Assembly (NCBI RefSeq): GCF_009818105.1
Contig: NZ_CP046564.1
Location: 3,720,001-3,784,000 of the forward strand
Direction of reading: 5' to 3'
Origin: Bacillus sp. N1-1
GTDB lineage: Bacteria > Bacillota > Bacilli > Bacillales > Guptibacillaceae
Length of the DNA: 64,000 nt
Shown here: positions 1-64,000 of the stretch, in pieces
Layout: each line of letters starts with the position of its first letter
How positions within the stretch are numbered: the first letter of the stretch is position 1
Made by a program: the position numbers and the translations under genes
Notes under the pieces: model-generated
Database searches by the model: none
What the model saw: only the letters and a program-made list of their open reading frames with translations
Told to the model about the DNA's origin: nothing

Positions 1-2
1 CA

Positions 3-653
3 TTAAAAGGAGCAGCAGTTTCTAAATCAAGTAGTTCTTCTAATACATACAGCGGAACACTTCGTTATGGTGACCGCGGATCAAGTGTAACAAACCTACA
101 AAATCAGCTTAAATCAAAAGGTTATTACAACTATTCTGTAGACGGAATTTATGGTTCCATTACAAAACAAGCTGTTCGTAATTTCCAAAGTGCTAACGGT
201 CTTAGCGTAGATGGAATTGCTGGATCAAACACTTTTGCAGCTCTTAATGGTTCTTCGGTTAGCTCATCTTCGTCTTCACAAGTAAAGAGTGCATCAACAT
301 CTAACTCTTCTGTTGTGTCAATCGCGAAGCAATACATGGGTGTACCTTATGTTTGGGCAGGAACGTCTCCATCAGGATTCGACTGCAGTGGTTTCTTACA
401 ATACGTATATAATAAAGCTGGAACTTCGATTCCACGTACAGTAGCTAGCATCTGGGACGCATCAGATAAAGTTTCTTCACCATCTGTTGGCGATCTTGTC
501 TTCTTTGAAACTTACAAACCAGGACCATCTCATGCAGGTATTTACCTCGGTAATGGTCAGTTCATTCACTCTTCTTCTTCTTACGGAGTAACAATCAGTA
601 GCATGGACAACTCATACTGGTCTCCACGTTATCTTGGTGCAAAGCGTCCATAA
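3..653 (+). CDS. NlpC/P60 peptidoglycan endopeptidase with PG-binding domain, 5' end outside window
   Basis: The frame is open from base 3 to the stop at 651-653, so the gene begins upstream of the window. The visible part starts with a Ser-rich stretch. A PG_binding_1 domain follows (LRYGDRGSSV, then GYYNYSVDGIYG and VDGIAGSNTFAAL). After a Ser-rich linker comes an NlpC/P60 catalytic domain with the nucleophile Cys in FDCSGF, the catalytic His in SHAGIYLG and a third polar residue in FIHSS. Such secreted enzymes cleave D-Glu-meso-Dap bonds in the peptide stems of the wall. The ATG at 315 lies inside the linker/domain junction and is not a real start. A strong terminator follows. Confidence 0.93.
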   Translation, partial: LKGAAVSKSSSSSNTYSGTLRYGDRGSSVTNLQNQLKSKGYYNYSVDGIYGSITKQAVRNFQSANGLSVDGIAGSNTFAALNGSSVSSSSSSQVKSASTSNSSVVSIAKQYMGVPYVWAGTSPSGFDCSGFLQYVYNKAGTSIPRTVASIWDASDKVSSPSVGDLVFFETYKPGPSHAGIYLGNGQFIHSSSSYGVTISSMDNSYWSPRYLGAKRP

Positions 654-662
654 TGCATACAA

Positions 663-692
663 AAAGAACCTCACTTCGAGGTTCTTTTTTTT
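663..692 (+). terminator. Rho-independent terminator of the NlpC/P60 gene
   Basis: A 10-bp perfect stem (AAAGAACCTC / GAGGTTCTTT) with a 5-base loop is followed by a T run. It begins 9 bases after the stop codon. Confidence 0.92.
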
Positions 693-720
693 GTCTTCTT
701 TTTCATTTATAAAAGAAAAG

Positions 721-746
721 AAAAAGGCGCGCTTCAGCGCACCTTT
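721..746 (-). terminator. Terminator of degSU, overlapping the degU stop codon
   Basis: Read leftward, AAAGGTGCGC and GCGCGCCTTT form a stem with one T·G pair around a TGAA loop, then a T-rich tail. The loop contains the degU TGA stop. Confidence 0.85.
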
Positions 747-1438
747 ACCCAACCTTTTTTGATTGCCTCTACGACAGCTTGCGTTCGGTCATTTACATTC
801 ATCTTCTGCAAAATATTCGATACGTGGTTTTTTACTGTTTTCTCACTAATGTAAAGATCTTCACCGATCGAGCGATTGCTTTTTCCATCTGTAAGTAACT
901 GGAGCACTTCACATTCTCGTCGTGTCAAAATGTGAAGTGGTTTGCGGTACTCCACTTCCTTATAACCAATTTGGGTAGATGGTCTTTTTCCTTCCGTAGC
1001 GAGACGACGGTACTCATTCACAAGATTATGCGTCACTTTTGGGTGAATGTAAGCTCCTCCAGAAGCGACAACTTTAACGGCTTCAACTAGCGAATTTGCA
1101 TCCATCTCTTTTAATAAATAGCCCGCAGCACCGGTCTTTACCGCGTGGGTTACGTACGTTTCGTCATCATGGATCGATAAAATAATCACCTTAGTCTCAG
1201 GCACTTGTTCGATCAGCTGTCTCGTAGCTTCAACGCCGTTTACATGTGGCATATTAATATCCATTAAAACAACATCAGGCTTATTTTCTTCAACAAGACG
1301 AAGCGCTTCGTCTCCATCATCACCTTCAGCAATCACTTCGAAATCATCTTCCATATCCAAAATACGCTTAACACCTTCGCGGAACAAGCGATGGTCATCT
1401 ATAATAATAATTTTAGTTTTGGTCTTTGCTGCATACAT
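734..1438 (-). CDS. degU: Two-component response regulator DegU
   Basis: This 234-residue NarL/FixJ-type regulator has a receiver domain (about 8-124) with acidic pair D14-D15 and phosphoacceptor D60 in [10 protein letters not shown] LuxR-type helix-turn-helix lies at about 168-230 ([28 protein letters not shown]). DegU controls exoenzymes, motility, competence and biofilm genes in Bacillus. It is four residues longer at the N-terminus than B. subtilis DegU, whose acceptor is D56. It follows degS by 3 bases, with GGAGG before the ATG, so the two are cotranscribed. Several secreted proteases and wall enzymes in this window are plausible targets, but that is inference. Confidence 0.97.
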
Positions 1439-1441
1439 CTC

Positions 1442-2593
1442 TTACACGCCCTCCTGTTCATGTATCGGGATTCTTATCAGTATATATGTACCCTTGTTTG
1501 GCGTTGATTGAACCTGAATCGTTCCATTTAATAATCCGACACGTTCTTTCATTCCGATTAATCCAAATGATTGATCTTTACGTACGTTCACATCAAAACC
1601 GATTCCATTATCTTGAATGGTTACCACAATCTTATCACCGTCAAGTTTCAGGTCAACACTTATTTCAGTTGCTTCAGCATGCTTAAGAGCATTTTGAACG
1701 GCTTCTTGAACAAGTCGAAAAATAGCCGCTTCAAGGCGAACGTGAAGTCTCTGGATCCCCTCATCATAATCAAAGTAAATGGTTGCCTCTGATCGATCAT
1801 CTACTTTATTTAAATACTTTAACAATGTTGGCACTAAACCGAGGTCATCGAGCGCCATTGGACGAAGGTCATAAATAAGACGCCTAACTTCTTTTAACGC
1901 ATCCTCAATCAAAGATTTCATATCTTTGATTTCTTTGAACGCTTCATCTTTCCCCTTTTTCTCATAAATCCGTTCAATTAATTGTGATCGTAATAGTACA
2001 TTTGCAAGTACCTGGGCAGGTCCATCATGAATTTCTCGTGATAGACGCTTTCTTTCTTCTTCCTGTGCTTCAATAATTTTAAGTCCATATTCTTGTTTTC
2101 GCCTAGCATCCTCGATGACCTCACCGTATTGCCTTAGTTCTCCGCCAAGATAACTAAGAACGGTTGAAATTTGGCTCATAAATGACTCCGCTTTATCCGA
2201 GGTATTTTGAAGAGAAGAAATACGTTGTTCGAGATCCGAAATTTGATCTTTTAGCCGCGTTTCCTTTTCCATGCTAACCGAAAGCTTAATTTGGGCTTCT
2301 GAGGCCTTTTCATAGGCATTTCGAATCTCTGGCTCTTTATAGTCCTGAAAGTTCTTACTGATCTTTACAAGCTCTGCACGGGCCACACGATCCATTTGTA
2401 GTCTTTCTTGCCTTAGACGATGAACGGTTTCCAGTTCTTCTTTTAATAATTGAAGTTGATTATTAACCTTTTGGCACTCGTCATGAGAAAGCTCTCCAAT
2501 TTCGAACAGTTTTGATTTACTACTATTAATACTCTCCATTGTCCTGTCAAGAATGACATCTAATGAATTTGGATCAAGCCTTTGAAAATCCAA
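1442..2593 (-). CDS. degS: Sensor histidine kinase DegS (cytoplasmic)
   Basis: This is a soluble HisKA_3-type kinase with an N-terminal coiled-coil sensor (about 1-150), the phosphorylation motif SREIHDGPAQ, and a HATPase_c domain with NALKHAEA (N box), DNGIGFD and FGLIGMKERV (G boxes). The start was placed at the TTG at 2593-2591. It is preceded by GGAGGGG with 7-base spacing, and this choice puts the phospho-His at residue 189, the position known in B. subtilis DegS. The longer frame opening with a TTG at 2617 has no ribosome site. DegS phosphorylates DegU, encoded immediately downstream. Confidence 0.95.
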   Translation of the reverse strand: MDFQRLDPNSLDVILDRTMESINSSKSKLFEIGELSHDECQKVNNQLQLLKEELETVHRLRQERLQMDRVARAELVKISKNFQDYKEPEIRNAYEKASEAQIKLSVSMEKETRLKDQISDLEQRISSLQNTSDKAESFMSQISTVLSYLGGELRQYGEVIEDARRKQEYGLKIIEAQEEERKRLSREIHDGPAQVLANVLLRSQLIERIYEKKGKDEAFKEIKDMKSLIEDALKEVRRLIYDLRPMALDDLGLVPTLLKYLNKVDDRSEATIYFDYDEGIQRLHVRLEAAIFRLVQEAVQNALKHAEATEISVDLKLDGDKIVVTIQDNGIGFDVNVRKDQSFGLIGMKERVGLLNGTIQVQSTPNKGTYILIRIPIHEQEGV

Positions 2594-2865
2594 GCTCTTA
2601 CCCCTCCATTCCTTCAAGGGACGGACGTTAAGAAAAGATAGTCCAAAAGTACTTCTTTTACAAAATTCGTATGTGACCGTCTGTTTATGACTTGAGGATA
2701 TATATTTGATGGATTAATTTAAGAAACTTATAATAAGAAAGACGTATACCGTACTTCTTATTTTTCACTCTTAAATAACTATGTTTCCCTATGTACTATT
2801 CGATGATAAGATACAAATCCCTTTCATTCACCGGAATGTGCAAGGAATATCTGGAGGTTACTTCT

Positions 2866-3498
2866 ATGCTTACTTCATATTATACCGTTAAAAATGAGGG
2901 AGAAAACGAAATTGTGATACAAAAATCTCGGTTTATCGCTCACGTCAAACGAACACCAACAGAAGAAGAAGCTCAAGCATTTATTCAATCCATCAAAAAA
3001 AGACATGCTAGCGCCACACACAATTGCTCCGCCTACTTAATTGGTGAGCAGGATTTGGTTCAGAAGGCGAACGACGATGGTGAACCTTCCGGCACGGCTG
3101 GTGTGCCAATGCTTGAAGTGCTAAAAAAACGCAAACTAAAAGACACGACTGTAGTCGTTACCCGTTACTTTGGTGGCATTAAACTTGGTGCAGGCGGTTT
3201 AATTCGTGCGTATGGCCAATCCGTCTCAGAAGGGCTAAACGCAACGGGAATCGTCGAACGAAAGTTGATGACGAAAATAACGACTCAAATTGATTATACT
3301 TTATTAGGTAAAGTCGAAAACGAAATCCGTACATCGAATTATTTATTAGATGAGATTGCGTATTTGGAGAATGTTCAAGTTCGAACCCTTGTTGAAAGTG
3401 GGATGGAGGAAAGCTTTACTGAATGGATGACCAATATCGCAAATGGACAAGCAACGATAACCATGGGGGAACAGTTATATAAAGAGTATGACGTGTAA
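2866..3498 (+). CDS. yvyE: YvyE/YigZ (IMPACT) family protein
   Basis: This 210-residue protein has the UPF0029/IMPACT N-terminal domain (RFIAHVKRT, THNCSAYLIGE, DDGEPSGTAGVP, VVVTRYFGGIKLGAGGLIRAYG) and a C-terminal DUF1949 ferredoxin-like domain. Biochemical function is uncertain; relatives in eukaryotes and E. coli are linked to translation control. The start at ATG 2866 is supported by GGAGG 8 bases upstream and by the family's conserved MLTSYYTV start; an upstream in-frame ATG at 2791 has no support. It is divergent from degS, as in B. subtilis. Confidence 0.95.
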   Translation: MLTSYYTVKNEGENEIVIQKSRFIAHVKRTPTEEEAQAFIQSIKKRHASATHNCSAYLIGEQDLVQKANDDGEPSGTAGVPMLEVLKKRKLKDTTVVVTRYFGGIKLGAGGLIRAYGQSVSEGLNATGIVERKLMTKITTQIDYTLLGKVENEIRTSNYLLDEIAYLENVQVRTLVESGMEESFTEWMTNIANGQATITMGEQLYKEYDV

Positions 3499-3700
3499 AA
3501 TGATTACTTATTTAAACAAATGGGTATTGGTAAATAAATATTCTCCCATCAATCAACATGAAAAATCCTCATTCGGGGAAGATATTTTTAGCAGCAAAAA
3601 TTTCTATAATACCTTAATAAGAAACCTCTTGCAATACACACCTATTTTGATATGATATGAAAGGAATGAATTACTATTCCTCAATTAGAGGGGGATTTTC

Positions 3701-4780
3701 TTGTATTCGTTAACAGAGTATATGATCGCGTTTTTAATCTCTATAAGTGTCGCTATCATTGTCACACCAATCGTTAAATACTTATCACTTAAATTTAAAA
3801 TAGCTGATAAACCTAATCAACGCAAAGTGCACAAAGGACTTATGCCATCTGCCGGTGGACTTGCTATCTTCGCTGGAACAGTTGCAGGTTTTTTATACCT
3901 TAGTCCCTACTCCCCTTATATGACCGAAATTATCGTTGCTGGGACCCTCATTATTGTTTTAGGCGTCTTCGATGATCGGTTTGCAGTCTCGCCTAAAGTG
4001 AAGTTAATTGGTCAAATTATTGCTGCAATAATCGTTGCGTCATCCGGACTACAAGTAGAGTTCATTTCACTACCATTTGTTGGTCGAATTGAATTTGGAT
4101 TTCTTAGCTTCTATATCACAGTTTTGTGGATCGTCGGCGTTACCAATTCCATCAACTTGATTGATGGGCTTGATGGCCTTGCTGCAGGTGTTTCTACAAT
4201 AGCCTTAGGTTCAATCTTAACAATGGCAATCCTTGACCAACAACTTGTTGTAATCGCTTTGGCAGTAATTTTAATCGGTAGTACACTAGGTTTTCTTTTC
4301 TTCAATTTTCATCCAGCAAGCATTTTTATGGGAGATACAGGTGCTCTCTTTCTTGGATTCGCTATTTCAGTGATGTCAATGCTAGGGCTGTTTAAAAGTG
4401 TGACAGTGTTTAGTTTGATTATTCCCGTTATTATTCTAGCAGTTCCCATTTTTGATACTTTCTTTGCGATTGTTAGGCGTGTCTTAAGAAAACAAAAAAT
4501 CTCAACACCTGACAAATTTCATATCCATCACTGCTTACTAGCCATTGGATTTTCACATCAATCAACCGTTATCATTATTTACCTTCTCAGCTTTTTCTTC
4601 GGTATTACGGCTATATTATTCTCAGCGTCTACTTTGTGGGGTTCCCTTTTCTTACTAATTTTAGTGTTACTTGTCATTCAGTTCACAGCAGAACTTATTG
4701 GACTAATCGGTAATCAGCGAAAACCCCTTATTAATACGTTAAAGAAATTATTAGTTTTTACTAGTACCATGAAGCGTTAA
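3701..4780 (+). CDS. tagO: UDP-GlcNAc:undecaprenyl-phosphate GlcNAc-1-phosphate transferase TagO
   Basis: This 359-residue polytopic membrane enzyme of the MraY/WecA family moves GlcNAc-1-phosphate onto undecaprenyl phosphate, the first step of wall teichoic or teichuronic-type polymers. Conserved parts are KPNQRKVHKG near the N-terminus, the Mg-binding DD in VFDDRF, NSINLIDGLDGLA, HPASIFMGDTGALF and the C-terminal HIHHCLL. Start is TTG 3701 with GAGGGGG upstream; the TTG may limit expression. About 10 or 11 membrane helices are evident. It stands alone, with a strong terminator directly after the stop. Confidence 0.96.
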   Translation: MYSLTEYMIAFLISISVAIIVTPIVKYLSLKFKIADKPNQRKVHKGLMPSAGGLAIFAGTVAGFLYLSPYSPYMTEIIVAGTLIIVLGVFDDRFAVSPKVKLIGQIIAAIIVASSGLQVEFISLPFVGRIEFGFLSFYITVLWIVGVTNSINLIDGLDGLAAGVSTIALGSILTMAILDQQLVVIALAVILIGSTLGFLFFNFHPASIFMGDTGALFLGFAISVMSMLGLFKSVTVFSLIIPVIILAVPIFDTFFAIVRRVLRKQKISTPDKFHIHHCLLAIGFSHQSTVIIIYLLSFFFGITAILFSASTLWGSLFLLILVLLVIQFTAELIGLIGNQRKPLINTLKKLLVFTSTMKR

Positions 4781-4812
4781 AAAAGCATCCGCTGTGAGCG
4801 GATGCTTTTTTG
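4781..4812. terminator. Bidirectional terminator between tagO and tagU
   Basis: A perfect 13-bp stem (AAAAGCATCCGCT / AGCGGATGCTTTT) with GTG loop is flanked by A and T runs, so it can serve both the rightward tagO and the leftward LCP gene. Confidence 0.93.
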
Positions 4813-4874
4813 ATGGCTATATCTCTGTCAAAATATAGAACAGTTTCTTCCTATAAGAACTTAATTTTTAGAGT

Positions 4875-5843
4875 TTATTTCGCTGTATTTAGTATGCTAT
4901 TTAATTTCTGGCTTAGCTTAGCTACGCTTTCTTCATCGGGCTTAAAGTAATACACGTCATTAATCCGTTCATCCGTTCCATCAATTGAAAGACTTTCTAT
5001 ATCAGAGGAACTTACATCGGAGTATGCTTTTTGAAGAGCAAACAACTCAGTTGGCTTTAGGTTAGTCTCAATGTTATTACCAATGTGTTGCGCAATATCA
5101 TCTAACTTCATCAGTCCTGATGCAGTCGAAACTTCATTCATGGCTGCTTTAATAACTTGCTTTTGTCGTTCACTTCGACCAAAATCACCACGAGGATCAT
5201 CCTTACGCATTCGTGCATAAGCTAGGGCTTCTGTTCCATCCAGGGTCATTGAACCTTCTGTGAAGGTTGCTCTCCCCCCAGGTACGTCCGTATGGGCAAC
5301 GAAATCGAATGGAACATCCACTGTAATTCCACCAATTTCATTGATGACATCTTTAAATCCTTCAAAGTTTACTTTTACATAATAATCAATTGGTATGTTT
5401 AAGAAGTTCTCAACTGTATTAATGGTCATTTCTGTACCACCATAAGCATGCGCATGAGTAATTTTATCCTCAATGCCTTTTCCGACTATTTCAACTCGTG
5501 AGTCTCTTGGAATGCTAAGTAAATTAACTTTCTTCGTATCTGGGTCAACTGTCGCTACCATTAGCGTATCTGTTCGACCATTTTCTCCACCAGTTGAGTA
5601 ATCTTCTATTCCCATTATTAAAATGGAAATAGGATCTTTTGTAACAGCTACTTCAGCGTCACGGAGCTCAGATTTTTCTCCTCTGGAAAGTCCTTGATAA
5701 GACCCAGAGGCTGCATCATAGGCATTGTACGCAAGGTAGGCACCGTACCCAATCAGGACAAGGACAATTAACAGGACAAAAGTTAAAAGTCTGCGAAATA
5801 TACTTTTCTTTCGCCGTCTTCTAATTCTTGATTGTTTTTTCAT
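4875..5843 (-). CDS. tagU: LytR-CpsA-Psr (LCP) family wall-polymer ligase, TagU/LytR type
   Basis: This 322-residue protein has a very basic N-terminus (RIRRRRKKS), one membrane anchor (about 17-40) and an extracellular LCP domain. Conserved elements are ILIMGIEDY, NGRTDTLMVATVDP, LLSIPRDSRV, KITHAHAYGG and ARMRKDDPRGDFGRSERQ. The Arg and Asp residues in these motifs bind polyprenyl-pyrophosphate and Mg. LCP enzymes move lipid-linked anionic polymers onto peptidoglycan. It is the last gene of a leftward run of glycosyltransferases, 44 bases after the previous one, which fits attachment of the polymer made here. The specific polymer is inferred. Confidence 0.93.
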   Translation of the reverse strand: MKKQSRIRRRRKKSIFRRLLTFVLLIVLVLIGYGAYLAYNAYDAASGSYQGLSRGEKSELRDAEVAVTKDPISILIMGIEDYSTGGENGRTDTLMVATVDPDTKKVNLLSIPRDSRVEIVGKGIEDKITHAHAYGGTEMTINTVENFLNIPIDYYVKVNFEGFKDVINEIGGITVDVPFDFVAHTDVPGGRATFTEGSMTLDGTEALAYARMRKDDPRGDFGRSERQKQVIKAAMNEVSTASGLMKLDDIAQHIGNNIETNLKPTELFALQKAYSDVSSSDIESLSIDGTDERINDVYYFKPDEESVAKLSQKLNSILNTAK

Positions 5844-5887
5844 TCTATTTCCCCGCTTCTTTCAAGCTTCTTTATTTACACCGCTAC

Positions 5888-7003
5888 TTATTTTAGTAAG
5901 TTGCGGTAAAATTCAAGCAGTTTTTTTTCTTCACAAGTCCAGTTGTATTTCGTTTCAAATGCTTTTCTTGCATTACGACCAAGTTCTTTTGTTTGAATAG
6001 GATTGCATAAGAGGTGGCTAATCTTCGTTCCTATATCTTCAGGATCTTCTGGATTAACAACAAGACCTCCTTGACTATCCTCAATCACTTTAGTGTAGTG
6101 CGGAAAATTTGAAGAGATAATTGCATTGTTAGCAGCCATATACTCAAATAATTTGTTAGGAAGTGCAACAAGATGGTTTGGATATGGTAAATATGGAAGA
6201 ATCCCAACAGATGACCGCTCCACATATGTTGATATTTGTTCGTAGGGTACCCTACTGATAAAAGTTACATTCTCTTTTAGTTTAAGCTGATCAATAAGCT
6301 TGTAGACTTCTTCTCTAAATTGATGAGATTCAAAACTGCCAAGGAAGAGCAACTTTGCTTGAGGTGCACTTTTTACTGCCAAACCAAATCCTTTAATAAG
6401 CTGTAAAACGCCTCTTATCTTTGTAATACCGCCTAAATAAATAATTTGATTCTCATCTTTTTCATTCGATGGTTCTGGGAACATTTCCTTCAAAGGATAA
6501 TTTTCAATTTTGCAACCATTATAGTTACGATAACGTCTCCCAATTTCCTCGGTTGTATAGATAACTCCACTAATTTTGATAAGGGCTAGTTTTTCAATAG
6601 CTATATAGGCAAGCTTCATTGGAACTTTGACTACAGAAGGAATATATTCCCTTCCCATTATTGTATTCGGATAATGTTCATGCACATCATAGATAACGGG
6701 CTTTTTAAGTAACGACTCAATCATAACCCCTACTATCATTAGCTCTGGATCATGAAAGTGATAAAGATCAGCATTTTCTTTTTTAGCAAGCTTATATAAA
6801 TGGAAAATAGATTGAATGCGCTTCTTTATTCCGTTTGGCCGGTTAAATGTAATGAGCGGGATTTCCTTTGACTCAACCACATCGGGCTTAGGTGCAATTA
6901 GCACAACATCGTATCCCGCTTTTTTTAAACTTTTACATTGCTTATGGTAAATACGCCCGTCGTAAGGTGAATGAATGGACGTGATAACACACACTTTTGT
7001 CAT
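5888..7003 (-). CDS. Glycosyltransferase family 4 (GT-B fold)
   Basis: About 371 residues with an N-terminal Rossmann half (VCVITSIHSPYDGRIYHKQ, LYHFHDPELM, IYDVHEHYP) and a C-terminal nucleotide-sugar half (IIYLGGITKIRG, LPNKLFEYMAANNAIISS). The conserved HDPEL/YDVHE pattern is typical of GT4 enzymes in capsule and teichuronic loci. The start is ATG 7003, overlapping the TGA of the upstream gene (ATGA), which indicates translational coupling. A TTG at 7012 has no spacing for a ribosome site. Sugar specificity cannot be told from sequence. Confidence 0.88.
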   Translation of the reverse strand: MTKVCVITSIHSPYDGRIYHKQCKSLKKAGYDVVLIAPKPDVVESKEIPLITFNRPNGIKKRIQSIFHLYKLAKKENADLYHFHDPELMIVGVMIESLLKKPVIYDVHEHYPNTIMGREYIPSVVKVPMKLAYIAIEKLALIKISGVIYTTEEIGRRYRNYNGCKIENYPLKEMFPEPSNEKDENQIIYLGGITKIRGVLQLIKGFGLAVKSAPQAKLLFLGSFESHQFREEVYKLIDQLKLKENVTFISRVPYEQISTYVERSSVGILPYLPYPNHLVALPNKLFEYMAANNAIISSNFPHYTKVIEDSQGGLVVNPEDPEDIGTKISHLLCNPIQTKELGRNARKAFETKYNWTCEEKKLLEFYRNLLK

Positions 7004-8226
7004 TGTGACCAACCTTTTACATTATCCTGAGTAGATTCCAGTAAACGCGCTAAGTTCTTCGATAATTCCTGTCGATTATATTTTATTAACATTTTGCTTC
7101 GAACATCTTTTTCTAACTGCTCCATAATTTCAGGGTTAGAAGTAGCCTCTAATACAACATTCGCTAATGAATCCGCATTTTCTGGTTCAAAAAAGAGTCC
7201 TGCATTTAAGCTTTTAACAATTTCTTTTGATTCTCCCCCGATTCCGAGAAGAATCGGTTTGTTCATTGCGAGGCAATCAAATAATTTTGATGGAATCGTA
7301 ATATCAAAAAGAGGATGATTTTTTAAAATAACAAGACAAAGGTCAGCTGCAGCATAGAAGCCATTCAACTCCTGCTTCGCTCGACTATCCAGAATTAAAA
7401 CATTGTGCAAATCCTTCTCTTTTTGATACCTTAGAAGCCTTTCTTTTTCAGCACCTTCACCTATAAGCACAAAAGTAATCGAAGGAACATCTTTTAAACG
7501 ATATGCTGCTTCTAACACCGTTTGAAGTCCCTGAGCAATACCCATATTGCCAGCATACAGAATAAGAAATTGATCTTCTAGACAATGTTCTTTACGGACT
7601 CTCACACCCTCTTCAGGGACAAGCATTCCCATTTCAGTTGGATTAACACCATTTGTGATGACATCGATTTTATTTTCAGGTATACCTTTTTCTATGAGAT
7701 AGTCTTTATACCCATGTGTCACCACAATGATATGGTCCGCCTTGTTATAAAGGAACCACTCTAATTTCCGAGCCATCGTTAAAAGCTTTTTATTATTAAT
7801 TTGATTTAAAACTTCAGCAAAATCCACCCATAAATCTCGCACTTCAATAACGAACTTGGCACGTTTTAGTTTACTCAATACGTAACCTGATAAGCCTACG
7901 AAAAGCTGCGGTGTTGTTGCAAAGACAACGTCAGGTTTTTTCGCAAATATTCCTGCGATAATGGAAGTTGTCATAAACGAAAAATAATTTAACATTCTTC
8001 TTACCGTACTCTTTTTTGTGTCCTGAACAACAAAAGAACGTATCACATTCAAACCAAGGTGCTCACTGGAATGAAATAACTTTTTGGAAGAAATATGATT
8101 AGGAAAAGCAGTAACAACCGTAACCTCACAGCCTTCTTCTACCAAATTCATTGACATATCATAGGCACGTGCCTGCGCAGCGCCTATCTCGGGCGGGAAA
8201 TGTTGAGATAGATATAAAATCTTCAT
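7000..8226 (-). CDS. Glycosyltransferase family 4, WbuB-like
   Basis: A 408-residue GT-B enzyme. The start MKILYLSQHFPPEIGAAQAR is the signature of WbuB/WcaL-type transferases (HFPPE.GA), which often add N-acetyl-fucosamine or related amino sugars in O-antigen-like polymers. It also has FPNH, EVRDLWVD, NADHIIVVTHGYKDYLIEKGIP-type and FDITIPSKLFDCLAMNKPIL motifs. AAAGGA precedes the ATG. It opens a leftward operon with the next GT gene and the LCP ligase. Substrate is inferred only loosely. Confidence 0.88.
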   Translation of the reverse strand: MKILYLSQHFPPEIGAAQARAYDMSMNLVEEGCEVTVVTAFPNHISSKKLFHSSEHLGLNVIRSFVVQDTKKSTVRRMLNYFSFMTTSIIAGIFAKKPDVVFATTPQLFVGLSGYVLSKLKRAKFVIEVRDLWVDFAEVLNQINNKKLLTMARKLEWFLYNKADHIIVVTHGYKDYLIEKGIPENKIDVITNGVNPTEMGMLVPEEGVRVRKEHCLEDQFLILYAGNMGIAQGLQTVLEAAYRLKDVPSITFVLIGEGAEKERLLRYQKEKDLHNVLILDSRAKQELNGFYAAADLCLVILKNHPLFDITIPSKLFDCLAMNKPILLGIGGESKEIVKSLNAGLFFEPENADSLANVVLEATSNPEIMEQLEKDVRSKMLIKYNRQELSKNLARLLESTQDNVKGWSQ

Positions 8227-8402
8227 AGTGAATCCTTTCCCTCTTAACCTGAATACGACATAAAAACACTTCTTTCATTATACTTCGTAATGAATCGAAA
8301 GAAAAGTTGATTAAGAAAAGCATTGGAAGTGTAAACGAAATTTTACAATTAGTTAATAAACTTATTTTATTAAGCGATAACATTTTACTTTTGCACATGC
8401 AA

Positions 8403-8428
8403 AAAGTCCGGTAAATTCACCAGACTTT
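8403..8428 (-). terminator. Terminator overlapping the stop of the 8417-9481 gene
   Basis: Leftward stem AAAGTCTGGT / ACCGGACTTT with a 6-base loop, then TTTTT. The TGA stop lies within the loop side of the stem. Confidence 0.8.
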
Positions 8429-9481
8429 CTGAACCGTGGATAAATTTCGTAGTAGTTCAAAATATTGTTTAACTACATGATGGATGGAATAGTCTTTTTT
8501 TACTTTTTTAATACCGCTGTTGATTTGTGTTCTTCTCTCCTCTTTATTATCAAGAAGACGATGAACAATAGCTTCACATGAGTCTAAATCATGTAACTTG
8601 TACGTTAGCCTTTGAAGGGTTCCTTCATAAATTTCAGGGATCGCTCCAACTGTTGGGGCAACCGCTGGACATCCGCACGCCATGGCTTCAATGAGGCTCA
8701 TTCCAAAGGATTCACCTTTTGATGTACTTACGGTACAGCCACCGCTATTAGCCACCAATGAATAAAGATCTGGCATTTCGTTATATTCCATGCGATCAAT
8801 CCATTGGATATGAAGATTCCGCTTATTTATCTCTTGAAAGAGATGCCTCGTTGCTTTAATTGAAGCGGTTTCTCCTCCGATAATCCAAAACATACAATCA
8901 TCACGGTGTGCAGAAATTTTTTCAGCAAGGTTTAAAAAACCTTGCCAATTTTTATGATCGTTTAATTTCCCAACCCAACAAATAATTTTTTTATTTGTAA
9001 GAGGCTCAACTTCTTTAGGTGAGAATAATGATGTATCCAGGCAATTAGGAATAACATACGTTTGTTCTTCAGGAGCCGAATAGTCTGCAACGATTCGTTC
9101 TTTACTATAATTAGAAGGAACAATATATCCACGAAAATGACGCTGCTCATCCCCTACCAAATAGTTCAGCTTATATGAAATGCCATGAACTTCTTGAATG
9201 ATAGGAACCTCACAGTGTACGTCTATTAAGTAATCTGTCATTTCCTTTGTATCAATAGCGATAATTAAATCAAACTGATACTTTTTTACATAGTCATGAA
9301 CACTAGCAGGGTCATCTGTCACTTTGATTTGATCGAAGTCTCCAAAGGCGGTCCTACCTCCATGATCAGAAAGAAAGATAAAGTGAGGATCACTGACAGA
9401 TCTGAGAAATTCAAGTCTATTTGCCAATTGAGTGGTTACGCCACCTAATAACAAGTAGCGATAAATATATAGGATTTTCAT
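8417..9481 (-). CDS. Glycosyltransferase family 4
   Basis: About 354 residues. The N-terminal half contains YRYLLLGGVTTQLANRLE and a PIIQEVHGISY segment; the C-terminal half has IICWVGKLNDHKNW, IIGGE and the GT4 EX7E-like region SKGESFGMSLIEAMACGCPAVAP. The start is ATG 9481, overlapping the TGA of the upstream fused protein (ATGA) with GAAGGA upstream; a more distal in-frame start at 9508 is unlikely. It is cotranscribed with 9478-11169 and ends at its own terminator. It probably extends or decorates the wall polymer. Confidence 0.88.
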   Translation of the reverse strand: MKILYIYRYLLLGGVTTQLANRLEFLRSVSDPHFIFLSDHGGRTAFGDFDQIKVTDDPASVHDYVKKYQFDLIIAIDTKEMTDYLIDVHCEVPIIQEVHGISYKLNYLVGDEQRHFRGYIVPSNYSKERIVADYSAPEEQTYVIPNCLDTSLFSPKEVEPLTNKKIICWVGKLNDHKNWQGFLNLAEKISAHRDDCMFWIIGGETASIKATRHLFQEINKRNLHIQWIDRMEYNEMPDLYSLVANSGGCTVSTSKGESFGMSLIEAMACGCPAVAPTVGAIPEIYEGTLQRLTYKLHDLDSCEAIVHRLLDNKEERRTQINSGIKKVKKDYSIHHVVKQYFELLRNLSTVQKVW

Positions 9482-11169
9482 CGTCCTTCTCTCCCCTCCC
9501 ACATGCAAATCGCTTCTTCTAAAAATCCACTTAACGTCTCCTCTTCATCAAGTGACCATACTTTCTGCTCTTGTATAGAAGCACCCCAATCATTAGTAAC
9601 TAATAGGGGGATACCTAATTTTTTCATCATCCCAATGGATACGATTGGCTCACTTTGTCGAAATGGAAGAAAGCCAAACGTCCACTTTTCCACTCTTTTC
9701 CTTAGCTCATCTTCATTTATATACTCTTTTATCATAAGTCTTTTTGTGTTGATTGGAATAGCATCTGGAAGATTATAACCGATAAGTTCAACCGCCACCT
9801 TTTGGTTTGCTACCAACATTTCCTTAATGGCACTATAATCCACTCGTTCCAGGTTTCCAACGTAACCAATAACAATTCGTTGTTCTTCAACATCGTTAGC
9901 CATTTCCTTTAATTGCTTTGGCTTCGTTCCATATGGAAGGTAGATGTTCATTCTTGTAATAAAGCTATCAGGGGTAAGACTTCCAACTAAAAAGCTATGA
10001 ACCTCTTGGTCTGCTATTTCCTCTGGAAAATAATAGACACTCCACTTTTTCCACTGTAATCGCCCAAGCCTTTTAGCTAGCTGAAGATCTTGTACGGTTA
10101 CATACATTTCAGGAGAGTCGAATAAGTGAAGATGCTCATGAAATTCTGTACTGCTAATTTGGATTAAGTTTGCCCCTGCCCTATAAATAGGAGCAAATGC
10201 CCGAGACCCATTTCCATGTACATAAACAACATTTCTCCCCTTATTATGAGAGAGCACATCCACTAGCTGATGTGAAAATACAAGACTATTTTTGCGATAT
10301 AAATATGTTTCTCCAAATACAATCGTTATGTTTCCAATTGCTTGAAAGCGACTAAGCTGGTCATGCAGGTCGCATTTTTTCGTATGTATCACGGTTTCAT
10401 TAGATTTTTGAGACAGTTCCTTTTTTTCTTCAGGTGATAATTCTAATTGAGCAATAAGAGCTTCATGTTTTTTTCTTATAAAAGGAATGCTGTTCACTAA
10501 TTTGTTCTTTTCTTGAAGTCGTACTAGTTCTTCTGTTTTTTTCTCTTCAAGCTTTTCATGTAACGCCTTAGCGTAATCTTTGTTTATTCTTTCAATTATT
10601 TCTTGCATCTCATTTAATAAAATTTCTACCTCGTCTTCTGAATGCTCAGGTGCTTTTGTTACATTTCTTAGTACGACATTAACATAGTGTTCATCCACAC
10701 GTTGATCAATCTTTTCATTGCTTGAAAAAATAGCTCCCCACTCATCTTTTAATTGGATCGCCTGTCTAAGTTTTTCCGTTACGATGATTTTTCCATTCGG
10801 CTTAATAAGTCTTTGCACTTCATCATTATGGACAGGCAGAATTTCAGCTAAAGCATCTTCAATAATAAGCACATCAAAGTAATTGGTTGGAAATGGAATT
10901 TCTTCTGAAAGATCTCCTGTCCAAAATGAGCTTGTACTATTTACGGTTGACGGATGATCGAGAATAGATAAATCATCACAAGTAACAATAAGGTTCACCA
11001 TGTCTAATTGAGTATCTTCATTAACAATGGAAAGAATTCCAGGTGTTTGGCTTATATGAAGAATATGTTTTCCTGATGCTCTAGAGCCACACCATCTTAA
11101 TCTCGACCGTTGATGTTCAGGAATGGATAAGGTTTCACTTTGTAAATGCACTAACTGATTTTTTAACAT
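9478..11169 (-). CDS. Fusion: methyltransferase-like domain, coiled coil, glycosyltransferase-like domain
   Basis: This 563-residue protein is not a recognised single family. Residues about 25-165 look like a degenerate Rossmann methyltransferase (KHILHISQTPGILSIV, then YFDVLIIEDALAEIL and LIKPNGKIIVTEKL); the usual SAM glycine motif is poorly kept. A charged helical/coiled-coil stretch spans about 180-265. The C-terminal part (about 275-560) resembles a GT-B transferase: VFGETYLYRKNSLVF, VVYVHGNGSRAFAP, IVIGYVGNLERVDYSA, GFLPFRQSEPIVSIGMMKKLGIPLLVTN. The start at ATG 11169 has GGAG upstream. It is coupled to the downstream GT4 gene. The layout mirrors the 12092-14215 protein. Function is inferred to be polymer assembly. 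Confidence 0.7.
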   Translation of the reverse strand: MLKNQLVHLQSETLSIPEHQRSRLRWCGSRASGKHILHISQTPGILSIVNEDTQLDMVNLIVTCDDLSILDHPSTVNSTSSFWTGDLSEEIPFPTNYFDVLIIEDALAEILPVHNDEVQRLIKPNGKIIVTEKLRQAIQLKDEWGAIFSSNEKIDQRVDEHYVNVVLRNVTKAPEHSEDEVEILLNEMQEIIERINKDYAKALHEKLEEKKTEELVRLQEKNKLVNSIPFIRKKHEALIAQLELSPEEKKELSQKSNETVIHTKKCDLHDQLSRFQAIGNITIVFGETYLYRKNSLVFSHQLVDVLSHNKGRNVVYVHGNGSRAFAPIYRAGANLIQISSTEFHEHLHLFDSPEMYVTVQDLQLAKRLGRLQWKKWSVYYFPEEIADQEVHSFLVGSLTPDSFITRMNIYLPYGTKPKQLKEMANDVEEQRIVIGYVGNLERVDYSAIKEMLVANQKVAVELIGYNLPDAIPINTKRLMIKEYINEDELRKRVEKWTFGFLPFRQSEPIVSIGMMKKLGIPLLVTNDWGASIQEQKVWSLDEEETLSGFLEEAICMWEGREGR

Positions 11170-11326
11170 GCCACTCTCCTGATTCTACTGCACAGGCAGC
11201 TAATGAATTGGATACCATTTATTTGCATTATAGCTGATTCTACAGATTCAAAAAAGGATTGTGGGTCATTTCCTGATAGTATTACGTATTTAAAATAAAT
11301 TAGAGATTATAACCTATCCTTTGCAA

Positions 11327-11355
11327 AAAAGCTGCCGGAAAATCCGACAGCTTTT
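11327..11355. terminator. Strong terminator ending the 19.7-11.4 kb leftward operon
   Basis: Stem AAAAGCTGCCGGA / TCCGACAGCTTTT (13 bp, one mismatch on the + strand that becomes a wobble leftward) with AAA and T runs on both sides. It separates the upstream exporter/dehydrogenase operon from the 11169-8417 pair, so the latter needs its own promoter in 11170-11326; a TATAAT lies at 11227-11232 on the - strand. Confidence 0.88.
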
Positions 11356-11367
11356 CATTCCGTACGT

Positions 11368-12066
11368 TTAACCCCAGAAATTACTAAGAATTTGGTTCTT
11401 TTCATTTTCATCTTCAATTAATCCATCGATATAACGGTTTTCAAAAGATGTAGACATGTTATTCGAGTGAATGACTTGAACGTAGTTTCTTGGCTCTAAT
11501 AATTCATGGTTAAGGCTGTGAACGGATAGATGACCTTTAACCGGATGACGCTTACCATCGAGATACTCTGCCACATTATAAATGAGCGTATAAAAAGGTG
11601 GTGATTTGATTTTAGCTGTTGCCACCTTATCTGAATACTCATCATAAAAGTAGCCGTACTGATTAATAAGCGCTTCAGTACCTTCTGCAGGTTGATGGTT
11701 TTTCAGAAATTCAAAGTAGCCTTTATGGTACATATCGTCAGAATCAATTCGTGCAAAGTATACTTCATCGTAATCCTGAATTTCACGCTCTAACGTTTTG
11801 TTATAAGCATTTTTAGGCACAAATTTAATGTTTTCTGGAAGTGGATCATGCTGTTTCAGCGCGTTCATTACGTGTTCTTCAGAACGCTGATCATATTGAA
11901 GAATCGTTGTAAAATCTTGATTTGTTTGTGCTTTAAGGCTTCTACATGTGTATTTCATGAAAATCCCCATACGATGATCGATCCATTCCTTCGTTAAACG
12001 ATTATCATTCACATCAGTTAACGCCCAATTATTAAATGCGATTGGTACCAAGATTTTTCGTTTCAT
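11368..12066 (-). CDS. Family 2-like glycosyltransferase (rhamnosyltransferase-like)
   Basis: About 232 residues, matching the pattern of the putative rhamnosyltransferase family: KILVPIAFNNWAL, KYTCRSLKAQTNQDFTTILQYD, the metal-binding DxD-type motif in YFARIDSDDMYHKGYFEFL, and a C-terminal acceptor region with VIHSNNMSTSF. It is small and cytoplasmic. Three clustered starts (GTG 12075, ATG 12072, ATG 12066) share one GGGAG; 12066 gives the best spacing and the common MKRKILVP start. Last gene of the operon, directly before the 11327-11355 terminator. The sugar donor is not certain. Confidence 0.78.
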   Translation of the reverse strand: MKRKILVPIAFNNWALTDVNDNRLTKEWIDHRMGIFMKYTCRSLKAQTNQDFTTILQYDQRSEEHVMNALKQHDPLPENIKFVPKNAYNKTLEREIQDYDEVYFARIDSDDMYHKGYFEFLKNHQPAEGTEALINQYGYFYDEYSDKVATAKIKSPPFYTLIYNVAEYLDGKRHPVKGHLSVHSLNHELLEPRNYVQVIHSNNMSTSFENRYIDGLIEDENEKNQILSNFWG

Positions 12067-12091
12067 CTTCATCACTCTCCCATTTTAATTT

Positions 12092-14215
12092 CTACTGATT
12101 CACTGTTGCGTTTTGTACAATCATTTCCGCCATTTGTTGTGCCCCATTTTCTTTCATTAATGAAAGAGCACTTCTTCTCATGTTTTGATTGTTTTCTTCA
12201 TCAAGCGCTTCTTTAATAGCTTTTTCAAAATCAGCTGCACCAGGATCTCTTAAAACGATCGCAGCTCCAGCGTTTCCAGCAATCATAGCTCTTGCCACTT
12301 GATCATCAGTTTTTGTATTTTCATTCGGAATTAAGATTGATGGCACTCCGAAATACATAACTTCGTGGAAAGTGTTGTAACCAGTAGCTGTTACGATCAA
12401 ATCAAATGCATTGAAATAAATGGAATTTGGATAGTCTCTCAATGTAAGAACCCGATCCATTTTTAAATCCATTCGATTACCAATAATGGATTCTCCAATA
12501 ACGACGAAGACATCGTCTCTTTTTAACAACTCATTCAATAGGATGGAAATTGTTGAGTGAATATCATTGATTTTCCCAGCTCCAAGCTGAACGTATACCA
12601 TTTTCATACCTTCTGGAATGTTCCACTGGCGACGGACACTTTCACGGTCTTTCAGTTCTTCTCGATCTAGATATAAAACTGGTTCACAGAATGTTTTTAT
12701 TCCTTCTTTTCTCATACTGTTTTCCCCACCAGCTTCACCCGGAACATACACTTCATCGAATTCTGCTTCTTTGGTTTCCACTAACTCAGCCTTACCTTCC
12801 TTATGCTGACCACGCTTTACCCAAATCTTTCTTAATCCTTCTTTTTTTCGCATCGAAGCAACCAGACCTGCATATGGGAAGGCGCCATCAAACACAATTG
12901 TTTCAGGTTGGTGAATGCCAATGACCGTTTCAAGATGATCACGTAACATTGCGTTCCACTGCTTGGCACTCATTTCTTTTGGAAACAGCATCTTAGATGG
13001 TAAGTGATAGCCAAGAAAACCTTCCTGCAAGATCAAATGCATCGCTGAACTGGTCGTATGGAAAATAATTTTTTTCGATGGATCAATGCGCTTCACTCGT
13101 CTCGCAATCGCAAGAAGTCTTGTTAAATGGCCAAGACCCGCACCATTAGTTGGCACAAAAAGAATAGCATTCCCATCATTAATTGGTTCAATTTCAAACG
13201 AGCCAGACCCATTTTTGATCCGTCCAATTTTCCCACTTTTAGCATCTCGATAAATGCGAAGTAACCTTTTTGGTAACCGAATTGCTCGCCCAAATGACTT
13301 CGTTGATCCCATTACCGCATCACCAATCAAATACCGGGTAGATGCATTTGAATCCATATGGTTTACGATGTGTTGAGCGCGATTATATTTTCTTGTCACT
13401 TGAGACAGTTGCTTTTCCTTCTTATTTGAATCACGTTTTAGATTCTTAAGTTGTTCGTTCAAATCTCTAATTTGGAACTGTTGCTGGATCATTTGCTCCA
13501 TGTTTTGATTCGCTACTGCTGTGGCAATCGCGTCATCTTTTTCTTCACTACTAGGCTTATTTTTCACCAGAACTGCGGTCAACTTCTGATGAGCTTTTTC
13601 AAGCTTTAAAATAGCTGCTAACAGGCCACTTGTCACTTCTTGTTTAATTCGGTCTTCAGGAAGTGCGGTCCGCGGTTCACCGATGAAGAATAGATAGCCG
13701 TCTTCAAATCCCATTGAAGTGGCAATAAAGAATTGATTTAAACTTAGAACAACTTCCGAAATATCTTCTGTAATTTCTTCATTAATCGGAAATTTTACCG
13801 CCAGGCTGCCATTCAATTCTTCTGCCAAAATACGATGAAGTGCCAAAAGAAAGCCTTCCTCGTAAAATCTTCGTGTGAAATTTCCTTCAAGAAGAACCAT
13901 TTCAGAATGGTACGCTTCCAGTTCTACTGCACGATAGTAATTCACTTTTTGAAGGTTTATATTCTCTTGAAGCTCCTGAGGTAAGGAGCTAACCATTTTT
14001 CTCTTCTTTTGTAAATCCTCATCAAAACGAACAAGTTCTGTCACACGTTGATCTACCCTTGCTAGTTCTAATGAAGCTTGTGTTTCCCCATCACCAGAAA
14101 GAATAAGAAGGGAATTTGCTTTTCTTCCGTTTGCGATCAGTTTGTTATTTAAGCAACCCTCATTGATCAATACCTCAATATTTTCTGTATAAAATGGGCT
14201 AACATCAAATTTCAT
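12092..14215 (-). CDS. Fusion: methyltransferase-like domain, coiled coil, MurG-like glycosyltransferase
   Basis: A 707-residue protein. Residues 1-230 have a spermidine-synthase/methyltransferase-like order (LLILSGDGETQASLELARVD, then VRFDEDLQKK) with no clear SAM site. A coiled coil lies at about 235-290 (QMIQQQFQIRDLNEQL, then SNKKEKQLSQVTRKYN). The C-terminal half (about 350-700) resembles MurG/GT28 enzymes: FVPTNGAGLGHLTRLLAIARR is the N-terminal diphosphate loop, and FDLIVTATGYNTFHEVMYFGVPSILIPN is the nucleotide-sugar site. AAAGGAG with 8-base spacing supports ATG 14215. It sits between the dehydrogenase and GT2-like genes. It likely makes a glycosidic bond on a lipid-linked intermediate; the N-terminal domain may be structural. 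Confidence 0.75.
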   Translation of the reverse strand: MKFDVSPFYTENIEVLINEGCLNNKLIANGRKANSLLILSGDGETQASLELARVDQRVTELVRFDEDLQKKRKMVSSLPQELQENINLQKVNYYRAVELEAYHSEMVLLEGNFTRRFYEEGFLLALHRILAEELNGSLAVKFPINEEITEDISEVVLSLNQFFIATSMGFEDGYLFFIGEPRTALPEDRIKQEVTSGLLAAILKLEKAHQKLTAVLVKNKPSSEEKDDAIATAVANQNMEQMIQQQFQIRDLNEQLKNLKRDSNKKEKQLSQVTRKYNRAQHIVNHMDSNASTRYLIGDAVMGSTKSFGRAIRLPKRLLRIYRDAKSGKIGRIKNGSGSFEIEPINDGNAILFVPTNGAGLGHLTRLLAIARRVKRIDPSKKIIFHTTSSAMHLILQEGFLGYHLPSKMLFPKEMSAKQWNAMLRDHLETVIGIHQPETIVFDGAFPYAGLVASMRKKEGLRKIWVKRGQHKEGKAELVETKEAEFDEVYVPGEAGGENSMRKEGIKTFCEPVLYLDREELKDRESVRRQWNIPEGMKMVYVQLGAGKINDIHSTISILLNELLKRDDVFVVIGESIIGNRMDLKMDRVLTLRDYPNSIYFNAFDLIVTATGYNTFHEVMYFGVPSILIPNENTKTDDQVARAMIAGNAGAAIVLRDPGAADFEKAIKEALDEENNQNMRRSALSLMKENGAQQMAEMIVQNATVNQ

Positions 14216-14238
14216 GTAGAATTCTCCTTTTACATCAA

Positions 14239-15609
14239 TTACTTAGGGTTTACACTTGAATTTTCTTCAACATTCGTAGGTAAATCAAAGTTTTGCTGGC
14301 CACCAAGTAGCGTCACTTTACCTTTCGAATCTTTGTAGTTCTTAGTTACATTCCGCGTGTCATAAATTAGCTTCGCGCGATCAATGACATAATCATAATC
14401 CACTGTTGTATGATCAGTTGCAATCACAACAAGATCAGCGTCATCAAGATTCTGGTCATTTAACTCAACGGAATAAACAACTTCTTCACCATTCTTAAAG
14501 CTTGAAACAAACGGATCATGGTAATACACATGTGCTCCCTTATCTTCAAGAAGGCGATAGATTTCAAGTGCTGGAGATTCGCGAAGATCATCGATGTTCT
14601 TCTTATAAGCCATACCTAAAATAAAGATTTTTGATCCTTTAATGGATTTCTCATTATCATTTAAAATATCTGCAGCCTGATTCAGCGCATAGCGCGGCAT
14701 GTTTCCATTCACGTCACTGGCAAGCTCAATAAATCGGTTATAGAAGTTAAACATTTTTGCTTTCCAAGAGAGATATGCTGGATCAAGTGGGATGCAGTGA
14801 CCGCCAATTCCTGGTCCCGGATAGAAAGGCATATACCCAAATGGCTTTGTAGCAGCAGCATCAATCACTTCCCATGCATTGATTCCCATACGATCGCACA
14901 TCATCGTTAGTTCGTTTACGAGGCCAATGTTAACGCTCCGGAACGTGTTCTCAAGAAGCTTCACCATTTCAGCAACGCTTGTTGAACTAACTGGAACAAT
15001 ATTTTCTAGGAATGAACTATAAAGAGATACGCCTAGCTCAAGACATGGTTTCGTTGCACCGCCAAGTACTTTAGGTGTATTTTTTGTATTAAATTGCTGG
15101 TTACCTGGGTCAACACGCTCTGGTGAGAAACAAAGGAAGAAGTCCTCTCCTGCACGGAAAGAAGTCTTTTCTTCAATGACAGCTTTAATTAATTCATCTG
15201 TTGTACCTGGATAAGTTGTACTTTCAAGAACAACAAGCGTACCTTCTGTCATATAATCAACTAACTTTTCAACAACAGCATTGATATAAGAAACGTCTGG
15301 TTCTTTTGTTTTGGCAAGTGGTGTCGGAACACAAATACTAACAGCATCTAATTTAGAGATAACTGAAAAGTCATCTCCTGGGAAAAAGTTCTTTCCGATA
15401 ATGGCTTCTACTTGTTCATCGGAAATATCCATCACATAACTCTTCCCGTTATTTAGAATGTCCATTTTTTCTTTAGATACATCGATTCCATATACTTCAA
15501 AACCCTTTTGTGCCATTTCCACCGCAAGGGGAAGTCCTACATAGCCAAGTCCAATAACTCCTACACGTGCATTACCTGTTTCAAACTTCGTTAACAATGC
15601 TTCCTTCAT
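14239..15609 (-). CDS. UDP-N-acetylhexosamine 6-dehydrogenase, WbpA-like
   Basis: A 456-residue nucleotide-sugar dehydrogenase that oxidises the C6 hydroxyl to a carboxylate with two NAD+. It has VGVIGLGYVGLPLA (NAD fold), CFSPERVDPGN, LLENTFRSVNIGLVNEL and the catalytic Cys in GPGIGGHCIPLDP, and a C-terminal domain with GMAYKKNIDDLRESPALEI. The VDPGN and YPGPGIGGHCIPLDP motifs are typical of the WbpA/UDP-GlcNAc dehydrogenase group. ATG 15609 is preferred, because AAAGG abuts the ATG at 15618 with no spacing. The 12-base gap to wecC indicates cotranscription. The product is probably UDP-GlcNAcA or a related acid. Confidence 0.88.
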   Translation of the reverse strand: MKEALLTKFETGNARVGVIGLGYVGLPLAVEMAQKGFEVYGIDVSKEKMDILNNGKSYVMDISDEQVEAIIGKNFFPGDDFSVISKLDAVSICVPTPLAKTKEPDVSYINAVVEKLVDYMTEGTLVVLESTTYPGTTDELIKAVIEEKTSFRAGEDFFLCFSPERVDPGNQQFNTKNTPKVLGGATKPCLELGVSLYSSFLENIVPVSSTSVAEMVKLLENTFRSVNIGLVNELTMMCDRMGINAWEVIDAAATKPFGYMPFYPGPGIGGHCIPLDPAYLSWKAKMFNFYNRFIELASDVNGNMPRYALNQAADILNDNEKSIKGSKIFILGMAYKKNIDDLRESPALEIYRLLEDKGAHVYYHDPFVSSFKNGEEVVYSVELNDQNLDDADLVVIATDHTTVDYDYVIDRAKLIYDTRNVTKNYKDSKGKVTLLGGQQNFDLPTNVEENSSVNPK

Positions 15610-15621
15610 CTCATTCATCCT

Positions 15622-16905
15622 TTATAAATGTAATAAATTCGTGTTGATTTGGGATTTTCCCACTTTTTCATATTGAAAGCCAGCTTCTTCTGCCTGTTGT
15701 TTACTTATTATATTCTTCGTATCATAAAGCAACGTATGGCGCATTAACGCTGCTAATGTTTCAAGTTTCAAATTCTTATATTCATTATGATCTGTTAAAA
15801 TCACCAGACAATCTGAATGTCGTACCGTATCTTCAATCGTATCTAATTGATTCGCAATCCTCTTATCCATGACATAAGGATCATGAACCGCACATTCAAT
15901 CCCCATATCTTCAAGTTCTTGCAATATGGTAAGTGAAGGACTTTCACGCGCATCACCAATATTACCTTTATAGGCAAGTCCAAGCAGAGAAACTTTCGGG
16001 TTCATAAGCCCTTCTGTTCGTTCCTTAATTTGATTCGCAATCTTTTTGGGAACTCCATCATTAATGGCTCTTGCTGTTTGAATGAGCTTTGCATCCCCTG
16101 GACTTGCTTCTACTAGAAACCATGGATCAACAGCTATGCAATGCCCACCAACTCCAGGTCCTGGGGAGTGTACATTCACCCTTGGATGGCAGTTCGCTAA
16201 TTCAACAGCTTTCCAAATATCACACCCTACCTGTTCTGCAATACGTGCCAATTCGTTAGCTAACGCAATATTTACATCACGATACGTATTCTCCATTAAT
16301 TTTACCATTTCTGCAGTCGTGGCATCAGTCTGGTGAATCATTCCTTTTACAAAGATTTTGTAAATTTCCTCTGTTCTGATACTAGAGGCTGGATTCACTC
16401 CACCAACAATACGATTATTATTCACAAGTTCATCAAGCAGCTTACCAGGTAAAACACGTTCAGGAGAATAGGCAACATACAGGTCTTTCCCCATCTTAAG
16501 TCCTGAGGATTCGAGAATTGGTGAAAGCACCTTCAGCGTTGTGCCGGGAGGACTTGTCGATTCAAGAATAACGAGATTCCCTTCCTTTAACAAAGGCTGA
16601 ATCATTTCAGCAGCAGAGCGTACATAATTTAAGTTTGCTGTTTTATCTGGATTGACAGGAGTAGGCACCGCAATAATGAATCCATCTGCCGCGATCGGCT
16701 CTGTCCCGAACGTTAAACGGCCAGAGTCGACTGCTTCAACAAGCATATCCCCTAAACCTGGTTCTTCAATATGAAGTGTTTTATTCTTTAACGTCTCAAT
16801 CACTTGCTCATTAATGTCCACACCATGCACTTGAACGCCGTGCCTTGCAAACATAACAGCTGTCGGTAACCCGATGTATCCAAGGCCCATTACGACAAGT
16901 TTCAT
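15622..16905 (-). CDS. wecC: UDP-N-acetyl-D-mannosamine dehydrogenase WecC
   Basis: A 427-residue dehydrogenase of the WecC group, converting UDP-ManNAc to UDP-ManNAcA. The motifs are MGLGYIGLPTAVMFA, AYSPERVLPGKLL, MENTYRDVNIALANEL and the catalytic Cys in GPGVGGHCIAVDPWFLV; the last is diagnostic of WecC. The substrate would come from the WecB epimerase at 22922-24064. ATG 16905 has GAGGAG 8 bases upstream; a GTG at 16911 is too close. It lies in the exporter operon, so a ManNAcA-containing polymer is likely. Confidence 0.93.
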   Translation of the reverse strand: MKLVVMGLGYIGLPTAVMFARHGVQVHGVDINEQVIETLKNKTLHIEEPGLGDMLVEAVDSGRLTFGTEPIAADGFIIAVPTPVNPDKTANLNYVRSAAEMIQPLLKEGNLVILESTSPPGTTLKVLSPILESSGLKMGKDLYVAYSPERVLPGKLLDELVNNNRIVGGVNPASSIRTEEIYKIFVKGMIHQTDATTAEMVKLMENTYRDVNIALANELARIAEQVGCDIWKAVELANCHPRVNVHSPGPGVGGHCIAVDPWFLVEASPGDAKLIQTARAINDGVPKKIANQIKERTEGLMNPKVSLLGLAYKGNIGDARESPSLTILQELEDMGIECAVHDPYVMDKRIANQLDTIEDTVRHSDCLVILTDHNEYKNLKLETLAALMRHTLLYDTKNIISKQQAEEAGFQYEKVGKSQINTNLLHL

Positions 16906-16968
16906 AATCACAACTCCTCACTCACAGTAACTTCAGAAATGAATGTGGTAACCACATTTCATTGTTGT

Positions 16969-18177
16969 TTAAGAAAATAATTCATTGTACAAGTGAATTA
17001 ACTTTTTTGATTCATTTGGCCAATTTAGTACTTTGCTTGCCTCGTCACATTTTTGAACATAATAATTACTTCTTTGCTGAATAGCTTCAATTCCTTTTAC
17101 GATCGCCTCTTCATTCTCATCCACTGCTACCCCAAAATCATACTCTTCTAATAGATAAGCTTTCCCTGGATGATTAGAAGATACTACCGGAAGTCCCATC
17201 AACATATACTCAAAAATTTTATTCGGTGTTGAATAGTAATTATTTTCACTCACATTCTCATACATCACGAGCCCAATATCAGCTTCCTTGGTTAGAGATA
17301 ATATTTCTGAAGGTGGTACCTTCGGATGAAAATGAACCCTGGAAGTAAGCTTTTCTCCTTCAACTAATTGCATAAGGGCTTCTTTTATATCACCATCTCC
17401 AAGCAAAACAAGATGATAGTGATCAGGCAATTGATTCATTGATTTAACACATAGCTCAATACCCCTGTTCTTTGAGAATCCCCCTTGATACAAAAGAATG
17501 ATTCTATCAGTTGGTATTCCATAAAGATGATGAAAATAATGAGCATTTTTTCGCTCTTGCTCAAGACCAAGTAGCGGTATATTCTGCAAATAAATCGAAG
17601 GTGGTAACTTTCCATACCGCTTACTAAATTTATCGATTAAATAGGGATTTACAGTTATAAATCGATCAACATGCTTCATTAACTTTGCCTCTAATGCATA
17701 ACCAAAACGACGATCAACGGCATTTCGACCAGTCATTTCATTAAAAAGTTCATGCGAGTCATATATCAACTTGCTCTGAAAATGTTCCTTTAAGCGTTTA
17801 CCAGTATCAAGCGTGTTTAAATCGTGACAGTGAATGGCATGAATGGTTTCAGATCCCATCGTTATCTTTACTTTTTTATAAAATTCGTAGCTCGCATATT
17901 GATCCTTCGCAAGTTTAATGAGTGGATGCCGAACCATTTTCGCTAGTACTGTTGGTTTTCGAGATGAGCCACTAGCGATCCCTTTCTTTGCTTGCTTTGT
18001 TGAAATGGTGAGCTTATAAATATTGATCAAGTTATGCAAAAAGGGAGGATCTGTATCAAATTCATTCAGGCAACAAATCGTCACCTGATAACCAGTCTCT
18101 GCAAGAGCAATCGCTTCTCGTTGCACTCTGGCATCGTAATCGATGTCTTTAAAAAGAACCATTAGAATATGCTTCAT
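16969..18177 (-). CDS. Glycosyltransferase family 4
   Basis: A 402-residue GT-B transferase: KHILMVLFKDIDYDARVQRE is a common N-terminus of capsule GT4 enzymes, followed by IHAIHCHDLNTL, IYDSHELFNEMTGR, LYQGGFSKNRGIELCVKSM and STPNKIFEYMLMGLPVVSSNHPG. The ATG overlaps the TGA of the ABC ATPase gene (ATGA), so the two are translationally coupled. It is positioned between the exporter and the dehydrogenases, consistent with building the exported chain. Donor and acceptor unknown. Confidence 0.88.
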   Translation of the reverse strand: MKHILMVLFKDIDYDARVQREAIALAETGYQVTICCLNEFDTDPPFLHNLINIYKLTISTKQAKKGIASGSSRKPTVLAKMVRHPLIKLAKDQYASYEFYKKVKITMGSETIHAIHCHDLNTLDTGKRLKEHFQSKLIYDSHELFNEMTGRNAVDRRFGYALEAKLMKHVDRFITVNPYLIDKFSKRYGKLPPSIYLQNIPLLGLEQERKNAHYFHHLYGIPTDRIILLYQGGFSKNRGIELCVKSMNQLPDHYHLVLLGDGDIKEALMQLVEGEKLTSRVHFHPKVPPSEILSLTKEADIGLVMYENVSENNYYSTPNKIFEYMLMGLPVVSSNHPGKAYLLEEYDFGVAVDENEEAIVKGIEAIQQRSNYYVQKCDEASKVLNWPNESKKLIHLYNELFS

Positions 18178-18899
18178 TTTTTCTTCGCCTTCATAAACTC
18201 ATCGTACTGTTCAACGATTTCTTTCGTATCGCCAACCGCTTTTTGTTCACCGCGATGAATCCATACAACACGATCACATATCTGTTTCACTAGTCCTGAA
18301 GAGTGTGTAACCAGAATCACTGTACGATCTTGCTGAATCTTTTCAAGGATCGCATCTTTACATTTCTTTTGAAACGCTGAGTCTCCAACACCTAATACCT
18401 CATCAATTAACAGAATTTCTGGATCAAGCATAATCGCAGTTGAAAAAGCTAGCCTTGCTTTCATTCCAGATGAATACGTTCTAACAGGCTTATAAATAAA
18501 ATCATCCAGCTCGGAAAATTCAATAATTGCTTCAAGGTTTTCATCAATTTTCTTCTTACGGTTCCCAAGTAGAAGGGCATTCAAGTAAATATTTTCAATA
18601 CCAGAAAGTTCAGGCTGAAACCCCGCTCCAAGAGAAAGTAACATCGGACGCTTTCCTTCGACCTGGTAAGACCCCTGATCTGGTTCAATTAAACCGCTCA
18701 TAAGTTTCAAAAGAGTACTTTTTCCTGATCCATTACGACCAATAATTCCGAGAACTTCACCTTTTTTAACAGTAAAATCAAGGCCTTTTAATGCCCAGAA
18801 CTGCTTTTTATCCTTACTAAGCAATTGCTTCAATGGATTATCAGAATGCTCAGGATACGAGACCCAAATATCTTTTAGTTCAATGATGTCCTTTTTCAA
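18174..18899 (-). CDS. Polysaccharide ABC exporter ATPase (TagH/Wzt type)
   Basis: A 241-residue ATPase: Walker A GRNGSGKST, Q loop GAGFQPELSG, signature YSSGMKARLAFS, Walker B EILLIDEVLGVGD, switch His in VTHSSG. The GVGD after Walker B and the wide spacing before ALKGLDFTV are typical of teichoic-acid and O-antigen exporters. It lacks the long C-terminal extension of B. subtilis TagH (about 527 residues), so it resembles the short capsule-type ATPases. It partners with the permease encoded immediately upstream (0-1 base gap). Confidence 0.92.
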   Translation of the reverse strand: MKKDIIELKDIWVSYPEHSDNPLKQLLSKDKKQFWALKGLDFTVKKGEVLGIIGRNGSGKSTLLKLMSGLIEPDQGSYQVEGKRPMLLSLGAGFQPELSGIENIYLNALLLGNRKKKIDENLEAIIEFSELDDFIYKPVRTYSSGMKARLAFSTAIMLDPEILLIDEVLGVGDSAFQKKCKDAILEKIQQDRTVILVTHSSGLVKQICDRVVWIHRGEQKAVGDTKEIVEQYDEFMKAKKK

Positions 18900-19679
18900 T
18901 TAAATCACCTTAGCATATTGTTTGTCGTATTTGTTCAAAATGCGTAGTCCAATAAACAACAGGACTAGTGAGAGCGCTAATATAATCAAGAGGTTATCCC
19001 ATAGTGGCTGTCCTTGATAAAGAAAGATGTTACGGTACGAAACGAGAAAGTTAGTGAAAGGATTAAGGTAAAGAAGATCTCTAATGTTTGCAGGTACCGA
19101 TTCCATTCGGAAAAGCACTGGTGACAGATAAAGCAATGTCCGTGAAATGTATTGCATCATGTTTTTAATATCTTTTAAGTACACGCCAATATGAGCCATG
19201 ATGATCATGATTGGGAGCAATAGAAGAAGGTTAAGTATGATTAAAATAAAGAAATTCAATGCATTTACGGTTAAGTCAACACCACTAAAGTAGAGGAATA
19301 AAACCATAATGACTGAACTTACAAGAAACTTAAATGTATTCACACCAAGCCTCACCAGAATAAAAGTAAGCTTTGGCACATAAACCTGTTGAAGAATACG
19401 AGCTTTTGATGAAATAGCCGTAGTGGCATCAACCATACAAGCAGTTGCCCATTTTAACGGGATCAGGCCTGTAAACAGATAAACAGCGTAGTCGTCTCCG
19501 CCACGATCTAAAACGATTCCTACTAGAAAATAATAAATCGCCATATACAGGATCGGATCGACAATCCACCATAATGTTCCGAGGTACGTTCTAGCAGTAT
19601 TCGATTTCAGTTCGGATACGGTTAGGTGGTAAAGCAAATCTTTGTTATTTCGCCAATCGTTGAGTAATTTTTTAAACAT
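18900..19679 (-). CDS. Polysaccharide ABC exporter permease (TagG/Wzm type, ABC-2)
   Basis: A 259-residue ABC-2 membrane protein with six predicted helices. The cytoplasmic N-terminus LYHLTVSELKSNTARTYLGTLWWIVDPILYM is characteristic of TagG/RfbA/Wzm permeases. The start is ATG 19679 with AGGAG upstream; the GTG at 19703 has no site. It is the first gene of a seven-gene leftward operon ending at 11327, followed directly by its ATPase. It moves undecaprenyl-linked polymer across the membrane. Confidence 0.92.
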   Translation of the reverse strand: MFKKLLNDWRNNKDLLYHLTVSELKSNTARTYLGTLWWIVDPILYMAIYYFLVGIVLDRGGDDYAVYLFTGLIPLKWATACMVDATTAISSKARILQQVYVPKLTFILVRLGVNTFKFLVSSVIMVLFLYFSGVDLTVNALNFFILIILNLLLLLPIMIIMAHIGVYLKDIKNMMQYISRTLLYLSPVLFRMESVPANIRDLLYLNPFTNFLVSYRNIFLYQGQPLWDNLLIILALSLVLLFIGLRILNKYDKQYAKVI

Positions 19680-19962
19680 TCGCTTGTTAACTCCTAATCT
19701 CACTGCATTTATATTTTCAACGTCATATTATATTTTATATAATTCCGCTTCTGTCGTCTACCAGTATCAGAAGCCTGTCATTTTGGGTACTAACCCTTGA
19801 TAAGGCGCCTTTTCTCTACATTTTTTCGCTAATCTCCCCCTTTATTCAACCGTAATTTACAAAATCTTAACGTTTCTCATGAATTTAGAAACGATTAACT
19901 TATTCTTTCATAATTCAACCTGAATTGCCATCTTTTGTCGAATAACATTTATTGAGATATCC

Positions 19963-20002
19963 AACACGAAAAAAGCAACCAAGATGGCTGCTTTTTTCGT
20001 GT
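19963..20002 (-). terminator. Terminator of the amidase/lipoprotein transcript
   Basis: A long stem (AACACGAAAAAAGCA / TGCTTTTTTCGTGTT plus inner pairs) lies just after the lipoprotein stop. The exporter promoter must lie in the remaining 19680-19962, an AT-rich stretch with no gene seen. Confidence 0.82.
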
Positions 20003-20003
20003 T

Positions 20004-20612
20004 TCATTGAATTTCAACTAATTCTGCCACTTCTTTTTCTGAGTTGTCTGTTGTTTCATATACTTGCTTGATCATTCCTACTCCCTTTGCATAAAAGATT
20101 GTCATGATCATTTGGTCTTGCTTCTTTGTCACCTTTATGACGTCATGAAAACTTCCATAAGGAACTTCTACAGTATCCAACGTAGTCATCTCTACCCCTT
20201 CTTGTTGCTGGGAAAGATTCAAAAGTGCTTCCACTTCTTCTACTGATTCATATCCGTCAAGTATACTTTCTTTACTACTTGATTGACTTTCTTCTACAAC
20301 GGCAGCTCGGTCTTCTGTCCATTTGACGATCTGAGTCGTTTGCATATCTCCAAGTGTAATAATTCTTTGGAGATATTCAGCATTCTGATCAACAACATAT
20401 TCGGTAAAGAACTGCTTCCCCTGAGATGTAAATGTCTTTGTGACACCAGTTTCAGGTCTGTAGTCAATCAAATCCACTTCATTAATCGTGCTTGTTTCGT
20501 TAGTACCTGCTTTCACTTCGGTTACTTCACTCGAGCTATTCTCTGTTGAACCTGTACCACACCCAGTCGCTATAAATAACGTTAAAAGTAAACTTATTGT
20601 GGTTTTTTTCAT
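20004..20612 (-). CDS. Putative secreted lipoprotein of unknown function
   Basis: A 202-residue protein with a lipoprotein signal peptide: MKKTTISLLLTLFIATGC, lipidated Cys at 18, then a Ser/Thr/Glu-rich linker. The rest is a soluble domain with VTKTFTSQGKQFFTEYVV, VEVPYGSFHDVIKVTKKQ and IFYAKGVGMIKQVYE. The latter two resemble bacterial lipoproteins with beta-rich folds whose role is unknown. The start is ATG 20612, with GGAGG five bases upstream; a TTG at 20624 overlaps that site. It is 31 bases downstream of the amidase gene, with no terminator between, so the two are probably coexpressed. Confidence 0.75.
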   Translation of the reverse strand: MKKTTISLLLTLFIATGCGTGSTENSSSEVTEVKAGTNETSTINEVDLIDYRPETGVTKTFTSQGKQFFTEYVVDQNAEYLQRIITLGDMQTTQIVKWTEDRAAVVEESQSSSKESILDGYESVEEVEALLNLSQQQEGVEMTTLDTVEVPYGSFHDVIKVTKKQDQMIMTIFYAKGVGMIKQVYETTDNSEKEVAELVEIQ

Positions 20613-20643
20613 ATTTGCCTCCAAGTTAATGGTTAATATGTGC

Positions 20644-22725
20644 CTAATATAATCTGTTAGCTACCTGACTTTTCGGTTTTTCCTGAACTTTTCCACCCAC
20701 TGTGAACAAGGTGGTTACACGGTTTTCCATACCATATTCAAAAAGAACGTCCTGCACGGATGAGTTCAATGTATCATGTACGAGAATTAGCGGTGCACCA
20801 GTTTGAACGGCTAATGAGGAAGAAACGAGAGCATCAGGAAAATCCTGACCAATGGACAGAAGCACAGTATCTGATACCATTTCGTCGCTGTATTCATTTA
20901 AAATAGCAGCAAGCGTTTCATATCGTGTCTCCCCAGCCAAACGCTTCACATTAGAACCATTTGAATTTTTCAGCTGCTCTTCTAGATTTGAAGAAATAAC
21001 CGCTTCTCCACCGAGTATCGCTGTATCTTGTCCTTTTACATACGAAAGAGCTTCCGCTGATAATTCTTTCTTATCGGTTAGGAGTATCGCCCAATCGGAT
21101 GCTGAAGCGATTGGCGAGCTTGCTAGCGCATCTGCATAATTTAAGCCGTTCGCTACAAACACTCCCTCAACATGATCAAGTCTTTCGTTAATCATTAAGT
21201 TTGTTTCATATCGATTGGCTCCACCCAGTCTTTCTGCTGTTACCCCTAATCCCTTGACTTGCTTTTCAACCGTTGTAGAAATGGCACTCTTTCCACCAAT
21301 CAATAAGACTTTGTTAGCACCTAATCGCTTGATTTCTTGCTCAGCAAAAGGATCAAGTGAAGAGCCTCTAGTTAAAAGAATGGGCGCATTTCCTAGCTGC
21401 GCAGCAAGAGGACCTACAGATAGAGCATCTGCATAACCTAATCCATTTGTAAGTACAACTGTTTTTTCATTTTTATTATCTTTAAAACCTTCAGGATAAA
21501 TTTCTTTTGAAATCTTAACGGCTGTTTCAAATCGATCGCTTCCAGCAAGAGCTTTCACGTTAAGCGTCTTTGTCACTTGTTCTCCAGAAATATTTGTCCA
21601 AAGCGTATCAGCAGACGATCGATTTACAACTTTTACATCCTTCATAGCTTTAGCCGCTGAAATAGCCTGGCTTTTTTCGAAGTAACTCCCTTTACTTGAG
21701 CCATCTTTACTCCGAATTTGATAAGGACGCGTTAAATAATTCGACCACTCAACTGTGCCTTTCTTCTTATCAATGACTTTTGTATTTTTACGATCTTTTG
21801 CATAATTGATCGCATCCGAAAGCTCTGTAAAAGAAACAGCTTTACTATTTCCTTTAATATAAACATCATAGTTTACTTTAGTAGAGTCATAGATCGTTTC
21901 CTGCTTATCTTTATCAAATACCGTCACGTTGTTAAGGGTTTTTGCGAATGTAATCGCATCATCTCGTGAAGTGAATTGCTTAATTTCTTTCCCACTACTA
22001 TCCTTCACTTCAAACACTTTAAAGAAGTTAATAGCAGCTTGCGCAAGCGCTTCTGCGGCATCGTTTTGGAAACGACTTGTTTTAATTAAGCTTTCTTCTG
22101 AGGGATTAGACATATAACCAAGCTCCACGAGCACAGACGGCATCTGTGCATTTCGAATGACAAAGAAAGCCTGATCATTTTGAATTCCCTTATCGAGCAA
22201 TCCAGTTTTATTCAGCACCTGCGGATGAACGATGCTAGCAAGTCGGCGGCTTTCTGATTCAAAATTAACCTGCATTGGATCTGGCGGATATTCTTCATCC
22301 CACGCCGCGGCTTTACTATAATAATAAGTTTCATATCCCTTAACGAGCGTGCTAAAAGGGTACGCATTATGATGAATGGAAATAAAAAGTGAATTGTCAT
22401 TATTCCCCTTCACGTATCCGTTTGCAACCTTCATTCTTTCAATAAGATCCTCTTTTGAATCATTCGCAAAATCTCGATCCGTTTGTCTTGTCATAAAAAC
22501 TTTAATATCCGTTCCTTCTAACTTTTCCTTTAGCTTTAAACCGATTTCAAGCGTTCCAACTTTTTCATAAAAGCCGGTTTCTGCTCCAGAATAACCCGAG
22601 GTTCCAGTAAACTTGCCTCCATGCCCTGGATCAATCACTATGTATTTTTCAGCTGAAGCAAAAGACGGACTGTGTATCATCACGACCATTAAAATAAAAA
22701 AACTAACAAGTAAACTCTTTTTCAT
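20644..22725 (-). CDS. N-acetylmuramoyl-L-alanine amidase with three cwbr2 repeats (LytC-like)
   Basis: A 693-residue secreted autolysin. The signal peptide (1-25, ending ASA) is followed by an Amidase_3 domain: VIDPGHGG (Zn His35), GAETGFYEKVGTLEIG (Zn Glu), SLFISIHHNA (Zn His), SVLVELGYMSN (catalytic Glu). Residues about 240-390 are a linker with three short repeats of the pattern F/A-K..K..VKVV. Then come three cwbr2 domains (about 393-690), each with a RxGGxxRYET-like start and ADALS...PILLT and ILGGxxAIS motifs. B. subtilis LytC has the same parts in the opposite order (repeats first). It cleaves the MurNAc-L-Ala bond. Confidence 0.95.
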   Translation of the reverse strand: MKKSLLVSFFILMVVMIHSPSFASAEKYIVIDPGHGGKFTGTSGYSGAETGFYEKVGTLEIGLKLKEKLEGTDIKVFMTRQTDRDFANDSKEDLIERMKVANGYVKGNNDNSLFISIHHNAYPFSTLVKGYETYYYSKAAAWDEEYPPDPMQVNFESESRRLASIVHPQVLNKTGLLDKGIQNDQAFFVIRNAQMPSVLVELGYMSNPSEESLIKTSRFQNDAAEALAQAAINFFKVFEVKDSSGKEIKQFTSRDDAITFAKTLNNVTVFDKDKQETIYDSTKVNYDVYIKGNSKAVSFTELSDAINYAKDRKNTKVIDKKKGTVEWSNYLTRPYQIRSKDGSSKGSYFEKSQAISAAKAMKDVKVVNRSSADTLWTNISGEQVTKTLNVKALAGSDRFETAVKISKEIYPEGFKDNKNEKTVVLTNGLGYADALSVGPLAAQLGNAPILLTRGSSLDPFAEQEIKRLGANKVLLIGGKSAISTTVEKQVKGLGVTAERLGGANRYETNLMINERLDHVEGVFVANGLNYADALASSPIASASDWAILLTDKKELSAEALSYVKGQDTAILGGEAVISSNLEEQLKNSNGSNVKRLAGETRYETLAAILNEYSDEMVSDTVLLSIGQDFPDALVSSSLAVQTGAPLILVHDTLNSSVQDVLFEYGMENRVTTLFTVGGKVQEKPKSQVANRLY

Positions 22726-22881
22726 ATCCCACTCTCCTCTCTTGGCAATCTATTACATTTTATTATAGGTGAGTGAGAACTTCTACGTTCATTAGCTAAT
22801 TCTTCTAAGATAAGAAAATAGGACTATTTATTCAGCTTCCTCTCCCTTTTCCCTCCATTAATAAAGAATAGATAACGTAAG

Positions 22882-22910
22882 AAACCTTCCTGCTTATTGC
22901 AGAAAGGTTT
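22882..22910. terminator. Terminator after wecB/mnaA
   Basis: Stem AAACCTTCCTGC / GCAGAAAGGTTT with loop TTATT, 12 bases past the epimerase stop. The leftward tail is only weakly T-rich. Confidence 0.65.
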
Positions 22911-22921
22911 TTGAACGGTTG

Positions 22922-24064
22922 TTATTCAGTAAACGGGTCTGGTTTAATAGTTGAAGCACCAAAGTAATATAAGATCGCTTTAACAATTCGATTTGATGCT
23001 TCTCCATCTCCATAAGGATTAGCAGCTTGGGACATTTTATAATACTCCTCCTCATTTGTGAGAAGTGTTGATGCAGTAGAATAGATTGCTTCTTCATCTG
23101 TCCCAACAAGCTTAAGTGTTCCAGCTGAAACGCCTTCAGGCCTCTCTGTATTCTCTCTTAAAACAAGAACCGGTGAGCCGAGTGAAGGCGCTTCTTCTTG
23201 AACACCACCAGAATCGGTTAAAATCAACGTTGCTTTTGAAGCAAAATTATGAAAATCAATGACATCAAGAGGTTCAATTAAATGAACATGAGAATGCGTG
23301 CCAAGTACTTTATCAGCAAGCTCTCTAATTAGTGGATTTAAATGAACAGGAAAAACCACATGAACATCATCATGTTCGTTAACAATCCGCTTAACCGCTT
23401 GGAAAATACGTGTCATTGGTTCACCATGATTTTCTCGCCGGTGAGATGTGAGTAAAATCATTCGTTTCCCCCTAATTTTCGATAATAGAGGATGATCGTA
23501 GTCTTCTTGGACCGTATTTTTCAATGCATCAATCGCTGTATTTCCTGTTATATAAATACGATCTGCTGTTTTTCCTTCATTTAATAAATTTTCTGAAGCT
23601 TGAATGGTAGGTGCAAAGTGCAGATCAGCAAGATTTCCAGTTAGCATTCGATTCATTTCTTCAGGAAAAGGAGACCATTTATCATATGAGCGTAGCCCCG
23701 CTTCTATATGACCTACTGAAATTTGATTATAAAATGCTGCAAGACTTGCAGCAAAGGTTGTTGTCGTATCCCCATGGACTAGCACAAGATCAGGCTTTTC
23801 TTCCTTCATAATTGTATCAAGACCATTCAGCACTCTTGTAGTAATATCAGCAAGTGACTGTTTGCTTTTCATAATATTTAAATCGTAATCTGGCTCGATC
23901 TCAAAGATTGATAATACTTGATCAAGCATTTCTCGATGCTGGGCTGTTACAGCAACAAGCGGCGTAATATGTTGCGGAAATTTCTTTAACTCATTCACAA
24001 GCGGCGCCATTTTTATTGCTTCAGGTCTTGTCCCAAAAACACTCATTACTTTAACAGGTGCCAT
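22922..24064 (-). CDS. mnaA: UDP-N-acetylglucosamine 2-epimerase (non-hydrolysing)
   Basis: A 380-residue enzyme of the WecB/MnaA family, the same length as B. subtilis MnaA. It interconverts UDP-GlcNAc and UDP-ManNAc. Motifs: SVFGTRPEAIKMAPLV, VHGDTTTTFAASLAAF, HIEAGLRSYDKWSPFPEEMNR-type, TSHRRENHGEPM, LTDSGGVQEEAPSLGSPVLVLR with the conserved ENTERPEG. ATG 24064 has AGGAG in front and matches the usual family start; upstream in-frame codons have no support. It supplies UDP-ManNAc to WecC and possibly to TagA-type enzymes elsewhere. Confidence 0.96.
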   Translation of the reverse strand: MAPVKVMSVFGTRPEAIKMAPLVNELKKFPQHITPLVAVTAQHREMLDQVLSIFEIEPDYDLNIMKSKQSLADITTRVLNGLDTIMKEEKPDLVLVHGDTTTTFAASLAAFYNQISVGHIEAGLRSYDKWSPFPEEMNRMLTGNLADLHFAPTIQASENLLNEGKTADRIYITGNTAIDALKNTVQEDYDHPLLSKIRGKRMILLTSHRRENHGEPMTRIFQAVKRIVNEHDDVHVVFPVHLNPLIRELADKVLGTHSHVHLIEPLDVIDFHNFASKATLILTDSGGVQEEAPSLGSPVLVLRENTERPEGVSAGTLKLVGTDEEAIYSTASTLLTNEEEYYKMSQAANPYGDGEASNRIVKAILYYFGASTIKPDPFTE

Positions 24065-24139
24065 GTTGACTCTCCTTTTGTTCAAATGGTAAAACTCATT
24101 CCCATTACATCTTATTAAAACACCCAACAAAAAGCAAAA

Positions 24140-24164
24140 AGCCCCCCTACATAACAGGAAGGCT
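24140..24164 (-). terminator. Terminator of the SGNH-like gene
   Basis: Leftward, AGCCTTCCT pairs with AGGGGGGCT through two U·G wobbles; a T run follows. On the + strand the wobbles are mismatches, so it works leftward only. Confidence 0.75.
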
Positions 24165-24169
24165 AGTAT

Positions 24170-24961
24170 TTAGTTACCGCTTAAATAATCGACGATGAAA
24201 TCGCCCCATACTTCAAACCCTTGTTCATTCGGTCTGGAATCTACTAAATAATCGTTAATTTCTTCACTATCAACTGCTGGCCATTCTTTCCAATGATCCA
24301 AATATATGAGGTCATTTGCTTCCGCATATTTTTCAAGAGCACTGATTTGAAGTGCGTAATAGCCCGGATCAGCAATCGGATTTGACGGCATCAGCATGAT
24401 ACTTACACTCGGAATTGCTTCTTTTAATTCCAACATAAAGGTAGAAAGATTTTGGTGCCCCTCATCAATAACCACAACACCATTATCATTTAACGTAAAC
24501 GCTTCTAATAGGACGATATCTGGTTTTTCTTCAATGACGTTTTCATATAATTCGTCCTCAACGATCGACTTTGTTGTGGCGTCTTTAAAAGTAATTTGTT
24601 TAACTTTAAAAGCCCCATTCCAATAGGATTCCTCTAATCCCTTTTCAATAATTTGCTTGAGTCCTTCTTTACTTGTACCGATTGATTCCGAGCCGACAAT
24701 GGCAACTGAAATCGGTTCGTTAAAAGACATCATCTTCTCTTGAAGGTTCTCTGGGAAATTGGTAACAAGCTTTTTAAGTTCCTTATTACTTACCGGTATT
24801 TCATCAATTCCTTCACTTTGCTTTGTGGCTCCTGATGCAGAATCAACTTCTGCACTTACAGTCTCACCTGTTTGTTCAAGCTTATCATCCCAATGAAACT
24901 TCCCAGCAACAACCACTGCTAGGCATCCAATAAGAGCGATCAAAAAGAGTACATTTTTCAT
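24170..24961 (-). CDS. SGNH/GDSL-like secreted or membrane-anchored protein
   Basis: A 263-residue protein with an N-terminal membrane anchor or signal (MKNVLFLIALIGCLAVVVAG). The extracytoplasmic part starts with a low-complexity linker, then VAIVGSESIGTSKEGL, which fits block I of the SGNH fold with Ser in GSES. IVLLEAFTLNDNG has the block III Asn, and DSRPNEQGFEVWGDFIVDYL resembles the C-terminal block V, though the usual Asp-x-x-His there reads D-S-R-P-N with no His. It may therefore be inactive or use another base. ATG 24961 is preceded by a strong GGGGGG-rich site. Probable role: sugar or wall-polymer deacetylation or binding. Confidence 0.68.
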   Translation of the reverse strand: MKNVLFLIALIGCLAVVVAGKFHWDDKLEQTGETVSAEVDSASGATKQSEGIDEIPVSNKELKKLVTNFPENLQEKMMSFNEPISVAIVGSESIGTSKEGLKQIIEKGLEESYWNGAFKVKQITFKDATTKSIVEDELYENVIEEKPDIVLLEAFTLNDNGVVVIDEGHQNLSTFMLELKEAIPSVSIMLMPSNPIADPGYYALQISALEKYAEANDLIYLDHWKEWPAVDSEEINDYLVDSRPNEQGFEVWGDFIVDYLSGN

Positions 24962-25045
24962 AACTTCCCCCCTGGAAATCTGTCGAATAATGGTATCTAA
25001 TAATATTATTGTAATAAAGGGAAATTGATTGCAAGTAAAAATTAA

Positions 25046-25073
25046 AAAGCCGCTCACTTTTCGGAGCGGCTTT
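25046..25073 (-). terminator. Terminator of the 1382-residue subtilase gene
   Basis: Stem AAAGCCGCTC / GAGCGGCTTT, loop ACTTTTCG, followed leftward by a T run; it begins 10 bases past the stop. Confidence 0.88.
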
Positions 25074-25082
25074 CTTGGTATC

Positions 25083-28000
25083 TTACTTATTTAACCATTT
25101 GTTAAATTTATCTTTCACATCTTTGTTTACAGCACTGTCACCACCAAGAACTTTCGCTCCTGATACATCTGTTGTTGTAAAGTACTTAACAAGATAAGAT
25201 TCAATCTCTTTCGGGATTTCATCGCTCTTCACAAGGAACATGCTACCTTTATCTTTCACAACAAGTGGTGCAGCTGCAAGGGCATCTGGGAAGTTCATGC
25301 CGTTAGCAACAAACAGTTGATCTGTATTTGTCCCAAGTTCTTTATGAATTTCTACAAGGGTACCGAATCGGTTTGCTCCAGCAAGGCGTTTTGTTGTAAG
25401 CGATAACTCATCAGCCATATCAACAACCTCATCAGAGATGACCGCATCTCCACCTAGCACGTAAACTTGCTTTCCAGCCATTACCTTTTTCGCATCTTCC
25501 GTAAGCGTTTTGCCATCCGTCAAGACAATTGGCATATCATTTGCACCTGCGATAGATGCAGCACTCAAGGCATCTGCGAAGTTTGTTCCTGTCGCAAGGA
25601 AGACAGCTTCGCTTGTCGCACCTTTTTCAGCTAGTTTATTAATAATCTGAACGTTCGTATCATAACGAGTATTTCCGCTAAGTCGTTCAATATCAGCTGT
25701 ACTTACGCCTATGTTCGCAAGCTGCGTAGTTACTTTCTTCGAGATTGCATTTTCACCACCAAGAATCATCACATTCTTAGCTTTAAGGCGAGAAATCTCG
25801 TTTAGAACCTCATCAGAAAGCATACCGTCTTTATTAGCAAGCAAAATTGGGGCATCGTATGCACTTGCTAACGGACCAGCAGATAGTGCATCTGGGAAGT
25901 TAAAACCAGTTGCGATAAACACCGTATCCACGGTTGTTCCTTCAGGATACATCTGTTTTGATACTTCGATTGCCGTTTCAAAACGAGTGTCCCCAGCTAC
26001 CACTTCTACCATATCGCCATCAGTTTCAACCGGCACGATCGAAAGCACTTCACCTGTCGCTTTATCTTTCAAGAAAATTCCAGCTGTATACTTACCGCTA
26101 ACTTCTGGTGTCGTGATTTTCACATCAGTTGTTGCTTTCTTACCTACTCCTAAATCAAAGCTGGATTTACCAGTTACTTCAATTTTACCAGCGCCTTCTT
26201 CTCCAGCCTCAAGTACTTTCGCTTCTGTAACAGAGAAATCAAAATCTGTCGTTTCTCCAACCGTTGAATAACCGTCGACGCGAATGGTGTATTCACCATC
26301 TGGAAGGTTTTTCACAGAGAATGATTCTTCAGAATCACCGTCCGCATCAATGGCAATATAATCTCCAATTGTTTTACCATCTTTTGAACGATAGAGATAA
26401 AGATCAAGGTCATCACCAGCATCGTTCGTATTGCCAATTGCTACATCAAGAGAAATGTTATTTTTAAGGGTAATCGTTTTATCGTAGACACCGCCATCAG
26501 CAACAGTTTCTCTAGATTTATCCGTTTCCGGCTTACTAAATGCACCGCCTACTACTTCTACTGAACGTTTCGTAGATAAGTAGTTTTCAAACGTAACAGA
26601 TTGAGATACTTCACTACCAGGCATTACGCTACCAAGTTCAATTCTACCGGGGCTAGCAACAACATCCTGGACGAATGCTTCTAGCTTAAACTTGTTCATT
26701 TCCAAACCATCTTGTGGACCAGCTGTTCCATAAACAGCTACTTCCCAAACACCTGATTTAGGACTTTTAGCAACATAATCTTCTACTCCAAGACCATCAT
26801 AACCCGCATACCCTTGAAATGCGTTAACCTGATCTCCATCAGGATTCATAACAAGCATGCGCACACGTCCCTGGAACTCATCGTTTTCTTTAAGAGCTTC
26901 CAGTGCAAATCGTACTTCTTGCGCTCCTTCTTCTACATTAAAGAAGTAACTCTTTGTTTTTGAAGACTGAACTTCATCTTCATGGGTTAAGCGGAATCGA
27001 TCTTCAGACGTAAAGTCTTCTCCAAGTACGATTGTCTGGAATGAACGAGCTTCTGCATAAGCCGTATCTGGATCATCGATTAATAGTGTACCAGCGTTTA
27101 CGCCAATCTCCATCTTGCTCTTATCATATTTCACAGTCATTTCTTTAAACTCACCAGGCGCAAGCTTAATACTACTAACGGAAGGAGTAAACCAATCAGA
27201 ATTTGAAGAAATGTTTAGGTTCTTCGTTTCATCCGTTGGGTTTTCTACCATGACCGTTACTTCTTCAGGAACTTCTTTGTTGCGAACATAAAGTCCTGGT
27301 CCACCCGAAACTTTCTCACCATGGTAAACCGTAACATTTACTTCCTTCACTTCATTGATATAATGCTTACGAATGTATTCATAAGCTGCTGGGACATCGA
27401 TTAGTCCAGCACCTTCTTCTACGCGATTATATCCATCAACATGTACAGCTGTTTGAATCAATGCTTCACGAGCAAGTTCATAATCAAAAGGAATACGATC
27501 CTTCAGCGCTGCTTGTTTTAATGTTGCTACTGCACCAGCTACATATGGAGAGGACATACTTGTTCCTTGAAGCACTTCGTAATTACCTAAATGCAATGGG
27601 AATGAAGCATAAGCAGATCCCGGTGCCACGAAGTCTGGTTTTTGTTGACCATCTTCTGTTGGTCCGTTTGCCGAGAAGTACCATAGGCCTTCACCTTGAA
27701 CTGGAGAACCATCCGAATTCTTTCCATAAGGATAGTAACCATATTCAGTTGCCCACATTTTACTGTTAATATATGCCCCGATCGAAAGAGCTTTCATTCC
27801 ATCACCAGGAGCACCTACAGAATCCACACCAGGTCCATCATTACCAGCAGAAGTGACATAAATCGTATCGAATAGCTCACCCATATCTTCAATAATTTTC
27901 GCATATGCACCTGATCCGTCGTTGAGATCTGGTGAAGAGCCAAGGCTCATGTTCACAACATCTGTACCAAATCCACCCAATTCTTCAGGGACAGCTGCAA

Positions 28001-29231
28001 GATACATTGCATTCGCAATACTCCATCCGTACGTTCTGCCAGCAGAATCAAATACTTTTAAACCATATAGATCTGCACCAGGAGCCACCCCTTCTGCAGC
28101 TACAGCCCCAGTTTCATTTTCATTTGCAGGACCATTTGCTGCTGTAATTCCCGATACATGTGTTCCGTGACCATCTCCATCAAAGAAAACTGTAGCTACT
28201 GGGAATGGATAAAGAGTTGAATCTGGAAATTCATGTCCAGGATACGTTGGGCTAGGGCTAGCAATCCTAAAGTTAGCACCTTCTACTTCATCATCAGGAT
28301 TAAGGTCCATGTTATCAACATCGCCTTCTCCATACGCCTTTTCATCAGTGAAGTCTTTATCCTGATCAACGTCAATATAGACTTGATCGTCTACCAGAAG
28401 AACATCAAAATTAGCATCTCCTGTTCCATCTCCATTTAAGTCTCTATATAAAGGCTTTCCTTCTCCATCAACATCATATGAGGCTGGATTCAACGTACCG
28501 AAATAATATGTATCGTCTTCAGCATCGATACCTTCTGTTTTATATGTGCCCTCTTCTACAGTAATAGAGTCGTCCTCAGCTACTTCTTGCTGGAACCAAA
28601 CGTCTCCTTCTCCAACTGTATCAACGACGCCTTTGATTTTAGAAGAAACAACTTCGCCTTCTTTATTATATTGAGTAAAGGCTTCATGACCAGGATCGAC
28701 ACCTGTGTCAATAATCCCCACTTTTACTCCTGTTCCATCATATTTATCGTGAAACTCATCAACACCAGTTGCCGAATGAGTTTCTTCAGTTGCAGGTTTT
28801 ACCACATCTTCAGGGTTTTTAACTTTTGGTTTAAGATCAGTATCTTCTTTTGCACCTTCATCCAGCACGATTTCACTGTTCGCTCCAAGCATGCCAACAG
28901 AATCTAGACGATAGACTTGGAGAACTTTACTTGTGGGAACTTCAGCAAGATACAAGTAATTGTTTGTATTTTTCTTTACTTTCACGCCAAGTTTCTCAAG
29001 TTCTTTTGTAAGGTCAGGTCCTCCATGTTCATTTGCAACAATAATTAATTCCTGTTTTGATTGTTCACTTGCAGCAAGTGAGGCAATCTCCTGCGTAACA
29101 GGAAGCTTAAATTTCTTCGTTTCTGATAAAGCAGCCTCAGCCTTTTCTGGATTATACGTCATTCCCGCGAATGAAGAAGCAACAAGAGAAGCACCTGCAA
29201 CAATAGTCAGGACTTTTTTCTTAAACGTCAT
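25083..29231 (-). CDS. Large secreted S8 subtilase with three C-terminal cwbr2 repeats
   Basis: A 1382-residue secreted protease. Signal peptide about 1-34; inhibitor-like propeptide about 58-125; S8 catalytic domain with Asp175 (VGIIDTGVD), His355 (DGDGHGTHVSG), Asn464 (SAGNDGPG) and Ser558 (GTSMSSPYVAG). Asp and His are 180 residues apart, far more than the usual 35-70, as in tripeptidyl-peptidase II-type subtilases. The insert (about 200-345) is rich in Asp, with NGDG-type and DVDQDKDF calcium-like loops. After it come Ig-like/DUF domains, a PPC-like domain (LDLYLYRSKDG, GEYTIRVDGYSTVG; about 950-1010) and three cwbr2 repeats (about 1085-1380). Vpr/Epr-like role in extracellular protein breakdown or wall turnover. 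Confidence 0.94.
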   Translation of the reverse strand: MTFKKKVLTIVAGASLVASSFAGMTYNPEKAEAALSETKKFKLPVTQEIASLAASEQSKQELIIVANEHGGPDLTKELEKLGVKVKKNTNNYLYLAEVPTSKVLQVYRLDSVGMLGANSEIVLDEGAKEDTDLKPKVKNPEDVVKPATEETHSATGVDEFHDKYDGTGVKVGIIDTGVDPGHEAFTQYNKEGEVVSSKIKGVVDTVGEGDVWFQQEVAEDDSITVEEGTYKTEGIDAEDDTYYFGTLNPASYDVDGEGKPLYRDLNGDGTGDANFDVLLVDDQVYIDVDQDKDFTDEKAYGEGDVDNMDLNPDDEVEGANFRIASPSPTYPGHEFPDSTLYPFPVATVFFDGDGHGTHVSGITAANGPANENETGAVAAEGVAPGADLYGLKVFDSAGRTYGWSIANAMYLAAVPEELGGFGTDVVNMSLGSSPDLNDGSGAYAKIIEDMGELFDTIYVTSAGNDGPGVDSVGAPGDGMKALSIGAYINSKMWATEYGYYPYGKNSDGSPVQGEGLWYFSANGPTEDGQQKPDFVAPGSAYASFPLHLGNYEVLQGTSMSSPYVAGAVATLKQAALKDRIPFDYELAREALIQTAVHVDGYNRVEEGAGLIDVPAAYEYIRKHYINEVKEVNVTVYHGEKVSGGPGLYVRNKEVPEEVTVMVENPTDETKNLNISSNSDWFTPSVSSIKLAPGEFKEMTVKYDKSKMEIGVNAGTLLIDDPDTAYAEARSFQTIVLGEDFTSEDRFRLTHEDEVQSSKTKSYFFNVEEGAQEVRFALEALKENDEFQGRVRMLVMNPDGDQVNAFQGYAGYDGLGVEDYVAKSPKSGVWEVAVYGTAGPQDGLEMNKFKLEAFVQDVVASPGRIELGSVMPGSEVSQSVTFENYLSTKRSVEVVGGAFSKPETDKSRETVADGGVYDKTITLKNNISLDVAIGNTNDAGDDLDLYLYRSKDGKTIGDYIAIDADGDSEESFSVKNLPDGEYTIRVDGYSTVGETTDFDFSVTEAKVLEAGEEGAGKIEVTGKSSFDLGVGKKATTDVKITTPEVSGKYTAGIFLKDKATGEVLSIVPVETDGDMVEVVAGDTRFETAIEVSKQMYPEGTTVDTVFIATGFNFPDALSAGPLASAYDAPILLANKDGMLSDEVLNEISRLKAKNVMILGGENAISKKVTTQLANIGVSTADIERLSGNTRYDTNVQIINKLAEKGATSEAVFLATGTNFADALSAASIAGANDMPIVLTDGKTLTEDAKKVMAGKQVYVLGGDAVISDEVVDMADELSLTTKRLAGANRFGTLVEIHKELGTNTDQLFVANGMNFPDALAAAPLVVKDKGSMFLVKSDEIPKEIESYLVKYFTTTDVSGAKVLGGDSAVNKDVKDKFNKWLNK

Positions 29232-29460
29232 TTAGTAAAATCCCCCTTAATAGTTTGTGAAATCCCTACAATCGATCCCCCTTTTACGTGAAACAATTAT
29301 AACAATTCACTATTTTCAGTTTAATTATAAAGAGATTAAGAGTCAATCTTTAACTGTTAAAATTGTGAAATTTTTTGATAATTTGTAGATATTTTAGGAC
29401 TTTTGTCCATAAAAGCGAAATAATTCCGTAATGATAAAACATGATGGTTAATTTATTAAA

Positions 29461-29491
29461 AAAAACGCAGCGTCAATGACGCTACGTTTTT
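29461..29491 (-). terminator. Terminator overlapping the stop of the 697-residue subtilase
   Basis: Stem AAAACG, one mismatch, AGCGTC / GACGCT, one mismatch, CGTTTT around AAT, with A and T runs; the TAA stop at 29490-29492 lies in its foot. Confidence 0.9.
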
Positions 29492-31583
29492 AATCATCAA
29501 GAAGTTGATCGATATGCCAAGCTTTTGTCTCACTAATCGCAGCTGGCCCACCTAAAATACGGTAGTTACTCACTCCTTGATTATTTAAATATAAGATAGA
29601 CTTATTTAATGCTTCATTTTCTCTATCCGGATGAACGATGATAATCGATTGACCTGATCTTGATGCAGCTGCTCCACCAGTGAGGGCATCTGGAAACTTA
29701 AGCCCTGTGGCAAAATAAATTCCATCACTCTCTTCTTCTATTCCAAACCTTAATAAGACTTTAAAGTTTGTATCAAATCGATCTTCTCCACCGATTCGCT
29801 CTGAGTCCAAGGATGGAATTTCAGAAAGCACACTTTTACCGATAACTGTTTCGCCGCCGATCACATATGTTTTTTTGAGACCTAGCTCGTTTAAATAAGC
29901 TTTCGTAGCATCAGGTAAAGAATCACTTTTTGTAAAAAGAACAGGAGATTCAAACCTTGACGCAAAAGAGGAAATAGACAAAGCATCTGGAAAATTTTCT
30001 CCTGAAACGATAAAAGCTTCCGTTGTTTTTTCGTTTGCAACGATTTTCGCAATTTCAGTAGCCGTTTCATAACGATTATCTCCAGCGATTCTCGTTGTTG
30101 CTATTCCCTCCGATTTCAACTGATCTACAATAGCTTCAGGAAGGGCATTTTCACCACCAATTATTAAAACATGATTGGCAGAAAGGCGATTTAATTCATC
30201 TAGGACGCTCTTCGACAAAACACTTTTTTTCGATAATAATATTGGACTTCCTAGTTTAGAAGCAAGAGGCGAGGCTGCTAAACTATCTGGAAATGCATCA
30301 GAACGAGCGAGCACGACAAATTTACCATTTATATTCTTCCCATCAATTTGAACAGTCTGTTGATCCAGTGCATTCCAGCTGTTTTGGGATATTTCAATAG
30401 CCGTCTCAATAGATGTCTCACCATATATACGATTGTACTCTGTCACGCTTGTGATAGCCGCTTCAACATTTAAGAGACCACTACCGAGTTGATAAGAGCC
30501 AGCGAGAGGATCAGCAGTTTCTTTTAGTAGTTTAACTGTTTGTTTGTTTGTTAAATACGGTGCATACGTCTTTAATAAAACCCCTGATGAAGCGACAATT
30601 GGAGCAGACATGCTCGTCCCTTTATCATAAGCGTAATCCCCTTCTAAAGAGGTGCTATAAATATCTGTTCCAGGGGCAGCGAGATCTACGAGAGAGCCGT
30701 AATTGGAAAAGGATGCTTTCTCTTTACTACCTGTCTGAACAGAAGCGACTGCTATTACTTCCGGATAGGCTGCTGGAAAAACTACTGCTGAATCGTTGTC
30801 GTTACCCGCAGCACCCACCATCAAGATGTCTTTTGCTGCCGCTTCCTCAATTACTGTTCTTAAAGCAAATGAATTATTATAGTTACCAAGACTTAAATTA
30901 ATCACATCAGCATCATGATCAATCGCATAGCGTATCCCTTCTACAACTGTTGATAAATTTCCCGTTCCGTTCTCCGTCACTTTTATCGGCATAATAGAAA
31001 CCCCACGCGCCGGAGAAGCAATCCCGATTTGGTTGTTTGTTACTGCTCCAATCAGCCCTGCAACTTTTGTGCCATGTCCATCTAAATCTTGAACCGACTG
31101 ATTATCATTCACAAGGTTAACCCCATCAATGAGATTGGCTTTTAGGTCTTGATGAGTAAGGTCAACACCCGAATCAATTACCGCAACCTTTGAAGAACTT
31201 TTTTGATTACCGACAAGCTCCCATCCATTTAGTAAATGAATCTGATCCATCCACGTTTTTTGATATGAAAGCAAAGCATCGTCTGGTAGATCAACATCCA
31301 TTAAATAAACTGGTTGATCTTTTTCTACATGCTTCACTTCACGGTTAGACTTCAAACGATCAATCGTTTCGTTGACTTCTTGCTCTGGCACTTCAATTAC
31401 TTCTACTTTAGTGGAATATTTGGAATGCCTTGAGGGACTTTTGGCTTCACCATATGTAACAAGGATACGCTCTGTTTCTTGATCTGATTGTGCTTCAGAG
31501 ACTATAGGAGCCAAAGGGAATAATAGAATAAAGGACATTAAAAGAATAATAGTTTTACTTTTCAGTTGTGACACCTCTTCCAT
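29490..31583 (-). CDS. Secreted subtilase (S8) with three cwbr2 repeats
   Basis: A protein of up to 697 residues with a signal peptide (KSKTIILLMSFILLFPLAP), a short I9-type propeptide (ERILVTYGEAK to EKDQPVYL), and an S8 domain with Asp137 (AVIDSGVD), His170 (DLDGHGTKVAG), Asn261 (GAAGNDND) and Ser324 (KGTSMSAPIV). Three cwbr2 repeats fill about 380-697. Start choice is open: ATG 31583 has no ribosome site, whereas AAGAGGTG sits 6 bases before an in-frame CTG at 31565-31563 that would directly begin the signal peptide; a GTG at 31574 is also in frame. Wall-anchored protease; target unknown. It is divergent from the NprR-like regulator across about 500 bases. Confidence 0.93.
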   Translation of the reverse strand: MEEVSQLKSKTIILLMSFILLFPLAPIVSEAQSDQETERILVTYGEAKSPSRHSKYSTKVEVIEVPEQEVNETIDRLKSNREVKHVEKDQPVYLMDVDLPDDALLSYQKTWMDQIHLLNGWELVGNQKSSSKVAVIDSGVDLTHQDLKANLIDGVNLVNDNQSVQDLDGHGTKVAGLIGAVTNNQIGIASPARGVSIMPIKVTENGTGNLSTVVEGIRYAIDHDADVINLSLGNYNNSFALRTVIEEAAAKDILMVGAAGNDNDSAVVFPAAYPEVIAVASVQTGSKEKASFSNYGSLVDLAAPGTDIYSTSLEGDYAYDKGTSMSAPIVASSGVLLKTYAPYLTNKQTVKLLKETADPLAGSYQLGSGLLNVEAAITSVTEYNRIYGETSIETAIEISQNSWNALDQQTVQIDGKNINGKFVVLARSDAFPDSLAASPLASKLGSPILLSKKSVLSKSVLDELNRLSANHVLIIGGENALPEAIVDQLKSEGIATTRIAGDNRYETATEIAKIVANEKTTEAFIVSGENFPDALSISSFASRFESPVLFTKSDSLPDATKAYLNELGLKKTYVIGGETVIGKSVLSEIPSLDSERIGGEDRFDTNFKVLLRFGIEEESDGIYFATGLKFPDALTGGAAASRSGQSIIIVHPDRENEALNKSILYLNNQGVSNYRILGGPAAISETKAWHIDQLLDD

Positions 31584-31728
31584 GATTGATTGTCATACGC
31601 TTTTCACAAGTTTATAACGAATCTTTCGACAAATCACTAGAATAGTATCACATTAACAGTTTGAAAAAAATGGTTTTAAGTGGGGATAAAGTCTCGATAT
31701 GTTATGAGATTACTTGTAAAAAGAGGGG

Positions 31729-31878
31729 TTATACACGTTCATGGAGAAGGTTCTGATGCTGTTGTTGAAGCGTTTGAAGTTTTTCCTCGAGGTTATGCTG
31801 TTCTTTTCTCATACTCCCTATGATTTGGATTAAACTCGTAATCATTGTTTCTACACGTTCAATTCGATCTTCTTGCAA
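31729..31878 (-). CDS. Small coiled-coil protein (49 aa), TTG start
   Basis: A 49-residue frame starts at TTG 31878 with a near-perfect Shine-Dalgarno AAAAGGAGGTG 6 bases upstream. The product is strongly helical and amphipathic (QEDRIERVETMITSLIQII, then RKEQHNLEEKLQTLQQQ), with heptad-like spacing and no Cys, signal or membrane segment. No family was recognised. It lies alone between the subtilase and the NprR-like regulator genes, on the same strand as the subtilase and 145 bases upstream of it. No terminator was seen after it, so it may share a transcript with the protease. The flanking 31879-32093 holds no other frame with a good site. Confidence 0.6.
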   Translation of the reverse strand: MQEDRIERVETMITSLIQIIGSMRKEQHNLEEKLQTLQQQHQNLLHERV

Positions 31879-32093
31879 ATTCGACACCTCCTTTTCATTT
31901 TCATCATTTTACCATATAATGGTCAGTATCGATCCGAAATTCTTTCGACATTTTTATGTTAGGAAAGTATTTTCAAAAACTGGCGATTAAACGCTATAAA
32001 TTCGTCCATATTTCCCAACCTCAAAACTATTCTCTTTTCTGAGAATTTTTAGTAAACTGTAATCAAATAGTTCTAGGAGAAAGGAAGCAAAGA

Positions 32094-33356
32094 ATGATTG
32101 GAGCAAAAATCCGATACTTCAGGCAGATGAAAGGCATCACACAAGAACAACTCGCTTCCGGAATCTGTTCTATTCCGTATTTAAGTAAAATTGAACACGG
32201 TCTTGCCCAGCCAAGTGAAGAACTTGTTGGACATCTTTGCAAAGAGTTAGGCGTTTCCCTAGATCAGGTTGATGACGAGGATAAAATGAACAAACTTCAC
32301 AATGATCTAGACTCCTGGTATAAAGAAATGCGTCTAAGAAACTTTGAAGAAGTTGTTAGTTACAAAAACCTGATAGACGAAGAAATTGATGGTGTAGAAG
32401 ATCCTGATATGCTCACAAAATATCTACTCTTAACATTTAGATACCATATTTTATTTAGAGAAACTGATAAAGCGAATGATATTTTAGAGAGATTATATCA
32501 TGTACAGGAAAGGCTTTCTGAAAATCTTGAGTACTTTTATTTTTACTTTCTTGGACTGTACTACTATCAAAATCGAAAGTTCCGTGAAGCCGGTGAAAAG
32601 TACAAAAAAGCAAATAAACTTTTAATGTCTATGAAATCGAATAATGCCGAATGGGCTGAATTTTATTATCAACAAGCACTTGTCCACAATCGTCTTAGTC
32701 AAATTACACTTTCAAACAATTTAGCGATTAAGTGTCTTGATTTATTTAACAAAGAGTACAACTTCAAACGCGCTGCTGATACAGAAATTCTTCTAGGTGT
32801 TAATAATAGAGTTATCTTAAACTATGGAGAAGCAGAACACCATTTTCAAAATGCATTAAAGTACGCTGAATCCTTTAATGATAAACGACTTAAAAGCATC
32901 ATATATCATGATCTAGGCTATGTTTATTCTTGTCAAAATGAATCTAAAGTAGCTCTAGAGTACTACCACTCTGGTCTTCAAAATAATGAAGATCACGAAA
33001 TAGAAGATCGAGCAAAAACAGTTTATCTTATTGCTACAGAGTACCTTAAAATAAATGATACAAAATTAGCCAAACACTGGATTGAAGAAGGTATGAGAAT
33101 TGTTAAGAAGACCGAATTTCTTGAATATATATACCACTACAATATCCTTGAATTAAAACTCAATGATATTGAAGATGAATATACAGAGTTGGCTTTAAAA
33201 GATGCTGTTAACTATTTCAAAGAAAAAAATTATTGGAATTATGTATCTGAATATGGGGAAATGCTGGCTGATTACTATTTTAATAGTGGTCAATATAAAA
33301 ACTCCAGCTTTTACTTTAAACTAGCCAATGATGCTAGAAAAAAAATTATGAATTAG
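32094..33356 (+). CDS. HTH-TPR peptide-sensing regulator (RRNPP/NprR-like)
   Basis: A 420-residue cytoplasmic regulator. Residues about 1-60 form an HTH_3 domain of the PlcR/NprR style (IGAKIRYFRQMKGITQEQLA, GICSIPYLSKIEHGLAQPSEE). The rest is all-helical tetratricopeptide repeats (about 90-415; YYYQNRKFREAGEKYKKA, YGEAEHHFQNALKYAE, DLGYVYSCQNESKVALEYY, YFNSGQYKNSSFYFKLA). The length is close to NprR (about 423). In this family an exported, processed and reimported oligopeptide binds the TPR domain. AGGAG-AAAGGAAG precedes ATG 32094. A small secreted propeptide gene follows 15 bases after its stop, as in nprR-nprX. Targets are unknown; the divergent subtilase is a candidate. Confidence 0.88.
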   Translation: MIGAKIRYFRQMKGITQEQLASGICSIPYLSKIEHGLAQPSEELVGHLCKELGVSLDQVDDEDKMNKLHNDLDSWYKEMRLRNFEEVVSYKNLIDEEIDGVEDPDMLTKYLLLTFRYHILFRETDKANDILERLYHVQERLSENLEYFYFYFLGLYYYQNRKFREAGEKYKKANKLLMSMKSNNAEWAEFYYQQALVHNRLSQITLSNNLAIKCLDLFNKEYNFKRAADTEILLGVNNRVILNYGEAEHHFQNALKYAESFNDKRLKSIIYHDLGYVYSCQNESKVALEYYHSGLQNNEDHEIEDRAKTVYLIATEYLKINDTKLAKHWIEEGMRIVKKTEFLEYIYHYNILELKLNDIEDEYTELALKDAVNYFKEKNYWNYVSEYGEMLADYYFNSGQYKNSSFYFKLANDARKKIMN

Positions 33357-33371
33357 AAAGGAAGAAAATCT

Positions 33372-33509
33372 ATGAAAAAATTTCTTATTAACATGCTATT
33401 AGTTACTGGTGTTGTTGGAATGGTTATTGTACCTAATCATGATAAGGTGCCAGATTCTCATGACAAAGTACCTGACTCAAGCCCATCAAAAACTGAAATT
33501 CATATGTAA
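33372..33509 (+). CDS. Small secreted signalling propeptide with duplicated HDKVPDS, partner of the NprR-like regulator
   Basis: A 45-residue frame with AAAGGA 9 bases before ATG 33372. The N-terminus is a signal peptide (KK at 2-3, hydrophobic core to about residue 20). The exported part carries HDKVPDS twice in tandem (residues 23-29 and 30-36), then a short SPSKTEIHM tail. At DNA level (33438-33458 and 33459-33479) six of the seven codons differ at the third base while no amino acid changes, a pattern of selection on the peptide. NprX, the ligand of NprR in the B. cereus group, is SKPPDIVG; the KxPD core is shared. The mature form is inferred. It is cotranscribed with the receptor and closed by a terminator. 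Confidence 0.82.
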   Translation: MKKFLINMLLVTGVVGMVIVPNHDKVPDSHDKVPDSSPSKTEIHM

Positions 33510-33516
33510 TAATCGG

Positions 33517-33543
33517 AACCCGGCTTATTTTAGCCGGGTTTTT
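33517..33543 (+). terminator. Terminator of the regulator-propeptide operon
   Basis: Perfect 9-bp stem AACCCGGCT / AGCCGGGTT with a 6-base loop and T tail, 7 bases after the propeptide stop. Confidence 0.93.
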
Positions 33544-33609
33544 ATTTGCTCCGACTCCCCCCACAACGCTATACTAAACATAGTTTAACTAGAATAGGAG
33601 TGTGCTGAG

Positions 33610-34386
33610 ATGGCTTTTTATATGTTTGATGTCGACGGTGTTTTAACAGATGAAAATGCTAGACCTGATGAAGATGTTGTGAAAATGATTGAACAATTAG
33701 CAAAAGATGAGCACATCCTATCTTTTGTGACCGGCCGATCAAGAGGCTGGCTTTCTGATCATCTCTTTCCACTCTTTGATGATGACATTGACTGGTCTTC
33801 CCTTTATTGCGTATCTGAACACGGTGCTATTAAAGGACGTGGAACAGATATTTCTTCATGGGATCTAGATGAAGAATATGTGATCGCTGATGAAGTAAAA
33901 GACAAGTTATACAAAGTGAGTCAAAAAGAGAAGTATGAAGGTCTGATTCAATGGGACCAAACGAAAGAATCCATGGGTACGGTTGAGGCCGTTCACGGTG
34001 ATCCTGGAGATAAGGAACATTTAAAGAAAACACGCGAATCGCTTCAGGAATACGCAGATGACGTACAATCGATTTCTTCTGAATCGGGTAATAAAACCGC
34101 TGTATCTACTTATGGGGTTGATGTCATTCATCCCGATTTATCCAAGAAAATTGGAGCTACGTGGATACTTGATGAAATTCAATCTGCTGAGGAAGTATTT
34201 GTTTTTGGAGATAGTAGTGGTGATATGGTGATGGCTGTTACTGCAAGAGAACATGGATTAGAGAACATTACGTTTTATTGGGTTGGCGAAGGTGAGACGC
34301 CAGAGGAAGAAAATATCACCTCTATTTCAAGTGAAGCTTCCTATTCAGAGGGAACGAAAGAGATATTAGAAAAGCACATTGGCTAA
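33610..34386 (+). CDS. HAD-superfamily hydrolase (HAD-IIB type)
   Basis: A 258-residue phosphatase-like protein. HAD motif I is DVDGVLTDE with the nucleophile Asp7 and acid Asp9; motif II is FVTGRS; motif III Lys is in HPDLSKKIGA; motif IV is FVFGDSSGDMVMA. The cap region between motifs II and III (about 60-165) matches the IIB sugar-phosphatase group. Probable substrate is a sugar phosphate or similar small molecule; this is not decidable from sequence. It stands alone with its own terminator. Confidence 0.85.
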   Translation: MAFYMFDVDGVLTDENARPDEDVVKMIEQLAKDEHILSFVTGRSRGWLSDHLFPLFDDDIDWSSLYCVSEHGAIKGRGTDISSWDLDEEYVIADEVKDKLYKVSQKEKYEGLIQWDQTKESMGTVEAVHGDPGDKEHLKKTRESLQEYADDVQSISSESGNKTAVSTYGVDVIHPDLSKKIGATWILDEIQSAEEVFVFGDSSGDMVMAVTAREHGLENITFYWVGEGETPEEENITSISSEASYSEGTKEILEKHIG

Positions 34387-34402
34387 TCCAATGTGCTTTT
34401 TT
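34371..34402 (+). terminator. Terminator overlapping the HAD gene stop
   Basis: Stem AAAGCACATTGG / CCAATGTGCTTT with a loop of about five bases containing the TAA stop, then TTT. Confidence 0.9.
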
Positions 34403-34407
34403 CTGTA

Positions 34408-35400
34408 TTAAACTAGTTCAACTGGCCGATTTTGTTTAATCGACTCATAGCAAGCTTCAATAGCTTTTAAGTTATTTACTGTCGCCTCACCTGAGTAAGA
34501 AGGCGTTTGATTGTTTTGAACGCAGTGTGCGAAGTGTTCTACCATGAGCGTATACTGCTCGCCTTCAGCCGTTTCTTCTCTCACCTTGCCTTCGCTATTC
34601 TTAATTTGAATCGTACCATTCGCTCCTGGAGCGTCAGGACGGTAAGCGAACGGTAGGCGAATGCTACCTTTTGTACCAAGAATCTCATAAGAATTGCTCA
34701 TCTGACGTTCGAAACTACAATCAAACGAAGCGGTAACGCCGTTCGCAAATGTAAAGATGCCTGATGCGGAGAGGTCAACTCCACCACCTTCCGGAATAGC
34801 TGCTTCAGCATACACCTTAAGTGGTTCATTGCCAAGGATGAAGCGAGACGAATGAATGCAATAACATCCCACATCCCAAATGCTTCCCCCACCTAATTCA
34901 CTGCTGAGGCGAATGTTATTTGGTTTGTCTCCAAGGTAGAATGAAAAATTCGCTCGCATGTGCTTCACATCACCAATTTCACCTGAGGCGATCACATCCC
35001 TTACAACTTCGTGCTGAGGGTGGAATTGATACATAAAGGCTTCCATGAATATAACACCATTTTCTTCACAAGCTTCCACCATCTCCATTGCGTCACGAGC
35101 GGTAATCGCCGCTGGTTTTTCACAAAGGACGTGTTTCCCTTTCTTGGCAGCTGCAATGGTCCACTTTTTGTGAAGCGTGTTTGGCAGTGGAATATAGACC
35201 GCATCAATTGATTCATCTTCCAACATCGCTTCATAGCTATCATGATAATGTGGAATGCTCATTTCTTCTGCAAATTCTTTGGCTTTTCCGCTACCACTAG
35301 CTACACTAATAACTTCAGCACCTGTAGCATTTTGGATCGCGGGTATAACGGCTTTTCTTGCAATATTCGCCGTACCCATTATTCCAAATCTCAATCCCAT
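34408..35400 (-). CDS. Gfo/Idh/MocA-family oxidoreductase
   Basis: A 330-residue NAD(P)-dependent dehydrogenase. N-terminal Rossmann domain with FGIMGTANIARK (nucleotide loop), DAVYIPLPNTLH and the family-specific EKP motif (VLCEKPAAIT, catalytic Lys). The C-terminal beta domain carries GGGSIWDVGCYCIHSSRF with the likely catalytic Asp and His. ATG 35400 has AAGGGA at good spacing; a GTG at 35409 overlaps it. Probably acts on a sugar or inositol-type substrate. Convergent with the HAD gene. Confidence 0.9.
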   Translation of the reverse strand: MGLRFGIMGTANIARKAVIPAIQNATGAEVISVASGSGKAKEFAEEMSIPHYHDSYEAMLEDESIDAVYIPLPNTLHKKWTIAAAKKGKHVLCEKPAAITARDAMEMVEACEENGVIFMEAFMYQFHPQHEVVRDVIASGEIGDVKHMRANFSFYLGDKPNNIRLSSELGGGSIWDVGCYCIHSSRFILGNEPLKVYAEAAIPEGGGVDLSASGIFTFANGVTASFDCSFERQMSNSYEILGTKGSIRLPFAYRPDAPGANGTIQIKNSEGKVREETAEGEQYTLMVEHFAHCVQNNQTPSYSGEATVNNLKAIEACYESIKQNRPVELV

Positions 35401-35567
35401 TTCATGCACTTCCCTTCTATGTATTCATTACCCATTTTACCATTCTGTCGAGTTAACTTCCCTGATGATGTTTCCATATTTACCTTTCATCTACCCCCAA
35501 CGTAACATGCTATAAACCGAAACATTAAGTAATCCCTTTAATCCCCCCTTTTGATTATAAGGAAAAC

Positions 35568-35598
35568 AAGAGCCGCCCTCGACCGAGGGCGGCTCTTT
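35568..35598 (-). terminator. Strong bidirectional-type hairpin after the 95-aa gene
   Basis: Perfect 13-bp stem AAGAGCCGCCCTC / GAGGGCGGCTCTT, loop GACC. It terminates the 35602-35889 gene leftward. Confidence 0.85.
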
Positions 35599-35601
35599 TC
35601 A

Positions 35602-35889
35602 TCAATCAACAAATCTTCGAATCACTTCCATGAGTTCTGGACGAATACTTTTCTCCAAATCCTTAAGTTGAGATTGATTGCGGTATTTTTTTTCAATGAT
35701 ATCGCGCTGTTTACTATTTTCAAGCATCCAATGCAACCATTTTTGATCAGCTGTTTCGGTGAATAGCTCATCATTTTCATATTTTCCATGCAAATCTCTT
35801 AACAATTGCCCCATATTTTTTTCAGGGTGCTCATTCCAATAAGTTCTTAACGCATCAGAAAGAATTTCAATTTCCTTTTTTCCATGCAT
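35602..35889 (-). CDS. Small conserved-type hypothetical protein (95 aa)
   Basis: A 95-residue, soluble, helical, charged protein (KKEIEILSDALRTYWNEHPE, QLLRDLHGKYEN, ENSKQRDIIEKKYR). No signal, membrane segment or known motif; no family was recognised. A dedicated terminator at 35568-35598 and the purine-rich leader upstream (GGATGTGGTTGA before the ATG) support expression. No neighbour suggests its role. Confidence 0.6.
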   Translation of the reverse strand: MHGKKEIEILSDALRTYWNEHPEKNMGQLLRDLHGKYENDELFTETADQKWLHWMLENSKQRDIIEKKYRNQSQLKDLEKSIRPELMEVIRRFVD

Positions 35890-35997
35890 TCAACCACATC
35901 CTTATCTATAACGATTTTTCTATTATATGAACTAATGATCCTTTGAAATTTTGATCATTAGCGAGATAAATGAAAGCCATTTTAATTATAATAACAC

Positions 35998-36029
35998 AAA
36001 ACCACCTCTCTTTTTATGAGAGGTGGTTA
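35998..36029 (-). terminator. Terminator after the SpoIID/LytB gene
   Basis: Perfect stem AACCACCTCTC / GAGAGGTGGTT with a TTTTTAT loop; the leftward tail is TTTTG. It ends 6 bases from the gene's stop. Confidence 0.88.
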
Positions 36030-36033
36030 AAGA

Positions 36034-38268
36034 TTATTTTGAGAGTATACTTACGGTTTCTTCAACTGGTTTACTAATGGCTGCCTCGCCACCCAGGAAG
36101 TAGTATTCCCTGCTCATTGAGGTCTCTACGTACTGCTCAGCCTCATAGGAAAGTGAACTTTGTTTTGTTAAAATAACCGGAGCACCCATAGCAGCAGCAT
36201 AAGGGGATCCAGGAAGAGCATCAATAAACACATCTCCATTCGCAAAGAAAACACTTTTGTTTTCGAAAGCAAAGGTTTCAGCGATTTTCACGCTTGTTTC
36301 ATAGCGATTACTTCCAGCTACGCGCTTAACTGTTGAAGTGCTATTAAGTTTATCTTCTACCATACTTGATACAGCATTCTCTCCTCCAATGATGGTAGCT
36401 GCAACTGGTTGTACGGTAGTAATGTGAGCTGATGTAGCTTCACTTAATTTCTTACTGTTCGTTAACAATATAGGAATTTGTTTAGACGCGGCGTATGGCG
36501 CGATTGAAAGAGCATCAGGTGAAGTATCATCTCCAGTTGTAACAATCACCTGGTTGCTGTTCCCAACTTCCTCAGCGACAGCGATTGACGTTTCATATCG
36601 ATTATCGCCACTAATTCTTTCAACATCTGAAAGATAACCTTTTGTCGACAGCTGGTTAACTACTGTCTCCGAAATCGCTGCTGGTCCGCCAAGAATATAT
36701 ATTTTTTCTGGCTGTAATCGATTGATCTCGTCTTCAACGACTGACGGAAGTTCATCACTCTTCGTTAAAAGGAGTGGGGCATTGTACTTTTTAGCCAAAA
36801 CACTACCTGTAAGAGCATCGACAGAAAGATCCCCTCTTCCCAGAACAACCACATCTGAAGATTCCTTCCAGCCGTTTTGAGAAATTGCCACGCTCGTTTC
36901 ATAACGGTTGTTTCCAGCAAGTCTTGTAATCAAATCTGATTCAGTAGACTTAACTAAATCCGTTCTTGGATAATAGAATGATAGAATTTGATCAAAATTG
37001 CGCCCCTCTTTAGACTGCTGATAGGCTCCATACTGACTCATACCGATTCCATGCCCAAAACCGCTTCCAGAAACAACGAAAGAATCCTTCGTATCTTTAA
37101 TCTCTTTTACGTACGGACTTTTCATAATGGTCGTACCAATCATAAATCGAATATTATAGGAGGTATCTTCAATTTTCATTGTTTGGGTTTTGATTTGACC
37201 ATTTGAATTTTTCACAAAACCATCTTTCGTTTTTAAAAAGTAGTCAAATTCTACACTACCTCTTAACACTTGATCAGATTGAAATGGTGGAACAGTAAAT
37301 TCAACATGCTTAATATTCGTGATTTTTATTTCATCAGATGACTTAACTTTTCCTTTTGAAACAAGCCATGATTTCATATTTTTGATTTCTATTACATTTG
37401 AACTTAATTCTGACACGTTCGACCACCATGATTCAGGCTTTTTAAGGTCCAACTTCTCTATATCTATTTGCTGTTTTCCAAGCTTGTAATCCCAGTAGTC
37501 GTAGCTTGTTATCATTCTTTCATCGTAAGGATCGACTTTCGTCTGCAAATATGGGATCCAGCTACTGCCCCAAGAATTTGTATTTGACATCACCATTCCA
37601 CCATTCGTGGAAGAATAGAAGGCACCTATGTAATCTCCATCAAACATCAATGCTTCTCCGGCTGTTGCATCAACAGCTTCATTCGTCGTTTGATACCAGT
37701 CATATCCTTTATATACTTGGCTAGACTGGCTATCCGTCAAGTTTTCTTTTCTAGGAAATGCAAATGTCCTCGCTGCAACCGCCTGTGCTTTTAAGGCTTC
37801 CATTCCACCATTCGTTCCCCAGTATGCCGGCATTTCACTAGGCACAACCCCTTTTAAGTACTCTTCCATCGGAAGCGTGTTAACCGGGCGAATGTATTTC
37901 CCCTCAACCGTAAATTTCATTTCACCAAGATACTTTTTATCACCGATTTCAACGAAGCTATCCATCGCGTTAGTGATTGTTGGTACAAGCGTCATCGAAC
38001 TCCCAAAATTCCTTAGCTTTGTGTTTCCTCGATAGAGCACCACATCGCCTGATTCGGCTTTGACGCTGTATTCCCCCACATTTGAACTCTCAATTTCAAT
38101 CTCACTACCTTGAATTTGATAACTTCCTGTTACATTAAATTTTAAAACCGTCGTATCTTTTACATAGTTTACTAGTTTGACGGTAACGGTTTCCCCAGCT
38201 GCCTGCACACCATGCATCGACAAAGCAAATGCTAAAATGCCAATCAAAAGTGACGTAAAAAGTTTCAA
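36034..38268 (-). CDS. SpoIID/LytB domain protein with three cwbr2 repeats (LytB-like)
   Basis: A 744-residue secreted wall protein. Signal peptide about 1-23; SpoIID/LytB domain about 90-440: MEEYLKGVVPSEMPAYW with the catalytic Glu, EALKAQAVAARTFA, FYSSTNGGMV, and the C-terminal GFGHGIGMSQYGA. Three cwbr2 repeats occupy about 445-744. SpoIID enzymes are lytic transglycosylases on denuded glycan; LytB of B. subtilis, with N-terminal repeats, modifies the amidase LytC. Start is TTG 38268 with GGGGGAAAAG upstream. Together with the amidase at 20644 it forms the LytB/LytC pair, but here the repeats are C-terminal. Confidence 0.94.
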   Translation of the reverse strand: MKLFTSLLIGILAFALSMHGVQAAGETVTVKLVNYVKDTTVLKFNVTGSYQIQGSEIEIESSNVGEYSVKAESGDVVLYRGNTKLRNFGSSMTLVPTITNAMDSFVEIGDKKYLGEMKFTVEGKYIRPVNTLPMEEYLKGVVPSEMPAYWGTNGGMEALKAQAVAARTFAFPRKENLTDSQSSQVYKGYDWYQTTNEAVDATAGEALMFDGDYIGAFYSSTNGGMVMSNTNSWGSSWIPYLQTKVDPYDERMITSYDYWDYKLGKQQIDIEKLDLKKPESWWSNVSELSSNVIEIKNMKSWLVSKGKVKSSDEIKITNIKHVEFTVPPFQSDQVLRGSVEFDYFLKTKDGFVKNSNGQIKTQTMKIEDTSYNIRFMIGTTIMKSPYVKEIKDTKDSFVVSGSGFGHGIGMSQYGAYQQSKEGRNFDQILSFYYPRTDLVKSTESDLITRLAGNNRYETSVAISQNGWKESSDVVVLGRGDLSVDALTGSVLAKKYNAPLLLTKSDELPSVVEDEINRLQPEKIYILGGPAAISETVVNQLSTKGYLSDVERISGDNRYETSIAVAEEVGNSNQVIVTTGDDTSPDALSIAPYAASKQIPILLTNSKKLSEATSAHITTVQPVAATIIGGENAVSSMVEDKLNSTSTVKRVAGSNRYETSVKIAETFAFENKSVFFANGDVFIDALPGSPYAAAMGAPVILTKQSSLSYEAEQYVETSMSREYYFLGGEAAISKPVEETVSILSK

Positions 38269-38464
38269 ATCTTTTCCCCCTAAGATTTTTTAAGAAAATA
38301 TTAGTTCTATTCTCCCTTTTTAACACTTTAGCATAAATTTGACATTAAAATAGTCACTCTATGACGAATCTTACAAAAATAACATAGAATACCTATAATT
38401 ACTGTCGAAAAACTAGGTGTTTTTTCCTATAAAAGTACCTAAAAACTTTACAATTGCTCATAAC

Positions 38465-38493
38465 AAAAAGCTCCCGCTATGCAAGAGCTTTTC
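38465..38493 (-). terminator. Terminator overlapping the VanZ-like gene stop
   Basis: Leftward stem AAAAGCTC / GAGCTTTT around an 11-base loop that holds the TAG stop, then T tail. Confidence 0.75.
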
Positions 38494-38962
38494 GTAATCG
38501 GCATAAAGACCATATTTTCATGAGAATAATACTATGTAGACACCCCGTTATATCAACGAATACGTCTGTTATGAGCGCTGTACGATTTGGCAAAAACGCT
38601 TGTATAAATTCATCTGTCACAGCGATGACGCTAACAATCAGCAGGACAAGAAGCGTCCTAAAAACAGAGTCTCTCGCTTTAAATAGGTGAAATAAAAGTA
38701 TAGCTAAAAAGCTGTAAACAAAAAAATGACCGATTTTTCGTATAATAAAATGAGCAAAACCACTTTCGCCATTGTTTAGTAAACTTATTGTTAACGGACC
38801 ATACTGAAGTTCTCTTGCTTGGATAACTTGCGCGAGTCCCTTAACGATAATCGGAGCAGGTTCTTGCCCTAGTAACGTAAGCGAAGCGATACACGAAAGA
38901 ACAAATCCGATAACGAGCCAGAACTGGATACTCACCATTACGATTGTACGAGAAACAGCCAT
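38477..38962 (-). CDS. VanZ-like family membrane protein
   Basis: A 161-residue protein with about four membrane helices and the VanZ motif HFIIRKIGHFFVYSFLAI, then DEFIQAFLPNRTALITDVFVDITGC. VanZ-like proteins are of uncertain biochemical function; the prototype gives low teicoplanin resistance. ATG 38962 is preceded by GGAGGCGGAGGAT. A second VanZ-like gene lies 4 kb away at 42907-43395 on the other strand. Confidence 0.85.
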   Translation of the reverse strand: MAVSRTIVMVSIQFWLVIGFVLSCIASLTLLGQEPAPIIVKGLAQVIQARELQYGPLTISLLNNGESGFAHFIIRKIGHFFVYSFLAILLFHLFKARDSVFRTLLVLLIVSVIAVTDEFIQAFLPNRTALITDVFVDITGCLHSIILMKIWSLCRLRKALA

Positions 38963-39014
38963 ATCCTCCGCCTCCTTTTCAAGCACGTTACAGTATCGCC
39001 TGAATTGAAGTCAC

Positions 39015-39470
39015 TTATACAGCTGCTTCCGCCATTTTCTTTAACTCCATAGCTCTTTTTTCTAGTAAATTTTTCATATAATTTTTAAGAAAGAGTACGT
39101 TAGCAATGTTACCCAAAATACCAAAAGGCGCTTTATATACAAATTGATCAACCATTAACGTTACACCATTCAGATCTTCAAATCGATGGGTATGAACAAA
39201 TGATTTAAATGCACCTTTTGTCATTTCGTCAATAAACCAGTCGGGTTCATTCATCCCTGTAATTTTAGCTGTTAACCGTTGCTTCATTCCAAAATGAGTG
39301 GCTTCCCATGTAACTGTATCCCCTGCCTGCATCAAGCCTTCTGTTACTCCGTCAATCGCTTTTTCTTTTGTTTGTTCTGTACTTTTCATATGTGCATCGA
39401 CATTTCTTGCATAATCAAAACACGTTTGAATAGGGGCGTCGATGAGCGTTTCTAAATAGATCACAGGCAT
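39015..39470 (-). CDS. SRPBCC-family protein (polyketide cyclase/dehydrase-like)
   Basis: A 151-residue single-domain START/SRPBCC fold protein: IYLETLIDAPIQTCFDYARNVDAHMKS, ITGMNEPDWFIDEMTKGAFKSFVHTHRFEDLNGVTLMVDQFVYKAPFG. Such proteins bind hydrophobic ligands or act as small-molecule cyclases; the ligand is unknown. It lies 52 bases upstream of the VanZ-like gene on the same strand with no terminator seen, so coexpression is plausible. Confidence 0.82.
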   Translation of the reverse strand: MPVIYLETLIDAPIQTCFDYARNVDAHMKSTEQTKEKAIDGVTEGLMQAGDTVTWEATHFGMKQRLTAKITGMNEPDWFIDEMTKGAFKSFVHTHRFEDLNGVTLMVDQFVYKAPFGILGNIANVLFLKNYMKNLLEKRAMELKKMAEAAV

Positions 39471-39672
39471 TGCGAACGTCTCCCTCCAACTTTTAACCTA
39501 ATTAATAACCTAATTTATTGAAAAAAAGTAGGTCATAACGATTATTTCTTAAAAATCGACAAATTATCCTAAATTCGTTATAACTTTCAACCGATAACTT
39601 AATTAAACAGTTCTATTACGTAGTCTACTTTATTTTCCTAATACTTTGTAGAGATAACAGAGGGCGGTTCAT

Positions 39673-39803
39673 ATGAAAAGGCACTGGAAAACACCTGAAG
39701 AAATTCAATATCAAAAAAACGCAAGGAAAAGATGCTTTTCCTTGCCATTCCTTTGTTATCGATTTTATAAGGGGTAAGCTTTGCTGTTCTAACGAATCGA
39801 TGA
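39673..39803 (+). pseudogene. Frameshifted paralogue of the 45-aa riboswitch-controlled membrane protein
   Basis: ATG 39673 (GAGGG upstream) reads MKRHWKTPEEIQY, close to MKESWLTPEEIQY of the protein at 40354. It then runs out of frame at a run of seven A (39713-39719) to a stop at 39777. If one A is added, the frame continues RKEKMLFLAIPL, matching RKEKMIYLLLPV of the intact copy, and then an in-frame TAA at 39768-39770. Beyond it the alignment still holds to about 39803 (GVSFAVLT versus GAAIAFLT). One frameshift plus one nonsense codon suggest decay; a sequencing error in the A run could explain only the first. Confidence 0.7.
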
Positions 39804-39809
39804 TGATAT

Positions 39810-39920
39810 TCAGCTTTCCTTTTTTCTTGATCGTTTTGGAGCTTCAGGGTTTGGGATACTCTCTTTAGGAGTTTGATTATTCGTTAACGCAGCGTTCGGT
39901 TGTGCTTTGCGCTTTTTCAT
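39810..39920 (-). CDS. Small basic peptide gene (36 aa)
   Basis: A 36-residue frame from ATG 39920 with GGGAGG 9 bases upstream. The product is very rich in Lys, Arg, Pro and Asn (MKKRKAQPNAAL, then NPEAPKRSRKKES), without hydrophobic segment or Cys. It recalls the short basic peptides of Bacillus spores, but this resemblance is only compositional. Stop at 39810, immediately past the end of the convergent paralogue remnant. No terminator was recognised. Confidence 0.5.
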   Translation of the reverse strand: MKKRKAQPNAALTNNQTPKESIPNPEAPKRSRKKES

Positions 39921-40210
39921 TAAGACCAACCTCCCTTCCACCTCTAGTCTTGTCTATCTTGATTTTTTCATGCGTAAATGGGTAAAAAAGCAGCTCGTAC
40001 TTACTGTAAAACGATTCGTACTTTAATCTAAACGGTTCCATCCGACATTGGGAAACCTGCTTTACAAATTCTTAATAAAGAGATGCATATTATAAGCATT
40101 TTCCCAATATACACGGTAAACAGAATAGGTTATACTTAGAATTGAAGTCATTTTTCGACAATTTTTACTTTTTCATGACACCGTTTACCTTATGACTACT
40201 TATAAATGTT
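39921..40210. other. Gene-free stretch upstream of the riboswitch
   Basis: No convincing reading frame. It contains a 9-bp inverted repeat, ATTGGGAAA at 40047-40055 and TTTCCCAAT at 40100-40108, with a short inner ATGC...GCAT pair. The riboswitch promoter should lie within about 40110-40205; a TATAAA is present at 40201, but no clear -35 element was identified. Confidence 0.5.
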
Positions 40211-40345
40211 CGAATCGTACGAGAATGGCAAAATCACTGAAAAGTGGTGACGCAAAGCTATAGGGACTTCACGGACTGTTAATCCGACAGTCAGCCAGCT
40301 GCCGAATACGGCCTCCGCTGCGATTTCAGCAAGAACCAGGGGGAG
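40211..40345 (+). promoter_or_regulatory. Cyclic di-GMP-I (GEMM-I) riboswitch with Shine-Dalgarno-sequestering platform
   Basis: P1 pairs CGTA (40216-40219) with TACG (40307-40310). P2 is ATCACT/AGTGGT (40233-40238, 40243-40248) capped by a GAAA tetraloop. It is followed by the hallmark GACGCAAAGC joining segment (40249-40258), a P3 arm, and the closing CAGCCAGCTGCCG. These are the conserved GEMM-I elements. After the aptamer, CCTCC (40312-40316) can pair with GGGGG (40339-40343) of the ribosome site, with an inner GCTG/CAGC stem (40317-40320, 40327-40330). This suggests translational control; whether ligand opens or closes the site is not decided here. A cGAMP-binding variant is also possible. 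Confidence 0.85.
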
Positions 40346-40353
40346 ATTTAATT

Positions 40354-40491
40354 ATGAAAGAATCATGGCTAACGCCTGAAGAAATCCAATATCGTAGACA
40401 GCGTAAGGAGAAGATGATTTATCTTTTGCTACCCGTGTCTGCTATCGTCATTGGAGCGGCTATTGCCTTTCTGACGCAAATGACTTACTAA
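40354..40491 (+). CDS. Small single-pass membrane protein (45 aa) under a c-di-GMP riboswitch
   Basis: ATG 40354 follows AGGGGGAG with 8-base spacing and lies 8 bases past the riboswitch platform. The 45-residue product has a conserved-looking soluble head (ESWLTPEEIQY), a basic patch (RRQRKEK) and one membrane helix (about 21-41, MIYLLLPVSAIVIGAAIAFL). The basic-in rule places the head in the cytoplasm. No known family was recognised. Being set by the riboswitch, its dose would follow cellular c-di-GMP, so a role in motility, attachment or wall biology is inferred. A broken relative lies 680 bases upstream. Confidence 0.82.
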   Translation: MKESWLTPEEIQYRRQRKEKMIYLLLPVSAIVIGAAIAFLTQMTY

Positions 40492-40497
40492 TCCCGA

Positions 40498-40526
40498 AAG
40501 AAGAGAGCGATCGTTCTCTTCTTTTT
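40498..40526 (+). terminator. Terminator of the riboswitch-controlled small gene
   Basis: Near-perfect palindrome AAGAAGAGAGCG/ATCGTTCTCTTCTT with one G·U pair and a T tail, 7 bases after the stop. Confidence 0.9.
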
Positions 40527-40538
40527 ATTATGAAAAAA

Positions 40539-40561
40539 AGATAACCCCATACAGGTTATCT
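40539..40561 (-). terminator. Terminator overlapping the 138-aa membrane gene stop
   Basis: Stem AGATAACC / GGTTATCT with a 7-base loop; leftward it is followed by seven T. Confidence 0.85.
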
Positions 40562-40972
40562 ACTTCGTGTGTTCTTGTTTGAATTTGATTTATGTAAGCT
40601 TTTTACACCCATTACCAGAAGGCGAATGGCTAAATAGACAAGGAACAAAACGACAAATCCCTGCAATCCTACCACGGCATCGGCAAACTCCATATTTCCT
40701 CTGCCAGTGATTTTCTGCTGAATCTCAATGGCAAAGACGATCACGAGCACTACCGTTATTGTATAGATGAAAGAAATAGCTGTGATGCTCCATTTTGAAA
40801 GCAATCGAAATAAAAATTGAACAACCACAAATCCTCCCATTCCCATTAAACCAATGACCCAGAAATGGAGATCCTTATCAGTGACCGAAAAACCCATCCC
40901 GTTCATAATACCAATGACAATGTCATGTAGCTCATTAACAATCGCCACAATCAGCTTAATAAAATCTCCCAT
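40556..40972 (-). CDS. Small multi-pass membrane protein, family unknown
   Basis: About 138 residues. It has three strongly hydrophobic segments (VIGLMGMGGFVVVQFLF, AISFIYTITVVLVIVFAI, GLQGFVVLFLVYLAIRLLVMG) after an amphipathic start (IKLIVAIVNELHDIVIG), and a basic C-terminus (KSNSNKNTRSR). No catalytic motif is visible. ATG 40972 has AAAAGG at a suitable distance, while a TTG at 40981 overlaps it. Function unknown. Confidence 0.65.
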   Translation of the reverse strand: MGDFIKLIVAIVNELHDIVIGIMNGMGFSVTDKDLHFWVIGLMGMGGFVVVQFLFRLLSKWSITAISFIYTITVVLVIVFAIEIQQKITGRGNMEFADAVVGLQGFVVLFLVYLAIRLLVMGVKSLHKSNSNKNTRSR

Positions 40973-41064
40973 ATCACACAATCCTTTTCGAGCAACTTTA
41001 ATCTAGTCAAATCAAGGACCAGTGATCAGCCTCTGTTTATTTAAATGCCATGTTAAAACAAAAA

Positions 41065-41217
41065 TTATTTCTTTATTGTTTCTGCACTATAAAGATAATC
41101 CTCATTATTTGCAGGGATTTTTGTAAGATCTTTTCCGCAATAAGGACAAATCCACTCTCCTTGATAATTACTACTATACGAAGGCTTTTGACATTTGTCA
41201 CACGTTTTCTCCACCAT
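41065..41217 (-). CDS. Small zinc-ribbon protein (50 aa)
   Basis: A 50-residue frame from ATG 41217 with GGAG 7 bases upstream. Two knuckles, CDKC and CPYC, 18 residues apart, define a four-Cys zinc ribbon (TCDKCQKPSYSS, then GEWICPYCGKDL). It is otherwise unremarkable and cytoplasmic, stands alone between genes on the same strand, and has no recognised family or role. Confidence 0.6.
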   Translation of the reverse strand: MVEKTCDKCQKPSYSSNYQGEWICPYCGKDLTKIPANNEDYLYSAETIKK

Positions 41218-41358
41218 CTTATCACTCCATTCAATCGCACTTTTAAAAAATGCTAGTTGTTATCCTTCTAAGCATACCAACAAACATATTTTACCAAAGT
41301 AAATGATTTTTTCAAGTATTAATATTCTGAACTCGAGACATTTAACCGTGTACATACA

Positions 41359-41402
41359 AAAAAATAATGAGATAAGCAGCATAAGCTGTTAACCTCATTA
41401 TT
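41359..41402 (-). terminator. Terminator of the UDP-glucose dehydrogenase gene
   Basis: Long stem AATAATGAG...CTCATTATT with inner TTA/TAA and AGC/GCT pairs, followed leftward by a T run; the gene's stop is in its base. Confidence 0.85.
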
Positions 41403-42729
41403 TAATAGAAAAAGACATTTTTCGTTGATTCATTGTAGGACGGCCGATTGACACATAGTGGATGGGGTGTTTCTCTACTTCATCTAACGAATAACAATTT
41501 CGTCCATCTATAATAATTGGAGAAGCCATCCACTTCACATAGTTACTTAAATCGAGTGTCTTGATTTCATTCCATTCGGTTAAGATCAGCGCCACGTCTG
41601 CTTCTTCTAACGCTTCGATTAACGAATCTTGATAGAGGACATCTTGTGGTAAATGTTTTTTTGCATTCGTAATCGCAATCGGATCATAAGCAACGATTTC
41701 AGCACCGTGCTTCTTTAAAGCATGCGCAATCGGAATGGACGCTGCTTCCCGCATGTCGTCAGTGTTAGGTTTAAAAGCGAGACCTAGCAGCGCTACTCTT
41801 TTCCCTTGTAGTACTCCCACTGCTTCACGGGTTTTTTCAATTAATTTCTTTTGCTGAGTATGATTCACTTCAATCACTGACTTAAGTAATTTAAAGTTAT
41901 GGTGATTGTTACCAGCCAATTGCACAAGCGCATTCGTATCTTTTGGAAAACAGGAGCCACCATAGCCAATTCCCGCTTTAAGAAACTGCTCACCAATTCG
42001 ACGATCTTTTCCCATGCCTCGTGCAACATCTTCAACGTTGGCCCCCACCTTTTCACAAATTGCAGAAATTTCATTGATAAAGCTAATCTTTGTAGCAAGA
42101 AACGCGTTGGAGGCATATTTAATCATTTCAGCACTATTGAGATCTGTATGATAAATTGGGATATGAAACGGTTCGTTGATACGCTCGAGCACTTTTGCTG
42201 CTTCCTGACTATTTGCTCCAATGACAATGCGATCTCCATGGAACGTATCTGTAACAGCTGAACCTTCGCGAAGAAATTCGGGATTTGAGACGATGTCTAC
42301 TCTTATCTCGTTCATTGACATCTCATCAATTAATGCTTTAATTCGGGCATTTGTTCCAACAGGGACCGTACTTTTTGTGACGACAATAATATCATTTTGG
42401 GATGAAGTTGCAATATCGCAAGCAGCCTGTTCAATGTATTGTAAATCAGCTGTTCCATCAGGAAGCTGGGGAGTCCCTACAGCAATGTAGATCACTTCTA
42501 CTCCGTCAAAACCCTTCTGATGAGAAGTCGTGAAATGAAGCCGATCCTTTCGCAAATTCTTTCTCATCATATCTTCTAAGCGAGGTTCGTAGATTGGTGA
42601 ATGGCCATCTGCCATCATCGCTACTTTCTTATGATCCATATCAATGCACGTCACGCAATGACCTATTTCAGCAAGACTAACGCCTGTGACTAAACCGACA
42701 TAGCCAGCACCAATTATTGCGATTTTCAT
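41398..42729 (-). CDS. ugd: UDP-glucose 6-dehydrogenase (Ugd/TuaD)
   Basis: A 443-residue enzyme converting UDP-glucose to UDP-glucuronate with two NAD+. Motifs: MKIAIIGAGYVGLVTGVSLAEIGH, STVPVGTN, SNPEFLREGSA, and the catalytic Cys in GYGGSCFPKDTNAL. The last is the UDP-glucose type, unlike the two hexosamine dehydrogenases at 14-17 kb. ATG 42729 has AAAGGAG 7 bases upstream and matches the usual length. Its UDP-GlcA could feed a teichuronic-type polymer. It stands alone, with its own terminator. Confidence 0.95.
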   Translation of the reverse strand: MKIAIIGAGYVGLVTGVSLAEIGHCVTCIDMDHKKVAMMADGHSPIYEPRLEDMMRKNLRKDRLHFTTSHQKGFDGVEVIYIAVGTPQLPDGTADLQYIEQAACDIATSSQNDIIVVTKSTVPVGTNARIKALIDEMSMNEIRVDIVSNPEFLREGSAVTDTFHGDRIVIGANSQEAAKVLERINEPFHIPIYHTDLNSAEMIKYASNAFLATKISFINEISAICEKVGANVEDVARGMGKDRRIGEQFLKAGIGYGGSCFPKDTNALVQLAGNNHHNFKLLKSVIEVNHTQQKKLIEKTREAVGVLQGKRVALLGLAFKPNTDDMREAASIPIAHALKKHGAEIVAYDPIAITNAKKHLPQDVLYQDSLIEALEEADVALILTEWNEIKTLDLSNYVKWMASPIIIDGRNCYSLDEVEKHPIHYVSIGRPTMNQRKMSFSIK

Positions 42730-42906
42730 CACAAATCTCCTTTGCATTATGATTTCCTTTTTATTATAAGTGGGCACGTATCATTTCAGGCCTCTTTCAC
42801 TTGATCAACACAAAAAGTTAACATTTTTTCTATAAACCACTCCCTATTATGCATGATTTTCGGTATGATAGGGATTAAATTGCTTAAGAAAGAAAGTGGA
42901 AAATAG

Positions 42907-43395
42907 ATGAAATTCATAACAAAGAGGAAATTTTCTTTTTTGGCTATTGCGATGATGATCATTCTTTTCATATCTTCCCATACGCCTTATCAAAAGCAGG
43001 ATATGAAACCGTTTTTCAAAGGAATGATCACGATTCAAGAGGAAAACTTGCCTCCGATTGTATTCACTTATGATGGAGCGCTTGTCACACCGTCAGCTCC
43101 TTATGAATATGTCGAGTTTTTTCTTAGAAAAGGTGCCCATGTTGCCTCGTTCGCTCTGCTCGCTTTTTTATGTATCATGGCATTAAAAGAACATAATCGA
43201 AAAGCACCTGTTCTCTTTGGCTCAGGCATGGCATTTCATTATGCGCTTTTTGATGAATTTCACCAAAGTCTCGTTGCAGGAAGAACTGGTCATTTAATCG
43301 ATGTTTTTGTACCAGACACTTTCGGTATTCTAATTACCTTCATGCTTTTTCTGATTTTCTCACGAACAGAACACGGTAAACAGCCCCGCCATTGA
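42907..43395 (+). CDS. VanZ-like family membrane protein
   Basis: A 162-residue protein with about four membrane helices and VanZ features: RKGAHVASFALLAFLCIMAL (helix with the conserved His), DEFHQSLVAGRTGHLIDVFVPDTFGI. The DEFHQ...GRTGHLIDV pattern parallels the gene at 38477. An extracellular loop lies between helices 1 and 2 (about 35-75). It runs divergent to ugd and ends at a strong hairpin. Confidence 0.85.
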   Translation: MKFITKRKFSFLAIAMMIILFISSHTPYQKQDMKPFFKGMITIQEENLPPIVFTYDGALVTPSAPYEYVEFFLRKGAHVASFALLAFLCIMALKEHNRKAPVLFGSGMAFHYALFDEFHQSLVAGRTGHLIDVFVPDTFGILITFMLFLIFSRTEHGKQPRH

Positions 43396-43409
43396 ACGGC
43401 GGGGCTGTT
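43379..43409. terminator. Hairpin between convergent VanZ-like and DUF1641 genes
   Basis: Stem AACAGCCCCGCC / GGCGGGGCTGTT with loop ATTGAAC; GC-rich, modest T tails on both sides, so probably bidirectional. Confidence 0.8.
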
Positions 43410-43422
43410 CCAATATCACAAG

Positions 43423-43953
43423 CTAAATATCCTGTCTCATTTCAGAAGGCTGAGACTTATCGTTTACTTGCTCTTCGTTCTCCGTATCTTTCCCCATTCC
43501 TTTTAAAAAGGTCATCAGAATGGTAAGAGATCGGTTAATTTCAGGATCCTTTAAGGCACGAAGCAGATCAAGGTACCCTGTCTTCTCCGTTCCCTCTGAA
43601 TGCTCTGCTACATTCTCAATCCCCGCATTCACTTTTAATAATATCGGTTCCAGATCCTGCACGTTAATTTTACCCGCTGCCCCAAAAAGGAGCATAAGGT
43701 TTTTTAATGCAGTTGTATTCTCAGGAACATTTAATAAATCAACGAGAACTTTTAAAACGCGATCTCCTTCGCCAAATAGACCATTTAGAAGGGTAAGAAT
43801 ACCACGTTCTTTCATTCCACCAACCACATTTAATGTTTCAAGAAGGGCATCTTTATTTTCAATCAACGCATCTTCAATTTCCTTGAGATCATTCGCTCGC
43901 TTCTCTTCTTCTGAAATTTCAATCCGCTTAATTTGTTTAATGGCTTTTGCCAT
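43423..43953 (-). CDS. DUF1641 protein, formate dehydrogenase partner (YrhD-like)
   Basis: A 176-residue soluble helical protein: [39 protein letters not shown] and [30 protein letters not shown] are DUF1641 hallmarks. It is regularly linked to FdhA-like formate dehydrogenases in Bacillus (yrhD-yrhE). The start overlaps the end of the dehydrogenase gene by 17 bases, with AAGGAGGG in front, so the two are coupled. It is perhaps an electron-transfer or assembly partner; not proven. Confidence 0.9.
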
Positions 43954-46903
43954 AATTAATGCCCTCCTTTTTCACCATTTCTCCTGGGAATAGATAATCT
44001 TTTCTAGCCCATTTCCGCTCAACCATCACACCTTTTTGCGGCTGTGGATTTCCAAAGCGATGATTCACCTTAGGTAGGGGCGAAGTGCCTTTATCTTTCA
44101 AAATCTCCATCTTTGCTTTCACTTCTTTGTATACAGGAGTATCCGTATCTTTATCCGCATAACTACTCGTTAATAAATTTATTGCCGCATCTTCCTGATC
44201 ATTTAGTGGAATGTAAACTTCTTTCCCCTGCACGCGATCCGTCACAAGACACTTGATTTTCACGGCGCCGTACGGTGAAGACAATCTCACCAACGTTCCG
44301 TCAGTTAGCCCTCTTTCTTCTGCCAATTCAGGAGAAACTTCAACGAACGTACTCGGTGTTTTCGCTTTAATGCCTTCGTTTTGGTACGTCATATTTCCTT
44401 CATGGAAATGTTCCAACAGACGACCGTTATTCACATGAAGATCGTACTGCTCATCGTATTCAATTGGTTTCGTCCACTCAACAGGGAATAGTCTTGCTTT
44501 TCCATCTGGAAACGGAAAATCCTCTGTAAATAGAAGCGGTGAATCTGTGCCATCTGCTGCCACTGGCCACTGCTGACTCTTATAACCTTCGAGTCGCTCA
44601 TAAGAAACGCCTGCAAACATATCTGCGAGTTGAACAGCTTCCGTCATAATGTCACTCGGACTGTCATAATCCCAGCCTGCTCCCATTTCATTAGCAATCT
44701 CCATAATGATTTGCCAATCCGGCTTCGAATCTCCAAGTGGCTCTAGCGCCTGATAAAGACGTTGGAAGCGACGTTCCGTGTTTGTGAAGGTTCCTTCCTT
44801 CTCAAGACTAGGACTTGCGGGTAACACCACATCTGCGAATTGAGCCGTTTTTGTAAGGAACAGATCCTGGACAACGAAGAATTCAAGCTTCTCAAAAGCA
44901 GCGTGAACATGATTGATGTTTGAATCCACGATTCCCATGTCTTCTCCTTTTAAGTACATTGCTTTTAGTTTCCCTTCATGAATGTGTTCAACCATTTCAT
45001 GATTATTTAAGCCGATTTCTTCAGGGAGTGGCGTACCCCATGCTTTTTCATATTTATCACGAACTTTTTTATCTGTCACATTCTCATAACCAGGCATTTT
45101 ATCCGGCATGCTTCCAAAATCACTTGCACCCTGAACGTTATTATGTCCGCGTAGTGGATAAGCACCTGTACCAGGCTTTCCATAGTTACCTGTAACAAGA
45201 AGGAGGTTTGAAATCGCTGTACTCGTATCAGAGCCACCGCCATGCTGTGTTACACCCATCGCCCAAAGCGCAACCGTTGTCTTGGCTTCGTGAATCATTT
45301 CCGCGATTTGAATTAATTCCGACTCTTCGATCCCGGTTACTTCAGATGCATAGCTCATTGTATATTTCTCAAGACTAGCAATATAATCATCAAGACCATT
45401 AACGCGATCTTTTAAGAAAGCTTCATCTGCCCAGCCTTGATCAATAATATATTTCGTTACAGCAGAGAGCCAGACAAGATCGGAACCTGAAGATGGACGA
45501 ATGAAGAGATCAGATCGCTCGGCCATTTCATGTTTTCGAAGGTCGGAAACAATGAGCTTCTGACCGTACAATTTGTTCGCACGCTTCACGCGCGTTGAAA
45601 GGACTGGATGAGATTCCGATGTATTTGATCCGATGACAATAACAAGCTCAGACATTTCGATATCTTTAATCGACCCAGCATCACCACCGTGGCCAACAGT
45701 ACGGAATAACCCAACTGTTGCCGGCGTTTGGCAATAGCGCGAACAGTTATCGATGTTGTTCGTACCAATCACGCTTCTTCCAAACTTCTGCATTAAGTAG
45801 GATTCCTCATTCGTACACTTAGATGAACTTATAAATGAAAGAGCATTAGCCCCATGATTTTCCTTCACATCAGAAAACTTTTGACTAATCAATTTCAGTG
45901 CTTCTTCCCATTCCGCTTCTCTAAATGAATCCCCTTCACGAATCAATGGCTTTGTTAAACGTTCTTCACTGTTCACATAATCCCAGCCAAATTTCCCTTT
46001 GATACACGTGGAGATTCCATTAGCAGGGGCTTCTACCTGTGGCTCAACTTTTAAAATATCTCGCCCTTTTGTCCAAACATCGAAGCTACAGCCAACACCA
46101 CAGTAGGTGCAAACGGTTTTTGTTTTCTTAATCTCATTTTCACGCATCGCAGATTCCATATCAGAGATGGCAAGAATCGAATTATAGCCAGTTTCGACAT
46201 TTTTCGTTAGCTCGATCATCGGACGAAGCGTATCCTGTTGAATGCTCGTTAATAATCCAGCTTCTCCTTCCATCCCCTTTTCCATCATCGCATTACACGG
46301 ACAAACTGTTGAGCAATGGCCACAAGAAACACAAGAAGATTCGTCAATGGGAACATCATTGTCCCAAATAACGCGTGGGCGTTCTCTCTCCCAGTCAATC
46401 GTTAACGTTTCTGTCACTTGAACATCCTGACATGCTTCGACGCAGCGTCCGCAAAGGATACATTGATCTGGATCATAGCGATAGAAAGAATTCGAGTTAT
46501 CCACTGGGTCCGGTTTGTGTTCGAACGGAATCGCCTGGTGATTCATTTTCATTTGTTTCACAGTATTATGTACTTCACATGTGCCGTTATTGTAATCACA
46601 AACTGTGCAATAGAGCTCATGATTGTGAAGGATGCGATCCATGGCGATCGATTGCGCTTCTTTCACGTGCGTGGCTGTTGTATTGATGCTATCACCATTT
46701 GAAATAGATGTTGAACACCCTCTAACAATTTCACCGTTCACTTCCACCATACAAGTATCACATGTTTCAATTGCCCCTAGACTTGGATGGTAGCATACGC
46801 TAGGCAAATCCAGGCTATTTTCATTAAGTGCTTCAAGCACGCTTTTTTCACTTGATACGGCTACGCTCTCTCCGTTAATCGTTACGTGGATGGAATCCGA
46901 CAA
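43937..46903 (-). CDS. Formate dehydrogenase alpha subunit, NAD-type (YrhE/FdhA-like)
   Basis: A 988-residue Mo/W-bis-MGD enzyme oxidising formate to CO2. N-terminal 2Fe-2S ferredoxin domain with Cys37, Cys48, Cys51, Cys63; a His/Cys-cluster ([20 protein letters not shown]); two 4Fe-4S sets ([25 protein letters not shown]); then the catalytic domain with [13 protein letters not shown] for another 4Fe-4S and the molybdenum ligand region [15 protein letters not shown]. The residue after the ligand Cys is Gln, where classical enzymes have His. The C-terminal dinucleotide-binding domain is intact. Soluble, no Tat signal. DUF1641 partner overlaps downstream. Confidence 0.93.
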
Positions 46904-47043
46904 CTGACATCACCCTTTTTATTATTTTTCAAATGATCTACTAGTTCCAATACCCTAAATTAAATTAGCTTAGACACTATTCTGAAAAAAATTAACACTT
47001 CAAAAAAAGATATTCTCTTTACATCTTTTCTCCATTTCTATAT

Positions 47044-47075
47044 AAAAAAACGGTCAGCTCCTTATCCGCTGACCC
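47044..47075 (-). terminator. Terminator overlapping the transglutaminase gene stop
   Basis: Stem GGTCAGC / GCTGACC around a 9-base loop containing the stop, then a leftward run of T. Confidence 0.85.
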
Positions 47076-47928
47076 GCTCTTCTAAATTTTTCACTCCGAC
47101 GCTTACGTTAAGCGTTTGAGCACCGCCGATATAGACCCCTTTTAACGGAGAAATATCGCGATAGTCTCGTCCTACTGCTATGCGAATATGCTGCTCTCTA
47201 GCAATCGCATTATTCGTTGGATCGAGTCCAATCCATGCTAATCCCGGAACTTTCACCTCAACCCACGCATGCGTTGCTGCATCGCCGCGATAAGCTGAGT
47301 TTTCTCCGATGTAAATGTACCCACTCACATAGCGTGCTGGAATCCCTCGATGCCGACAGAGAGCAAGCATTAAATGGGTGTAATCCTGACAAACCCCAGT
47401 ACGATGAGTTAAGATTTTTTCAGCTGTTGTTTCCACGTTCGTTGCTCCAGACACATACTCCATTGTGTTATAAATATGCTCATTTAACTTTACTGCAAAA
47501 TCAAGTTCATCTCGCGCATTAGCCCAGAGTTCTTGCGTTTCCTCTTCCATTACATGCTTTGAAATCGTCGTATAATCCGTCTCAATCATATATTCGGTAT
47601 AAGCCTGTTTAAACGATTCTGAATGAAGATCCGTTCGCTGATTATCCGTCAATGGTAACGTAACATCTAAGCGTAGCGGATGAACTTCAACCGTTGAAAC
47701 GGTTTCAATCTCAAGATCTTGATGCTCGCCCCAAAGGTAGAACGTCTCGACATAGTTGCCCCAATAATCCGTATGCCCGTAAGTTTTGCTATCAGGTTGA
47801 ATGCAAACGCGATAATCATGAAGCGTTTGCTGCACATCATGAAGGGGTCGCAATCTAAACTGATTAATACTCTGTCTTACTGGCAACTCATATTCATAAG
47901 TGTTCGTTTGGGTAACTTCGTATTTCAT
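47062..47928 (-). CDS. Transglutaminase-like cysteine peptidase of the ATP-grasp cassette
   Basis: A 288-residue protein with a Bact_transglu_N domain (about 5-85; NQFRLRPLHDVQQTLHDYRV, GHTDYWGNYVETFYLW) and a transglutaminase core with the triad Cys180 (GVCQDYTHLML), His220 (THAWVEVKVPG) and Asp236 (LDPTNN). In this conserved cassette it probably acts as a peptidase or amide-bond enzyme on a peptide made by the ATP-grasp ligase. It overlaps the alpha-E gene by four bases and ends the operon. Confidence 0.92.
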   Translation of the reverse strand: MKYEVTQTNTYEYELPVRQSINQFRLRPLHDVQQTLHDYRVCIQPDSKTYGHTDYWGNYVETFYLWGEHQDLEIETVSTVEVHPLRLDVTLPLTDNQRTDLHSESFKQAYTEYMIETDYTTISKHVMEEETQELWANARDELDFAVKLNEHIYNTMEYVSGATNVETTAEKILTHRTGVCQDYTHLMLALCRHRGIPARYVSGYIYIGENSAYRGDAATHAWVEVKVPGLAWIGLDPTNNAIAREQHIRIAVGRDYRDISPLKGVYIGGAQTLNVSVGVKNLEERVSG

Positions 47929-48890
47929 GGTATCACAACTTCCCCCAGGTAATAGGTTTTCGTAATGTGCATGCCGATCGTCATACAGCGGTGTTGAAAA
48001 CTTTGAAGAAACGCATGGGCACCTTGATTGAGAATTTCTTCAATCGAAAAATCATACAAGTCATTGGCAAGATGTTCGAGCTCTTGTGCAAGTGACTCGG
48101 AATAATGTTCAACATGACCATCTTCGAGCGCTACGAAAGCATTTCGTACTTTTTGAACACAGTACATCATTGACCTTGGAAATTCAGCATTTAAAATGAA
48201 AAACTCAGCAACATTCCGACTCTTAATCAACGGACGATACGTTTTAATATAAGCTTCGTGCCCACTAACCGACTGAAGAACAGACCACCAGTGATGATAC
48301 TCTACAATTTCTTTGTTCTGATAGCACTCTAAATCTTTATGATAATATACATCTAGGATGCGGGCAGCTTTTTCAGCCCTTTCCAGGTGTTTACCCATTT
48401 CCATGAAAAGGTAAGCATCCCCTCGTGGCATTGTCGCTTCAACAATACCTTGAAAGAGAAGAGAATCCTTTTTTACAAACTCACAAATGTCACTAACTTC
48501 TTCCATTGTCCAGGGGGTATGACTCTGCTTCTTTAATTTCAAATAATATGAATTGATGCTCTCCCATAATTCATTCGGAATAATTTCTCGAACGGCTCTA
48601 GCATTTTCTCTTGCGATCGTAATTGTATTTAGAATAGAATTAGGGTTTTTTAATGAGAACAATAAAAACTCCATCACATTTCGATCCATTGGATGTTGAT
48701 ATTCCTCATCAAAAACCTCTTTAAATCCGCTAATTTCAATAAGCTCATACCAGTTTTGATTCGTTTCATCAATCGGATTAGCATTTTCAAGACGGCTCGT
48801 TAATTTAACCGCTATTAATCGCGCATTATTTTCTGCTCTTTCCACATTCCGGGTTAACCAATACAGTGAATCAGCTACTCTGCTTAGCAT
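47925..48890 (-). CDS. Alpha-E domain protein (DUF403)
   Basis: A 321-residue all-helical protein with LSRVADSLYWLTRNVERAENNARL at the start and the conserved PRSMMYCV region in the C-terminal third. Alpha-E proteins always accompany the circularly permuted ATP-grasp ligase and the transglutaminase in the same order. The likely start is ATG 48890 with GGGGAG upstream; the extension to 48980 would overlap the ligase gene and lacks family similarity. Function is not known, perhaps a scaffold for the other two. Confidence 0.92.
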   Translation of the reverse strand: MLSRVADSLYWLTRNVERAENNARLIAVKLTSRLENANPIDETNQNWYELIEISGFKEVFDEEYQHPMDRNVMEFLLFSLKNPNSILNTITIARENARAVREIIPNELWESINSYYLKLKKQSHTPWTMEEVSDICEFVKKDSLLFQGIVEATMPRGDAYLFMEMGKHLERAEKAARILDVYYHKDLECYQNKEIVEYHHWWSVLQSVSGHEAYIKTYRPLIKSRNVAEFFILNAEFPRSMMYCVQKVRNAFVALEDGHVEHYSESLAQELEHLANDLYDFSIEEILNQGAHAFLQSFQHRCMTIGMHITKTYYLGEVVIP

Positions 48891-48906
48891 CGACAGCGCT
48901 CCCCTT

Positions 48907-50352
48907 TTAAATATGAATTGGATTTTCTTCAAGCACCCATGTATCTTTCGCGCCCCCACCTTGCGAGGAATTGACGACAAGGGAACCTTCTTTTAGCGCG
49001 ACACGTGTTAAGCCCCCAGGGAAAACGTGCGTCTTTTCTCCTCCAAAAATAAAAACGCGAAGATCAACGTGACATGCGGCAAAGCGGTCTTCTTTAAAAG
49101 CCGGCAAGCGAGATAGCTTGATAGTTGGCTGAGCGATAAATTCGGATGGGTTTTTAAGAATTTGTTGCCGATATGCTTCAATTTCTTCCTTAGAAGCATG
49201 AGGGCCGATTAACATATTGTAGCCACCTGAAGCGTTCGTGTGTTTTACGACTAGCTCTGAAAGATGATCGAGGACATATTCTAGCTGATCGTCATATCGT
49301 AAAAGATATGTATCAACGTTTTTGACTAGTGGCTCTTCCTTTAAGTAATAACGAATCATGTCAGGAACAAAATGATAGATCGCTTTATCATCAGCAACCC
49401 CGTTGCCAATTCCATTTAAAATCGATACATTTCCTGCACGATAGACGTCGATCAAGCCCGGCACGCCAAGTAAGGAATCTTCACGAAATTCAAGTGGATC
49501 CAGAAACTCATCATCGATCCGTCGATAAATAACATCAACTTTTTTCAACCCTCGAGCGGTTTTCATATAGACTTGTCGTTCCCTTACAACAAGATCTCTT
49601 CCCTCAACAAGCTCAATACCAGTTCGCTGAGCGATAAAAGAATGATCATAGTAAGCTGAATTATGAACGCCAGGTGTTAAGAGGACAATTGTCGGTGATG
49701 AACTGCCTTCTGGAGCAAGTGAAGCCATAGCAGAATGAAGATAGGAAAACTGCTGTTCAAGAGACTGAACAGAATATTGATTAAAAAATTCAGGATACAC
49801 TTTTCTCATGACATAACGATTTTGAAAAACATAGGAGAGGCCCGAGGGGTTACGAAGGTTATCTTCTAAAACGCGATACTCGCCGTTATCGTCTCGAATT
49901 AAATCAATGCCCGCCATAAAAATGTGCTGCCTTCTTGGAAGATTGATCCCTGCTACTTGCTGAAAGAAATGCTGGCAATTTACGACGAGATCACGGGGAA
50001 TAATGCCTTCTTTTAGGATGTTTTGTTCGTGATACACATCATCTAGAAAAGCATTTAAGGCGTCGAAGCGTTGCATAAGACCTCGCTCAAGCTCCTGCCA
50101 TTCATCTGGTGGAATAATCTTTGGTACAAAATCGAACGGCATCGTTCGTTCCGTTCCTTCGTTATCGCTATAAACCGTAAATGTAATGCCCTGCCTAAGA
50201 AAATCACTTTGCGCTAATTCATAGCGCGATTGCAATTCTTCCGGCGCCACTTCGATTAATTTTTCATGGAACGGTTTGCAATGTCCTCTCGGCTTCTTGC
50301 CTTCCTGAAGCATTTCGTCAAAATAACCATCTACATGATAAGAATGAAACAT
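48907..50352 (-). CDS. Circularly permuted ATP-grasp ligase (CP_ATPgrasp_2)
   Basis: A 481-residue protein of the DUF404/DUF407 type: PFDFVPKIIPPDEWQELERGL, ALNAFLDDVYHEQ, GIDLIRDDNGEYRVLEDNLRNPSG, RNPSGLSYVFQNR, and VVNSSQGGGAKDTWVL at the end. The Mg/ATP residues would lie in EDNLRNPSG and in the VDLRVF segment. Predicted to form amide bonds in an unknown peptide or modification. ATG 50352 has GGGGGA at workable distance; GTG 50358 is too close. It opens the operon with alpha-E (16 bases) and transglutaminase. Confidence 0.9.
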   Translation of the reverse strand: MFHSYHVDGYFDEMLQEGKKPRGHCKPFHEKLIEVAPEELQSRYELAQSDFLRQGITFTVYSDNEGTERTMPFDFVPKIIPPDEWQELERGLMQRFDALNAFLDDVYHEQNILKEGIIPRDLVVNCQHFFQQVAGINLPRRQHIFMAGIDLIRDDNGEYRVLEDNLRNPSGLSYVFQNRYVMRKVYPEFFNQYSVQSLEQQFSYLHSAMASLAPEGSSSPTIVLLTPGVHNSAYYDHSFIAQRTGIELVEGRDLVVRERQVYMKTARGLKKVDVIYRRIDDEFLDPLEFREDSLLGVPGLIDVYRAGNVSILNGIGNGVADDKAIYHFVPDMIRYYLKEEPLVKNVDTYLLRYDDQLEYVLDHLSELVVKHTNASGGYNMLIGPHASKEEIEAYRQQILKNPSEFIAQPTIKLSRLPAFKEDRFAACHVDLRVFIFGGEKTHVFPGGLTRVALKEGSLVVNSSQGGGAKDTWVLEENPIHI

Positions 50353-50480
50353 CGGCACTCCCCCTCCATTTAAGTACGTTCACATATTAATTTTACCATT
50401 TTTCTAACTATTCTAACAAATTTCAAGATAAAAAGGCGAAATTCCTCTATTTGTGGGAAGAACCTCTATTTTTATAAAGC

Positions 50481-50507
50481 AAAAAAGAACAGCATAAGCT
50501 GCTCTTT
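50481..50507 (-). terminator. Terminator of the sugar ABC transporter operon
   Basis: Stem AAAGAGCAGC / GCTGTTCTTT read leftward (one g·t pair), loop TTAT, then T run. Confidence 0.85.
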
Positions 50508-50513
50508 CAGGCG

Positions 50514-51335
50514 CTATCCTTTTACTGACCCTGCAAGTAATCCTTTCACAAAAAACTTTCCGAGAAAAATGTACACGAGAAGAGTAGGAAGTGCGGCTAG
50601 TAGCGCCCCTGCCATTTGGACGTTCCATTGCACAATTTGGCTTCCGGATAAATTCTGTAGCGCAACCATTACGGGCTGCTGATCCGATGTCGTAATCGTT
50701 ACGGCAAATAAGAATTCATTCCAAATATTCGTAAACTGCCAGATCGCTACAACCACAAAGCCTGTAATCGATAGGGGAATCATAATAAAACGGTAGACCC
50801 CTAGAAATCCAGCACCATCGATTTTCGCGGATTCAATCATTGAATCCGGAATGCTTGCATAGAAGTTTCGAAACATAAGTGTTGTAATCGGGATGCCATA
50901 CACAACGTGAACAAACACAAGTCCTGTGATTGAATTATACAATCCGATTTCTCTCAGAAACTGAATTAGCGGGATAAGGATACTCTGATAAGGGATAAAC
51001 ATGCCAAATAAAATAACAGTAAACAGTGTATTGGCGCCTTTGAACTTCCATTTTGATAGGACATACCCGTTCAATGAACCTAAGAGAGCTGAAAGAAGCG
51101 TGGCCGGTATGACGAGATAAAAACTATTTAATAGATTAGGTGCTAGTTTCGTAAATGCCTCGGAATAGCTACTAAAATCTAAAGATGTTGGCAGCTGCCA
51201 CATTTGACTTAATGTGACTTCTTCAAGTGGCTTCAGACTCGTAATGATCATCACATATACAGGCATAAGGTAAAAACAAGAAAGTGCAATAAGTAGAACG
51301 TAGAGAATGGGACGTGTGAACGATCGTATAGCCAC
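50514..51335 (-). CDS. Sugar ABC transporter permease (MalG/LacG type)
   Basis: A 273-residue permease with six helices and the EAA-type motif ESAKIDGAGFLGVYRFIMIPLS, which contacts the ATPase. The N-terminus RPILYVLLIALSCFYLMPVYVMIITSLKP is typical of the CUT1 family. Start GTG 51335 overlaps the upstream stop TAG by one base. No ATPase gene lies in this operon, so a shared ATPase (MsmX-type) is likely. Confidence 0.92.
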   Translation of the reverse strand: MAIRSFTRPILYVLLIALSCFYLMPVYVMIITSLKPLEEVTLSQMWQLPTSLDFSSYSEAFTKLAPNLLNSFYLVIPATLLSALLGSLNGYVLSKWKFKGANTLFTVILFGMFIPYQSILIPLIQFLREIGLYNSITGLVFVHVVYGIPITTLMFRNFYASIPDSMIESAKIDGAGFLGVYRFIMIPLSITGFVVVAIWQFTNIWNEFLFAVTITTSDQQPVMVALQNLSGSQIVQWNVQMAGALLAALPTLLVYIFLGKFFVKGLLAGSVKG

Positions 51336-52294
51336 TAGGCTTCCCCCTTCCGACTCGACCAGAGGTAAGGAACGATAAAGATTGCGACGGCCAAGAGCAT
51401 GACGACGGCAATCGCTGCGCCGTTCGCGTAATAATTTCCTCTGAACGTCGTTTCATACATATACACACCAGGTACGTCGGTGACAAAGTTTGCACCCGGC
51501 CCCGTCATCGCATAAATCAAATCGAAAATTTTAAGCGAAATGTGAGCCATGATAATAATCACGCTAACGGTAATTGGACGAAGGATTGGCATAATGATTT
51601 TCCAATACACCTGAAATTCATTTGCACCATCCATCCGAGCCGCTTCCCTTACTTCTTCCGGTACGCCTCTTAACCCAGCAAGGTACATAGCTACTGAAAA
51701 ACCGGTCATTTGCCAGACGGCCGCAATGACAACAGCGATCATCGCGATCGGGATTCCAAATTCAATTTTCCCCCAGCCAATCGCAGGGAAAATCGTTGTA
51801 TCGGTATACCACTTAGAATCGAGACCAAGTTTGCCAAGGAATAAATTAACCCCTGTGGAAGGATTCAATAGCCACTGCCATACAACCCCTGTGACTACAA
51901 AAGAAAGCGCCATTGGAAAGAAAAAAATGTTCCGAAACAGCGACTCTTGCTGGATCTTTTGGTCTAAAAGAACAGCCAGAAACTGACCCACCACGATCAC
52001 GGCTAAAATAAACATGACGGTAAAAAAGAGCGTATTTCGTAAGTCAGCTTGAAAGCGAAAATCACTAAACAGATAAAGATAATTTTTCAATCCGACAAAA
52101 GAAAAGTCTGGGACTAGCGAATTCCAATTGCTTAATGATACGTAGCCCGTCCATCCGATAAAGCCATAAACAAAAACACCAACTAAAAGAACCGATGGAA
52201 TAAGAAAGCCGATCGCAAGCATATGGTCCTTTGTAAGCGACCGTTTTTTTCGCGTTGATACTGTGACCGATCTCATCGCTGTTTCTGTCTTCAT
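51335..52294 (-). CDS. Sugar ABC transporter permease (MalF/LacF type)
   Basis: About 319 residues, six or seven helices, N-terminal basic stretch (VSTRKKRSLTKDHM) before IGFLIPSVLLVGVFVYGF. EAA-type motif EAARMDGANEFQVYWKIIMPIL. Three in-frame ATGs sit side by side at 52300, 52297 and 52294 after AGGGGG; 52294 has the best spacing. An ATG at 52312 has no site. Partner of the permease encoded downstream. CUT1 carbohydrate importer; the sugar is unknown. Confidence 0.9.
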   Translation of the reverse strand: MKTETAMRSVTVSTRKKRSLTKDHMLAIGFLIPSVLLVGVFVYGFIGWTGYVSLSNWNSLVPDFSFVGLKNYLYLFSDFRFQADLRNTLFFTVMFILAVIVVGQFLAVLLDQKIQQESLFRNIFFFPMALSFVVTGVVWQWLLNPSTGVNLFLGKLGLDSKWYTDTTIFPAIGWGKIEFGIPIAMIAVVIAAVWQMTGFSVAMYLAGLRGVPEEVREAARMDGANEFQVYWKIIMPILRPITVSVIIIMAHISLKIFDLIYAMTGPGANFVTDVPGVYMYETTFRGNYYANGAAIAVVMLLAVAIFIVPYLWSSRKGEA

Positions 52295-52313
52295 CATCAT
52301 CCCCCTTACCATT

Positions 52314-52343
52314 CAAAAAGGGAGAAGAGCCATTCTTCTCCCT
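52314..52343 (-). terminator. Intra-operon hairpin between binding protein and permeases
   Basis: Stem AGGGAGAAGA / TCTTCTCCCT with loop of about five bases and a leftward TTTTT. It probably reduces read-through, so that the binding protein is made in excess over the permeases. Confidence 0.78.
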
Positions 52344-52350
52344 ACTCATT

Positions 52351-53643
52351 TTACTTAAGATCACCAGAAGCATCTTCAAGGGTACCAATCAATTGATCAA
52401 CATCCTGCTGCGTCACAAAAATATTAATCGCCTGGTTTACTTTTGTAACAAAACCTTCAGGTGCAGCCGATCCGTGTGCAAGACTCGGTGCGAGACTCGC
52501 ACTCTTGAAATCTTCAATCGTTTCTTTTCCATATTCATCATAGTTTGATAGATCAGCATCAACACGAGCTGGAATGGAACCTTTTAAAGGATTAAACGCA
52601 TCCTGTCCTTCAACAGAGCCAAGAACAGATAAAAATTTCTTAACGTCTTCAGGGTTTGATACGCCCTTTGGCAAACCAAACGTATCGGTAATCACCATAA
52701 ACATTCCTTCAGTACCTGGCGTTGCCACCCAACCAAAGTCCTCTTTTACTTTCAAATTAAGATCGTTCACAAAGTAACCCTTAGCCCAATCTCCCATTAC
52801 GTTCATCGCGGCTTCTCCATCTGCGACGAGCTGTGAAGCATCTTGCCAGTTACGAGAGCTATGGTCTTCGTTTACGTAGCTTAGCATCTTTTTATAATTC
52901 TCAGCCGCTTCTTTCACTTTAGGATCACTAAACGACAGTTCGCCTGTGAAAAGCTTTTTGTAATCATCAGCCCCAAGTGTGCCTAATAACGCTGTTTCAA
53001 AAAGATGCGTTGCTGTCCAGGGTTCTTTGTCACCAAGTGCAAGTGGCGTAACGCCTGCTTCCTGTAGCTGATCCGCTGCAGTAAAAAACTCATCGAACGT
53101 AGTCGGCGGCTCAACGCCATTTTCTTCAAAAACGCTCGTGTTATACCAGAGAACGTTTCCACGATGAATATTAACTGGAACGGAGTAAATGTCGCCATCT
53201 TTACTAACAAGATCAATTAAATCTTCTGGAAACTTATTTTCCCAACCTTCTGACTCATAAAGGTTGTTAAGCGTTTCCATTTTTCCAGCTGCAACCCAAC
53301 CGTCATTTAACTCAGAACCACCATGAACTTGAAACGTTGCAGGAGGATCGTCACCCTGCATGCGACTTGCTAGTACAGCCTTTGCATTCGTTCCTGCACC
53401 GCCAGCAACGGCTGCGTTTTCTACCTCAATATCAGGGTATTCTTCTTTAAATAAATCAATAAGCGCATTCAATCCATCTTCTTCCCCAGCACCTGTCCAC
53501 CAGCTGAAAATATCAAGCGTTTCTTCGTTACTTGATCCGCTACTGCCGTTTGTTTCCCCAGAACTGGAACAAGCAGAAAGTGGTACAAGAGCTAACACTA
53601 GAATTAAAAACCAACCGGTAAATGATTTAAGCCTTCCCTTCAT
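52351..53643 (-). CDS. Sugar ABC transporter substrate-binding lipoprotein (CUT1)
   Basis: A 430-residue lipoprotein with signal peptide and lipobox LSAC (Cys25), then a low-complexity Ser/Asn/Gly linker. The mature protein has a Glc/Man-type binding-protein fold: LDIFSWWTGAGEEDGLNALIDLFKEEYPDIEV, AVLASRMQGDDPPATFQVHGGSELNDGW, FGLPKGVSNPEDVKKFLSVL. The WWTGAGEEDGL start is that of glucose/mannose or acetylglucosamine binding proteins. First gene of the operon; a GGGGGG site precedes ATG 53643. Two 20-base direct repeats lie 72-109 bases upstream. Confidence 0.92.
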   Translation of the reverse strand: MKGRLKSFTGWFLILVLALVPLSACSSSGETNGSSGSSNEETLDIFSWWTGAGEEDGLNALIDLFKEEYPDIEVENAAVAGGAGTNAKAVLASRMQGDDPPATFQVHGGSELNDGWVAAGKMETLNNLYESEGWENKFPEDLIDLVSKDGDIYSVPVNIHRGNVLWYNTSVFEENGVEPPTTFDEFFTAADQLQEAGVTPLALGDKEPWTATHLFETALLGTLGADDYKKLFTGELSFSDPKVKEAAENYKKMLSYVNEDHSSRNWQDASQLVADGEAAMNVMGDWAKGYFVNDLNLKVKEDFGWVATPGTEGMFMVITDTFGLPKGVSNPEDVKKFLSVLGSVEGQDAFNPLKGSIPARVDADLSNYDEYGKETIEDFKSASLAPSLAHGSAAPEGFVTKVNQAINIFVTQQDVDQLIGTLEDASGDLK

Positions 53644-53714
53644 ACGATCGATCCCCCCATATCTTTTGTTATTCTTACTCTATCAAAATAAATCCTTACA
53701 AATTTATGTAAGCG

Positions 53715-53752
53715 CCTTCATATTTTTGTGGTTACCTTCACTTTTTTGTGGT
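53715..53752 (-). promoter_or_regulatory. Tandem 20-bp direct repeat upstream of the sugar ABC operon (candidate operator)
   Basis: CCTTCATATTTTTGTGGT (53715-53732) and CCTTCACTTTTTTGTGGT (53735-53752) match at 16 of 18 positions with an exact 20-base period. A weaker third copy of the first half begins near 53755. AraC-type response regulators such as YesN bind tandem direct repeats about two helical turns apart. A YesN-like regulator is encoded at 55552-57114. Binding is inferred. Confidence 0.6.
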
Positions 53753-53856
53753 CGTTTTCATAAGCTAGTACAAGACAAATGAAAGAAGGGTCTTCTCATC
53801 CAAAGAGAGAATGATAAGATAAGCAGATATTTCTGTTCGATCGAGGTGAAAGTGAA

Positions 53857-54459
53857 GTGAAATTATCCGAATTAGATCCAGACACTCTCTCAAGAGAAGA
53901 AATTACAACATTAATGTTTCATGACACCATAGATGATTATCAAACCGGTGAATGTATTCTTGTGTTTGGTGCCAAAACGATTCACCGCGTCATTAAAGCA
54001 GCAGACCTCTATCATGATAAGCGCGCCCCTAAAATTCTTGTTTCTGGATCCGCAGCAAGATGGGGGGAAAATGAAGAACCTGAAGCCATATGGATGAGAG
54101 ATCGGTTAGTCGAGCTTGGCGTACCACCTGAAGATATCCTTCTGGAGCTTGAAGCCGCAAATACAACAGAGAATGTACTCGCCTCGCTCATGGTGCTACA
54201 ACGCTCTATTGGACTTAACCGAATCAATCGACTCCTGATCGTCAGCTCTCCCTATCATATGAAAAGGTGCCACCTCACACTTACAACGTATATGCCAGAC
54301 TGGATCTCCTATAGTTTTTGTAGTGACGATCGAGAATCAGGACAGCGAAACAACTGGTGGAAAGATGAACGAGAGAAGGCACGAGTGATGAAAGAACTCC
54401 AGTCGATTCAGCGGTATGTAAAGGACGGTATTTTAAAAGATGGGGATGTGCGCAGATAA
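53857..54459 (+). CDS. DUF218 (YdcF/ElyC-like) protein
   Basis: A 200-residue protein with a DUF218 core: GECILVFGAKTIHRVIKAADLYHDKRAPKILVSGSAA, EAIWMRDRLVELGVPPEDILLELEAANTTENVLAS, LLIVSSPYHMKRCHLTL. The SSPYHMKR and ANTTENV motifs are typical of this family. No membrane segment, unlike ElyC. Start is GTG 53857 with GAGGTG 8 bases upstream. Stands alone, divergent from the sugar operon; a strong terminator follows. Role unknown. Confidence 0.88.
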   Translation: MKLSELDPDTLSREEITTLMFHDTIDDYQTGECILVFGAKTIHRVIKAADLYHDKRAPKILVSGSAARWGENEEPEAIWMRDRLVELGVPPEDILLELEAANTTENVLASLMVLQRSIGLNRINRLLIVSSPYHMKRCHLTLTTYMPDWISYSFCSDDRESGQRNNWWKDEREKARVMKELQSIQRYVKDGILKDGDVRR

Positions 54460-54494
54460 ACAAGGATAGAATTCGATTATTTCCGTCAATAGCT

Positions 54495-54528
54495 AAATGC
54501 CCAGCCACATATTGGCTGGGCATTTTTT
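54495..54528 (+). terminator. Terminator of the DUF218 gene
   Basis: Perfect stem AATGCCCAGCCA / TGGCTGGGCATT, five-base loop and six-plus T. Also usable by the convergent hydrolase gene. Confidence 0.93.
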
Positions 54529-54567
54529 ATTGAAGAATCATCTTCACATTAAGTGATTTTATGACAT

Positions 54568-55374
54568 TTATAAAGCAGGAGAAATGCTTGCCTGTGCACA
54601 ATTTCTCTTAAAAAACGCCATGGAAGCAACATTAAATTCTCTAGGTTTTTCAACATTACAAACGTGACCACACTGCTCTAAAATTAAATGGCTTGCCTGT
54701 TCATCACTTCTAGTATCTTCTAGCAAAGGCATCAGAAAAAGGTGATCCTGTTCTCCTGAAATGTATAGTTTCGGGATGTTTCCACTATTTTCTTGGACAT
54801 CCAAATAAGTTTCTTTTACGTGAGGAGCCAGTTTATACCACGCAAGAAAATCGCTTCGATTCATTTTCAGGGCTTCTCTAATAAAGAGCGTTCGTGAACG
54901 CGCATGATTCGATTTTGGCATCATCACATAAGCAAACAATTTGTATAACCACATATACGGAATAAAAGATTTCACTGCATTTCCAGCCAAAAGTAAGAAG
55001 GAAGCTAATGGATTGAATCGCGTAATCGCTCCTCCAAGCACAGCACTTTGAACACGTTCAGGTGCCTGTTGCAGCAAGTGATGCACCGCAACTGAACCTA
55101 GTGAAATGCCCACTAAATGAGCTTTCGTAATCTTTAATTGATCGAGAAGAGCGAGAATTTCATTAGCAATTAATTCACTAGTAAAAGGCTTATCATAGCT
55201 AGATGTACTAGGTGATTGGCCATGACCTGGTAAGTTTATCGCTAACACATGATACTTCTTTTTGTATGTCCCTATTTGGTTACAGAAAATCCCATAGTTT
55301 CCTCCAAGACCATGTAGCAACACGATCGTTTCACTGCCACTGGACTTGTTTTTGTAAAGCTTATAATCAAGCAT
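54568..55374 (-). CDS. Alpha/beta-fold hydrolase
   Basis: A 268-residue hydrolase: oxyanion motif LLHGLGGN, nucleophile Ser91 in VGISLGS, acid Asp210 in ISGEQDHLF and His237 in CGHVCNVEKP. The canonical serine hydrolase triad is therefore complete. The lid region is short. It could be an esterase, thioesterase or lactone hydrolase. No signal peptide. Not part of an obvious operon. Confidence 0.9.
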   Translation of the reverse strand: MLDYKLYKNKSSGSETIVLLHGLGGNYGIFCNQIGTYKKKYHVLAINLPGHGQSPSTSSYDKPFTSELIANEILALLDQLKITKAHLVGISLGSVAVHHLLQQAPERVQSAVLGGAITRFNPLASFLLLAGNAVKSFIPYMWLYKLFAYVMMPKSNHARSRTLFIREALKMNRSDFLAWYKLAPHVKETYLDVQENSGNIPKLYISGEQDHLFLMPLLEDTRSDEQASHLILEQCGHVCNVEKPREFNVASMAFFKRNCAQASISPAL

Positions 55375-55551
55375 GATGATAATTCCTCTCTGTTTAAGGG
55401 ATGTTGCGTCCCATAGTTGGGTCTCAGGACAGTATAACTTTAGAATGGTGGATAAGGAAATAGGTAAATGGGTAATGACAAGAATCCGTCAATAACTTGC
55501 TACCAATCAACGAGAAGACGCTAAGCACCCAATTCCCTTTCTATACTAGTT

Positions 55552-57114
55552 TCATACCAACAACTTCTCACGATATTGCGAAGGCGACAAACCGGCTTTT
55601 CGTTTAAATACTCGACTAAAATAATTCGGATCTTTATATCCAACGTTGAAACAAATTTCTTTTAAACTTTTGGAGGCATCCAGCATTTCTCGTTTTGCTT
55701 CACCGATCCGAACTTCTGTAACGTAATCAATAAATGTCATGCCACTCTTATCTTTAAATAATTTACTTACGTAATAGGGGCTAAGCTCTACGTGCTCCGC
55801 TGCTTCTTCAAGGGTGAGCTGTTTATGAAAATGAGCTCGAATGTATTGCTTTACCTGTTCAAGACGATCCCCACCATGGAGCGCACGCCATTCAAGGACA
55901 TGCTCACTTAACTTCCGTAGCTTTTCTCTCGCCAGGTTGGTAGCTTCATACTCATCTTCCGCACGGATGTATGTATAAGAAGATAAGACAATTCCATTGT
56001 TTTGAAGAATACGTTCAGCGACAAGAAAAAGTTCATTCAGTTTTTGAACATAAGTGGAAGTTGGTTCAACTGAAATCATTTCTAAATACACATCAAGTTC
56101 TTTCATCGCTCTTGTGAAGTCACCATTGTTGATCGCATTAATCACAAACGACTCCTGCTCCTGTGTGCGATCATGCCGAGGTACGTTAGCACTTTTCCCT
56201 TCATGATAAAAGGCATAAGTGACATCTTGTTCAACATCCAGATCACGAACAGTATGAAGAGCTTCCCGATAAGATGCGACAAATTGCTCAGCTTCCTTAT
56301 ATGGCCTCCCTACCCCAATACAAACTGCTACCCCAAAATGCTGATTGAATTCATGAAGAAGGTTTCGTAACATAGGCTGTAATTTCGCCTTTAGCTGCTT
56401 GTCTTTCTCCTGAAGGCTGTCACTAAAAAGAAAGCAGGGTAAATAGTATTCATCTCTTACTCCAATTAAAGCCTCCCCAGGGAGGGTGCTTTTCACTTTC
56501 TGTTTGATCCACTGAACCATTTCATTGAAGCGATCCAGTTTATTTGGAAATTTAAAAACAATGGCATAACCTGCTGTCGTTTGAAAGCCAAGCAGTTCGC
56601 TCCATTCAGCAGGACTGAACTCTGTTACTTGATTCATTAAGATCGCATTCATCCACTCACCTTCAAGTAAGTGAACGGCTTTTGCAAGCTGCGCTTGAAC
56701 GTGATCTTTTTTTGCAGCTTCTTCTCGCTCTATTTCAAGTTCTGTTGAGACGCGTGTGAGGGCAGCTAAAATTTCCTTCTTACGCCCTGGCTTCAGCAAA
56801 TATTCTTTCACCCCTTGCTGCATCACGTCTCTTGCATAGTTAAATGTGTCAAAAGCAGAAAGCATAATAAATCGAATGTTCGGATGGTAGCTCTTAATCG
56901 TTCTAACTGCCTCTACCCCATCGACCCCGGGCATTTTAATGTCCATAAAAACAATATGCGGTTGAAATTCGCCTACAAATGAAATCGCTTCTCTCCCATT
57001 TTTCGCTTTTAATAGTTTTACCTTGTCGCCATATTCTCGTGTTATCATCATTTCGATTGCATCCCGCTCTAGCTGCTCGTCATCGACAATCATGATTTTA
57101 AGCAAATTGTTCAT
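55552..57114 (-). CDS. YesN-like AraC-type response regulator of the sugar-sensing system
   Basis: A 520-residue regulator: receiver domain about 1-125 with Asp11-Asp12 and acceptor Asp58 (IVFMDIKMPGVDG), a linker/middle domain about 150-410, and a C-terminal AraC pair of helix-turn-helices (LEEAAEHVELSPYYVSKLFK, LKEICFNVGYKDPNYFSRVFKRKAG). ATG 57114 overlaps the kinase gene by 17 bases. Likely activates the ABC transporter operon at 50.5-53.6 kb, where tandem repeats suggest a site. Confidence 0.93.
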   Translation of the reverse strand: MNNLLKIMIVDDEQLERDAIEMMITREYGDKVKLLKAKNGREAISFVGEFQPHIVFMDIKMPGVDGVEAVRTIKSYHPNIRFIMLSAFDTFNYARDVMQQGVKEYLLKPGRKKEILAALTRVSTELEIEREEAAKKDHVQAQLAKAVHLLEGEWMNAILMNQVTEFSPAEWSELLGFQTTAGYAIVFKFPNKLDRFNEMVQWIKQKVKSTLPGEALIGVRDEYYLPCFLFSDSLQEKDKQLKAKLQPMLRNLLHEFNQHFGVAVCIGVGRPYKEAEQFVASYREALHTVRDLDVEQDVTYAFYHEGKSANVPRHDRTQEQESFVINAINNGDFTRAMKELDVYLEMISVEPTSTYVQKLNELFLVAERILQNNGIVLSSYTYIRAEDEYEATNLAREKLRKLSEHVLEWRALHGGDRLEQVKQYIRAHFHKQLTLEEAAEHVELSPYYVSKLFKDKSGMTFIDYVTEVRIGEAKREMLDASKSLKEICFNVGYKDPNYFSRVFKRKAGLSPSQYREKLLV

Positions 57115-58546
57115 CTCCTTTTTGCTTTCTATAAGGTAAATTCAGTCTAACCGTTGTTCCAACTTCTTTAGAAGAATGAACGGTCATGGAACCGGCCTGC
57201 TGGGAGAACAATTCGATTCGTTTCTTCACATTTTGCATGCCAAGACCCGTGGAATGTCCCTGTCTATTCTCAATAAGCGAATGTTCATCATTGGAAAATA
57301 ATTGTGACAGCCTTGTCGTTTCCATTCCTACTCCGTTGTCGGCCACCTCAATAATGACATCGTCTTGTTCCGCATAAATGCGAATGATAATTTCACCGCC
57401 CTCTTCATACGTTTCCACACCGTGTATAAAAGCATTTTCAACAATCGGCTGAAGCGTTAGCACAGGGATTTTGCAGTCCAGAACGTTCTCGTCTGCGATC
57501 ACATCAAATTTCACTCGTTCCCCAAACCGCGACTTCTGAATAAAAAAATATTCCCTCACAATCGTTAATTCGTCTTTTAATGTCACGTCTTTTGCTAGAT
57601 TACCAAGATTGTAACGTAGAAGAGCCGCTACCGATTCAATGAGCTCGCTCGTTTGTTCAGCCCCTTCAATATAAGCACGTCTTGAAATCGTATTAAGAGT
57701 ATTAAAAAGAAAGTGAGGATTCATCTGACTTTGAAGACTTTTTAACTCCATTTCTTTCAAAAGGTGATCGAGCTCTGATTTTTGCTTCATTTCGATAATC
57801 AATCCTTGTATATTTTCCTGCATGCGATAAAAGGTTTCTGCCAACAACCGCAGTTCACTTCTCGACTTTACGACAACTTTATTTGCCGTAAAATCTCCCT
57901 TTGCTAGTTTTTTAGCCGCAGCCGCAAGTTCATGAATCGGTTTTGTAATACCGCGCGAAAACCAGAAAGCCATTAAGAGGCTAAATAAAATCATGGAAAC
58001 AAATAATGAAATCCCCATCCACTGAAGATATGAACTTTTTTGATCCATTTCATTGTAAAAGGTGCGGTAATCCGTTAATTCAGAATTAATAAGCGTTAAG
58101 GTTGTTTCCTGAATAAAGGCAGAGATTTGCGCCGCTTCGTTTAAGTGACCTGAATATTGATTAATTTCCTGCCTCTGAAAAGCTTGCACTGTAATGTCGC
58201 ATTCAAGTAAAAAGCTCTCGATCATGTTTTCATAATTTGTGACGATTTGATCGTTTCCTTCATTTTTCACTGTATCGAGGAGCTCTTCCTTTTCTTGCGA
58301 AAGAATTTTTCGCTCAGTGGCATAAGCGGTTAATTCTGCTTGCGTTCGTGCCGTTAAATACGTATTCATCGCTTCATAGACCGTATTCGTTTGTTGCGAG
58401 ATTTCATTTAAGACGATAAACCGCTCAAAACTCGTGTGATAATCATCAATCGTACGCTGACTACTATGAAACAAATAAAACGCGACACCGTTCATCAAAA
58501 TAACAAGCAATGTAAAAAAGAGAATAAATCTCGCTTGAATTTTCAT
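57098..58546 (-). CDS. YesM-like histidine kinase
   Basis: A 482-residue sensor kinase: transmembrane helix near the N-terminus (about 5-25), extracellular sensor domain about 26-170, second helix about 175-195 (WMGISLFVSMILFSLLMAFWF), HAMP, then LKSLQSQMNPHFLFNTLNTI with the phospho-His and a HATPase_c domain with NAFIHGVE and DNGVGME. Its start overlaps the preceding binding protein's stop by four bases (ATGA), and the regulator gene overlaps its end; all three are translationally coupled. Confidence 0.94.
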   Translation of the reverse strand: MKIQARFILFFTLLVILMNGVAFYLFHSSQRTIDDYHTSFERFIVLNEISQQTNTVYEAMNTYLTARTQAELTAYATERKILSQEKEELLDTVKNEGNDQIVTNYENMIESFLLECDITVQAFQRQEINQYSGHLNEAAQISAFIQETTLTLINSELTDYRTFYNEMDQKSSYLQWMGISLFVSMILFSLLMAFWFSRGITKPIHELAAAAKKLAKGDFTANKVVVKSRSELRLLAETFYRMQENIQGLIIEMKQKSELDHLLKEMELKSLQSQMNPHFLFNTLNTISRRAYIEGAEQTSELIESVAALLRYNLGNLAKDVTLKDELTIVREYFFIQKSRFGERVKFDVIADENVLDCKIPVLTLQPIVENAFIHGVETYEEGGEIIIRIYAEQDDVIIEVADNGVGMETTRLSQLFSNDEHSLIENRQGHSTGLGMQNVKKRIELFSQQAGSMTVHSSKEVGTTVRLNLPYRKQKGDEQFA

Positions 58547-59541
58547 TGTTGTTTCATCCCTCCCGGCGTCATTGTTTCTGTTTGAGTCAAGTCTTTCTGC
58601 CGCACTACATCCGTCATCGTGTGGTGATAGGTGGAAACCTTTTCACCTTCAAGCACTTGAATCATCAATTCTACCGCGTCGTATCCCATCTCATATGGTT
58701 TTTGTTCAACAGTCGCTTCAAGCTTCCCATCTTTAAGAAGTTGAAGTGTTTCTGGGAGAACATCAAACCCAATCACATAGACGCGATCAGACATGCCAAT
58801 GCTTTCAAGAACTTGAACGATGCCGATCGCATCAAGGGCACTCGTTCCGTAAAAGGCATTAACGTCAGGGTAATCTTTAATCATCTCATACGTTTTTTCA
58901 GCTGCTTGTATTCGTGTAATTTGAGATTCATCGATAGCAACTACGTTCACGCGATCGCTACCTTTAATTGCATCTTTAAATCCCTCGACCCGAAGTTTTT
59001 GATTCGCTGAGTCAAACCGGCCCGTAATGATGCCAACCTTCACTTCACCTTCTGTATCTTTTAGTAACGCTTGTCCGGCGAGAAATCCGGCATAGTAATT
59101 ATCCGTTCCAACGTACGCCACTCGCTTACTTTCAGGAGCATCCGTATCCACAGTTAGAAAAGGAATACCTTTTTCTGATACGCGATTAATGAGCGCCGGT
59201 GACACTTCTTGATTCAATCCCTGCGCGATGATTCCATCCACTTTTGATGCAGCCGCCATTTCAATCATTTTTATATGTTCATCTAGGTTAGCTTGTTTGG
59301 GGCCGGTATACTGTAACGAAACATTGTACTTCTCCGCTGCAGCGCGTGCTCCTTTTTCTACAAGTCGCCAGTAATCATTATCAACCTCTTCCGTAACAAG
59401 AACGAAACGATAATCCGGAGCTTTATAAGAGGCAGAAGGGCGGTCTGGAGTTAAATTGAAAGCCCTTACAGAATAGAATAGAAAAAAAGAAAATGTTACC
59501 GTTACTAGCAAACCACCAATCACGTATATCCAGCGCGCCAT
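58543..59541 (-). CDS. Membrane-anchored sugar-binding sensor protein (Peripla_BP_4)
   Basis: A 332-residue protein with one N-terminal membrane helix (about 5-27) and no lipobox, followed by a type-I periplasmic binding-protein domain (FVLVTEEVDNDYWRLVEKGARAAAEKYNVSL, DGIIAQGLNQEVSP, FLTVDTDAPESKRVAYVGTDNYYAG, VYVIGFDVLP). It has no permease neighbour; it opens an operon with the kinase and regulator genes, so it is probably the ligand-binding part of a three-component sensor. GGAGG precedes ATG 59541. Its ligand is likely a sugar. Confidence 0.92.
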   Translation of the reverse strand: MARWIYVIGGLLVTVTFSFFLFYSVRAFNLTPDRPSASYKAPDYRFVLVTEEVDNDYWRLVEKGARAAAEKYNVSLQYTGPKQANLDEHIKMIEMAAASKVDGIIAQGLNQEVSPALINRVSEKGIPFLTVDTDAPESKRVAYVGTDNYYAGFLAGQALLKDTEGEVKVGIITGRFDSANQKLRVEGFKDAIKGSDRVNVVAIDESQITRIQAAEKTYEMIKDYPDVNAFYGTSALDAIGIVQVLESIGMSDRVYVIGFDVLPETLQLLKDGKLEATVEQKPYEMGYDAVELMIQVLEGEKVSTYHHTMTDVVRQKDLTQTETMTPGGMKQQ

Positions 59542-59558
59542 TGATTTACCTCCTTTTT

Positions 59559-59606
59559 GGGGTCAGGTTCGTTACCGGTGACGTCACCGGTAACGAACCT
59601 GACCCC
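59559..59606. repeat. 48-base perfect palindrome in the leader of the sugar-sensor operon
   Basis: Two 24-base halves around position 59582/59583 are exact reverse complements. Outer arms are GGGGTCAGGT / ACCTGACCCC; the middle holds TTACCGGTGAC / GTCACCGGTAA. It lies directly upstream of the ribosome site of the 58543-59541 gene and downstream of a candidate promoter, so the transcript would contain a 24-bp hairpin. No T run follows it on either strand, so it is not a normal terminator. The outer arms recur in the hairpin at 63312-63335. Confidence 0.85.
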
Positions 59607-59651
59607 CTCAACAGACACATGTCCTCCCTCAGAGGACTTCCCTTATGTCAT

Positions 59652-59680
59652 TATATATCGAACGCTCCACGGGGAATCAA
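59652..59680 (-). promoter_or_regulatory. Candidate SigA-type promoter of the sugar-sensor operon
   Basis: Leftward: -35 TTGATT (59680-59675), 17-base spacer, -10 TATATA (59657-59652). The transcript would start near 59645 with a leader of about 100 bases. The leader also contains a small GTCCTC/GAGGAC stem before the 48-base palindrome. Confidence 0.5.
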
Positions 59681-59699
59681 CTTGTTTTTTTGATAAGCT

Positions 59700-59757
59700 A
59701 AAAAAGACTGTCCCCCAAACGGTGATCAACCCCCCGTTCAGCGAGACAGCTTTTTTC
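59700..59757 (-). terminator. Terminator of the 1131-residue membrane protein gene
   Basis: Leftward outer stem AAAAAAGCTGTC / GACAGTCTTTTTT (one bulge) with an inner AACGG/CCGTT stem, then T-rich tail; ends 3 bases from the stop. Confidence 0.75.
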
Positions 59758-59759
59758 AA

Positions 59760-62700
59760 TTAACGCCATTGTTTCCATTTTGCTATAAGCTGTTGCTTCT
59801 TCACTTGTAACAGCGTATCTCCTTCTTCGTTTTTATTTTGCTTCTGCCACTCGTAGAAACTGGCTACAGAAATCAAAGTGGCACCTGCGATTAACAGGTA
59901 AGCCCACCACGGCATGTTGCCCCAGTAAGGCCTTGTTTGCAAGAGAAGATTTAAGAGAAGCACGCTACATCCGATCAAGAAGTAAGATTTGATACGATAG
60001 TAAAAGCCTGCAACAACCGAAGCAAGGGAAAGCCCTCCAGCAATGAGCGCATCATAAATGGTATTACTACTAAGCGCATCGAATACAAGAATTGCCGCTA
60101 CGGCCAAAAGAACGCCCCATTCGATAACACTCATAATTTGTTTGCTTTGAACCCACGTCCGTTTTGATAAATAAATACTTAGCGCAAGCCACGGCAATAC
60201 ATACACTTCCGTCACAATGTATGCGTTGATTTCAAGGTGATGAAGAAGCGTGTAATACGGGACAAATAGCGAGAGAGCCGCAGCGGTTTTCACCACTTGT
60301 GCAGGAACTCCACCTGGAACCCTTTTTATTTGTAAAAAGAAAAAGGCAACGATAAAGAGAGCTCTTAGCTCATCCGCCCAAAGAGAGGCAAGCGTCAGGT
60401 TTTGATATAGGTTTAGCACGAATAAAAAGGCAATACCAGCGTACCAATCGATATGCTTTTCATTCATTCGCTTTGCCCGAAGAGAATAGAGCGTTCGATG
60501 AATAAAGAGTCCAGCCGTTAGCATAACGGCAGCTGCGCCAACGTATACCATCGTTTGAATCTCAATCGTCTCGATTGGCAGAAGGAAGATCATCGATTGA
60601 ACAAAAAGAAGCGGAACAATCGAGAACAGCTGCCAACCGGATTGATGCATCACGTAAAGAAGCAGAGCGGCATAAAAGAGACCAGCGGCTAAAGGTATCA
60701 ACTGAATTTCCTCGTACGCCTTGATAAAAGGGAAAAGTCCAAGTACGGCAAACGGCACCGCATACCATTTAATTCGTTCTTTCCATATCTCACCAAGAAC
60801 AAACCATAAACCAAACATAATTAAACTCGGTACAAACCCTATATACGTATACGCCTCGTTTTGCATTTCTAACGAATCAATGATCGCGATATAAAGAAAA
60901 GGAAGAACCGTAAACGCAGCATATAAAAAGGTGCGAATTTCCCATTCGATTTTCCTCGTCAGCATTGAATAAACATAGACGAAAAGCGCGACGACGTATA
61001 AAACCGGCTCGTTTCCATGCTCAGAAACGGTATAAAAGAGAGCGGCGGGTAAATAAAGATGACCCAGATAGAAGTAAGCACGCTGCATCACGCTATCTTT
61101 TTTTCCAAGCGTATCGGCAATCAAGATCAGGAGAACTGCTCCTGGGAGCCACTGGAACATCCCTCGAATAGGGAAAGCTTCCGCAATCGAAAGATAGGTT
61201 CCTAGGGTAAAAAGACTAAGTAGCGGCCATAACGTTTCTTCTTTCGTACGCTTAAAAATAAGATAAAGCATCCCAACGCTACCGAGCAACAGTCCTGAAC
61301 GAACAAACAATTCATCTACCGTCGCTGCAAGTAAGAGAAGTAACGATAGTCCATAAAAGCTGACACCCGTCCAAAAGGCCATCACTTCCAATACTTGCAT
61401 ACCTTTTTTTCGCCAAAAATAGTGAACTCCGAGGATCAAGATCGCTACGATTGCTGTATGAAACGGCGCACCAAAAGTAGTTTCATAAAAATCGCTTCTC
61501 GCAAATGGGGGATAGAGCGCAAGTAATGCGAGTCCCCACGTAACTGGATTCAGTAGCGAGCCAGTAAAGCGAAGCCATTTCCACTTCCCTTTTTGATAAA
61601 TTGATAAATGCAAAAAGCCGAGTACGAGTAATAAGCTACTTTCCAGCCACCATCGACCACTAATGAGCCCAAGTAAAAGTGACAAGAGGATGGGTCCAAA
61701 CGAAATAGCGAGTGCCCCCGTTTTCATTCTCTTTGTTACTTTCCAATCATTCCAGTAGAAACCACCTGCATATAAGAGGACCCCTGTTGCAAACATGTGG
61801 ACCATCACCGTTTCGGTTGAGGGTTCCGTATACAATAAGCTCATCGAGTAAAGGCCAGCTGCAGCAAGAAATAACGGCGCCAAAAATCCAAAGATCCGGT
61901 AACGCGTTAAATTCGCAAGAGCGACATAATTGGTGCTAATGATCACATAACCGAGTACAAGAAGCCATGACGGATCATCATAACGTAAGATTAATCCTTT
62001 ATACGTAATAAAGATAAAGGCGCAGAGCGATACGGCGCCACTCGTTAACTGAAACGCTTTTTTCATATATGGATTTTGCAAACGGTCCACCGACTGTAGT
62101 CCAATAAAAATAAACCCTACAAGCGCATATAGCATAACGTCTGCCGACTCAAGGACAGAATGCTCAATTAGCTGATAGATTCCATATACGAGCAAAAACG
62201 TAAACACGAAATGATATTCTTTTTGTTTGCCAATATAGATCATGGCAAGATACAGAAATGCCGTCACAATGACATTGAAACTATAAAAAACTTCACTTTG
62301 GTAAAAGAACAGGAGAAGCAAGGTTGAGAGAATGAGATTCCCCTGCGCATAAATCGGAAGTTCTTTCGTAAAAAGAACGAGGTGCTCATACTTCTTTGCA
62401 CGTGCATAAAAGAGCAGCAATAGTCCATTAAAGATCACAATTCCAAGATAAAACAGATCCACTGTCGGCTGAAACACTTGAATAAAAAAAGCTGCGCCGA
62501 TGCTCAACGTCACAAATGAAAACCAAACAAATAACCGCGATTGCTGACGCTTAGCTTGGATAAAATAAAGCGGTAAACAAATAAATACACCAATCAAACC
62601 AAGTACTTCATTTCCCGCGCCGCTGACGGATAGCCATTCACCAAAGAGCTGAAAGTATCCTGCTGAAAAAACAACGATCGGGAGAAAAAGACTTCCAAGA

Positions 62701-63146
62701 ACTAAAAATGAAAAAGCCGTTTTTTCGATACGGAGCTTATGTCCACTCAGCCAGCTGATTCCAAAAAACACAGCTGCAATTCCTCCAATAAGAGCGGTCT
62801 TCATGATTGATGTCATTACATCCCACGTACTAGTGGCGAGAACAAGTGCCCCAAGTAACAAAAACACAACGCCAATAATTAATATCCACGTTAAATTTCG
62901 ATCCCTAAGCTCCTGCGTGGATTTCACTTTCTTCTCTTTTACTGGCGCCGGCTTAGCTGGGACCTTTTCTGGTGGAGCAAGTACTTGCTCGTTCTCTTCC
63001 ACTGCTTCAACCACTTCAATAGAAGGATGAACCATTTTTTCATAAGCGTTAGACACGATCTCGTATGTTTGATCAGTTATGTAATCTTTTAGCCTGAGCC
63101 GCTTTAGTTCAGAGCGAAACACCTCTTCTCTTTCTTGCTCATTCAT
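59760..63146 (-). CDS. Giant polytopic membrane protein, function unknown
   Basis: About 1128 residues: soluble N-terminus (about 1-90) with a helix-rich domain (EREEVFRSELKRLRLKDYITDQTYEIV) and a Pro/Lys-rich linker (PPEKVPAKPAPVKEKK), then about 30 hydrophobic segments in pairs of short loops, and a basic C-terminus (QVKKQQLIAKWKQW). The first helices (NLTWILIIGVVFLLLGALVLATSTW) resemble DUF2157-type proteins. No catalytic motif stands out. ATG 63146 is preferred, with GGGGGGTGGG upstream; a GTG at 63155 lies within that site. Confidence 0.72.
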   Translation of the reverse strand: MNEQEREEVFRSELKRLRLKDYITDQTYEIVSNAYEKMVHPSIEVVEAVEENEQVLAPPEKVPAKPAPVKEKKVKSTQELRDRNLTWILIIGVVFLLLGALVLATSTWDVMTSIMKTALIGGIAAVFFGISWLSGHKLRIEKTAFSFLVLGSLFLPIVVFSAGYFQLFGEWLSVSGAGNEVLGLIGVFICLPLYFIQAKRQQSRLFVWFSFVTLSIGAAFFIQVFQPTVDLFYLGIVIFNGLLLLFYARAKKYEHLVLFTKELPIYAQGNLILSTLLLLFFYQSEVFYSFNVIVTAFLYLAMIYIGKQKEYHFVFTFLLVYGIYQLIEHSVLESADVMLYALVGFIFIGLQSVDRLQNPYMKKAFQLTSGAVSLCAFIFITYKGLILRYDDPSWLLVLGYVIISTNYVALANLTRYRIFGFLAPLFLAAAGLYSMSLLYTEPSTETVMVHMFATGVLLYAGGFYWNDWKVTKRMKTGALAISFGPILLSLLLGLISGRWWLESSLLLVLGFLHLSIYQKGKWKWLRFTGSLLNPVTWGLALLALYPPFARSDFYETTFGAPFHTAIVAILILGVHYFWRKKGMQVLEVMAFWTGVSFYGLSLLLLLAATVDELFVRSGLLLGSVGMLYLIFKRTKEETLWPLLSLFTLGTYLSIAEAFPIRGMFQWLPGAVLLILIADTLGKKDSVMQRAYFYLGHLYLPAALFYTVSEHGNEPVLYVVALFVYVYSMLTRKIEWEIRTFLYAAFTVLPFLYIAIIDSLEMQNEAYTYIGFVPSLIMFGLWFVLGEIWKERIKWYAVPFAVLGLFPFIKAYEEIQLIPLAAGLFYAALLLYVMHQSGWQLFSIVPLLFVQSMIFLLPIETIEIQTMVYVGAAAVMLTAGLFIHRTLYSLRAKRMNEKHIDWYAGIAFLFVLNLYQNLTLASLWADELRALFIVAFFFLQIKRVPGGVPAQVVKTAAALSLFVPYYTLLHHLEINAYIVTEVYVLPWLALSIYLSKRTWVQSKQIMSVIEWGVLLAVAAILVFDALSSNTIYDALIAGGLSLASVVAGFYYRIKSYFLIGCSVLLLNLLLQTRPYWGNMPWWAYLLIAGATLISVASFYEWQKQNKNEEGDTLLQVKKQQLIAKWKQWR

Positions 63147-63258
63147 GTTTCCCACCCCCCGTGATTAACAACATTTTCCTTATTTTCTTCTTGCTCTTAG
63201 TTTACTCATACTCGTTTCTCCCTTGCAATATGATTTCTGCAATCTGTTGTTTCTTCGC

Positions 63259-63295
63259 AAAAAAGCGATTGTCCGCCTGTGGTGGACAATCGCTT
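63259..63295 (-). terminator. Terminator of the ABC exporter gene
   Basis: Stem AAGCGATTGTCC / GGACAATCGCTT with a 9-base loop, leftward T run of six. It lies 21 bases from the gene's stop. Confidence 0.88.
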
Positions 63296-63311
63296 AGTTT
63301 TGTCTTTGGAG

Positions 63312-63335
63312 GGGGTCAGGTGCCGACCTGACCCC
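63312..63335. repeat. Hairpin with the same arms as the 48-base palindrome
   Basis: GGGGTCAGGT / ACCTGACCCC with a GCCG loop. The arms are identical to the outer ten bases of the palindrome at 59559-59606. The ABC gene's TGA stop (63316-63318) lies inside, so its last codons come from the repeat. Confidence 0.8.
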
Positions 63336-64000
63336 ACAAATAACCTTTTTGCTCTAATAATTGTTCATGCGTGCCTTTTTCAATAATCTTCCCTTGATCG
63401 AGGGCGATAATTTGATCGGCTCGTTGGATCGTATTTAAACGGTGGGCGATAATAAAGCTCGTTCTACCTTCCATTAACGACCAGAGCGCTTTTTGGATTT
63501 GAATTTCCGTTCGCGTATCAATGCTGCTTGTTGCTTCGTCGAGGATCAAAATCGCAGGATCGGCAAGCACCGCTCTTGCGATGGAAAGAAGTTGTCTTTG
63601 ACCGAAACTAATCCCTCCCCCGTCTTGATTCAGGACCGTATCATATCCTTCTGATAATTTCGAAATAAATGTGTGCGCATTTGCTACTCGCGCCGCTTCT
63701 TCTACTTCTTCATCCGTTGCATCCAGACGTCCATAGCGAATGTTTTCACGAACGGTTCCATTAAACAAAAAGGTATCTTGAAGAACAAAACCCATGTTTT
63801 GTCTCAGGCTTTCTCTTTTAACTTTCGTAACGTCGTGATCATCGACTTCGATTGTGCCCCCATTCAGTTCGTAGAAGCGCATGAGCAGGTTCACGATTGT
63901 TGTTTTCCCTGCTCCTGTTGGTCCAATAATCGCAACCGATTCACCTGGTTTTGCTTCAAACGAAATGTTCGTAAGCGTCGCACCGTCTTTTTCATAACCA
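63316..64000 (-). CDS. ABC transporter (fused or partner ATPase), C-terminal part, 5' end outside window
   Basis: The frame stays open from the stop at 63316 to the window end. The visible part is the nucleotide-binding domain: Walker A GPTGAGKTT (about 63930), Q loop NMGFVLQDTFLFNGT, signature ISFGQRQLLSIA (Gly-Gln in place of Ser-Gly order), Walker B AILILDEATSS, switch His in IIAHRL. The A-loop Tyr is in GYEKDGA at the edge. The pattern matches MsbA/BmrA-type lipid or drug exporters. A GTG at 63894 is internal. The last residues (GQVGT) overlap the repeat hairpin at 63312. Confidence 0.9.
   Translation of the reverse strand, partial: GYEKDGATLTNISFEAKPGESVAIIGPTGAGKTTIVNLLMRFYELNGGTIEVDDHDVTKVKRESLRQNMGFVLQDTFLFNGTVRENIRYGRLDATDEEVEEAARVANAHTFISKLSEGYDTVLNQDGGGISFGQRQLLSIARAVLADPAILILDEATSSIDTRTEIQIQKALWSLMEGRTSFIIAHRLNTIQRADQIIALDQGKIIEKGTHEQLLEQKGYLWGQVGT

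Follow-up and report, generated by a model that had tools for sequence, protein, structure and literature searches.

An NprR-type quorum-sensing operon with a repeated signal, a putative paired operator, and a sensor-signal module apparently exchanged between species in the Pseudalkalibacillus/Guptibacillus group

Which kind of peptide-sensing system is encoded by a regulator gene followed closely by a gene for a small secreted peptide with a tandem repeat, which genes might it control, and how do its sensor and its signal evolve? These questions are raised by a locus of Bacillus sp. N1-1 that we analyzed within a stretch of 64,000 nucleotides (the window, to which the coordinates refer; Table 1). 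Altogether, our analysis makes it highly likely that this locus is an NprR-NprX-type quorum-sensing operon with a regulon of paired operators and with a sensor-signal cassette swapped between species. The genome of the window (G000) is a single 4.5-Mb contig, and searching it returned two other receptor matches, both limited to the HTH. The proteins closest to the receptor bear the source names Pseudalkalibacillus, Guptibacillus, and Bacillus hwajinpoensis, among others. Comparisons were made with 14 genomes of the genus (G000 and 13 others, hereafter the genus genomes) and with G014 of a sister genus; published papers are cited for the parts considered here.

Table 1. Features of the operon and of its putative operators and targets in the window
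Feature	Position	Strand	Basis or remark
Putative bipartite operator, receptor promoter (TTAGGAAA 31959-31966 and TTTCCCAA 32011-32018)	31959..32018	.	Starts 52 bp apart
NprR-type receptor, 420 aa (HTH, Rap-like N-terminal helices, TPR repeats)	32094..33356	+	Pfam, NprR profile match; ORF from ATG to TAG
Receptor HTH part, residues 1-62, near-invariant whatever the signal type within the genus	32094..32279	+	Protein alignment, HTH+promoter tree
Apparently exchangeable module, TPR sensor and propeptide up to the terminator	32280..33540	+	DNA identity drop and recovery, discordant trees, AU tests
45-aa propeptide whose N-terminus is basic, with a hydrophobic stretch	33372..33509	+	ORF from ATG to stop; equivalent position in 15/15 genomes
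Pheromone copy 1, HDKVPDS	33438..33458	+	Sequence
Pheromone copy 2, HDKVPDS	33459..33479	+	Sequence
Intrinsic terminator (hairpin)	33515..33542	+	Fold prediction
Second putative bipartite operator, exact	40048..40107	.	Equivalent site in 14/14 genus genomes
c-di-GMP-I riboswitch downstream of the second operator	40217..40306	+	Rfam RF01051, 71.8 bits
Putative target gene; its 45-aa product looks, by eye, like a membrane protein	40354..40491	+	ORF

The receptor combines the HTH_3 (2.3e-10), RapH_N (7.1e-7, above its cut-off), and TPR_2 (9.2e-9) domains of Pfam, i.e., the HTH, three-helix bundle, and TPR domain that define the NprR subfamily (PMC9765709), and it reached no NCBIfam model at its cut-off. 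Against the PDB, the receptor family profile matched NprR best (1e-59, the best Rap protein being at 1.4e-45; hhalign match to NprR of 99.9%) and thereby placed the TPR domain nearer NprR than Rap, whereas single-sequence phmmer ranked Rap proteins, not NprR, first among solved relatives; the TPR domain is ~23% identical to that of NprR. The adjacent small gene encodes a propeptide judged to be secreted by eye and by a simple rule. The HTH_3 domain sets the receptor apart from Rap proteins, and no match to the AimR model PF22871 was found in G000; one of the 14 genus genomes matches this model, at another locus. Architecture, profile match, and predicted targets thus place the pair, found in the Pseudalkalibacillus/Guptibacillus group, among the NprR-type systems of RRNPP regulators, and the kind of receptor is not new. 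The first-pass annotation had proposed that an NprR-like receptor is followed, in the same direction, by the gene of a secreted propeptide, which the domains, the profile match, and the propeptide of 15/15 genomes bear out; its further statement that the pair is "not of a classical named type" is not supported, given the NprR placement and the multi-copy NprX-type propeptides published in 2016 and 2022.

The functional residues of NprR, described together with its Spo0F link (PMC4970707), are partly retained. D107, Y223, and F225 have conserved counterparts in the receptor family (D103, Y222, and F224), and W167 corresponds to F163, also aromatic, while Y118 and Y165 fall on T114 and R161, which do not match and are not conserved. 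R126, essential for NprX binding in NprR (PMC4970707), is represented by R122 (K in G003) in receptors with HDK or HDR signals and by L or Q in those with HEK or HER signals; E188 is aligned with W187, which is preceded immediately by a conserved E, and R343 aligns to a gap. Searches of mobile elements matched 20 phage records, none covering 80% of the query, and 94 plasmid records, of which 71 had one place covering at least 80%, all below 60% identity (below 30% among the 10 matches listed); they give no sign of a plasmid- or phage-borne receptor locus.

The propeptide (MKKFLINMLLVTGVVGMVIVPNHDKVPDSHDKVPDSSPSKTEIHM) starts 15 bases past the receptor stop, in the same frame, and contains HDKVPDS twice. 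The layout already read in the first-pass annotation, receptor, 15 bases, 45-residue secreted frame, and terminator, was confirmed by the ORFs and by the energy of the hairpin with its surroundings (-19.5 kcal/mol, whereas shuffled sequences averaged -8.6; z -4.25), as were the two perfect tandem copies and the difference of six of seven codon pairs, each at the third base, the His codon alone being identical. Its suggestion that the peptide rather than the DNA is under selection is supported on a wider basis: HDKVPDS was preserved under six random substitutions in 3 of 400,000 simulations, and 14 copy pairs within genes (from the 10 genomes whose propeptide holds the signal two or three times; not mutually independent) differ at 47 nucleotides, of which 46 are third codon positions, and at one amino acid, F/V in G007. 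Moreover, both copies carry a K-to-R change in five genomes, and therefore copies change together. All 15 genomes keep the propeptide and the copies within a gene stay alike; neither of the contrary outcomes named in the first-pass annotation, relatives lacking a propeptide or freely varying repeat residues, was encountered among them. The repeat is real and under selection, and repeats of its kind have been published; the release of several identical peptides from one propeptide is plausible. Duplications of nprX were reported in 2016 (PMC5199041, including the S11D legend), and all 17 atypically large NprR propeptides of a 2022 study are repeated, with up to six copies in four subfamilies (PMC9765709, Table 3).

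Receptor matches were obtained in 93 of the 101 genomes searched (own genome included), many of them HTH-only, and a propeptide lies directly downstream of the receptor in the 14 genus genomes and in G014. The signal is HDKVPDS in two copies in G000, G012, and G013, HDRVPDS in two copies in G006, G008, G009, and G011, HDRFPDS followed by HDRVPDS in G007, a single HDRVPDS or HDRLPES in G003 and G010, a single HEKFPQS in G001, G004, and G005, HEKFPES in three copies in G002, and HERFPDS in three copies in G014. Other families encode DNSPGIK nine times (G059) or six times (G096), HESHPDP six times (G017), a DKHPDP type eight times (G100), DQHPDPT five times (G063), and a single DHPDPTG or EHPDP in further genomes. 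A protein search with the propeptide gave two matches only; at the locus level, a propeptide was called in all but 3 of 30 loci (none in L021, L023, and L029). Among the best 80 of 293 relatives from named Bacillales genomes, a simple rule called a propeptide at 68 loci, two calls (L138 and L178) looking spurious, and a repeat of at least five residues at 19. After removal of these two, receptor and signal similarity were correlated across 66 loci (Mantel r 0.71, reached by 0 of 999 permutations, relatedness not being corrected), with r 0.26 among distant pairs, a value without permutation test. In the module tree (14 genomes), receptor clade agrees with signal except that HDRVPDS accompanies receptors of both the G003 clade and the G006-G011 clade; hence signal and receptor types are not paired one to one. 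HEK-type receptors are 58 to 61% identical to those of the HDK/HDR types, and those of G002 are 83 to 84% identical to those of G001, G004, and G005.

Alignment of the upstream regions revealed, in the receptor promoter, the motif TTGGGAAA-N44-TTTCCCAA, in which inverted half-sites stand five helical turns apart. Their starts are separated by 52 bp in 14/14 genus genomes and by 53 bp in G014; both half-sites are exact in the other 13 genus genomes and in G014, and the window has one mismatch. Upstream of 16 more distant receptors, the exact pair occurs at 52 to 53 bp in seven and with one mismatch at 51 to 53 bp in three, and six have none. For the best 80 of 293 Bacillales relatives, an exact pair was present within 600 bp upstream of the receptor at 30 loci and lacking at 50, and 31 of the 37 exact forward-then-reverse pairs with starts 8 to 300 bp apart upstream of these 80 receptors fell at 51 to 54 bp. 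With a spacer of 40 to 50, the exact pair occupies 74 places in the genus genomes (reversed pattern, 0) and 52 in the other 87 genomes (reversed, 4); in the genus genomes, spacers of 10 to 39 yielded 4 places (reversed, 15) and spacers of 51 to 80 a single one (reversed, 1). A TTAA-like center and A/T-rich tracts are common to 53 distinct 60-bp sites. Outside the genus, a receptor match below 1e-45 was found in 16 of 21 site-bearing genomes versus 10 of 66 without sites (Fisher p 4.4e-7), and at a threshold of 1e-20 in 19 of 21 versus 30 of 66 (p 2.8e-4). These correlative data suggest that the putative operator belongs to the NprR-type receptor.

All 74 exact sites of the genus genomes could be assigned to genes downstream; since the target list was itself read from part of these sites, the absence of an unassigned site is partly by construction, but the 14/14 conservation and the fixed distances are not. 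The M4 neutral protease, the leading candidate target, has 17 sites ending 72 to 77 bp before the start and covering 14/14 genomes. The gene of a 298-aa protein (P298) and a 45-aa riboswitch gene have 14 sites each, likewise in 14/14 genomes, and the receptor has 13; some species add subtilases S8a (eight sites) and S8b (five), LysM and AimR have one site each, and another single site precedes an ABC permease gene, SodC being encoded on its opposite side. Seven additional S8 labels are weak secondary assignments of sites included in these numbers. In G000, the sites of the M4, P298, and riboswitch genes are exact and those of its own receptor promoter and of the LysM gene carry one mismatch; a single two-mismatch site compares with two control sites at equal looseness. 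At the 17 M4 promoters, one half-site runs into AATACA, with an extended -10-like element ~17 bp on (mostly TGTGATAAT or near), an arrangement resembling the layout of an activator that would touch RNA polymerase. Elsewhere, two-mismatch sites precede an M4-like gene in four of the six loci having one (two of the three Geobacillus loci, Anoxybacillus, and Rummeliibacillus). In Sutcliffiella, B. tianshenii, B. timonensis, and Salimicrobium, genes next to the receptor that are subtilase-like by motif have an exact site ahead of their called start or overlapping it.

Several of the genes behind these sites deserve a description of their own. The P298 gene (3187-4080 of locus L108, genome site C1:235504) follows the putative operator in 14/14 genus genomes; its product had no match in Pfam or NCBIfam and a chance-level one in the PDB (E 0.2), and the source name "S9 family peptidase" of one relative is not relied on. 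From 40048 to 40491 of the window, the putative operator, a c-di-GMP-I riboswitch, and the gene of the 45-aa, probably membrane-bound protein stand in series, as in 14/14 genus genomes, where the riboswitch (a GGC variant in G003) lies between the site and the gene and the homologous gene begins 229 to 247 bp past the operator; cell density and c-di-GMP may thus act together on this gene. An apparently degenerate second copy of this gene (MKRHWKTPEEIQYQK..., by eye) occupies 39673-39760. In locus L121 of G005, an exact operator motif (3018-3077) lies 104 bp before the start of an AimR-like gene (1735-2913), the only one found in the 14 genus genomes, which might link an arbitrium-like element to the signaling of its host.

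The phylogeny of the TPR domain and propeptide differs from those of rpoB and of the downstream genes, while the HTH and promoter keep the species signal. Compared with seven neighbor proteins (g0-g2, g4-g6, and g8), the receptor is less conserved between G000 and G008 (85% versus 89 to 98%) and between G004 and G006 (60% versus 90 to 96%), but more conserved between G000 and G013 (93% versus just 66 to 85%); G004, G001, and G005 have receptors 97 to 99% identical with downstream neighbors g4 and g5 at 82 to 89%. Left of the module (31960-32240), sister species retain 95 to 98% DNA identity, which drops at codon 63 to 53 to 55% in G004/G006, G013/G002, and G012/G002 (the last two comparisons not being independent) and is regained at 33540-33600, just beyond the terminator; in G000/G008 the drop is later and shallower, with no difference across receptor residues 1-62 and 33 of 90 residues differing at 271-360. 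Trees of rpoB (15 rows) and of the downstream DNA (14 rows) have the four tested species groups in common and place G001 differently, whereas the tree of TPR and propeptide clusters genomes by signal type. In AU tests, whose groups were chosen after inspecting the trees, the module DNA rejected the grouping of all eight group-A genomes (p 3.8e-16), of G012, G013, and G002 (p 0.0023), of G004 and G006 (p 2.3e-6), and of G000, G008, G009, and G011 (p 3.4e-10), and the downstream DNA rejected four signal-type groups (p 2.4e-39 to 6.9e-88); a fifth module test (G001, G004, G005, and G006; p 6.0e-33) is not counted because this group is not a clade in the rpoB tree. The HTH+promoter tree (281 columns) recovered three of the four species groups and did not resolve G004+G006. 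Since the abrupt shifts of identity fall at codon 63 and close to the terminator, sensor and signal look as if they had been exchanged between species as one cassette.

The region upstream has a history of its own. Two large secreted proteases, divergent from the receptor, are encoded at 25083-31583, the nearer being an S8 protease with CWB2 repeats (Pfam) and the farther subtilase-like by eye; their alleles are swapped between species independently of the receptor, and in a separate upstream exchange G009 and G011 carry g0-g2 nearest the G003/G010 type. Between protease and receptor, an ORF of 49 to 52 aa with a coiled-coil-like aspect (31729-31887, minus strand) was recognized by a simple rule in 10/15 genomes, the version of G010 being dissimilar.

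Beside the genes, the repeat, the conservation, the operator statistics, and the tree discordance, which are read directly from the sequences, we infer export, cutting, and import of the propeptide, binding, activation, and feedback. The propeptide would leave the cell by Sec and be cut at its repeats by extracellular proteases, and the HDKVPDS-type peptide would re-enter via an oligopeptide permease and bind the TPR groove. An oligomer of peptide-bound receptor would then bridge both half-sites and, at M4 promoters, where a weak -35 directly adjoins one half-site, should recruit RNA polymerase. Positive feedback is likely, as the secreted proteases that are the putative targets may take part in maturing the signal as well. 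While HTH and operators would hold the regulon constant, the swapping of the cassette among species would change who hears whom, not what is switched on.

Other readings have to be weighed against this NprR-type operon model. Several regulators of Bacillus proteases are known, any of which might own the paired operator, with the receptor gene merely among its targets; the operator evidence is entirely positional, two of the site-bearing genomes outside the genus have no receptor match better than 1e-20, and almost half of the site-less ones have such a match. We nevertheless judge another owner improbable, given the co-occurrence of site and receptor across families, the single narrow spacing of the exact sites upstream of receptors in the best-80 set, and the joint conservation of operator and HTH residues 1-62 while the remainder of the receptor is exchanged. 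The receptor could also act mainly as a Rap-like Spo0F phosphatase switched by the propeptide, with gene activation secondary, as the RapH_N domain, the top rank of Rap proteins in the single-sequence PDB search, and the conserved counterparts of D107, Y223, and F225 would allow; the HTH being the most conserved part, the operator set being tight, and the residues matching Y118 and Y165 not being conserved make this unlikely.

Likewise, we doubt that the second copy is a passing, functionless duplication and that a single copy would suffice. One recognizable copy is present in 5/15 genomes (G003, G010, G001, G004, and G005), but divergence between copies is almost purely synonymous, repeats recur in the best-80 set and reach nine copies in G059, and in two phage Rap-Phr systems duplicated Phr copies are matured by extracellular proteases and active (PMC11343458). 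The discordance, for its part, might reflect old alleles kept in parallel by trans-species balancing selection, with homogenization of the flanks, instead of recent module transfer. The distance between HEK-type and HDK/HDR-type receptors indeed makes the signal types old, and the HEK-type receptors of G002 have diverged from those of the other species group; the near-identity of the receptors of G004, G001, and G005, set against their far less similar g4 and g5, leaves this explanation somewhat unlikely. As a general rule, we lean toward the view that NprR-type receptors read TTGGGAAA-N44/45-TTTCCCAA with its TTAA-like center, graspable only by an oligomer over five turns, as the missing DNA code of the subfamily, and that sensor and signal are exchanged with a crossover at the HTH boundary, private protease signals turning over as in agr and comQXP.

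In the agr and ComQXPA systems, both based on membrane histidine kinases, signal and sensor covary between strains while the output is conserved; here, the swap boundary would fall inside one cytoplasmic transcription factor. Pherotype loci are documented for ComQXPA (PMC4408185). With NprR-NprX of the B. cereus group, the present system shares the receptor with HTH, Rap-like helices, and TPR, the co-directional secreted propeptide downstream, the neutral protease as leading target (predicted here from the shared putative operator), and a diversity of signals matched by their receptors, with seven pherotypes known there (PMC4147580). It differs by its signal, HDKVPDS in two copies and not SKPDIVG or a close variant, by the divergent TPR domain, and by a putative operator in the receptor's own promoter, the B. 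cereus-group nprR having been reported not to be autoregulated (PMC4147580). The first-pass annotation had written NprX as SKPPDIVG; with the published SKPDIVG (PMC4147580), the KxPD it saw in both signals is not exactly shared. Queried with the NprR TPR domain, neither the 101 genomes nor 19 genomes of the best match's family contained a close relative (best 37% in both). Rap-Phr systems, including Rap3T/Rap105, likewise pair a TPR receptor with an exported propeptide whose repeated pheromones are matured by extracellular proteases (PMC11343458), but Rap lacks the HTH; AimR-AimP arbitrium shares an HTH-TPR regulator and a small peptide, without an AimR match in G000. Repeat-bearing NprR-type propeptides resemble ours in holding several pheromone copies, and the parts examined of the papers on them (PMC5199041 and PMC9765709) describe no operator or module exchange.

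The new content is the putative bipartite operator with its predicted regulon and the apparent exchange of the sensor-signal cassette. No earlier account of either was found in the literature searched, mostly without subscription papers, so that a prior description is possible; within the parts covered, PMC3325205 contained no operator terms and PMC10075063 neither the operator nor the module exchange. The NprR family is broad in Bacillales, being present in 21 genera (PMC9765709), and its recognition sequence was still awaited in 2014, when NprR-NprX was described as binding around the -35 of nprA with the exact DNA sequence left to further experiments (review PMC4147580). A defined operator would make regulons readable from genomes and allow a direct binding test. 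A swap of sensing half and signal under a DNA-binding half that stays as it is would be a case of pherotype turnover within one cytoplasmic transcription factor, and it would allow one to test, in a single genus, why bacteria keep signals private when the proteases are shared.
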